Source: Vicinamibacteria bacterium (GTDB lineage: Bacteria > Acidobacteriota > Vicinamibacteria > Fen-336). Taken from it: 33,689 bases of DNA. Location of the stretch: assembly GCA_025923995.1 (NCBI GenBank), contig JAICEW010000027.1, positions 1 through 33,689 on the forward strand. The letters run 5' to 3'. Made by a program: the position numbers and the translations under genes. The notes beneath the pieces were generated by a model. That model searched no databases. It had not been told where the DNA came from and saw nothing but the letters and a program-made list of their open reading frames with translations. Position 1 is the stretch's first letter. Each line of letters begins with the position of its first letter. Positions 1 to 33,689 of this stretch are shown piece by piece.

Positions 1-180
1 ACGCAGCGTCCAGTGCGCGATCAGCACCACCGCCATCATCAACACGCACACCGCCAGCAGCGCCCACGCCTGCCAGCCCGCCCCGTGCCGGACGACGATC
101 GTGCGCGTGCGGGCCTCCCGCCGGACGGTGGGCATCGGGCGCAGCGGATGCTCGTCGAGGTCGAGCGACATTCTGGACAT
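1..180 (-). CDS. Partial small membrane protein, unknown function
   Basis: Sixty codons are visible and the reading frame runs off the left edge, so the C-terminus is missing. The ATG at 180 follows an AGGAGGT element (184-190) after only three bases; a second in-frame ATG at 171 would have a 12-base gap, so the start is not certain. The first 35 residues are polar and Arg-rich. A single hydrophobic segment follows (about residues 38-56, rich in Ala, Leu, Val and Met), which predicts one membrane span with the N-terminus inside by the positive-inside rule. I do not recognise a family. It reads away from the beta-propeller gene at 451 and the two share a 270-bp divergent gap in which I see no other gene. 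Confidence 0.55.
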   Translation of the reverse strand, partial: MSRMSLDLDEHPLRPMPTVRREARTRTIVVRHGAGWQAWALLAVCVLMMAVVLIAHWTLR

Positions 181-435
181 CGGACCTCCTGACCGTTCCG
201 CCCGCCTCGAATGGCGGACGAAGGACGCCTGGGCGCGTGCTCTGGCGGCAGGAAGAACCTGAGAGGGGCGGCTACGGCGACCGGACGGCCCCCTGCTCCA
301 TCCCCGTGGTGTGACCGTACTCTCCCCGACCCGGCCGGTCAAGGGTGCGCCGGGAAGCTTCTCCCGACCGTTCGGCTGGTCCGGACGCATTTCGACCTGT
401 CGCGCGACGACCGACCGGGGCCGGCGCCTCGTTGA

Positions 436-441
436 TATAGT
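436..441 (+). promoter_or_regulatory. Candidate -10 element for the gene at 451
   Basis: TATAGT matches the sigma-70 -10 consensus at five of six positions and stands out in G+C-rich sequence. It begins 15 bases before the ATG. No convincing -35 is seen 16-18 bases upstream. A start about 7 bases downstream would give a nearly leaderless mRNA, which fits the absence of a Shine-Dalgarno sequence. Confidence 0.3.
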
Positions 442-450
442 CCGCGAGCG

Positions 451-2136
451 ATGGGCGCGTTCTACGGATCCATCCACGTTCGCTCCGACGGCGAGGAGGC
501 GCTCAGGAGCCTCCTGGAAGGGCTGGCCGCCACGGGCCGCACGCGCTTCCTGATGGCCGCGCCCCGCAACGGCTGGACGACGATCTACCCGTCGGATCAC
601 GGACAGGACTTTACGGTCTCGGCCGCTCTCGCGAGCCAGGTGGCCTGCCCCGTTCTCCACCTGATGCTCCACGACGACGACGTCTTCGCCTATGCGCTCT
701 ACGACGCTGGCGGGCCGATCGACGAGTACTGCTCCGATCCGGACTACTTCGAGGTCGGCCCGCAGGCTCGCTGGACCGAAACGGCCGGCCGGCCGGACCT
801 GCTGGCTGCGCTCAACGGCGGCGACGCCGCGCAGATCGCCCGCATCCTCGAGCGAGGCTCGGACGACCCCTTTGCAGCCGGCTCGCAGATGCGCGCACTG
901 GCCAAGGCCCTGGGGATCACGGGAGTGGAGACCAGCTACGAGGACCTGAGGTCCGGTGAGGGACGCCGCGTATCAGGCCTCGTCCACGTTCCGGACCTCG
1001 CGTCCGAGAAGGAGGCCGCGAAGCGACGACGCGCCGAGGTGGCCGCGCGCACGAAGCGGCTGCGGGAGCAGGGCGTCCTGCTCGTGACACGGGCCGGCAA
1101 GGCGGGCTCGCATGCCCGACCCTTGTTCCGCCCCCATCCGGCCGGCGGGTTCCTCCTGGCTTGGACTCAATCGAGCGAGCCGGCAGTCGAGTGGTGGCGC
1201 CACCCATGGACGGAACCGACCGCTGTCGACACGCCGCTGAGCCCGCACGGGCGAACCTTCTGCCTCAGCCCATCCGGCCGCTTCCTCGCACGCGACGACC
1301 GGTCCTCGGGCTGGAAGGTGGAGCTGATGGACCTTCACGAGCAGCGGGTTCTCGCCACGATTCCATCGACACACTTCGCCGACTGGCTCGCCTTCGACTC
1401 GGACGAGCGACGCCTGTTCCTGCGTTCCGGAGGCGAAGTCTGGTGCGGCGAGACCGAGGCGCCACACGCGGTACTCAAGCTCACTCCGGGCGCCGGTCAG
1501 GGCGCGGCATTGCATCCGGATGGTCGCTGGATGGTGACGCCCGTGCTGACCGGCCATGCCTGCAGCGTGGCGGTGCTGGACCTCCGCGGCGAGGCTTCCA
1601 TCCGGACGCTCGGTACCGCGCGACACGATTTCGCGGCGTGGCGCGACGCCGTCGCCGGCGGTGGCGTGGTCACGGCCTTCATGCCGCAGGAGCTTCCGCG
1701 AGCCCTTGGATTCTCGAGCAACGGGGAGCTGCTCTTCGTCGTCGTCGAGCAGGGCGTCCGTGTGTATCGGTGGAGCGACGTCCTGGCCGCGCGAACGGAT
1801 CTGCCGGCGCCGATCGCGGCCGCCGACACCGACGTCGTCGAGCGCGAACACAGCCGCTCTCAGCAGACCTACGCCTTCGCCTACGACGAGCCGCGCCGGC
1901 GAGTGCTGTTCTCCGGACTGGATGGCATGGTCCGCGCGCTGGACGTCGACACCGGGAGGTCCGCTCCCTTGCTCGAGGTTCCGGGGGGGCCGCCGGTGAC
2001 CGACCTGTCGTTGAGCGTCGACTACGAGACGCTGGCGACCGCCAGCCACCCGGCGATGATCGACCGGGAGGCCCGCAAGAGGCCCGCGCCGATCTGGCAG
2101 GCGTGGAGTCTCTCGGCGCTCCCGAGCCAGACCTGA
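451..2136 (+). CDS. Beta-propeller (WD40-like) protein with an N-terminal domain of unknown function
   Basis: A 561-residue protein with no signal peptide, so probably cytoplasmic. Residues 1 to about 170 form a compact domain with the conserved-looking stretches NGWTTIYPSDHGQD and HDDDVFAYALYDAGG; I recall similar N-termini in uncharacterised bacterial proteins but no known activity. A charged helical linker rich in Lys, Arg and Ala (about 178-200) follows. From about 205 to the end there are repeated blade-like stretches ending in short hydrophobic strands (for example GRFLARDDR, DGRWMVTP, RRRVLFSGLDG), as in WD40/YVTN-type propellers. The ATG lacks a clear Shine-Dalgarno sequence but follows the -10-like element at 436. 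The gene converges on the metalloprotease gene across a gap rich in dyads. A scaffold or sensing role is only inference. Confidence 0.7.
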   Translation: MGAFYGSIHVRSDGEEALRSLLEGLAATGRTRFLMAAPRNGWTTIYPSDHGQDFTVSAALASQVACPVLHLMLHDDDVFAYALYDAGGPIDEYCSDPDYFEVGPQARWTETAGRPDLLAALNGGDAAQIARILERGSDDPFAAGSQMRALAKALGITGVETSYEDLRSGEGRRVSGLVHVPDLASEKEAAKRRRAEVAARTKRLREQGVLLVTRAGKAGSHARPLFRPHPAGGFLLAWTQSSEPAVEWWRHPWTEPTAVDTPLSPHGRTFCLSPSGRFLARDDRSSGWKVELMDLHEQRVLATIPSTHFADWLAFDSDERRLFLRSGGEVWCGETEAPHAVLKLTPGAGQGAALHPDGRWMVTPVLTGHACSVAVLDLRGEASIRTLGTARHDFAAWRDAVAGGGVVTAFMPQELPRALGFSSNGELLFVVVEQGVRVYRWSDVLAARTDLPAPIAAADTDVVEREHSRSQQTYAFAYDEPRRRVLFSGLDGMVRALDVDTGRSAPLLEVPGGPPVTDLSLSVDYETLATASHPAMIDREARKRPAPIWQAWSLSALPSQT

Positions 2137-2152
2137 GGAGGTCCGCCTACAT

Positions 2153-2204
2153 TGAGTGCAAGGCTATCAACACGTTGCGCAACGTGTTGACAGTGGTGCA
2201 CTCA
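2153..2204. repeat. Large two-tier inverted repeat in a convergent intergenic gap
   Basis: The core at 2167-2190 is a perfect 24-bp palindrome; its left half is TCAACACGTTGC. Outer arms TGAGTGCA (2153-2160) and TGCACTCA (2197-2204) are also perfectly complementary and share the same centre (2178.5), with short imperfect spacers between. The segment is close to 50% G+C, clearly lower than its surroundings. It lies between the 3' ends of the propeller gene and the metalloprotease gene. It could be a bidirectional terminator, a protein-binding site or the remnant of a small mobile element. No T-tract follows on either strand. Confidence 0.75.
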
Positions 2205-2244
2205 GATCCGCGTCGCGGGTCGTGAGGGCGCGCTGGGCGTGACA

Positions 2245-2278
2245 CGGGCACGGAGGCGGACGTCCGCCCCCGTGCCCG
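2245..2278 (-). terminator. Strong hairpin just after the M36 protease gene
   Basis: A near-perfect dyad with arms of 17 bases (left arm CGGGCACGGAGGCGGAC, one mismatch) begins 8 bases past the stop codon of the minus-strand protease gene. Position and stability suggest a transcription terminator, but no U-tract follows, so it may act with another factor or only protect the mRNA end. Confidence 0.5.
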
Positions 2279-2286
2279 CTGCGAAC

Positions 2287-4935
2287 CTACGGCCGGGTGA
2301 TGAGCACGTTGTCGACCGCCGCCTCCACGAGGCTGGCGCCGGCCGCGTCCGCGGCCTGGAACCGGATGCGCACGGTCTGGCCCGCGAACGCGCTGATGTT
2401 GATCGCCGGCGACGTCGTCACGTAGGCGGCGTCGTCGTTGTTGGCCGCACCGAGCTCCTGGAACACCTGCGTGGTGCCGCCCGAGGAGTTCACGATGAAC
2501 GCGCGGAAGAAGTCGTCGGCCGACGAGTTGGTGCCGTGGGCCAGGTAGAAGCTGAACGTCAGGTTCAGCGTGGCCCCCGCCGGCAGCGTGATCGCCGGCG
2601 ACTGGATGGTGGTGACTCCGCTGTCGATGTCGTGGACACCGGCCGACGCGCCGGCCAGCGGGCCCGTCACGAGCGCGTTCACGCCGCTGGGCGTCGTGCC
2701 CTGCTGCTTGGTGCCGCTCGAGGTGGTCGTCTCCGGGTTGCCGCGCGCCCACTGTCCGGTGGTGGCGGTGTCGGTGCCGAGCGGGTTCGTGATCCAGCCC
2801 GTGCTCGTCTCGAAGGTGTCGCTGTACACCGTGGTCCCGCCGCCGCCCGAGCACGACGCGGGCACGGCGAAGCCGTTCGTCGGTGACAGGCTGTTGGGCC
2901 CGCCGCTGACGGCGTTGCTGCCCAGCCCGAACGCCGCGAACGCGGTCCACATGCGGCAGACGTCCTCGCCGCCGTGGTTGTCGACCGCGGCCTGGATGAT
3001 GCCGTTGCGGATGTCGGTGAAGGCCGGGCTGCAGATCGTGTTCTTCAGCCCCTCGTTCACGTACAGCATCATGCGCTGGTTGCCGGCGCTGCCGTTGGCC
3101 ATGTACAGGTTGGAGCTGAAGCCCCACTGGCTGACGAGGGCCCAGTAGACCTCCCACGCGGCCTGCGCCCAGCGCGAGCCGACGCCGTGCGGGACCGCCG
3201 CGCCGTTGATCGACTGGTAGGTCCAGGTGTTGATGGCGGGGTCCGTGCTGTAGCGCTGCTGCCGGATGCCGACGCCCGTGGTCGGCTGGTTGAGCGCGTA
3301 GGTGCCGATGCCGCGTCCCAGCGTGGCGGTGTCGGTGCCCTTCGCGGTGTACGCGAGCGCCCACCAGTCGGACAGGCCCTCGCCCGCCTGCTGGGTGTTC
3401 CCCAGGCAGCTCACGTTGCTGGGCCCGCCGACCAGGCGGTTGGAGATCCCGTGGCCGTACTCGTGGATGACGATGCCGTTGTCGACGTCGCCGTCCTTGT
3501 CCGGAGTGGGCGCGGTCCAGATGAACATCTGCATGCGCGGGCGCTGGCCGTCGGGCGGCGTTCCGAAGTTCGCGTTGTTGGTGCCGCTGCCGTCCTGGGC
3601 CTCGGCGCGCACGCTGTCGTTGCCCGCACCGCCCTTGCCGTAGTTGTTGACCTGGAAGTTGCCGCCCTGCTCGTCGAACCCGTACTGGTACTGGACGTCG
3701 TGGATGATGTTGTTCCAGTAGAACAGGTTCGTCACCGCGGCCGGACGGTAGGCGCTGGGGGCCTGCGTGAGGTTGAGCGTGAAGTCGAAGCTGAGCCCGC
3801 TGCCGCCGCTGGGGCTCGACCCGGTGTCGGGCGTGTTGTTGGCGTCGACGTCCGTGTAGGCGTGGACGTTGTTGCCCTGGGTGGTCGTGAACTCCGCGCC
3901 GTTCGCCCCGTTGGTGTCGTGCCACCCGAACGGTGACGCGGTCGCGTTCTGCGGGTTGACCTGCAGCGTGCGCCCGTCCGACGGAGGCACCGGCGTCGCG
4001 TGGTTCGGGCTCTCGTTGGGCTGGTTGTAGACGCGGTACTGGTCGGACGCGACCCAGTCGAAGCGGGTCCACACCAGGCCGTCGCTCGCATCCACCACCA
4101 GGTCGTAGTGGTGCTGGCGGTCGGTCGTCTCCACCTGGAAGTTCCAGCCCAGGCGCGCCTCGCCGCGGCGCACCGGCAGCCACACGAGCGCGCCCTCGAT
4201 CGGCGCCAGCGACAGGCCCGCGCCGTCCACGGTCGTCTGCTGGCGGGCGCCCTGGGGCGCCTCGACCACGCGCGGCTCCGCGTCGAGCCTCACGCCCAGG
4301 TGGCGCGCGGCGCCCTGCACGGCGGCGCCCAGGCCCAGCGCGGGCGCGCTGGACGTGATCGACTGGGCGAGATCCGGCACGAACAGGTTGTTGACGCTCA
4401 GGATGCGCCCGTCACGGTTGACGTTCACGTGGAGCTGGCCGTTGTAGACCGGGATGTCGAGGTAGGTCTGGCGCAGGTAGATGTGCGTCGCGCCCGTCAC
4501 GCGCGTGAAGACGACGTCGGTCACCTCGTGGTCCACGACGTCGCCGGGCGTGAGGCCGAGCAGGTCGAGGTTCGCCGGGTCGCCCACGAAGTCGAGCGCG
4601 ACCTTCATCGCGTCCTCCCCGCGCCGCGCGCCCGTCAGGTACGTCGTGAGGCTGGAGACGCTGCGCGTGGTGCCGAACGCGTCGTCGCGCGACAGGTCGA
4701 GGTCCGGCACGCCTGCCAGCGCGCCCGGGAGCGCCACGACCCGGTCCGGGGCCCGGTAGCCGCGGTTGTACTCGATCCGGCGGTCGTAGTTGCGCGCTTC
4801 GTCGGGCAGGGCGTCGGCGTTGCCCGCCGGGAGCGCGTTGACGTCGGTGTGCGTGGGCCGCAGCGCGAGCAGCGCGCCGCCGGCCAGCGCCGTCAAGAGC
4901 ACGCGTCTGGCGAGGCGTGGGAGGGATCGGTTCAT
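2287..4935 (-). CDS. Secreted M36 (fungalysin-type) zinc metalloprotease with C-terminal beta-sandwich domain
   Basis: An 882-residue secreted protease. Residues 1-30 form an Arg-rich signal peptide. A fungalysin/thermolysin-type propeptide region spans roughly 105-270 and includes the stretch IYLRQTYLDIPVYNGQLHVN. The catalytic domain carries the zinc motif HEYGH at 491-495 and the third-ligand motif GEGLSDWW at 518-525, both diagnostic of peptidase family M36. After a short Gly-rich linker near 697-701, residues about 703-882 form a Thr/Ser-rich beta-sandwich typical of extracellular binding modules (YSDTFETSTGW near its start). I chose the ATG at 4935 because GAAAGGAAAG lies at proper spacing and the signal peptide begins there; the frame stays open further upstream. 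The product probably degrades external protein after the propeptide is removed. A sigma-70 promoter lies at 5068-5096 and a hairpin follows the stop. Confidence 0.93.
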   Translation of the reverse strand: MNRSLPRLARRVLLTALAGGALLALRPTHTDVNALPAGNADALPDEARNYDRRIEYNRGYRAPDRVVALPGALAGVPDLDLSRDDAFGTTRSVSSLTTYLTGARRGEDAMKVALDFVGDPANLDLLGLTPGDVVDHEVTDVVFTRVTGATHIYLRQTYLDIPVYNGQLHVNVNRDGRILSVNNLFVPDLAQSITSSAPALGLGAAVQGAARHLGVRLDAEPRVVEAPQGARQQTTVDGAGLSLAPIEGALVWLPVRRGEARLGWNFQVETTDRQHHYDLVVDASDGLVWTRFDWVASDQYRVYNQPNESPNHATPVPPSDGRTLQVNPQNATASPFGWHDTNGANGAEFTTTQGNNVHAYTDVDANNTPDTGSSPSGGSGLSFDFTLNLTQAPSAYRPAAVTNLFYWNNIIHDVQYQYGFDEQGGNFQVNNYGKGGAGNDSVRAEAQDGSGTNNANFGTPPDGQRPRMQMFIWTAPTPDKDGDVDNGIVIHEYGHGISNRLVGGPSNVSCLGNTQQAGEGLSDWWALAYTAKGTDTATLGRGIGTYALNQPTTGVGIRQQRYSTDPAINTWTYQSINGAAVPHGVGSRWAQAAWEVYWALVSQWGFSSNLYMANGSAGNQRMMLYVNEGLKNTICSPAFTDIRNGIIQAAVDNHGGEDVCRMWTAFAAFGLGSNAVSGGPNSLSPTNGFAVPASCSGGGGTTVYSDTFETSTGWITNPLGTDTATTGQWARGNPETTTSSGTKQQGTTPSGVNALVTGPLAGASAGVHDIDSGVTTIQSPAITLPAGATLNLTFSFYLAHGTNSSADDFFRAFIVNSSGGTTQVFQELGAANNDDAAYVTTSPAINISAFAGQTVRIRFQAADAAGASLVEAAVDNVLITRP

Positions 4936-5067
4936 CACACTTTCCTTTCGGTTCGTGTGCCGGAAAGTCCTGTCCCCCCGGCACCCGAAGTGCTCGAGAG
5001 TCATCCCGGCCCGCTCGTGGCGGGAGCGCGGGCACTCGGTGGGCGTTTGACGGCTACGAGGCTAGGC

Positions 5068-5096
5068 ACCATAGGGCGAGGCGCCGACGGTGTCAA
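5068..5096 (-). promoter_or_regulatory. Sigma-70-type promoter for the M36 protease
   Basis: On the minus strand, TTGACA (5096-5091) and TATGGT (5073-5068) are separated by exactly 17 bases. The expected start, near 5061, leaves a leader of about 125 bases. The -35 lies in one arm (GTCAAACGC, 5092-5100) of a 9-bp inverted repeat whose other arm (GCGTTTGAC, 5043-5051) falls just downstream of the start. Confidence 0.6.
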
Positions 5097-5138
5097 ACGC
5101 TTATCTGGGATCGCTCGACCTGCCGACCGGTCAGGCGG

Positions 5139-6395
5139 TCATGGCCGAGCCGCGCGCAGCCCCTCCCCGATGGCGTCCGCCAGCTCCGGGCCGAACCAGG
5201 CCCTGGGCGACTCGCCCGTTCCCGCCCGCACACGCTCGGGCGCGTCGATGTACCCGATGTACCCGTCCGCGAGCGCGACGACCCGCGTCCCCGGCCCGTC
5301 CAGCCACCGACGCGCCGCCAGCGCGGTCGGCTCGCCGGGCACGGCCAGCAGCGTGACGTCCCCGATCGTGAGCACCTCCACGTTCGCGTCCCGCTGCAGC
5401 AGGTGCTGCGCCAGGTTCGAAAGGGGCCGGCGGACGACGAACGGCCGGACCGGCTGGACCTCCACGGCCGGCAGGGCGACGCGGACGCGGGCGAACGCGA
5501 AGCTGGGCTCCGATGGAGCCAGCGCCTGGCTCGCGGCGTCGGCGACTTCGTTGGCCACCCGCTCGCCGGCGGCCGCGATGGCGCCAGCGCCGCGGCCCGG
5601 GATCGCGGCGTCGCCCGCAGCACCCTGAAGGAGGAGCGCGACACCTCCGGACTGCTCGATGCGCCGCATCGCGGCGCCGGGGAAGTCGGCCGAGAGCTCC
5701 AGCGTCGTCCGCGGCTCGAGCGTCGGATGGGCCGCCACCACCGCGACCGTGGCGATGCGCGCGCCGTTCGGCCGCTCGACCAGGACGACGTGGAGCGCGT
5801 CGTCGATCGGCCCGTCGATCGTCGAGCGGTTGGAGGCCCAGTCCGCAATGCGCGTCTGCCGGGTGCGCAGCCGAGCGGGCGCAAGGGCGGTCGCGGCGCG
5901 GCGCACGCTGACCTCCGCCGCACGCACGATCGCGGCGGCGACCTCGGCGCGGTATCGGCCCATGCCGACCGCCTGGGCCAGCCACCGCTCGTCGTAGCCG
6001 CCCACGGAGCTGTGCGTGTGCGTCGCCAGGACCAGGACGGCGTCGAGCCGGAGATCGGCCAGGCGGACCTCGAGGGCGCGCGACAGCGCCTCCGGCACGA
6101 GCACCACGTCCAGGAGCACGACCGCGACGGTCCGCCCGCCCGCGCGCAGGACCAACGCCCGCGCGCGAAGGGGATCGCGCTCGCGCGTGGCCACCGCCTT
6201 CGTCGGCCCATATCCGCCGCGCACGACCGGGAGCGGAGGGGCGAGCGGGGCCGACGCGGCGCCCGCCTCGAGGGGTGCGACCACGCGGAAGGACTGGCGC
6301 ACGACCGGCGCCGTGCGGGACGCGTCCCTCCAGTCGAACAGCAGGACGGCCCAGGCGAGGGCCAGGGCCGCCAGGAGGCGGCGGGCGATCTTCAT
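5139..6395 (-). CDS. Neutral/alkaline ceramidase-like protein, probably not a classical ceramidase
   Basis: A 418-residue protein with an N-terminal hydrophobic helix (about residues 6-20) that is a signal peptide or anchor. The N-terminal fold matches the neutral ceramidase family: THTHSSVGGY at about 125-134 corresponds to the family's zinc-site SHTHSGPGGY, and AAHPTLEP near 221-228 to the next His region. The segment that in ceramidases reads Gly-Asn/Asp-x-Ser-Pro and holds the nucleophilic serine reads GDAAIP here (261-266), so the serine is absent. The protein is also far shorter than the roughly 650-residue enzymes and lacks their C-terminal domain. Its substrate is therefore open. An ATG (6395) immediately follows a possible GTG start (6398); no good ribosome-binding site is seen for either. 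It is divergent from the DUF458 gene at 6457. Confidence 0.8.
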   Translation of the reverse strand: MKIARRLLAALALAWAVLLFDWRDASRTAPVVRQSFRVVAPLEAGAASAPLAPPLPVVRGGYGPTKAVATRERDPLRARALVLRAGGRTVAVVLLDVVLVPEALSRALEVRLADLRLDAVLVLATHTHSSVGGYDERWLAQAVGMGRYRAEVAAAIVRAAEVSVRRAATALAPARLRTRQTRIADWASNRSTIDGPIDDALHVVLVERPNGARIATVAVVAAHPTLEPRTTLELSADFPGAAMRRIEQSGGVALLLQGAAGDAAIPGRGAGAIAAAGERVANEVADAASQALAPSEPSFAFARVRVALPAVEVQPVRPFVVRRPLSNLAQHLLQRDANVEVLTIGDVTLLAVPGEPTALAARRWLDGPGTRVVALADGYIGYIDAPERVRAGTGESPRAWFGPELADAIGEGLRAARP

Positions 6396-6411
6396 CACGC
6401 GCGGGCCAGGA

Positions 6412-6440
6412 TACTATTGAGGGTCCTCCCACCCGGGAGG
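6412..6440 (+). promoter_or_regulatory. Candidate -10 and leader hairpin before the DUF458 gene
   Basis: TACTAT (6412-6417) is a plausible -10 element with only a poor -35 (TCTTCA, 6389-6394). Directly downstream, CCTCCC-ACCC-GGGAGG (6425-6440) is a perfect 6-bp hairpin at the predicted mRNA start. Its 3' arm resembles a Shine-Dalgarno sequence but lies 16 bases from the ATG, which is too far for normal use. Confidence 0.3.
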
Positions 6441-6456
6441 GCACGGGGCTCTAGCC

Positions 6457-6966
6457 ATGTGGAAGACGCTCAACGAGGTCAAGATCGCCGACATCGAGGA
6501 GTTCGTGCGCGAGGCGAGCAAGGACGGCCAGTCCGTCCACATCGGCACCGACTCGCTGCAGTCCGGCCGCGTGACCCAGTTCGTGACGGTCGTGGTGATC
6601 CTGACGCCGCGCCGCGGCGGGCGCGTCGCCTACCGCCGCGACACGGTGCCGCGCATCTCCTCGCTGCGCGAGCGGCTGCTGACCGAGGTCTGGAAGTCGG
6701 TCGAGCTGGGGCTCAAGTTCTCCCCCATCGTCAAGGGCGACCTGACCGTCCACATCGACGCCAACCCGGTCGTCACGCACAAGAGCAGCGCGTACGTGCA
6801 GGAGCTGGTCGGCCTGGTCGTGGGCCAGGGCTTCAAGGCGCTCATCAAGCCCGAGAGCTGGGCCGCGTCGCACACGGCGGACCACGTGGTCCGCACGCGC
6901 GGAAAGCGTCCGCAGGACGACGCCGTGGGCTTGTCCGGCGACGGCCCGTCCCGCAAGTCCCACTAG
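6457..6966 (+). CDS. YkuK/DUF458-family RNase H-like protein
   Basis: A 169-residue cytoplasmic protein matching the DUF458 (Bacillus YkuK-type) family, predicted to have an RNase H-like fold with unknown substrate. Landmarks are HIGTDSLQ near residue 28, the hydrophobic strand FVTVVVIL, VHIDANP near 98-104, and the ending ALIKPESWAASHTADHVVR, where family members carry conserved Lys, Trp and acidic residues. The acidic residues D31 and D101 are candidate metal ligands, by family analogy only. The last 20 residues are polar and probably disordered. The stop codon TAG (6964-6966) overlaps the stop of the convergent peptidase gene within CTAG. It stands alone, divergent from the ceramidase-like gene. 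Confidence 0.85.
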   Translation: MWKTLNEVKIADIEEFVREASKDGQSVHIGTDSLQSGRVTQFVTVVVILTPRRGGRVAYRRDTVPRISSLRERLLTEVWKSVELGLKFSPIVKGDLTVHIDANPVVTHKSSAYVQELVGLVVGQGFKALIKPESWAASHTADHVVRTRGKRPQDDAVGLSGDGPSRKSH

Positions 6967-8582
6967 CGCGGCGGGGACCCTCCCGGCCGCGGGCCGTAGG
7001 CCGGCCGCCACAGCAGCAGCCGATCGTCGGGATCGAGCCTCAGGTCGAGCGGCCGCGCGGGCATGGGCAGCGTGAAGCGCTGGCTGCGCTCGGCGAGCGC
7101 CAGCGTGTGCCGGACCTCGCCTCCGGCCGTCGCCACGGCCACCTCCAGCGGGACCTCGAACGGCCCGCCGTCCTGCAGCTGCTCGATGGCGATCTCGATC
7201 CCCTTGCCGCGATCGATCGACCACCAGTCGGCGCGCAGGACAGGAGCGCCCGTGCGGTCGAGCCACTGGCGCAGGAACGCATCGAGGGAGGGATCGGCGG
7301 CCAGGAGGCGCTGGCGGAACACGTCCAGGCCGATCTCCCGTCCGCGGAAGTCGTCGATCAGCGCGCGCAGCATCGAGAAGAACGCCTCGTCGCCCATGCG
7401 CAGGCGGAGCATGTGGTGGAACCACATCCCCTTCGAGTCCGACAGGTTGTGGTGCGTGGGCGCATCGGCCAGGGACGCGAGGGCCGCGTCGCCGCCCTCG
7501 CGCCAGATGTGGAAGTAGCCGAGCGCGCACTGCAGGGGGTTGTATCCGGGACGCGAGAAGCGCAGGAACTCGTTGCGCGCGCCTTCTCCCTCGAGCGCCT
7601 CGATCGAGAGGACCGCGCCGTACTGCGCGAGCGCCTCGGAGAGCATCTTCGCGCCGGGCCCTTCGCTCCGCACGAGGTTGCCCCACCATCCGTGCGCCGC
7701 CTCGTGCGCGAAGAGCGGCAGGCTGCCGCGCAGGTCGTCCAGGATGGAGGACCTCACCATGATGAAGCCCTGCTCGGAGCCGGCCGCGAAGGCCGCGGAC
7801 TCCGGCACCTCGGCCACGTGGTAGGTCGGGTAGGGGTACGCGCCGAAGCGGCGCTCCATCGCGGCCAGGGCTCCCGCCAGTGCCTCCGCCTGGGCGTCCG
7901 ACGTCGATCGGGAACGGAGCAGGTGGAACGCGATCGAGCGTCCGCCGGCCTCGACCGGCCGGGCCGGCACGAAAGGGGCCGCGACGAAGGAGCGGGCCGC
8001 GGGCGCGTCGACCTGCCAGCGCTCCACGACGCGCGCGCCCTCCTCGCGGCGCTCCACGAGCGCGCCGTTCGACACCGACCTCCAGCCGCGCGGCAGCCGG
8101 AAGGTGGTCGTGCCGGGCGCGGCCGGCGACCCGGGCCCGTCGCTGCCGTCCACGACGGGATACCACCGCTCCACCCACGAGGCGTAGAAGGCGTCGGGGT
8201 TCAGCTGGAGCTGCGACGACTCGGCCGCGCTGGCGAGCGCGAACGCCACGGTGACGCGCTCTCCCTTCGCGCACGGACGCCTCCGTTCGAGACGGGCCCG
8301 CTCCAGCGGTCCCGATGCGTCGAGCGACACGCGAGGGCTCGACCCGCGCGCGTTCACGCGCCGGAAGCGCATGGCGGGCTTGCGTGCGTTGACCGCGAGC
8401 GTCGGCCCCGCCGCGCCCTCGACCTCGCACACCAGCTCGAGCGTGCCCTCGACGCCGAGGCGCTCGCGGGCGGGGTCGACGGTGAGCACCAGGTCCAGGC
8501 GGTCCACCCGCCACGGCTCGGGCGGCGCCCCCGACGCCGGACGGGCGAACACGAGCAGGGTGGCGATCACGGCCAGGCGCAT
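6963..8582 (-). CDS. Secreted M1-type (gluzincin) metallopeptidase
   Basis: A 539-residue protein with a short signal peptide (residues 1-18, ending ASG-A). Residues 20-210 are the beta-rich N-terminal domain of M1 aminopeptidases, and 220 to about 440 the catalytic domain. HEAAHGWWGN lies at 293-302, with the third zinc ligand E316 in SEALAQY exactly 18 residues after the HEXXH motif, as M1 requires. In place of the usual GAMEN exopeptidase motif there is GSEQGFIM near 268, so N-terminal recognition may differ. The SDSKGMWFHHMLR stretch matches the helical region after the active site. The C-terminal 90 residues form a small beta domain. A GGAGGAT element precedes the ATG at good spacing. 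It converges on DUF458 with overlapping stops and is divergent from the AraC regulator. Confidence 0.88.
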   Translation of the reverse strand: MRLAVIATLLVFARPASGAPPEPWRVDRLDLVLTVDPARERLGVEGTLELVCEVEGAAGPTLAVNARKPAMRFRRVNARGSSPRVSLDASGPLERARLERRRPCAKGERVTVAFALASAAESSQLQLNPDAFYASWVERWYPVVDGSDGPGSPAAPGTTTFRLPRGWRSVSNGALVERREEGARVVERWQVDAPAARSFVAAPFVPARPVEAGGRSIAFHLLRSRSTSDAQAEALAGALAAMERRFGAYPYPTYHVAEVPESAAFAAGSEQGFIMVRSSILDDLRGSLPLFAHEAAHGWWGNLVRSEGPGAKMLSEALAQYGAVLSIEALEGEGARNEFLRFSRPGYNPLQCALGYFHIWREGGDAALASLADAPTHHNLSDSKGMWFHHMLRLRMGDEAFFSMLRALIDDFRGREIGLDVFRQRLLAADPSLDAFLRQWLDRTGAPVLRADWWSIDRGKGIEIAIEQLQDGGPFEVPLEVAVATAGGEVRHTLALAERSQRFTLPMPARPLDLRLDPDDRLLLWRPAYGPRPGGSPPR

Positions 8583-8686
8583 CGGGATCCTCCGGGGCCA
8601 GACTGGACCGCGCGGCGTCGCGCGTCTTGAACCGGTCGGCGAACCCGTGCCACCGTGCTAAGTAGAGACAATCGGAGCGTGATCGC

Positions 8687-9478
8687 ATGACGAACACGAA
8701 CGGCCTGGCGGGGATCGAGCTGGCGTCCATGAGCCTGGACGGGGTCGTCCTCTCGGAGACGCTCCACGAGCCGGGCTCCCGCCTGCCGCCCCACGCCCAT
8801 CCCACGCCGTCGCTGTGCCTCGTGCGCCGAGGCGGCTTCCGCGAGCGCTGGCGCGCGGGCGCGGCCGAGCACGTCAGGGGAGACGTGATCTTCCGCGCGG
8901 CCGGCGACGAGCACGAGAACGCCTTCCGCGCGGAGGGGGCCCGCTGCTTCAACGTCGCGTTCGGACCCCGGCTGATCGACCGCCTGCCCGTGCGCGCGAG
9001 CCGCGAGGTGCTGGCCGACCGCCGCGTCGGTGCGATCCTCGCGCAGCTGAGCCGCGAGGTGTCCTCCCGCGAGCCCTCGCCGCTGGTGGCGGAGGGCCTC
9101 CTGCTCCAGGCGCTGGGCGAGGCGTTCCAGCGCGACGCGCCCGCCGGCGGCCGCTGGCTCGAGCGGGTGCGCGAAGCGATCGACGCGCACTTCGACAGGC
9201 CGCTCTCGGTCGCGGGCCTGGCGGCCGAAGCGGGCGTGCATCCCGCGCATCTGTCGCGCGCCTTCCACCGGCGCTTCGGGTCGCCGGTGCGGGCCTACAT
9301 CCGGGAGGCGCGCGTGCGCGCCGCCGCCGATCTCCTGCGACGCTCGAGCCTGACCCTCGCGGACGTCGCCGCCGGCACCGGCTTCGCGGACCAGAGCCAC
9401 CTGACGCGCGTCTTCAAGCAGGTCACCGGCGCCACGCCCGGCCGCTACCGTCGGACCCGGGCGTCGCGCGCGCTCTAG
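8687..9478 (+). CDS. AraC-family transcriptional regulator
   Basis: A 263-residue regulator. Residues 1-100 resemble a cupin-like sensing domain with a His-rich stretch (PPHAHPTPSLCLVRRG) and a later acidic/His stretch (GDEHENAF). Residues 157-258 contain the two helix-turn-helix units of AraC proteins: LSVAGLAAEAGVHPAHLSR, then LADVAAGTGFADQSHLTRVF and the family ending VTGATPGRYRR. GGAG lies about 10 bases before the ATG. The ligand is unknown. Because it is divergent from the M1-type peptidase gene across 104 bp, control of that gene is a reasonable guess, though I see no clear operator there. Its stop overlaps the stop of the PilZ gene within CTAG. Confidence 0.92.
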   Translation: MTNTNGLAGIELASMSLDGVVLSETLHEPGSRLPPHAHPTPSLCLVRRGGFRERWRAGAAEHVRGDVIFRAAGDEHENAFRAEGARCFNVAFGPRLIDRLPVRASREVLADRRVGAILAQLSREVSSREPSPLVAEGLLLQALGEAFQRDAPAGGRWLERVREAIDAHFDRPLSVAGLAAEAGVHPAHLSRAFHRRFGSPVRAYIREARVRAAADLLRRSSLTLADVAAGTGFADQSHLTRVFKQVTGATPGRYRRTRASRAL

Positions 9479-9846
9479 TGCCCGCGGACCGGCGTCGTGC
9501 CCGCCGCCAGCTCGCCCAGGTACTCGCGCAGCATCGCGCGGTCGGCCGAGTGCATCTCGGTGAAGCGCAGGCCCCCGCCGGGCATCACGCCGGTCGGCAT
9601 GGCCCGCGCGTCCTGGCTCCACACCACACGGCCGGTCGCGCGAATGGGCGGCCGGCCGGGCAGCCACAGCACCATCTCCACGTCGGAATCGGGCTTGAGG
9701 CCCGTCTCGGAGCGCACGAACACGCCGCTCTCGCTCACGTTCGTGGTCTGGTCCGAGACGAACATGCGGCCGGTGGACCAGTCCACGCGGATCTCGACGT
9801 CGTGGCGGGGCTCCCTTCGCTGGTCGCGGCCGTTGGAGGCGGTCAT
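9475..9846 (-). CDS. Stand-alone PilZ domain protein (probable cyclic-di-GMP receptor)
   Basis: A 123-residue single-domain protein. It has both elements of the PilZ cyclic-di-GMP site: the RxxxR motif (R10-R14 in RREPR) and the N/DxSxxG motif (N36-V-S38-E-S-G41), followed by beta strands with a GRVVW signature near 70. No other domain or membrane span is present, so it probably acts by binding a partner protein. The ATG at 9846 has no Shine-Dalgarno sequence; the frame stays open to 9897, but the extra residues look non-conserved. Upstream lies a tandem CCCATTGTG repeat. The gene is divergent from the glycosyltransferase at 9927 and convergent with the AraC gene. Confidence 0.88.
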   Translation of the reverse strand: MTASNGRDQRREPRHDVEIRVDWSTGRMFVSDQTTNVSESGVFVRSETGLKPDSDVEMVLWLPGRPPIRATGRVVWSQDARAMPTGVMPGGGLRFTEMHSADRAMLREYLGELAAGTTPVRGH

Positions 9847-9858
9847 GGCGTCGGCAAC

Positions 9859-9878
9859 CCCATTGTGCTCCCATTGTG
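9859..9878. repeat. Tandem 9-bp direct repeat with 11-bp period
   Basis: CCCATTGTG occurs at 9859-9867 and again at 9870-9878, about one helical turn apart, in the gap between the divergent PilZ and glycosyltransferase genes. On the minus strand each copy contains CACAAT, a possible -10 element. It could be a regulator site or chance. Confidence 0.35.
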
Positions 9879-9926
9879 CCCGGTACGGATCGTGCAAAAT
9901 GTCGGCGGGACCGGAGCCTCGACCCG

Positions 9927-10877
9927 ATGCAGAAGCTGATCCTGCGCAACTTCCAGTCGCCGGGCGACATCCTGATGCTGACGGCCGCCGTGCGCGACCT
10001 GCACGCCTGCTACCCTGGGCGCTTCGTGACCGACGTGCGCACGCCGTGCCCGGACCTCTGGCTCCACAACCCGCACCTCACGCCGCTGCGCGAGGACGAC
10101 CCGCAGGTCCAGGTCATCGACTGCCACTATCCGCTGATCGACCGCAGCAACACGGCTCCCTACCACTTCATCCACGGCTTCATCGAGTACTTGAACGAGA
10201 CGCTCGACCTGCAGATCCGGCCCACCCTCTTCAAGGGCGACCTGCACCTGTCCGAGGAGGAGCGCGTCTGGTTCCAGAGAGTGGAGGACGCCAAGGGGAA
10301 CCCGCCGCGCTTCTGGCTCTTCGCCTCGGGCGGCAAGCACGACTACACCATCAAGTGGTGGTCGCCCGCGCGCTACCAGGAGGTGGTCGACCACTTCGAA
10401 GGCCGGCTGGATTTCGTGCAGGTGGGCGAGGACCACCACCATCACCCCGCGCTGGACCGCGTGATCGACTTGCGTGGGCAGACGACGCTGCGCCAGCTCT
10501 TCCGGCTCATGTACCACGCGGAGGGAGCCGTCAGCGCCGTCAGCCTGCTCATGCACCTGGCCGCCGCGGTCGAGACCAAGCCGGGCATGCCGCAGAACCG
10601 CCCGTGCGTCGTGGTCGCCGGCGGGCGCGAGCCCCCGCACTTCACGTTCTACCCGCACCACCAGTTCCTCCACACCGTGGGCGCGCTGCTGTGCTGCGAC
10701 CAGGGGGGCTGCTGGAAGTCGCGCACCTTCCCCCTGGGGGACGGCGACCCCAAGGACCAGGAGCTGTGCATCGACGTGGTCGGGCAGCTCCCCCGCTGCA
10801 TGCACATGATCACGGCGCGCGACGTCATCCATGCGATCGAGCGCTACTACGAGGGCGGAGCGCTGCCTCCCCTCTGA
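9927..10877 (+). CDS. GT9-like (ADP-heptose:LPS heptosyltransferase-type) glycosyltransferase
   Basis: A 316-residue cytoplasmic protein resembling GT9/GT-B enzymes. The N-terminus (ILRNFQSPGDILMLTAAVRDLH) has the GDxLM donor-loop pattern, and later elements are ASGGKHDYTIKWW near 133-145, LRGQTTLRQL near 182-191, and a second Rossmann-like half with LMHLAAA (208-214) and CVVVAGGREPPH (227-238). The C-terminal part carries an unusual cysteine cluster: C256, C257, C262, C281 and C291. I recall a conserved family with this layout, often annotated as heptosyltransferase, but its acceptor is not established. The ATG at 9927 follows GGAG by about 10 bases and begins the conserved region; the frame is open to 9876. 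It is followed by the sigma-54 promoter of the next gene. Confidence 0.8.
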   Translation: MQKLILRNFQSPGDILMLTAAVRDLHACYPGRFVTDVRTPCPDLWLHNPHLTPLREDDPQVQVIDCHYPLIDRSNTAPYHFIHGFIEYLNETLDLQIRPTLFKGDLHLSEEERVWFQRVEDAKGNPPRFWLFASGGKHDYTIKWWSPARYQEVVDHFEGRLDFVQVGEDHHHHPALDRVIDLRGQTTLRQLFRLMYHAEGAVSAVSLLMHLAAAVETKPGMPQNRPCVVVAGGREPPHFTFYPHHQFLHTVGALLCCDQGGCWKSRTFPLGDGDPKDQELCIDVVGQLPRCMHMITARDVIHAIERYYEGGALPPL

Positions 10878-10884
10878 GCCGCCC

Positions 10885-10901
10885 CTGGCACGTCCGTTGC
10901 T
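10885..10901 (+). promoter_or_regulatory. Sigma-54 (RpoN) -24/-12 promoter
   Basis: CTGGCACG-TCCG-TTGCT matches the RpoN consensus YTGGCACG-N4-TTGCW at every defined position, with GG (10887-10888) and GC (10899-10900) separated by the required 10 bases. The expected start near 10912 leaves a leader of about 14 bases that still contains the GGGAGGT ribosome-binding site before the ATG at 10926. An activator site was not identified. Confidence 0.8.
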
Positions 10902-10925
10902 CAAGGAGGTGCCCAGGGAGGTCGC

Positions 10926-11342
10926 ATGAGTCAGTCGGAGAAGCCGCAACCAGTGGATGACGCGACGCGGAGGGAAGAGCGCCGGCAGTTCCTGCGCATG
11001 CTTTCCGGCGGCGTGGCGCTCGCAGGCGTGGGCATGTTGGGCGTAGGGTGCGGCACGTCTCCTACCGGCCCGGACAACGGCTCGAGCGGTTCCAGCACGT
11101 CGTCCCCGGAGTCGAGCGGGGCCTCGTCGAGCTCGAGCGCGACTTCGAGCAGCAGCAGCGCGGGTTCCAGCTCGTCCTCGTCCAGCGCGACGTCGTCGTC
11201 CTCGTCGTCTTCGCGCAACTCCTCGTCGTCGAGCAGCTCGTCCGGCGGCGGCGGTGGCTCGAGCTCCAGCTCGGGCGGCGGTGGCGGAGGCGGCTCGAGC
11301 TCCTCGGGTGGCTCCAGCTCGCTGCGCGCGACGCTGCGCTAG
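10926..11342 (+). CDS. Tat-exported, lipoprotein-like Ser/Gly-rich low-complexity protein
   Basis: A 138-residue protein. Residues 1-18 are polar, then a twin-arginine motif (ERRQFLRML, R19-R20) leads into a hydrophobic core (25-40) and a single Cys at 42. The preceding residues (LGVG-C) make a weak lipobox because the -3 position is Gly, so lipidation is likely but not certain. The mature part, about 96 residues, is almost entirely Ser with Gly blocks and ends SSSLRATLR. Serine is written with a mix of TCG, AGC, TCC and TCT codons, which argues for selection on the protein rather than triplet slippage. Two Shine-Dalgarno sequences (AAGGAGGT and GGGAGGT) precede the ATG. A sigma-54 promoter drives it and a long hairpin ends it, so it is probably a single-gene unit. 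It may be a surface spacer, a glycosylation substrate, or a linker whose partner domain was lost; the function is unknown. Confidence 0.75.
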   Translation: MSQSEKPQPVDDATRREERRQFLRMLSGGVALAGVGMLGVGCGTSPTGPDNGSSGSSTSSPESSGASSSSSATSSSSSAGSSSSSSSATSSSSSSSRNSSSSSSSSGGGGGSSSSSGGGGGGGSSSSGGSSSLRATLR

Positions 11343-11354
11343 CCCTTCCCTCCG

Positions 11355-11409
11355 GTCTCGGGTCGGGACGGGCCGTCTCGTCGCGGGACGGCCCGTCTCG
11401 ACCCGGGAC
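11355..11409 (+). terminator. Long hairpin after the Ser/Gly-rich gene
   Basis: Arms at 11355-11377 and 11387-11409 pair over 23 positions, including two G-U pairs, around a 9-base loop. The inner arm ACGGGCCGTC pairs with GACGGCCCGT. It begins 12 bases after the stop codon. No U-tract follows, so termination is inferred from position and stability. Confidence 0.55.
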
Positions 11410-11435
11410 GAGCGACGCGCGATACCCCTCCCGCC

Positions 11436-11441
11436 TATACT
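11436..11441 (+). promoter_or_regulatory. Candidate -10 element for the helicase gene
   Basis: TATACT lies 21 bases before the ATG at 11457. The -35 region is poor. The predicted leader would be about 9 bases. Confidence 0.35.
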
Positions 11442-11456
11442 CACGGGGATCGCGCA

Positions 11457-13148
11457 ATGTCTGCACGCACCGGATCGGAACGCGCCGGATTTTCGGGCCT
11501 GGGCCTGGGGCCGGCGCTCCTCTCCGTCCTGACCGAGCTGGGCTACGAAGAGCCCACCCCCATCCAGAGGGACTCCGTCCCGCCTCTGCTGGCCGGACGC
11601 GACCTGCTCGGCCAGGCCGCGACCGGCACGGGCAAGACGGCGGCGTTCGCGCTGCCGCTGCTCCAGCGCCTCTTCGCCGAGAAGCAGAAGCGCACCGCTC
11701 CCGCGCTGCTCGTGCTGGTGCCGACGCGCGAGCTGGCCATGCAGGTGGCGGAGGCACTGCACCGGTACGGCCAGAAGCTGGGCGCGCGCGTGCTGCCCAT
11801 CTACGGCGGGCAGTCGCTGGGCCTGCAGTTCCGCGCGCTCGAGCGCGGCGTCGACGCGGTGGTGGCGACCCCGGGCCGCGCCGTCGACCACATCGGCCGC
11901 GGGACGCTCGCGCTCGACGGCGTGCGGGCCGTCGTGCTGGACGAGGCGGACGAGATGCTGGACATGGGCTTCAGCGAGGACCTGGAGGCGATCCTGGACG
12001 CGCTGCCGGAGGAGCGGCAGACGGCCCTCTTCTCCGCGACCCTGCCCAAGCGCATCGTCGCCATCGCGGAGCGGCACCTGCGCACGCCCGTGCGCATCGC
12101 GATCCCCGACGAGCGGCTGGCCAGGGGCGAGGCCCCGCGGGTGCGCCAGGCCGCGTACCTCGTCTCGCGCGCGCACAAGGTGGACGCGCTGGGCCGGATC
12201 CTCGACCACGAGAGCCCCGCCTCCGCCCTCGTGTTCTGCCGCACGCGCAACGAGGTGGAGGAGCTGGCCGAGGCCCTGCGCGCGCACGGCTATCGCGCGG
12301 AGGCGCTGCACGGCGGCCTCTCGCAGAAGGACCGCGACCGCGTGATGAAACGCTTCCGCGACGGCACGGCCGAGCTGCTCCTCGCCACCGACGTGGCCGC
12401 CCGCGGCCTCGACATCGGGCGCGTGTCGCACGTCATCAACTTCGACGTGCCCTCCGCGCCCGAGTCCTACGTGCACCGCATCGGCCGCACCGGCCGCGCG
12501 GGCCGGGAGGGCGCGGCGGTCACGCTGGTGGAGCCGCGCGAGCGGCACCTGCTGCGCAACATCGAGCGCCTCACGGGCCGGCGGCTGGAGCTCAAGCCGG
12601 TGCCCACGGTCGCCGACCTGCGGGCGCGCCAGCTGGAGCACACGCGGGCGACGCTGCGCGAGGCGCTGCTGGCGGGCGGGCTCGAGCCGTTCCAGGCGGT
12701 GGTCGCGTCCCTCGCGCAGGAGTTCGACCTGACCGACGTGGCCGCGGCCGCCGTGAAGCTGGCCCACGGCTCCCGCCCGCTGCCCGAGGGCGCCGACATC
12801 CCCTCGCCCGCGGTCGACGCCGAGCGGCCGAAGCGTGGCGAGGGCTCGCGACGAGGCGCGCGGCCGGACCCGCCGGCGCGTGCTCCCGGCGAGGGGCCGT
12901 TCACGAAGATCTACGTCTCCGCGGGCCAGGCCGCGGGCGTCCGCGCCGCGGACCTCGTGGGCGCCATCACCGGCGAGGCGGGCCTCGACGGCCGCGACGT
13001 CGGCGCGATCGAGATCGCGGAGCGCTTCTCGCTGGTGGACGTGCGCAAGAGCCGCGCGGACGACGTGCTGACCGCGCTGCGCCGCACGCAGATCCGCGGG
13101 CACAAGGTCACGGCCAGCCGCTACCGTCCGCCGCGCGAGAAGCGCTAG
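11457..13148 (+). CDS. DEAD-box ATP-dependent RNA helicase with DbpA-type RNA-binding domain
   Basis: A 563-residue helicase. The motifs occur in order: Q motif PTPIQ (33-37), Walker A ATGTGKT (55-61), PTRELA (89-94), TPGR (138-141), DEAD (162-165), SAT (193-195), ARGLD near 315-319 and HRIGRTGR (340-347). A dimerisation-like helical stretch (about 385-435) and a basic, Pro-rich linker (450-480) precede a DbpA-type RNA-recognition fold at about 481-556 (FTKIYVSAGQAAGVRAADLVG). This layout matches DeaD/CsdA-type helicases that remodel structured RNA in ribosome assembly, cold adaptation and mRNA decay; which of these applies is not shown. The N-terminal Ser/Gly segment before the Q motif is short. 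A weak GGGGAT lies upstream and the likely -10 element is at 11436. The GIY-YIG gene begins 4 bases after its stop. Confidence 0.95.
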   Translation: MSARTGSERAGFSGLGLGPALLSVLTELGYEEPTPIQRDSVPPLLAGRDLLGQAATGTGKTAAFALPLLQRLFAEKQKRTAPALLVLVPTRELAMQVAEALHRYGQKLGARVLPIYGGQSLGLQFRALERGVDAVVATPGRAVDHIGRGTLALDGVRAVVLDEADEMLDMGFSEDLEAILDALPEERQTALFSATLPKRIVAIAERHLRTPVRIAIPDERLARGEAPRVRQAAYLVSRAHKVDALGRILDHESPASALVFCRTRNEVEELAEALRAHGYRAEALHGGLSQKDRDRVMKRFRDGTAELLLATDVAARGLDIGRVSHVINFDVPSAPESYVHRIGRTGRAGREGAAVTLVEPRERHLLRNIERLTGRRLELKPVPTVADLRARQLEHTRATLREALLAGGLEPFQAVVASLAQEFDLTDVAAAAVKLAHGSRPLPEGADIPSPAVDAERPKRGEGSRRGARPDPPARAPGEGPFTKIYVSAGQAAGVRAADLVGAITGEAGLDGRDVGAIEIAERFSLVDVRKSRADDVLTALRRTQIRGHKVTASRYRPPREKR

Positions 13149-13152
13149 CGGC

Positions 13153-13434
13153 GTGCCCTTCGTCTACATCCTCCGCTGCGCGGACGGCTCGCTCTACACC
13201 GGCTCGGCCATGGACCTGGAGCGGCGCGTCGTCGCGCACGTGTCGGGCAAGGCCTCGAAGTACACGCGGTCGCGCCGGCCGGTGGCCCTCGCCTGGTCCT
13301 GCCGCGTGCGCGACTGGCCGCGGGCGCTGCGCCTGGAGTGGCACATCAAGCGCCTCGACCGGCTCCAGAAGCTCGCGATCGTCAGCGGGTCGCGGCGACC
13401 CCCGCGAGCCGGTCCGCGCGCACCCGCTCGGTGA
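13153..13434 (+). CDS. GIY-YIG domain protein (UPF0213/YhbQ-type)
   Basis: A 93-residue protein. VYILRCADGSLYTGSAMDL near the start contains the GIY-YIG pair in its variant VYI...LYTG form, followed by the conserved Arg (ERRVVAHVSG) and HIKRLDRLQK near 70; SKYTRSRRPV is typical of the UPF0213 group. Members are small single-domain predicted nucleases of uncertain biological role. The start is GTG, 4 bases after the helicase stop, with no separate ribosome-binding site, so translation is probably coupled. The final 18 residues are Arg/Pro-rich and may be poorly conserved. Confidence 0.85.
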   Translation: MPFVYILRCADGSLYTGSAMDLERRVVAHVSGKASKYTRSRRPVALAWSCRVRDWPRALRLEWHIKRLDRLQKLAIVSGSRRPPRAGPRAPAR

Positions 13435-13472
13435 GGATGCCGCGGCCATCATGACAGCCGCTGGCACATATC

Positions 13473-14105
13473 TCAGGGGATCGTCACGAAGCGCCAGAGC
13501 CGCGCGACCTCGCGCGCATCGACGTACTTGCCGATCTCCTTCTCGAACTGCTCGCGGCTCTTCCAGGGGCGGTACTCCTCGAGCTCGTGCGCCATCCGCT
13601 TGCCGACGCCCGGAATGGTCATGAAGTCCGCCTCGCTCGCGGTGTTGAGGTCGAGCGGGATGAACACGTGTCGCTTGATCCGCTCCACCTCCGCCCGGTC
13701 CACGTACTTGCCGATCTCCCGGTCGAACTGCGCCCAGCTCTTCCAGGGCCGGTACTCCTCGAGCTCGTGCGCCATGCGCGCGCCGACGCCGGGGATGAGC
13801 CGCAGCTCCTCAGGCGTCCCGGTGTTGAGGTTCACGTGCACGAACGCCTTGCCGTAGACGTCCGCGGCCTGAGCGGCGGTGAGCCCGGCCCCGGTGAGGA
13901 GCGCGTGGAGGTCCGCGATGCTCCCGAACGGCCGGCGATCGGTGATCTGCTTCGCGACCGCGGCGCTCACGTGCGGCAGCTTCGCGACCTCCGCCTCGGG
14001 GACCTGGTTGATGTCGGGCAGGCCGGCGCCCACCTGGGCACGAGCGGCCTGGGCCGCGCCCAGCGCGGCGAGTGACAGCACGGCGATCGTCTCGCGGACT
14101 CGCAT
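13473..14105 (-). CDS. Exported ComEA-like protein with tandem helix-hairpin-helix repeats
   Basis: A 210-residue protein with a signal peptide (1-23, ending ARA-Q). Three helix-hairpin-helix units follow: a divergent one (about 28-85, DINQVPEAEVAKLPHVSAAV) and two close copies of a 60-residue unit at about 90-149 and 150-210. Each copy contains LNT...IPGVG.RMAHELEEYRPWKS...F..EIGKYVD. The IPGVG hairpins are the usual non-specific DNA-backbone-binding element of ComEA-type proteins, so periplasmic DNA or DNA-protein binding is plausible; the EYRPWKS extension is less usual. GAGGAG lies 10 bases before the ATG. The gene starts 6 bases after the small membrane protein gene and is probably the last of the SRPBCC-ArsR-permease block. 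Confidence 0.85.
   Translation of the reverse strand: MRVRETIAVLSLAALGAAQAARAQVGAGLPDINQVPEAEVAKLPHVSAAVAKQITDRRPFGSIADLHALLTGAGLTAAQAADVYGKAFVHVNLNTGTPEELRLIPGVGARMAHELEEYRPWKSWAQFDREIGKYVDRAEVERIKRHVFIPLDLNTASEADFMTIPGVGKRMAHELEEYRPWKSREQFEKEIGKYVDAREVARLWRFVTIP
13522..13794 (-). repeat. Internal gene duplication, 180-bp period
   Basis: Bases 13522-13614 and 13702-13794 align without gaps at an offset of exactly 180 bp, with long identical runs such as GGTACTCCTCGAGCTCGTGC. They encode the matching parts of the two 60-residue HhH units. High DNA identity suggests a fairly recent duplication or gene conversion. Confidence 0.8.
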
Positions 14106-14111
14106 GTTCGA

Positions 14112-14540
14112 TCAGCTCCTCGTGTCTTCGGCAGTCGGCCGGGCCGCGTAGATCAGCCCGACCAGCCCCAGCTGTGCGAGCACTCCGGGCGCCAGCGCCG
14201 GCGGGGCCTTGGCCTGGAGGGTCTTGCGCCACAGGCGCCAGCCCTCGAGCGACGGGTCCAGCTCCCGCTGGAACTCCGCGTTGGCGCGCGCGTGGACGAC
14301 CACGCCCGCGAGCCCCGTCGCCACCTGCGCGCACAGCACGACCTGCAGCGATCGCCTGCTCGCGCGTCGGGGCGCGCGAGCGTGCCACGTCAGGGCGGCC
14401 AGCGTCAGGCCGATCGCCAGCAGCGGGAGCAGCTGCGTCTCGTCCTCGTGGTGCTCGATCAGCAGCAGCTCGACGCCGGTCCCGACCAGGCCGAGGGCCA
14501 GCACCGCGGCCAGGGCGGCCCACAGCCGGGGCGCCGTCAT
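14112..14540 (-). CDS. Small four-helix membrane protein, unknown function
   Basis: A 142-residue protein with four predicted membrane segments, at about 6-28, 36-52, 65-83 and 112-131. The first loop contains the acidic/His stretch ELLLIEHHEDETQLLP, and a charged amphipathic region (about 85-110, ending GWRLWRKTLQAK) lies between segments three and four. I recall similar small proteins in Acidobacteriota and Gemmatimonadota genomes without assigned function. Its ATG overlaps the permease stop codon as ATGA (14537-14540), so the two are translationally coupled. The HhH gene follows within 6 bases. Confidence 0.75.
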   Translation of the reverse strand: MTAPRLWAALAAVLALGLVGTGVELLLIEHHEDETQLLPLLAIGLTLAALTWHARAPRRASRRSLQVVLCAQVATGLAGVVVHARANAEFQRELDPSLEGWRLWRKTLQAKAPPALAPGVLAQLGLVGLIYAARPTAEDTRS

Positions 14541-17005
14541 TCGGAGCGCAGGGCGATCGTCGGGTCGACGCGCGTGGCCCGCCACGCCGGCTTGAGGCTC
14601 GCGAGCAGGGCCGCGGCCGCCAGCAGCAGCGGCACGCCCACGAAGGTCAGCGGGTCGCGCGCGCTCATGTCGAACAGCAGGTTCGCGACCAGGCGCGAGG
14701 CGGCCAGCGAGAGGGCGAGCCCGACGACGATGCCGGCTCCGGACAGCAGCGCCGCCTGACGGACGACCAGCCGCAGCACGTCGGACTGGCCCGCCCCCAG
14801 CGCCATGCGCACCCCCAGCTCGCGGGTGCGCTGGCTGACCGAGTACGACATCACGCCGTAGATGCCGATGACGGCCAGGCCCAGCGAGAGCAGGCCGAAC
14901 ACGCCCAGCAGGTACGCGCCCGTGCGCGGGGCCCAGAGGTTCTGGTCGAGGATCGACGCATAGGTGAAGACGTTGGTGATGGGCAGGGAGCGGTCCATGC
15001 CCTGCACCTGCTGGCGGGCCATCCCCAGCGCGGCCGAGGGATCGCCGCCGCTGCGGACCTGGAGCGATACCGCCGGCGCGTAGGTCTGGCGCAGGGAGAG
15101 GTAGATCTGGGGCGTGGCGTCCTCGCCGATGAAGTTGTACTTGCTGTCCCGCGCGACGCCGACCACCTCGTTCCACCAGTCCTGTCCGAAGAACTTGAAG
15201 CGCTTGCCGATCGCCTCCTGGTCGGGCCAGAACTGGCGCGCCATCGTCTCGTTGACCACCACCACGTGCGGTGCTTCCACGTGGTCGCTCTCCGCGAAGT
15301 CGCGCCCGCGCACCAGCGCGATGCCCACCGCCTGCAGGTAGCCGGGCTCCACCGTGTTGAGCTGGACGAGGCGCCCGTTCTTCCGGTCGGAGGGGTCCAC
15401 GCCCTCGGTGAAGACGGTGCGCAGGATGTCGCCCTGGAAGAGCGGGATCCCGGTGGACAGCGTCGCCTTCTCGACACCCGGCAGCGCGCGCACGCGCTCG
15501 AGCATGCGGCGCTGGAAGTCGCGCCCGCGCTCCTCGTCGTAACCCTGGGCGCCCAGGTTGATCGTCAGCACCGCCAGCCGCTCGTGGTCGAACCCGGGCG
15601 AGATCCTCTGCGCGCGCCCGAGGCTCTTCACGAAGAGCGCCGCTCCCAGCAGCGCGACCAGCGACAGCGCGATCTGGCCCGCGACGAGCACGTTGCGCAG
15701 GCTCCAGGGGCGGTTGCTGCCGGCGGATCCGCCCGCCCGCTGCTTCAGCTCCGACACCAGGTCCGGACGGGACGAGCTCAACGCGGGCGCCAGTCCGAAC
15801 ACGATCGCGGTCAGCAGCGACACCAGCGCGGTGAAGACGAGCACGCGCACGCCCGGCGTCAGGTCCAGCGAGTCGGCGGCCAGCGCGGGCGGCCGCGCCG
15901 CCCACAGCGCGCCCTGCGCCCAGTACGCGAGCAGCAGGCCCAGCGCGCCCGCCAGCGCGGCCAGCAGGAGACCCTCCGTCAGGAGCTGGCGGATCAGCCG
16001 CGCGCGGGAGGCGCCCAGCGAGAGCCGAACCGCCACCTCGCGCTGCCTCACCGATGCCCGCGCGAGCAGCAGGTTGGCGACGTTGGCGCACGCGATCAGC
16101 AGCACCAGCCCCACGATGGTCATGAGCAGGCCGCCCACGCGCACCAGGTTCTGGCGGAAGCCGGGATTGATCGTGGACTGGGCGAGCGGCCTCAGGGCCA
16201 GGCTGCGGCCGCCGTTGTCGTTGGGGTACTCGCGGGCCAGCTGGTCCGCGATCGTCTTGAGGTTGGCGTTCGCCTGATCGATGGTGACGGCGGGCTTGAG
16301 GCGGCCCACTGCCTGGAACAGCAGGGCGCGGCGCGAGTCGAAGTTCTCGGCGAAGAAGCCGCGCGCCACCTGCGGATGGGCCATCATCGGCACCCACAGC
16401 GCGGGCGTGCCGATGGCGTTGGCGCCCTTGAAGCCGGCCGGCGCCACGCCCACCACCGTGAACGCGCTGCCGTTGAGCGTGATCGTCTTCCCGACGATCG
16501 CGGGGTCGCCGCCCAGGCGGCGCTGGAAGAAGGCGTACGAGAGGACCGCGACCGGCTTCTCGCCGGGGACGCGGTCCTCGTCCGGCAGGAACCCGCGGCC
16601 GAGCACCGGCCGCACGCCGAGCAGGTCGAAGAAGTTCCCGCTGACCATCTCGCCGAAGATCTGGTCCGGCTCGCCGCTGCCCGAGAACGAGAGCGGGATG
16701 CCGTTGTGGACCGCGAGCTCGCTGAACACCGCGTTCTGCGCGCGGTAGTCCTCGAGGTTCGGGCGGGACGTCGGCAGGAAGTCCTGGAACGGGCCCCGGT
16801 TCCTCTCGTCCGTCGTGAACAGCGCCACGAGCGTCGACGCGTCCTTGACCGGCAGCGGGTTCAGCAGGACCGCGTTCACGACCGTGAAGATCGTGCTGTT
16901 GGCTCCGATGCCGAGGGCGAGCGACAGCACCGCCACCAGCGAGAAGCCGGGGTTCTTGACGAGCATCCGCGCGGCGAAGCGCAGGTCCTGCCAGAACGCG
17001 TTCAT
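14537..17005 (-). CDS. Duplicated MacB/FtsX-type ABC permease (ADOP family)
   Basis: An 822-residue inner-membrane protein made of two FtsX-type permease halves, each with a MacB-like periplasmic domain. The N-terminus (WQDLRFAARMLVKNPGF, then ALGIGANSTIF) is the hallmark of the ADOP group, acidobacterial duplicated orphan permeases, which usually lack an adjacent ATPase, as here. Spans lie near 20-42, 290-315, 340-365, 385-408, 438-460 and three more after about 685. The periplasmic parts are about 45-285 and 465-680. RTRELGVRMALGA and REVAVRLSLGA are the coupling-helix motifs of the two halves, so the protein could still bind an ATPase encoded elsewhere. GGGAG precedes the ATG. It lies 72 bp after the ArsR gene and overlaps the next gene by 4 bp. 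Substrate unknown. Confidence 0.92.
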   Translation of the reverse strand: MNAFWQDLRFAARMLVKNPGFSLVAVLSLALGIGANSTIFTVVNAVLLNPLPVKDASTLVALFTTDERNRGPFQDFLPTSRPNLEDYRAQNAVFSELAVHNGIPLSFSGSGEPDQIFGEMVSGNFFDLLGVRPVLGRGFLPDEDRVPGEKPVAVLSYAFFQRRLGGDPAIVGKTITLNGSAFTVVGVAPAGFKGANAIGTPALWVPMMAHPQVARGFFAENFDSRRALLFQAVGRLKPAVTIDQANANLKTIADQLAREYPNDNGGRSLALRPLAQSTINPGFRQNLVRVGGLLMTIVGLVLLIACANVANLLLARASVRQREVAVRLSLGASRARLIRQLLTEGLLLAALAGALGLLLAYWAQGALWAARPPALAADSLDLTPGVRVLVFTALVSLLTAIVFGLAPALSSSRPDLVSELKQRAGGSAGSNRPWSLRNVLVAGQIALSLVALLGAALFVKSLGRAQRISPGFDHERLAVLTINLGAQGYDEERGRDFQRRMLERVRALPGVEKATLSTGIPLFQGDILRTVFTEGVDPSDRKNGRLVQLNTVEPGYLQAVGIALVRGRDFAESDHVEAPHVVVVNETMARQFWPDQEAIGKRFKFFGQDWWNEVVGVARDSKYNFIGEDATPQIYLSLRQTYAPAVSLQVRSGGDPSAALGMARQQVQGMDRSLPITNVFTYASILDQNLWAPRTGAYLLGVFGLLSLGLAVIGIYGVMSYSVSQRTRELGVRMALGAGQSDVLRLVVRQAALLSGAGIVVGLALSLAASRLVANLLFDMSARDPLTFVGVPLLLAAAALLASLKPAWRATRVDPTIALRSE

Positions 17006-17077
17006 GGGCGGTCTCCCGAAGGGCGCGCTCCCCCGCTCGCGCGCCGCTCCTGGATTATCACCCCTGCGCGGGCGAGA

Positions 17078-17431
17078 TCACTCCTCCTCGACGAAGGCCC
17101 GCAGCCGCGCGAGCGTCTCGTCCCAGCGCTCCGCGATCCGCTCCAGCGACCGGCGCGCGTCTTCGAGCGGCGCGGGCTGGAGCTGCCAGACCTGTTCGCG
17201 CCCCTGGCGCACGCCCCGGGCCAGGCCGGCGACCTCCAGCACCCGCAGGTGCTTGCTCACGGCCTGGCGCGTGACGTCGGCGCCCTCGGTGAGGCGCGCC
17301 ACCGAGAGCGGTCCCTCGCGCCCGAGCCGGGCGACCAGGCGCAGGCGCGTCTGGTCGCCCAGCGCGGCGAACACGGGAGCCGCCCCGTCGATCGCGGCCG
17401 CCTCCGCGCGGCTACTGCGACTCGGAGACAT
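17078..17431 (-). CDS. ArsR-family winged helix regulator
   Basis: A 117-residue regulator. The winged helix spans about 15-90: VFAALGDQTRLRLVARLG is the ArsR family opening, LSVARLTEGADVTRQAVSKHLRVL the recognition helices, and the wing contains RQGREQVWQL. The C-terminal 25 residues form a helix likely used for dimerisation. No cysteine-based metal motif is visible, so it is probably not a metal sensor; the ligand is unknown. It overlaps the end of the SRPBCC gene by 20 bp, a pairing common in bacteria. The two GCAACC/GGTTGC dyads at the operon promoter are the obvious candidate operators for it. Confidence 0.9.
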   Translation of the reverse strand: MSPSRSSRAEAAAIDGAAPVFAALGDQTRLRLVARLGREGPLSVARLTEGADVTRQAVSKHLRVLEVAGLARGVRQGREQVWQLQPAPLEDARRSLERIAERWDETLARLRAFVEEE

Positions 17432-17876
17432 GCCGCGCGATGTTCTTGACCTGTCCCTCCCAGCCTCCGGAGTTCATGCGGAACGCCTCCGCCCGGCGCT
17501 CGGCCGGGATGTGGTCGAAGCCCGACTCGGTGACCCGCAGCCGCGTGCCCTCGGGCACCTCGTCCAGCTCGAACACCACGAGCGTGGTGGGCTCCTTCGA
17601 GTAGTCCTTCGTCGGGTCGATCGCGTAGGGGTGCCAGCGGAACGAGAACAGCCGCTCCGGCTCGATCCGCTCCACCTCCACCTCGAACGCGACGTGCTCG
17701 TAGCCGGGGTGCGTGATGCGGCCGCGGGCCGGCTTCCCCGGCGCGAAGTCGTCCTTGATGTCGGCCCGGAACCAGCGGCCGAACTCGCGCGCGTCGGTGA
17801 GCGCCCGCCACACCCGCGAGCGGGGCGCGCGCATCACGATCTCCTTCTCGATCCGGTCGGTGCTGGTCTCGATCAT
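17412..17876 (-). CDS. SRPBCC (AHSA1/START-like) domain protein
   Basis: A 154-residue cytoplasmic protein with the helix-grip fold of the AHSA1-type group: RIEKEIVMRAPRSRVWRALTD at the start, FGRWFRADI near 34-42, a central beta sheet (RLFSFRWHPYAID, TTLVVFELDEV, GTRLRVTESGFD), and a long C-terminal helix (GGWEGQVKNIARHV). Such proteins bind small hydrophobic ligands in a central cavity; the ligand here is unknown. The ATG at 17876 has AGGAGG seven bases upstream; an in-frame TTG two codons earlier is a poorer choice. It is the first gene of the block, and its ribosome-binding site lies inside an operator-like dyad. It is paired with the overlapping ArsR gene downstream. Confidence 0.9.
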   Translation of the reverse strand: MIETSTDRIEKEIVMRAPRSRVWRALTDAREFGRWFRADIKDDFAPGKPARGRITHPGYEHVAFEVEVERIEPERLFSFRWHPYAIDPTKDYSKEPTTLVVFELDEVPEGTRLRVTESGFDHIPAERRAEAFRMNSGGWEGQVKNIARHVSESQ

Positions 17877-17878
17877 AC

Positions 17879-17894
17879 GCAACCTCCTGGTTGC
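17879..17894 (-). promoter_or_regulatory. Operator-like dyad overlapping the transcription start and ribosome-binding site
   Basis: GCAACC-TCCT-GGTTGC is a perfect 6-bp inverted repeat with a 4-base spacer. It abuts the -10 element and contains the AGGAGG ribosome-binding site of the SRPBCC gene. The same arms recur at 17920-17935, 41 bp away. Probable ArsR binding site. Confidence 0.65.
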
Positions 17895-17923
17895 ATATTA
17901 CGCCGGCCGCGCTCGTAGCGCAA
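17895..17923 (-). promoter_or_regulatory. Sigma-70-type promoter of the SRPBCC-ArsR block
   Basis: On the minus strand, TTGCGC (17923-17918) and TAATAT (17900-17895) are separated by exactly 17 bases. The expected start near 17889 falls inside the downstream dyad, and the -35 overlaps the upstream dyad, an arrangement suited to repression. Confidence 0.6.
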
Positions 17924-17935
17924 CCGTTCGGTTGC
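17920..17935 (-). promoter_or_regulatory. Second operator-like dyad, over the -35
   Basis: GCAACC-GTTC-GGTTGC has the same arms and spacer length as the dyad at 17879 and overlaps the -35 element by four bases. On the plus strand it is followed by CTTTTT and so resembles a small terminator hairpin, but no plus-strand gene ends here. Confidence 0.6.
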
Positions 17936-17948
17936 CTTTTTCGCCGTT

Positions 17949-17972
17949 AACCTTCGGCCGTCCCCGGACGTC
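17949..17972 (+). promoter_or_regulatory. Candidate ECF-sigma promoter of the sigma/anti-sigma operon
   Basis: AACC (17949-17952) and CGTC (17969-17972) are spaced by 16 bases, the pattern of many ECF-dependent promoters (AAC at -35, CGTC at -10). The expected start near 17979 precedes the AGGAGGT ribosome-binding site at 17984-17990. This would allow the encoded sigma factor to drive its own operon; that is inference. Confidence 0.4.
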
Positions 17973-17994
17973 GTTCCCGCGACAGGAGGTGGAA

Positions 17995-18453
17995 GTGCCC
18001 TACCCCGCAGTCCCCTACAGCCTCGTCGTCATCATCGTGAGCCAGATGTTCTTCGCGTCGTTCCTGCTGTTCCTGCTGGCCGGCTTCATGAGGGACCGGG
18101 CGCGGCGGCGCAGCGACCTGCAGATGCGCCTCCTGGACCGGTTCGGCTCCGCACCGGAGCTGCTGGCCTACCTCGAGAGCGAGGAGGGCCGCAGGCTCCG
18201 CGACGCCATCACGGGCCGCCGCTTCCAGGCCTTCCGGCAGGTCCTGGGGGCGATCCAGCTCGGCCTCGTGCTGGTCGCGCTGGGCGGCGGGCTCCTCTGG
18301 GCGGGGGTCCGGAACGGTGACGGCGACCTGATGACCGCGGCCGCCGTCTGTCTCTCGGTCGGGGCGGGGCTGCTCCTGGCGGCGGTCGTGTCGAAGCAGC
18401 TCCTCGTCCGCTGGAACGTCTGGACGGAAGACACCAGGGCCGCGGGTCGCTGA
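17995..18453 (+). CDS. Membrane protein of an ECF sigma operon, unknown function
   Basis: A 152-residue protein starting at GTG 17995, five bases after AGGAGG. It has one N-terminal span (about 8-31), a charged cytoplasmic segment (RDRARRRSDLQMRLLDRFG, then APELLAYLESEEGRRLRDAI) and two C-terminal spans (about 83-103 and 111-133). The middle segment looks amphipathic and could bind a partner. I have seen this layout beside sigma factors in Acidobacteriota-like genomes but know no assigned function. Its stop lies in the same frame as the sigma gene, which follows within about 70 bases, so co-transcription is likely. Confidence 0.75.
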   Translation: MPYPAVPYSLVVIIVSQMFFASFLLFLLAGFMRDRARRRSDLQMRLLDRFGSAPELLAYLESEEGRRLRDAITGRRFQAFRQVLGAIQLGLVLVALGGGLLWAGVRNGDGDLMTAAAVCLSVGAGLLLAAVVSKQLLVRWNVWTEDTRAAGR

Positions 18454-18525
18454 CACGCGCAGCACGAGCTGAGCGGAGCCACGCCGCTGGACGCGGAGGA
18501 TTTCGAGGCCGTCTACGCACGGACC

Positions 18526-18987
18526 ATGCGCCCGCTGCGGGCCTATCTCCTGCGCCTCGGTGGCGACGCGGCGGTGGCGGACGACGTGCTGCAGGAGACC
18601 TACATCCGCTACCTCGGGATGGAGCCCGCGCACCGCGAGCGGTTCCCGGAGCGGCCCCTGCTGTTCCGCATCGCGACGAACCTGATGTACGACCACTTCC
18701 GGAGGAAGAGCCGCGACGAGCGCGCCGTGCGCGGGCTGTGGCCGTTCCGGACGGACGAGCGGCCCAGGCCCGTCGAAGGCGGCGACGTGGCACGCGCGTT
18801 CGCGACGCTCACCGAGCGCGAGCGTTCGCTGCTGTGGCTCGCCTACGTCGAGGAGTGGCGGCACGACGAGATGGCCCCGTGCCTCGGCGTGCGGCCAGCG
18901 AGCGTGCGCGTCATGCTGTTCCGCGCCAAGAGCGCGCTGGCCCGGGTGCTACGGAAGCGCGGCCTGGGCCCGAAGGAGGCGTCATGA
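18526..18987 (+). CDS. ECF-type RNA polymerase sigma factor
   Basis: From the ATG at 18526, 153 residues. Region 2 includes LRAYLLRLGGDAAVADDVLQETYIRYL and the -10-binding stretch FRIATNLMYDHFRRKSRDE; region 4 includes LTERERSLLWLAYVEEWRHDEMAPCLGV and the helix-turn-helix SVRVMLFRAKSALARVL. The frame stays open upstream, and the 13 codons before this ATG encode LDAEDFEAVYART, which is the conserved first helix of ECF region 2. The true start is therefore probably at CTG 18487, which has GGAG 8 bases upstream, giving 166 residues. No ATG, GTG or TTG exists in that stretch. The stop overlaps the next start (ATGA), as expected for a sigma/anti-sigma pair. Confidence 0.9.
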   Translation: MRPLRAYLLRLGGDAAVADDVLQETYIRYLGMEPAHRERFPERPLLFRIATNLMYDHFRRKSRDERAVRGLWPFRTDERPRPVEGGDVARAFATLTERERSLLWLAYVEEWRHDEMAPCLGVRPASVRVMLFRAKSALARVLRKRGLGPKEAS

Positions 18988-19439
18988 AGGAATGCGAGCG
19001 GCACGGGTCGACACTGGCCCAGGCCCGCGCCGGCCAGGCGGACGCCCACGCGGCGGAGTGCGACCGTTGCCGCGACACGCTGGCGGTGGTCGACGCCCTC
19101 GCCCACCTGTCGGCCGACGCGAACCGGCTGCCGGCGCCCGCGGCCGACGCGCGCGTGTTGTTCCTCCGCTCGCGGTTCGTCGCGCGGCTGCAGGGCGAGC
19201 AGCGCCGGGCGGAGCGCTCCGAGCGGCCGCTCGTCTTCGCGCGCGTGGCCGCGCTGGCGGTGATGGCGGGCGTGATCGTATGGACCCTGCTCGGCGGGAC
19301 AACCGTCGAGGCTCCGGCCGGCGCAGCCTCCAGCGCGGCCAGCCTGCTCTACGCGCTCTCGCGGCTCGCGCTCTGGCCGCTGGTCGTCGGCACGCTGGCC
19401 GCCGTCGCCACGGCGCGGTTCCTCTGGGTCGAGGACTGA
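18984..19439 (+). CDS. Zinc-binding anti-sigma factor (ZAS-type), membrane-anchored
   Basis: A 151-residue protein. The N-terminal domain carries the anti-sigma zinc motif HxxxCxxC (H22, C26, C29) with further C4 and H7 nearby, so redox- or zinc-dependent release of the sigma factor is plausible. Two membrane spans follow, at about 86-106 and 121-146. The ATG has AAGGAGG four bases upstream and overlaps the sigma stop by 4 bp. The final 30 codons lie on the opposite strand from the tail of the PepSY gene. The partner is taken to be the sigma factor encoded just upstream. Confidence 0.85.
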   Translation: MKECERHGSTLAQARAGQADAHAAECDRCRDTLAVVDALAHLSADANRLPAPAADARVLFLRSRFVARLQGEQRRAERSERPLVFARVAALAVMAGVIVWTLLGGTTVEAPAGAASSAASLLYALSRLALWPLVVGTLAAVATARFLWVED

Positions 19440-20566
19440 AGCGACGCGCGCAGCCGGCGCAGCGCCAGCGAGAGGCCCGTGCAGACGAGGAACGTCCCCC
19501 CCAGCGAGGCCAGCCCCGCCACCACCTGTCCCGGCCACGAGAGCAGCTCGCCCGTGTGGATCCAACGCGCGGCCGTGCGCGTCTTCCGACCGCGTCCGAG
19601 CTCCGCGAAGGGCTCCCACTTCGCGACCGCGCCCGTCCGCGTGTCGAAGGAGAGCTGCGAGCGGCCATAGGGGCTCCGCCAGGAGCTGTCGGTGATGGCG
19701 ACGGTCACGGGCGCCCCCGGACGCGGGACGCGCAGGACGCCCAGCGTCCAGGAGGGGACGCGCTCGCGCGCCGCGGCCCAGGCCCCGTCCAGCCCGGCGA
19801 ACGGCTCCGCGGTCAGCGGCGCCTCGGCGCGCTCGCCCCGCGGCTGGGAGCCACCGCGATCCGCGGACCGGCCCTGGCCCCCGGCCGCCGCGGGAGGGGC
19901 CGTCGCGTACAGCAGGTTCCCGACAGCGGGGTACGAGATCACGAGGCCCGTCAGCGTGAGCAGGACGATCACCGGCGCGCACCACAGGCCGATCGCGTTG
20001 TGCCAGTTGAAGTCGCGCGCCTTTCCGCGCAGCCCTGCCTGGAACCACACGACGGCGCGCAGGCGGCGACGCGTCCAATCGGCGGGCCACCACAGGTACA
20101 GCCCGCTCAGGCCAAGGAAGAGGAATGCCGCGTTGCACGCGCCGGTGATGGCGCGGCCGGTCTCGCGTCCGTCGCCCTCGCGCGCGAGCCAGCGGTGCCA
20201 GTCGGTGACGCCGCGGAAGAACGCCCGCCACGCGGGCGCGCCCTGGCCCCGGACGTCGCCCGTGCGGGGATCCACGTACAGGACCGCGTCCCGCCCCGCG
20301 CCCACGAGCGCCGCCACCGCGGGGTCGGCGTCGAAGGTGAGGCTGGCCGGCCGCGCGTCCGGCCGCTGGGCCAGGACGCGCGCCAGCAGCGCCTCGGGCG
20401 AGAGAGGCGGCGCGGGCTGGGGCTCGACGCGCCTCTGCTCGCGCTCGACGAAGCGCAGCGCCTGCGGCTGCAGCGCGAGCAGGGCCCCGGTCGCGGACAT
20501 GACGAGGACGACCAGGCCGGCGACGACGCCTGCGGTGAGGTGGATCCAGAAGACGACCCTGCGCAT
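19349..20566 (-). CDS. PepSY-associated transmembrane protein of an iron-uptake operon
   Basis: A 405-residue inner-membrane protein of the PepSY_TM type, with spans near 6-28, 143-165, 193-215 and 358-380 and periplasmic PepSY-like segments between them. Landmarks are FWIHLTAGVVAGLVVLVMSATG at the start, VTDWHRWLA near 119, DFNWHNAIGLW near 187-197 and RWIHTGELLSWPGQ near 343; these repeated His-containing stretches are typical and may hold heme or support electron transfer. Family members near siderophore receptors are often thought to be ferric-reductase-like; that is not proven. The ATG directly follows the stop of the PiuC gene (TAG ATG). The last 30 residues, beyond the final span, overlap the anti-sigma gene on the other strand. 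Confidence 0.85.
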   Translation of the reverse strand: MRRVVFWIHLTAGVVAGLVVLVMSATGALLALQPQALRFVEREQRRVEPQPAPPLSPEALLARVLAQRPDARPASLTFDADPAVAALVGAGRDAVLYVDPRTGDVRGQGAPAWRAFFRGVTDWHRWLAREGDGRETGRAITGACNAAFLFLGLSGLYLWWPADWTRRRLRAVVWFQAGLRGKARDFNWHNAIGLWCAPVIVLLTLTGLVISYPAVGNLLYATAPPAAAGGQGRSADRGGSQPRGERAEAPLTAEPFAGLDGAWAAARERVPSWTLGVLRVPRPGAPVTVAITDSSWRSPYGRSQLSFDTRTGAVAKWEPFAELGRGRKTRTAARWIHTGELLSWPGQVVAGLASLGGTFLVCTGLSLALRRLRASLQSSTQRNRAVATAASVPTTSGQSASRESA

Positions 20567-21247
20567 CTACAGCTCCGCCCAGCGCCGCAGCAGGTTGTGG
20601 TAGACGCCGATCAGCTGGACCGCCGAGGGATGGTCGGGCTGCTCGCGGCCCAGCTCCTGGATCGCGTGGTCCAGGTCGAACAGCAGCGTGCGCTCGCCGT
20701 CGTCGCGCACCATGCTCTGCACCCAGAAGAACGCCGCCAGGCGCACGCCCCGCGTCACGGGCCGCACGTGGTGGAGGCTCGAGGCCGGGTACAGGACGAG
20801 GTGCCCGGCCGGCAGCTTCACGCTGTGGACGCCGTACGTGTCCTCGACCACGAGCTCGCCGCCTTCGTACTCGTCGGGCTGCGAGAGGAACAGCGTGGCG
20901 GACACGTCCGTGCGCAGGCGGTGGGGCGTGCCCGGCACCTGCCGGACCGCGTTGTCGACGTGCGTGCCGAACGACTCCCCGCCCTCGTAGCGGTTGAACA
21001 GCGGCGGGAAGACGCGCAGCGGCAGCGCGGCCGACACGAACAGCGCGTTCTGCTGGAGCGCTCCGACGATCAGGTCGCCCAGCCGGCGCGCGGCCTCGGA
21101 GTCCTCGGACAGCTGGCGGTTGCGCTTGGCGCGGGCGGACTGGTGGCCGGCCGTGACCCGCCCGTCCACCCATTCGGCCTGGTCCAGCAGGCGCCGTGCC
21201 TCCGCCAGCTGCGTCGCGCCCAGCACGTCCGCGACGGGAAGCAGCAC
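20567..21247 (-). CDS. piuC: PiuC/YbiX-type Fe(II)/2-oxoglutarate dioxygenase (PKHD-type hydroxylase)
   Basis: A 226-residue cytoplasmic enzyme, the usual family length. The iron ligands are visible as H96-x-D98 (FGTHVDNAV) and H159 (SSLHHVRP), with R169 to hold 2-oxoglutarate. The start region ([20 protein letters not shown], then [13 protein letters not shown]) is the conserved PiuC N-terminus. The start is GTG at 21247, two bases after the receptor stop, with only GGA as a ribosome-binding signal, so translation is probably coupled. PiuC proteins accompany siderophore receptors such as PiuA and Fiu and are needed in some species for use of catechol siderophores or drug conjugates; their substrate is not firmly known. 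Confidence 0.92.
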
Positions 21248-21249
21248 TC

Positions 21250-23670
21250 CTAGAACCCCACGTCGGCGGTGAGCAGCACCGAGCGTCCGGGCCCCGGCAC
21301 GAAGTGGCCGCCGCCCACGCGGTCGATGTAGCTCTCGTCGGCCAGGTTGCTGCCCTTGAGACGCAGCGTGAGGTGGCGCCCGATCGGCCGCGCGGCCGTC
21401 GCGTCGATCACCCAGTAGCCCGGCGCCGTGCGCTGGCCGGAGTTGTTGTTGGTCCGGTCCGCGACGTACCAGGCGCCTCCGCCGACCTCGAACTGGCCGG
21501 GGAGCTGGACGGTGGTCCAGAGGCTGAACGAGTGGCGCGGCGTGTTGTTCACGGGCTGGCCCACCTCGGCCGGCGTGTTGGACTCCAGGATCTCGCTGTC
21601 CATGAACGTGTAGCCGGAGAACACGCTCCAGCGGCCGGTGAGCTGCCCGGTCGCGCCCACCTCGAAGCCGTCCACCTTCTGACGGCCGTCGAGCACGGTC
21701 GGCGGGTCGCCGGGGTTGATGCCGGGCGTGCGCGCGTTCGTCTTCTCGGTGCGGAAGAGCGCGCCCGTGAGCGAGAGACGACCCGAGGCCACGTCCCACT
21801 TCGCGCCCAGCTCGTAGCTGCGCGCCTTCTCCGGCTCGATCGCGACCGTGGCCGCCGTCAGCGTCAGCCCCTCCGCCGAGGGGTTGAAGGAGGTGCCGAA
21901 GCCGGCGTACACGCTGGCGGTGGGCGCCGGCTTGTACACGACGCCGAAGCGCCCGCTCCACATGTCGTCGCCGCGCTCCAGCGTGGTCGGGGCGCCGCCC
22001 ACCGCGGTCTGGTCGTACGTGACGTCGAAGCGGTCCCAGCGCACGCCCGCGCTCACCTGCCAGCGATCGCCCAGCTTCGCGGTGTCGAACGCGTAGAACG
22101 CGAGCGAGTCCGCGGTGCCGTCGTTGACGGCCCCGGTGCGCGTGACGGGGCCGGGGTACGGAGCGCCGGTGTCGGGCTCGTACAGGTCCGCGAGCGGCGC
22201 CGTGGGCCCCGAGCGCGGGAAGTTCTCGGACGTCTCGCGCGAGGCCTCGAAGCCGACCGCGACCGCGTGCGCGACGGGACCGGTGGCGAAGCGCCCGATC
22301 GTGTCCAGCTGGCCGATGGCGATGCCGTCCGTCATGTCGCGCGACTGGAGCTGCCGGTTGAGGTCGGTGCTGGTGTTCACCGCGGCAAAGCGGGGCGCGG
22401 TGATCACGGAGTCGCGGCGCGTGCGCCCGTAGCGCGCGATGGCGCGAAGCGTGTACGCGGAGCCCAGGTCGCGCTCCAGGCGCGCGGTGGCCAGGTCCGT
22501 CCGCGTGTCCTCGTAGTCGCGCGTGGTGAGCCCGTAGTAGTTCGAGAAGTCGACCGGCGGCGCCTGGTCACTGTAGGCCGCGAGCTCCGGGTTCGTGTTG
22601 GCGGGCACCCAGGGCAGCCCGTAGTCGGGCTGGTTGTCCTGCTCGAGGTGCGACCAGGCGAGCGTGAAGCGTGTCGGCGTGCCCAGGCCCAACGCCAGCG
22701 ACGGCGACACGCCCCACCGACGGCTGGTCACCTGGTCCCGGCCCGGCGTGTCGGCGTCCGTGAACATCGCGGTCAGGCGCGCCGCGCCGCTCGCGGCCGT
22801 GAAGGGCTGGTTGAGGTCCGCCGTGCCCCGCTTGTACGCGTCCGAGCCGAAGCCCACGCTGGCGGCGCGCGCGTCACCCGTGCGCGCGAACTTGCTCACC
22901 AGGTTCACCGAGCCGCCCGTCGACCCGCGGCCCGCGAACGACGATGCGGGCCCCTTCGAGACCTCCACCTGCTCGACGTTGTAGGGATCGCGCGAGTAGC
23001 CGCCGAAGTCGCGCACGCCGTCGATGAACACGTCGGTGCGGGCGCTGAAGCCGCGGATCGACAGGTTGTCGCCCGCGGGCACCCCGCCCTCGCCGGCCTG
23101 GATGCTGATGCCGGTCACGTTGCGCAGCACGTCGCGCAGCGTGGTCGCGACCTGCTCGCCGATGACGGCCTGGGGCACGACAGTGATCGTCTGCGGGATG
23201 TCGCGCAGCGGCGCCGTGTACTTCGGCGACGCGGGCTGGGCCACGCGGGCGCTCACGTCCACGGTCTCGGCGAGGCGGAGCTCGAGCACGACGGCCTCGC
23301 CCTCGAAGCGGTAGGCCACGCCCGTGCCCGCGAGGAGGGCGCGCAGCGCCTGCTCGGCCGTGAAGACGCCCTTGACGCCCGCGGAGTTGATGCCGGCGAC
23401 GACCTCGGCCGGGGCGTGCACCTCCATCGCCGCCGTCTGCCGGAACGTGGCCAGCACCGCGTCGAGCGTGCCCGCCGGGACGTCGAAACGGAAGACAGGC
23501 CGGTCGCCCGCCTCGGCGGCCGCCGCCGTTGCGGGCGCTTCGAGGCCGGCGGGAAGGCCCGCCTCCACGCGGCTGCCCATGGGCCCCAGCGCCAGCATCG
23601 AGCCAGCCAGCCACCACGGCGGCACCGAGCGCCGCGACGTCCTGCTCCTGGCCTTCACCCGGATCGTCAC
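21250..23670 (-). CDS. TonB-dependent siderophore receptor with N-terminal STN signalling domain
   Basis: An 806-residue outer-membrane protein. A signal peptide with a basic start ([11 protein letters not shown]) is followed by an STN domain at about 60-132 ([23 protein letters not shown]), a plug domain (about 145-255, containing [15 protein letters not shown] and [22 protein letters not shown]) and a 22-strand barrel ending in the expected Phe (TADVGF). I chose GTG 23670 because AAGGAGG lies six bases upstream and the signal peptide begins there; the longer frame from 23733 would translate through the Fur-like operator. STN domains usually talk to a FecR-type anti-sigma factor, and none is seen here. 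The first gene of a receptor-PiuC-PepSY operon. Confidence 0.93.
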
Positions 23671-23695
23671 AGACGGCCTCCTTCCCGCATCCAAG

Positions 23696-23724
23696 CTGAA
23701 AATGAACGTGACATTCATTTTCAG
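23696..23724 (-). promoter_or_regulatory. Fur-like operator before the STN receptor operon
   Basis: CTGAAAATGAA and TTCATTTTCAG form perfect 11-base arms around a 7-base spacer. The A+T-rich dyad resembles Fur boxes and shares its TGAAAATGAA/TTCATTTTCA arms and spacing with the site at 26165. It lies 26 bases upstream of the start codon. Confidence 0.65.
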
Positions 23725-23791
23725 TTTCGACATGCGCGCGTACGAGCGGTCCTCCGTCGAGGCGGACGCCGGCCCGCTCCCGGCGGTGTCG

Positions 23792-26119
23792 CTAGAACCG
23801 CGTCGTCAGGGAGACGCGCAGGGCGCGCGGCGAGCCGGGGCTGATGTTCGTGTTGTTGTGCGCCGAGGCGTAGTAGGTCTCGTCGAGCGCGTTCTCCACG
23901 TTGACCTGGGCGCGCAGGCGCGTCCCCAGCGAGCCGTAGGCAGCCGCGTCGACGCGCGTGAAGCCGGGCAGCACCACGGTGTTGTCGGTGGACGTGAACA
24001 TCTCCGTCCGGTGGACGAGGCCCAGGGCCAGGCCGAAGCGCGGCGTGAAGTCGTACCGGTTCCACAGCGAGAGCGTGTGCTCGGGCAGCTGCGCCAGCCG
24101 GGCGCCCGCCTGCGCGGTCGCCGACACCGAGCGCGTGATCTCACCGTCCTGGTAGGCGTAGCCGCCCAGCACGGTCCAGCCCGTGGCCAGCGTGCCGCTC
24201 ACGCCCAGCTCGACGCCCCTGGTCCGCTGCGCGTCCACCAGCACGGTGACGGCCGGGTCGTTCGGGTCGGGCACGGCCACGTTCTCGCGGTCGAGGCGAT
24301 AGGCGGCGCCGGTGACGGAGAAGCGGGCCCCGACGTCCCACTTCGCGCCCAGCTCGTAGTTCACGAAGCGCTCCGGGTCGAGCGACTCGTTCGTGGCCGA
24401 CAGCGACGAGAGCTGCTCGCCGGCACGGGGCAGGTACGAGAGCGAGTAGCTGCCGTAGACCGAGACATGCTCGAAGGGTTTGTAGACGAGGCCGACGCGC
24501 GGCGAGACCAGGTTGTCCTGGCTGTCCAGGTCCGAGGAGTCGCGGTTGTTGTGGAAGTCCACCGAGAAGCGGTCGAAGCGAAGGCCCAGGATCGCCTGCC
24601 AGCGCGGCGAGAGCGCGAGCTGGTCCTGCAGGTAGACGGCCGCCACGCGGGCGACGGTGTGGTTGTCGGCGTTCGTGGCGCTGGGCCGGAAGGTCGTCGG
24701 CAGCGAAGTCCGGGGTTCCGACAACGGCACCTGCACGGTGGTGACGTTCGGTCCGAGCGTCGTGAAGTAGGCCGTCGTACGCCGGTTGTCGTTGACCTGG
24801 CGTCCCAGCTCGAACCCGGCCAGCAGCGTGTGGCCGACGGAGCCCGTCTTGTGCGAGACGACGAGGTCGTTCTGCACGAACAGGTTCTGCCGCTGCGTGC
24901 CGTCGTTGTAGCCCGAGATGCTGACCGTCGTCCCGGCCGCGTTCACGGCGCCCGGGAAGATGTTCTGGTAGAACTTGTCGTAGTCCGCGAAGCGCGCACG
25001 GCTGCGCAGGGTGGCCTGTCCCCGGAAGCGATGCTCCAGCTCGGCCGAGGCACTGTTCACGGTGACACGGCTGAAGCTGTCGTCCGGGTTGCCGAAGAAC
25101 GTCCCCGGGTCTGTCTCGACCGGCAGCCCGGCGAACGAGGAGATCCCACGGTCCGCCGTGCGGTCGTCGTGGAAGTGCTCGTACCCCGCGCGCACCGTGG
25201 TGTCGGGCCCGACCGCGAACGCGAGCGTCGGGTTCACGCCGTAGCGCTCGAGGTCGACGTCGCTTCGGTAGCTCTCGGAGTTCTCGTAGACGCCGGTGAC
25301 GCGGGCGGCCAAGTGGTCGTTCAGCGGGTGGTCGACGTCGGCCGTCACGCGGCGGTTGCTCCAGGAGCCCCCCTGCAGGCCGATCTCGCGCGAAGGCGCC
25401 CAGTTGGCCTGCCGGACCACGCGGTTGAGCACGCCGCCCACGCCGCCGCGGCCGAAGATCATCGCGTTCGGGCCCTTGAGCGCCTCGACGCGCTCGACGT
25501 TGTAGAGGTCGCGGAAGTACTGGGCGTCGTCGCGGACCCCGTCCACGAAGAAGTCCGAGGTGGAGCTGTTGCCGCGGAAGATCGGCGTGTCGCGGTTCCC
25601 CTCGCCCTGGGCCATGCCCACGCCGGGCACGTAGCGCACCAGGTCGCCCATGTTCTGCATCTGCTGCTCGGCGATCTGGTCGCGCGTGACCACGCTGACC
25701 GACTGCGGCACGTCGCGCAGCAGGGTGTCGGTGCGCGTCGCGGTGCTGGTGCGCACCACGTTCGGCCGCGGGGCACGGACCGTCACCTCCTCGACCAGGC
25801 CCTCCGGCTGGAGGACGACCCGCAGCCCGTTGCGGGCGCGGTCCAGGCTGACCGTCTCCTGGCTCATCCCCGTCGCCTGGATCGTCAGCACGAGCGGTCC
25901 CCCGGGGGCGGTCGCGAACTGGAACCGGCCGGTGGTGTCCGTCGAGGTGGTCAGGCCCGGCCCCTCGCCCGCCTGCAGGGCGATGTCCGCCCCCACCAGG
26001 ATCGCGCCCGTCGCGTCCACCACCACCCCGCTGACCGCCGCGGGATCGGCGGCCGGCTCGGCGGCGGCCGCGGCCGGCAGGGCCATCGCCAGGACGAAGG
26101 GAATCAGCGAAGTGTGCAT
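23792..26119 (-). CDS. TonB-dependent siderophore receptor (Fiu/PiuA-like) with carboxypeptidase-regulatory-like N-terminal domain
   Basis: A 775-residue outer-membrane receptor. A signal peptide (1-20) leads to a beta-sandwich of the carboxypeptidase-regulatory type (about 28-107, VSGVVVDATGAILVGADI), a plug (about 125-240, with VPQSVSVVTRDQIAEQ and IFRGNSSTSDFFVDGVRDD) and a barrel ending in TTRF with the terminal Phe. The plug wording is typical of catecholate siderophore receptors; the exact siderophore cannot be read. AAGGAG lies about 10 bases before the ATG. It has its own TTGACA promoter with a Fur-like dyad at the start site. It lacks the STN domain of the neighbouring receptor, so it is a transporter without that signalling arm. 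Confidence 0.93.
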   Translation of the reverse strand: MHTSLIPFVLAMALPAAAAAEPAADPAAVSGVVVDATGAILVGADIALQAGEGPGLTTSTDTTGRFQFATAPGGPLVLTIQATGMSQETVSLDRARNGLRVVLQPEGLVEEVTVRAPRPNVVRTSTATRTDTLLRDVPQSVSVVTRDQIAEQQMQNMGDLVRYVPGVGMAQGEGNRDTPIFRGNSSTSDFFVDGVRDDAQYFRDLYNVERVEALKGPNAMIFGRGGVGGVLNRVVRQANWAPSREIGLQGGSWSNRRVTADVDHPLNDHLAARVTGVYENSESYRSDVDLERYGVNPTLAFAVGPDTTVRAGYEHFHDDRTADRGISSFAGLPVETDPGTFFGNPDDSFSRVTVNSASAELEHRFRGQATLRSRARFADYDKFYQNIFPGAVNAAGTTVSISGYNDGTQRQNLFVQNDLVVSHKTGSVGHTLLAGFELGRQVNDNRRTTAYFTTLGPNVTTVQVPLSEPRTSLPTTFRPSATNADNHTVARVAAVYLQDQLALSPRWQAILGLRFDRFSVDFHNNRDSSDLDSQDNLVSPRVGLVYKPFEHVSVYGSYSLSYLPRAGEQLSSLSATNESLDPERFVNYELGAKWDVGARFSVTGAAYRLDRENVAVPDPNDPAVTVLVDAQRTRGVELGVSGTLATGWTVLGGYAYQDGEITRSVSATAQAGARLAQLPEHTLSLWNRYDFTPRFGLALGLVHRTEMFTSTDNTVVLPGFTRVDAAAYGSLGTRLRAQVNVENALDETYYASAHNNTNISPGSPRALRVSLTTRF

Positions 26120-26164
26120 CCGTCGGTGTCTCCTTGCCGGGGGGCCGCGTGGGCCCGCTGAACC

Positions 26165-26191
26165 TGAAAATGAAATCGAATTTCATTTTCA
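26165..26191 (-). promoter_or_regulatory. Fur-like operator before the second receptor
   Basis: TGAAAATGAAAT and ATTTCATTTTCA form perfect 12-base arms around a 3-base centre. The site lies immediately downstream of the -10 element, where a bound repressor would block initiation. It shares its outer 10-base arms and their 7-base spacing with the dyad at 23696. Confidence 0.7.
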
Positions 26192-26199
26192 TTGCGGGG

Positions 26200-26228
26200 A
26201 GGGTATCGCGGCCCCGGCGGGATGTCAA
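26200..26228 (-). promoter_or_regulatory. Sigma-70-type promoter of the second receptor
   Basis: TTGACA (26228-26223, minus strand) is followed after 17 bases by TACCCT (26205-26200), a weak -10. The Fur-like dyad begins 8 bases further downstream. Confidence 0.5.
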
Positions 26229-26256
26229 GAGTCGTCACGCGGAAGCGACGGAACGT

Positions 26257-26286
26257 TTGACTTTCGCTTTTTGTTCGTACTATTCT
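26257..26286 (+). promoter_or_regulatory. Candidate promoter of the DinB-like gene
   Basis: TTGACT (26257-26262) with TATTCT (26281-26286) after 18 bases, or TACTAT (26278-26283) after 15. The intervening sequence is T-rich, unlike its surroundings. AGGAGG at 26305 precedes the GTG start. Confidence 0.45.
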
Positions 26287-26315
26287 GGCCGTTCCCCAAG
26301 CACCAGGAGGTGGTC

Positions 26316-26798
26316 GTGAACGATCTCGAGTTCTGCATCGTGCGCCGCAAGGCCGAAGCGCCGGCCTTCCTGCGCGTGCTGAAGGCGCTTCCCCCGGACC
26401 GCCTCGACTATCAGCCCGACCCCAAGGCGCGCAGCGCCCGGGACCTGGCCTGGGTCATGGCGGTCGAGGAGCTGGCCCTGCTGGGCGTCCTGGAGAAGGG
26501 CGCCGTCGACTGGCCCTCCGACGCCGCTCCGGCGAGCGTCGACGAGATCGCCGCCGCGTACGAGAAGTGGAGCGGGGCGGTGACCGCGAAGCTGGCGAGC
26601 CTGGACGAAGCCGCCTGGCGGAAGGGCGGCGTCCTCCGGTTCGGGGGCGCGGCCTGGGAGGCCCCCCTGGCCGACATGACCTGGGGCCTGCTCTTCGACG
26701 CCATCCACCACCGCGGGCAGCTCAGCGTCTACCTGCGCCCGATGGGCGGCAAGGTGCCCTCGATCTACGGCCCGTCGGCCGACGATGCCGGGATGTAG
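26316..26798 (+). CDS. DinB-like four-helix-bundle protein with an incomplete metal site
   Basis: A 160-residue cytoplasmic protein. The C-terminal helix HHRGQLSVYLRPMGGKVPSI is the DinB/YfiT-type signature. GTG at 26316 is the start, with AGGAGG five bases upstream. DinB enzymes usually bind a metal through three His residues, one in helix 2 (often AWHxxxxE) and two in an HxxxH pair before RGQ. Here the helix-2 position reads AWVMAVEE and the pair reads DAIHH, so one His is Val and one is Asp. The protein may therefore bind metal weakly or not at all. I recall relatives with this variant, so it may be a subfamily trait. The link with thiol transfer or stress seen in other DinB proteins is not shown here. 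Confidence 0.85.
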   Translation: MNDLEFCIVRRKAEAPAFLRVLKALPPDRLDYQPDPKARSARDLAWVMAVEELALLGVLEKGAVDWPSDAAPASVDEIAAAYEKWSGAVTAKLASLDEAAWRKGGVLRFGGAAWEAPLADMTWGLLFDAIHHRGQLSVYLRPMGGKVPSIYGPSADDAGM

Positions 26799-26810
26799 CC
26801 CGGCGAGCGG

Positions 26811-28280
26811 CTACTTCTTCTTCACACGCGCGCAGGCCCTCTCCTCGCCGGCCGCGCAGCCCTGCTTGAAGAGGGCCGCGGCGCGGACGGGGTCCTGCGA
26901 CGCGGCGGGGCCCGACAGGTGCAGCACCGCGAGGTCGTAGCAGGCGACGCCCACCGCGCCGTCGCACGCCTTCTTGTACAGCTGCGCCGCCTTGCCCACG
27001 TCCTTGGGCACGTACTCGCCGCGCAGCAGGTGGCGGCCCATGCTGTAGCAGTCGGGCGCGCTGCCCCCGGTGCACGACTTGTCGTACAGCTCGAGGGCCT
27101 TGCGGATGTCGCGCCCGACGCCCTCCGCGCGCTCGTACATCGGGCCCAGCTTGGTGCAGGAGCGGAGGTCGCCCCGCTCGCAGCCCTCCTTGTAGAAGCC
27201 CGCGGCCTTGACCATGTCCTTCGCGACGCCGTGGCCGCCGCTGTAGAACGTCCCCAGGTAGAAGCAGCCCCGCAGGTCGCCGCCCGTGCAGCCCTGGCGA
27301 TACAGCGCCGCGGACTGCGCGACGTCCACCGGCATCCCGCGGCCGGCCGCGACCAGCGCGCCCAGCTCGATGCAGCCGCTCGACGCGCCGCCGTCGCACG
27401 CCTTCTTGAACAACTTCCCCGCCTCGGCGTAGTCCTTCTTGACCGGCGGGGTGCCGTTCTGCTGGAAGAGCCCGAGGCTGTAGCAGCCCCAGGGCTCGTC
27501 GCCGGTGCAGGCCTGCTCGTAGAGCGTGGCCGCGCCCTTCAGGTCCTTGGGCGTACCCGCGCCGCGCTCCTTCGCCACCCCGAGCTGGTGGCAGCCCGAC
27601 ATCGCACCCGCGTCGCACGACTTCTGGAAGAGCGCCAAGGCCTTCGCCGGGTCCTTCTTCACCCCCTCGCCCGCGCCGTACATGATCCCCAGCTGCGTGC
27701 AGCTCGAGCCGTCGCCGCCCTCGCACGCCTTCTGGAAGAGCTCGGACGCCTTGACGGGGTCCTTCACCACCACGAGCCCGTCGCGGTGCATGGACGCGAA
27801 GAGGCCGCAGGCGCGCCCGACGCCTTCCGCGCAGCCCTTCTTCAGGAACTCCGCCGACTTGCCCAAGTCCTTCTCGACCTCCTTGCCCGACCAGTACAGC
27901 TCGCCGGCCCGCGTGCAGCCCTCCCCACTGCCCATGTCGCAGGCCCGCTGGAGGTAGGTCGAGGCCTTGACGATGTCCTTGTCGTTGCCCGGGGCCCGGT
28001 GGATCTCGGCCATCTCCAGGCACGACTCGGCGTGGCGGAGGTCGCACGCCTTCTTGAACAGGCCGGTCGCCTTGCCGAGGTCCTTGGCGGCGCCCTGGCC
28101 GCTGCGGTGCATCGTCGCCAGCTTGTGGCAGTCCGCGGCCGCGCCCTTGTCGCAGCTCTTCTTGAGCGACTTCTCGTCCTCCGCCGCGGCGGCGGCGGGA
28201 GCGGCCGCCTTGGGCGCGTCCTGCGCGAGACATGGGGCGGCCAGGAACAGGAATGCGAGGGACCAGCGCATCGAGGCCAT
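26811..28280 (-). CDS. Exported cysteine-rich Sel1-like repeat protein
   Basis: A 489-residue protein with a signal peptide (about 1-20, LAFLFLAAPCLAQ). The mature part is an almost unbroken array of twelve 36-residue Sel1-like helical repeats plus a terminal half repeat. Each begins with a Cys separated by seven residues from a second Cys (CX7C, for example CDKGAAADC), giving thirteen pairs. Helicobacter cysteine-rich proteins have the same pattern, with each pair forming a disulfide that staples a repeat, so a stable periplasmic or secreted scaffold is expected. AGGTGG lies 8 bases before the ATG; a second ATG three codons on is also possible. It starts 26 bp after the HEXXH gene on the same strand, so the two are probably co-transcribed. 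Binding partner unknown. Confidence 0.9.
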   Translation of the reverse strand: MASMRWSLAFLFLAAPCLAQDAPKAAAPAAAAAEDEKSLKKSCDKGAAADCHKLATMHRSGQGAAKDLGKATGLFKKACDLRHAESCLEMAEIHRAPGNDKDIVKASTYLQRACDMGSGEGCTRAGELYWSGKEVEKDLGKSAEFLKKGCAEGVGRACGLFASMHRDGLVVVKDPVKASELFQKACEGGDGSSCTQLGIMYGAGEGVKKDPAKALALFQKSCDAGAMSGCHQLGVAKERGAGTPKDLKGAATLYEQACTGDEPWGCYSLGLFQQNGTPPVKKDYAEAGKLFKKACDGGASSGCIELGALVAAGRGMPVDVAQSAALYRQGCTGGDLRGCFYLGTFYSGGHGVAKDMVKAAGFYKEGCERGDLRSCTKLGPMYERAEGVGRDIRKALELYDKSCTGGSAPDCYSMGRHLLRGEYVPKDVGKAAQLYKKACDGAVGVACYDLAVLHLSGPAASQDPVRAAALFKQGCAAGEERACARVKKK

Positions 28281-28306
28281 GGCGGGACCACCTTTCGAGT
28301 GTGTTC

Positions 28307-29389
28307 TTACCCGAGTTTTCCCCCGGCGTCCACGCTGCCTCCCGGCCGGGCCCGGAGGACCAGGTCCAGCAGCCCAGCGGCCCGGCTGCCCGCCGGCAGG
28401 GCCGCGCGAAGGGCCTCCCCCAGCGGCCCGATGCCCTCGGCCAGGCGCCGGGACCGTGCCGAGGCCGCCTCGCGGTCCTTCGCGGCCGCGAGCCGCCCGG
28501 CCAGCGCCGCGTGGAGCTCCTCGAGAGCGACGTAGATGAGCAGCGCGTGCGTCATCACGGGCACCGGGCGCCTCCGGCCGGTGAGGGGCGACGTGACCTC
28601 CACGTGCTCGCCCGGCAGGCCCTCGAGCGGCTCGTCCCACCACCAGTGCCACAGGCGCTGGTGGTAATACTCGTGCACCAGGCCCTCGGCCAGACCCAGG
28701 GGCGTCTCGTGGAACGGGTTCAGGAAGAGCCCGCCCAGGTACCGCAGGCGCAGGTTGAAGCTGGAGCGGACGGTCCCGAAGTCGGTGGTGAGGACCAGGA
28801 CCGAGAAGCAGCGGCGCACCTCGGCATGGAGGCCCGGGTCGTAGAGCCGCACCAGCTCGAGGGCCTCCTCGACGTCGCCCAGCAGCTCCGCGTCTTCCCT
28901 TGCGGACGGCACGTCCGGGTAGAGGTCCGCACCGAGCAGGTCGCGGAAGAGGCCCGGCCGTGGGAAGTAGACGCGGAGGCCCGACGCGTCCGCCCAGCAG
29001 CCTTCGACCGGCGAAAGCCGCCCCTCGCTCGCGCGGTGGACGCCCGGGGCGCGCGCCGACCGGTGATAGCCGTCCGTCGTCCCCGCGCCCAGGTCGTCCG
29101 AGAGCCCCGCGTGCCATCGCAGCTTGGCGACGAGCGTGTCGCACTGGCTGTCACCCACGAAGCGGGACGCGATCAGGAACGGATAGATCTCGGGGTTGGC
29201 GGACGCGGCGGGCGTGGCCTCCAGCGCGCCGGCGAGCGCCTCGAGGGCCGTCGCGCGCGGCGCGAGGTTCCGGTTGGCCGCGACGTGGCGGCGGAGGATC
29301 TCCGCGGGCAGGCGGGTGCGTCCCTCGTGGAGGCGGTCAGGATGCGCCGCGTCCGAGAACTCGCGCGCGACCGTGTCCAGGAGGTTCAT
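28307..29389 (-). CDS. HEXXH-motif protein resembling peptide beta-hydroxylases (aKG-HExxH / TIGR04267-like)
   Basis: A 360-residue cytoplasmic protein without signal peptide or membrane span. HEYYH lies at 239-243, followed by an unusual Trp-rich stretch (QRLWHWWWDE). About 40 residues later comes SPLTGRRRPVPVMTHALLIYVALEE (about 267-291). The order (helical N-terminus, a strand reading LGGLFLNP before the motif, HEXXH, then a short RP-V-P loop and a helix with a further His, H281) resembles the HEXXH proteins named as RiPP-modifying 2-oxoglutarate-dependent beta-hydroxylases. This is from memory of the family and may be wrong; a zinc protease is the alternative. ATG 29389 is preferred over an upstream ATG at 29437; no strong ribosome-binding site is seen. 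It lies directly upstream of the Cys-rich Sel1 gene. Confidence 0.6.
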   Translation of the reverse strand: MNLLDTVAREFSDAAHPDRLHEGRTRLPAEILRRHVAANRNLAPRATALEALAGALEATPAASANPEIYPFLIASRFVGDSQCDTLVAKLRWHAGLSDDLGAGTTDGYHRSARAPGVHRASEGRLSPVEGCWADASGLRVYFPRPGLFRDLLGADLYPDVPSAREDAELLGDVEEALELVRLYDPGLHAEVRRCFSVLVLTTDFGTVRSSFNLRLRYLGGLFLNPFHETPLGLAEGLVHEYYHQRLWHWWWDEPLEGLPGEHVEVTSPLTGRRRPVPVMTHALLIYVALEELHAALAGRLAAAKDREAASARSRRLAEGIGPLGEALRAALPAGSRAAGLLDLVLRARPGGSVDAGGKLG

Positions 29390-29436
29390 GGGCGGGCACC
29401 AGTGTCCCGTCCCGCGACGCCATGGGCAAGCGGCCA

Positions 29437-29466
29437 TTGCCGCCGTCGCCCGCCTTGGGCTACCGT
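29437..29466 (+). promoter_or_regulatory. Weak candidate promoter of the SDR gene
   Basis: TTGCCG (29437-29442) and TACCGT (29461-29466) are spaced by 18 bases. The -10 element starts 15 bases before the ATG, predicting a nearly leaderless mRNA; no Shine-Dalgarno sequence is visible. Confidence 0.25.
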
Positions 29467-29475
29467 TCAGGCTCC

Positions 29476-30219
29476 ATGCGGGGTCCCCTCTCCCTCGAAG
29501 GCCGCATCGCGCTGGTCACCGGGGCCGCCCGCGGGATCGGCGCGGCCATCGTGCGCGCCTTCGTGGCCGCCGGCGCGCGCGTGGGCGCGCTCGACCGCGA
29601 CCGGGACGGGCTGCGTGCGCTCTGCGAGCCGATGGGCGACGCGGTGCTGCCCATCGCGGCCAACGTCGCCAGCACCGCCGAGGTGGCGGAGGCGACCGCG
29701 CACCTGCTGGACCGCTGGGAGCGCGTCGACATCCTGATCAACAACGCGGGCATCGTGCGCGACGCCACCACCGGGCGCGTCACGGACGAGGACTTCGGGC
29801 TGACGATGAATGTGAACCTGAAGGGCGCCATGGCCTGCGCGCGCGCCGTGGCGCCGGGGATGGTCGCGCGCGGCTACGGGCGCATCGTGTCCGCCAGCTC
29901 GGTGGTGGCCCGCACGGGCAACTACGGCCAGACGGCCTACGCCGCCAGCAAGGGCGGCATCATCGGGATGACGCGGGTGTGGGCGCGCGAGCTGGGCCCC
30001 AAGGGCATCACGGCCAACGTGGTCGCGCCGGGCTTCATCGACACCGAGATGCTGCGCAGCGTCCCGGCCAAGGTGATCGACGAGGCGTGCGCGCGGCTGC
30101 CCGCCCGCCGGCTCGGCCGCCCCGAGGAGGTCGCGAACGTCTACCTGTTCCTGGCCTCGGACTCCGCGGCCTTCGTGAACGGCGCGGTCGTCGGCGTGGA
30201 CGGCGGGCAGCGCCTGTAG
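29476..30219 (+). CDS. Short-chain dehydrogenase/reductase, FabG-like
   Basis: A 247-residue NAD(P)-dependent reductase. Cofactor motif TGAARGIG lies at 15-22 and NNAG at 89-92; the catalytic tetrad is N114, S142, Y155 and K159 (YAASK). The C-terminal half (VAPGFIDTEMLRSVP and RLGRPEEVANVYLFLASDSAAFVNG) matches 3-oxoacyl-ACP reductases (FabG) closely, but no other fatty-acid gene is nearby, so it may act on acyl-CoA or another ketone. Cofactor preference is hinted by the acidic residue after beta-2 (ALDRDRDGL), which favours NAD over NADP; this is inference. The ATG lacks a Shine-Dalgarno sequence. Its stop overlaps the GTG of the next gene (TAGTG), so the two are coupled. Confidence 0.92.
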   Translation: MRGPLSLEGRIALVTGAARGIGAAIVRAFVAAGARVGALDRDRDGLRALCEPMGDAVLPIAANVASTAEVAEATAHLLDRWERVDILINNAGIVRDATTGRVTDEDFGLTMNVNLKGAMACARAVAPGMVARGYGRIVSASSVVARTGNYGQTAYAASKGGIIGMTRVWARELGPKGITANVVAPGFIDTEMLRSVPAKVIDEACARLPARRLGRPEEVANVYLFLASDSAAFVNGAVVGVDGGQRL

Positions 30220-32354
30220 TGCTGCGTCGCCCACCCGCCTGGGCGGGGGCCGTGCTCGGGCTCGCACTGGCGGCGCGCCTGCTGTTCCTGCTCCTGGCCG
30301 ACCAGCCGCTGCTCTACACGCACCAGTACACGTACTTCACGAGCGCCCTGCGCATCGCGGAGCATCCCCACCCGCTCGCGTACGTGTGGTCGAGCGACGA
30401 GTGGCGCACGTGGGACCAGCACTGGACGATCGCGCCGCTCTACCACCTCTTCGCGGCGGCGGTCTTCAAGCTGTTCGGCGCGCACCTGCTCGTCCTGCGC
30501 CTGATCCAGGCCGTGCTGGACGCGGTCGCGGCCGTCGGCGTGGCCTGGCTGGGACGGCGGACCGCGGGACCGCGTGGCGTGTGGGCCGGAGTCGCGTACG
30601 CGTGCTACTGGCCCGCGGTCGAGATGAGCACGTGGACGATGACGGAGAACCTGCACACGGTCCTCTTCGTGTCCGCGGTCGTGCTGCTGGCACTCGAGAG
30701 CGAGCGGCCGTCGCGCGCCGTCTCGTTCCTGGGTGGCGTCCTGGTGGGGCTGGCCGCGCTCACGCGGTCGGTGTCGACGGTGTTCCTGGGCCTGGCCGCG
30801 CTGCGGCGCGCGTGGGCCGAGCGGACCCGCGCGGGGCTGGCGGCGGCCTCGCTCGTCCTGGCGGGCGGCGCCTGCGTGATCCTTCCCTGGACCGCGCGCA
30901 ACGCGTTCGTGATCCACGAGCCGGTCCTGATCGAGTCCGCCGCGTTCGAGAACATCTGGTACGCGAACCACCTGGTGGACCGCGAGACGTTCCTGCAGCA
31001 GGAGCGCGAGGTGCACTCGCAGCCGACGCCCGCCGCCAAGCGGTCCAAGGCGCTCGGTTTCGCGCTCCAGGGCATCGCGGCGCGTCCGCTGGCCTTCCTG
31101 GACAAGGTCCGCGCGAACTTCTGGCACTTCCTGCGGCTCGAGGGGCTGCACAACCTCCTCCGCATCGAGCGCTCGCTGGAGCCGTGGCGGCACCTGGGCA
31201 CGCTGCTCCTGGACGACCTCGTGTTCGTCGCCTGCATCGCGCTGTTCGTGCCGTTTGCGGTCGCGGGCCGGCCATCCCCGGCGCGGCAGCTGATCCTGCT
31301 GTGGTGCGCGTACTACCTGTTCATGGTCGTCGTGGTGTTCCACAACGAGATCCGCTACCGCAGCGCCTTCGTGCCGTTCGCGCTGGCGGGGGCGGCGGGC
31401 GGCGCGGCCGTGCTGTGCGACGCGGCCGAGCGCGCGCGGCTTCGCGTGCGCACGGGGGCGCTGGCGGGGATCGCCCTGGCCCTGTCGATGCTGTGGCCCT
31501 TCGCCGGGCCGGCGGCGCGCGCCGTGCGCGCCTGGCACGCGATGCGCCCGGCGACGGCCTCGGCCGCCGCGGGCGACCGCGTGACGGCCTGGCTGCGGAC
31601 GGAGCGGGCGGCCGCGCACGATCCCAGCTCGCCCCGGCCCTGGTTCCTGCTGGCGCGCGCCTTCGCGTGGCACGACCAGCCGCAGCGCGCGCTGGCCGCC
31701 CTGCTGCGGGGCGCGCCGCTCGCGACGGCCGCCAACTGGAGCGCGCCCATCGGACGGCCGCGCTTCTGGCGCGAGATGGACATGGACCACGACGCGCGCC
31801 GCGCCGGCCGCCATCTCGACCGCATCTCGTGGGACACCGACCCCTGGCTGGTCCTGGAGGTGGCCTGGCGCGACCTGCCGCCGCCGCGTACGGACGAAGT
31901 GGTGCTGGGGAGCGGGCACGACTACGGGGCCGTGCGCGGGTTCCTCCATCCACGCGGCGCCGAGCCGCCCATCCACCTGCACCGGCTGGAGTGGAACCGC
32001 TACGACCGGATCGGCGGGCCGCAGCCGCCGCCGGGCACGCACCGCTGGAGCCGGCACCGCGCCTGGCTGCGGCTGCGACCGGCGACGGAGGCGCCGACGT
32101 ACGACGTCACGCTGGTCATGGGCTCGCCGTTCCCTTCCCCGCTCGAGGCCCCCCGGGTGACGGTCTCGTCCGACGGCGTGACGCGGACGTTCGCGCTCGA
32201 CCGCGAGCTGCGTCCGTACCTCCTCCCCGGCGTGCGCGCGACCTCCGGGGTGGTGGCGGTGCGGCTTTCGGCCCCCACCTGGAGCCGCGCGGGCGAGCCC
32301 GCGGACCAGGGCATCCGCGTCGATCGCATCGCCCTGGCGCCCGCCTCGCGATAG
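30219..32354 (+). CDS. GT-C-type membrane glycosyltransferase (PMT/ArnT-like)
   Basis: A 711-residue integral membrane protein with about ten spans in residues 1-440 and a C-terminal, largely soluble part of about 270 residues rich in Trp and Arg. The arrangement, and stretches such as [25 protein letters not shown] and [17 protein letters not shown], fit the lipid-phosphosugar-dependent GT39/GT83 group (PMT_2). In that group the first periplasmic loop normally holds an acidic catalytic residue (DE-xx-Y); here the comparable place reads [13 protein letters not shown], so the residue is either elsewhere or missing. The start is GTG 30219, sharing its G with the upstream stop. The acceptor (protein, lipid A or another glycan) cannot be told. 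Confidence 0.8.
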
Positions 32355-32367
32355 ATCACTTCCCCCC

Positions 32368-32400
32368 TTGACGCGGGCCGGTGGTTTTGGACATCGTCCA
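32368..32400 (+). promoter_or_regulatory. Possible promoter with overlapping dyad before the iorA-like gene
   Basis: TTGACG (32368-32373) is a good -35, but the -10 is poor (CATCGT at 18 bases). TGGAC-ATC-GTCCA (32388-32400) is a perfect small dyad over the -10 position and could be an operator. Confidence 0.3.
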
Positions 32401-32415
32401 GCTCGAGAGGTGGCC

Positions 32416-32865
32416 ATGAAGCTGCGAGTGAACGGCCGGCTCCACGAGGTGGACGCCCCCGCCGACATGCCGCTCCTGTGGGTCCTGCGTGAGCTGCTGG
32501 GGCTCACGGGCACCAAGTTCGGCTGCGGGATGGCGCAGTGCGGCGCCTGCACGGTGCACGTGGACGGGAACCCCGCCCGCTCCTGCGTGATGCCCGTGAG
32601 CGCCGTGGGCGACCACGAGGTCACCACGATCGAAGGGCTCTCGCCCGACGGCGCGCACCCCGTGCAGCGCGCCTGGATCGAGGAGGACGTCGTCCAGTGC
32701 GGCTACTGCCAGCCCGGGCAGGTGATGGCGGCGGCCGCGCTGCTCAAGGCGAAGCCCAGGCCGACCGACGGGGACATCGACGCCGCGCTGTCGGGCAACG
32801 TCTGCCGCTGCGGCACCTACCCGCGCATCCGCGCCGCGGTGCACCGCGCGGCGAGCGGGAGGTAG
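32416..32865 (+). CDS. iorA: [2Fe-2S] subunit of a molybdenum hydroxylase (isoquinoline 1-oxidoreductase alpha-type)
   Basis: A 149-residue iron-sulfur protein. The plant-type [2Fe-2S] cluster is held by C37, C42, C45 and C57 (CGMAQCGAC), and the second cluster by C95, C98, C130 and C132 (CGYCQPGQ and CRC). This is the small-subunit layout of two-subunit xanthine-oxidase-family enzymes of the IorAB type, in which electrons pass from the molybdenum site to an outside acceptor. The ATG at 32416 follows GAGAGGTGG and begins the conserved fold; an in-frame ATG at 32368 would add non-conserved residues. The large subunit begins two bases after the stop. The real substrate (N-heterocycle or aldehyde) is not known. 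Confidence 0.92.
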
Positions 32866-32867
32866 CC

Positions 32868-33689
32868 ATGGCCACGACCGGCATGGACCGCCGCCGCTTC
32901 CTGGCGACCGCCGCCCGGGCCGCGGGCGGCCTCACGATCGCGTTCCACGCGGGCCCGCTCGTCGCGCAGGAGGGAGCACCCGCCGGGCCCGCCGAGAAGC
33001 CGCTGCCGGACCCCAACGCGTTCCTGAAGATCGCGCCCGACGGCACGGTCACCGTGCTGCTCTCCCACTCCGAGATGGGCCAGGGCATGTGGACCGGCCT
33101 CGTGATGCTGCTGGCGGAGGAGCTCGACCTGGACTGGTCGAAGGTGCGCGTCGAGCACGCGCCCGCCGCGCCGGCGTACGCGCACACCGCGTTCGGCATG
33201 CAGATGACGGGCGGGTCGACCAGCATCTCGTCCGAGTTCGACCGCTACCGGCAGGTGGGCGCGCTCGCGCGCACGCTCCTGGTCGAGGCGGCCGCGAAGC
33301 ATTGGAGCGTGCCCGCGTCGTCCGTCCGTGTCGAGAAGGGCGCGCTCGTCGCCGGCAGTCGCCGCGCGTCGTTCGGCGAGGTGGCGGACGCGGCGGCCCA
33401 GCTGCCGCGGCCGGCCGCGGTCGCGCTGAAGCCGCGCTCGGGCTGGACCGTGATCGGCAAGCCGCGCAAGCGGCTCGACTCGGCGGCCAAGGTCACCGGG
33501 GCCGCGACGTTCGGGATGGACGTGCGCTTCCCCGGCCTGCTCACGGCGCTGGTCGAGCGCTCGCCGTACTTCGGCGGCAAGGTCAGGCGCTTCGATGCGG
33601 CCGACGCGCTCAAGGTGCCGGGCGTACGCAAGGTCGTCGAGGTGCCGTCGGGCGTCGCGGTGGTGGCCGATCACTTCTGGGCCGCGAAG
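32868..33689 (+). CDS. iorB: Molybdopterin-binding large subunit of an IorAB-type oxidoreductase (partial)
   Basis: The first 274 codons of a gene that runs off the right edge; family members have roughly 700 or more residues. A twin-arginine signal (MDRRRFLATAARAAGG) shows export of the folded, cofactor-loaded enzyme. Residues 50-130 carry IAPDGTVTVLLSHSEMGQGMWTGL, a hallmark of the aldehyde-oxidase/xanthine-dehydrogenase molybdopterin domain of the IorB type, and MTGGSTSISSEFDRYRQVG. The region from about 195 (RLDSAAKVTGAATFGMDVRFPGLL) is the hammerhead domain. GGGAGGT lies just upstream of the ATG, inside the end of the iorA-like gene. The active-site glutamate lies beyond the window. Confidence 0.9.
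   Translation, partial: MATTGMDRRRFLATAARAAGGLTIAFHAGPLVAQEGAPAGPAEKPLPDPNAFLKIAPDGTVTVLLSHSEMGQGMWTGLVMLLAEELDLDWSKVRVEHAPAAPAYAHTAFGMQMTGGSTSISSEFDRYRQVGALARTLLVEAAAKHWSVPASSVRVEKGALVAGSRRASFGEVADAAAQLPRPAAVALKPRSGWTVIGKPRKRLDSAAKVTGAATFGMDVRFPGLLTALVERSPYFGGKVRRFDAADALKVPGVRKVVEVPSGVAVVADHFWAAK

Follow-up and report, generated by a model that had tools for sequence, protein, structure and literature searches.

A divergent aKG-HExxH-type peptide beta-hydroxylase-like protein encoded at a variable SDR/Sel1 junction in a Vicinamibacteria bacterium

The HExxH and Sel1 genes and their products

The stretch of DNA analyzed here, called the window throughout, comprises 33,689 nucleotides of a Vicinamibacteria bacterium (contig JAICEW010000027.1). 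Two genes on its minus strand are separated by 26 bp. One (28307..29389) encodes a 360-residue aKG-HExxH-type peptide beta-hydroxylase-like protein, recognized by its similarity to TIGR04267, to ChlH and to a protein of genome G425; the other (26811..28280) encodes a secreted Sel1-repeat protein of 489 residues. On the opposite side of the HExxH gene, after a gap of 86 bp, a divergent gene for a short-chain dehydrogenase (SDR) occupies 29476..30219 on the plus strand. The HExxH protein contains HEYYH at residues 239–243, SP at 267–268, R274-P275 and H281, along with the Trp-rich flank LWHWWWDEP and the segment RPVPVMTHAL. The coordinates, strand, spacing and motifs given in an earlier reading of the DNA made from its sequence only are thus all present. 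Both frames look coding by GC3 (HExxH gene, 0.93; Sel1 gene, 0.98), and the codon-position GC of both genes is typical for the window. No signal peptide is visible in the HExxH protein. Genes for an M36 fungalysin-type and an M1 metallopeptidase are also located on the minus strand of the window (2287-5004 and 6963-8582); they are unrelated to the HExxH protein.

The sequence-only reading had described the Sel1 product as an exported protein with 13 CX7C pairs. This count is exact, with export judged by eye from a signal-peptide-like N-terminus: the protein contains 27 cysteines, of which 26 form the 13 CX7C pairs and one lies in the signal region. The pairs recur every 35–37 residues, and this regular spacing is far from chance given the Pfam Sel1 match (3e-61) over 10 scored repeats. 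HcpC (1OUV) is the best PDB match (E 2.3e-43), consistent with an Hcp-type disulfide-rich solenoid; the repeats of HcpC and HcpB contain conserved disulfides (PMC4746701). The window protein resembles Helicobacter HcpB and HcpC (1KLX, 1OUV) in being a secreted protein built of Sel1 repeats that each carry a CX7C pair, but its array is longer, at 13 pairs, and the likeness does not imply host interaction. A paralogue elsewhere in the same genome is 49% identical and likewise contains 13 CX7C pairs. The Sel1 protein is an ordinary exported scaffold of this disulfide-rich Hcp type, with a probable role in protein binding.

Relationship to the aKG-HExxH family

The earlier assignment of the HExxH protein to the TIGR04267 family was supported by HMM searches. 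TIGR04267 (aKG-HExxH peptide beta-hydroxylase) was the sole NCBIfam match, a borderline one at 40.0 bits against a curated cut-off of 40 bits; in the genome-wide search the score was 42.4 bits. The Pfam search returned no match above cut-off, and neither Pfam nor NCBIfam gave a match to a zinc protease or other peptidase family. When the protein was compared with the PDB by phmmer, ChlH (8s5f) alone was returned (E 0.84), and a profile combining the window protein with its G425 relative again matched this single chain (E 5.8e-5) and no zinc protease. A single-sequence AlphaFold2 model of the HExxH protein reached a pLDDT of 43, which is too poor for use of the fold.

The window protein lines up with ChlH at the HExxH motif, at SP, at RP and at the downstream H. 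H239, E240, H243 and P268 are invariant in a 16-member family alignment; R274 and H281 are not universal. The window protein agrees with ChlH at both of these positions, the equivalents in the G425 relative are V and Q, and H281 is variable across the family, so that the full ligand set is only putative. The published members of the family, Fe(II)/aKG dioxygenases whose fold is zincin-like, act on RiPP precursors by beta-hydroxylation of Asp, His, Phe, Gln or Pro (PMC12636437, PMC13060819), and PflC also performs oxidative backbone cleavage and becomes hydrolytic when the leader peptide is absent (PMC12636437). With the members ChlH/ChlBH, BpmH, PflC/PosC and PesO the window protein shares its match at the cut-off, the ChlH-like arrangement of HExxH, SP, RP and downstream H, and a relative within a RiPP-like cluster; however, it is very divergent (31% identity to the nearest relative found), and its gene adjoins no precursor, radical SAM, MNIO or transporter gene. 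Judged from these matches, the window protein is homologous to the aKG-HExxH family, and its metal use and chemistry would be those of the characterized relatives. The histidines of the HExxH motif would most likely bind Fe(II), and the enzyme would most likely use aKG and O2 to beta-hydroxylate a peptide side chain.

Relatives of the HExxH protein and their gene neighborhoods

The HExxH protein is the only TIGR04267 protein of its own genome, where it is present as a single isolated copy. A relative was found in none of 13 genomes of the same family; several of these are incomplete drafts, which makes single absences weak, but the pattern is consistent. TIGR04267 proteins were present in one of 192 other genomes of the class and in 23 of 395 other genomes sampled evenly across the phylum. 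Scans of genome contigs, scans of viral contigs and a plasmid tblastn search yielded no close relative. Direct protein search identified one clear relative, the G425 protein, which is 31% identical over 254 residues (E 6e-21) and scores 25 bits against TIGR04267, under the cut-off of 40.

The G425 gene (region L028) is located between a precursor-like ORF of 66 residues, which lies upstream on the minus strand (10631-10831), and a downstream gene whose product matches TIGR03975, a RiPP maturation radical SAM C-methyltransferase, with 619 bits. This interval (5828-10831) is a candidate RiPP cluster that also holds a class II aldolase-like protein and a DUF6065 protein; the 66-residue peptide ends in IRIGVVVDF. 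The position of the G425 HExxH gene directly upstream of such a C-methyltransferase resembles rSAM_ocin_1 (TIGR03975) RiPP clusters, whereas the window genome contains no TIGR03975 protein above cut-off, only radical SAM matches below it. The failure of the G425 protein to reach 40 bits in spite of its clear RiPP-like cluster indicates that likely members of the family fall below the TIGR04267 cut-off.

Five further HExxH genes of the phylum (L033, L039, L050, L051 and L092) adjoin either short ORFs that resemble precursors or genes for radical SAM maturases of the cyclophane-forming type, and others have neighbors without an evident RiPP link. L051 (genome G406, 9827-13000) is a clean candidate for a RiPP cluster, in which a tandem pair of HExxH enzymes is encoded after two near-identical peptides of 51 and 52 residues that share ...AGGTCNTCYSSYEPE. 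In L092 (G657, 7650-9208), a His-rich 64-residue ORF lies directly upstream of the gene for a HExxH protein (TIGR04267, 42.5 bits); next come a methyltransferase-like gene and one for an ABC transporter. The HExxH proteins of L034, L036 and L037 belong to one bacterial family and have a conserved neighborhood without an evident RiPP link, their genes being near that of a protein of 88-93 residues (EHFVKFFRQLPGLS...).

At the window HExxH gene, the nearby precursor and partner maturases by which a RiPP cluster would be recognized are missing. In agreement with the sequence-only reading, inspection of the flanks revealed neither a short precursor gene nor one for a radical SAM or LanB protein, and the gaps of 26 and 86 bp leave no space for a precursor ORF.

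A variable SDR/Sel1 junction and the likely role of the HExxH gene

The same divergence of SDR and Sel1 genes that brackets the HExxH gene in the window is found in genomes G004, G006 and G012 and marks a syntenic junction. In G006 and G012 the junction is empty, with about 100 bp between the two genes, and in G004 it holds a gene that visual inspection of its sequence identified as FHA-EAL-like. In the other genomes of the family the Sel1 gene is beside different neighbors. Sel1 relatives (E < 1e-30) are present in 11 of the 13 same-family genomes, as compared with none for the HExxH protein, and a Sel1 gene was found at none of 21 other HExxH regions (L028 and L033-L052, 11-20 kb each). The adjacency on which the earlier pairing of the two genes relied is therefore not kept. 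Retention of Sel1 without HExxH indicates that Sel1 is independent of the HExxH gene, which, at a junction that is empty or otherwise filled in relatives, appears as an accessory occupant. We conclude that the HExxH gene probably came into the lineage as an accessory gene at this variable junction; its GC content does not flag it as foreign, so loss in the relatives rather than gain here may also account for the pattern.

The account that we favor, with a probability of roughly 0.7, is that the encoded enzyme is a divergent orphan of the aKG-HExxH family, that its gene occupies a variable junction and that its substrate is not encoded alongside. Because neither a precursor nor a partner maturase adjoins it, the substrate would be encoded elsewhere or have been lost. 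The window protein would then be a divergent, RiPP-less addition to a young enzyme family. It is unlikely that the gene is instead left over from a RiPP cluster, decaying and no longer active: the 360-codon frame is intact with a strong GC3 bias, and HExxH, SP, RP and H are retained, even if the lack of a precursor or maturase nearby, the lack of TIGR03975 above cut-off in the genome, the single isolated copy and a TIGR04267 score just at cut-off would all fit such decay. Slightly less probable again is a zinc metallopeptidase. HExxH is the motif of zincins, which the family also resembles in fold, and PflC hydrolyzes peptide in the absence of the leader (PMC12636437), but no peptidase match was obtained in Pfam or NCBIfam, ChlH is the only solved relative found, and the near relative in G425 is encoded within a RiPP maturation cluster.

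The sequence-only reading had raised the Sel1 protein as a possible substrate. In such a dedicated two-gene pair, the enzyme would hydroxylate the Sel1 protein before export (for example, at Asp in its CDxG repeats). The same-strand genes, 26 bp apart, are plausibly on one transcript, and Asp residues are numerous in the Sel1 repeats, where their context is regular. This proposal is nevertheless highly improbable, since Sel1 relatives with 8-13 CX7C pairs persist without HExxH in the same family and a 13-pair paralogue exists elsewhere in the genome, Sel1 is absent from all 21 other HExxH regions, the Sel1 protein is exported whereas the HExxH protein lacks a visible signal peptide, and the substrates of characterized members are short RiPP precursors (PMC12636437, PMC13060819). 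Were the pairing real, the family could hydroxylate a whole protein; the relatives argue against this. Equally improbable is the recruitment of an orphan aKG-HExxH enzyme to a large folded-repeat protein, be it the adjacent Sel1 protein or another cellular protein, in place of a short RiPP precursor. If, as we favor, the HExxH gene encodes an orphan enzyme without a substrate gene beside it, the Sel1 gene would be an independent resident of the junction, and its product probably serves outside the cytoplasm as a binding scaffold locked by disulfides.
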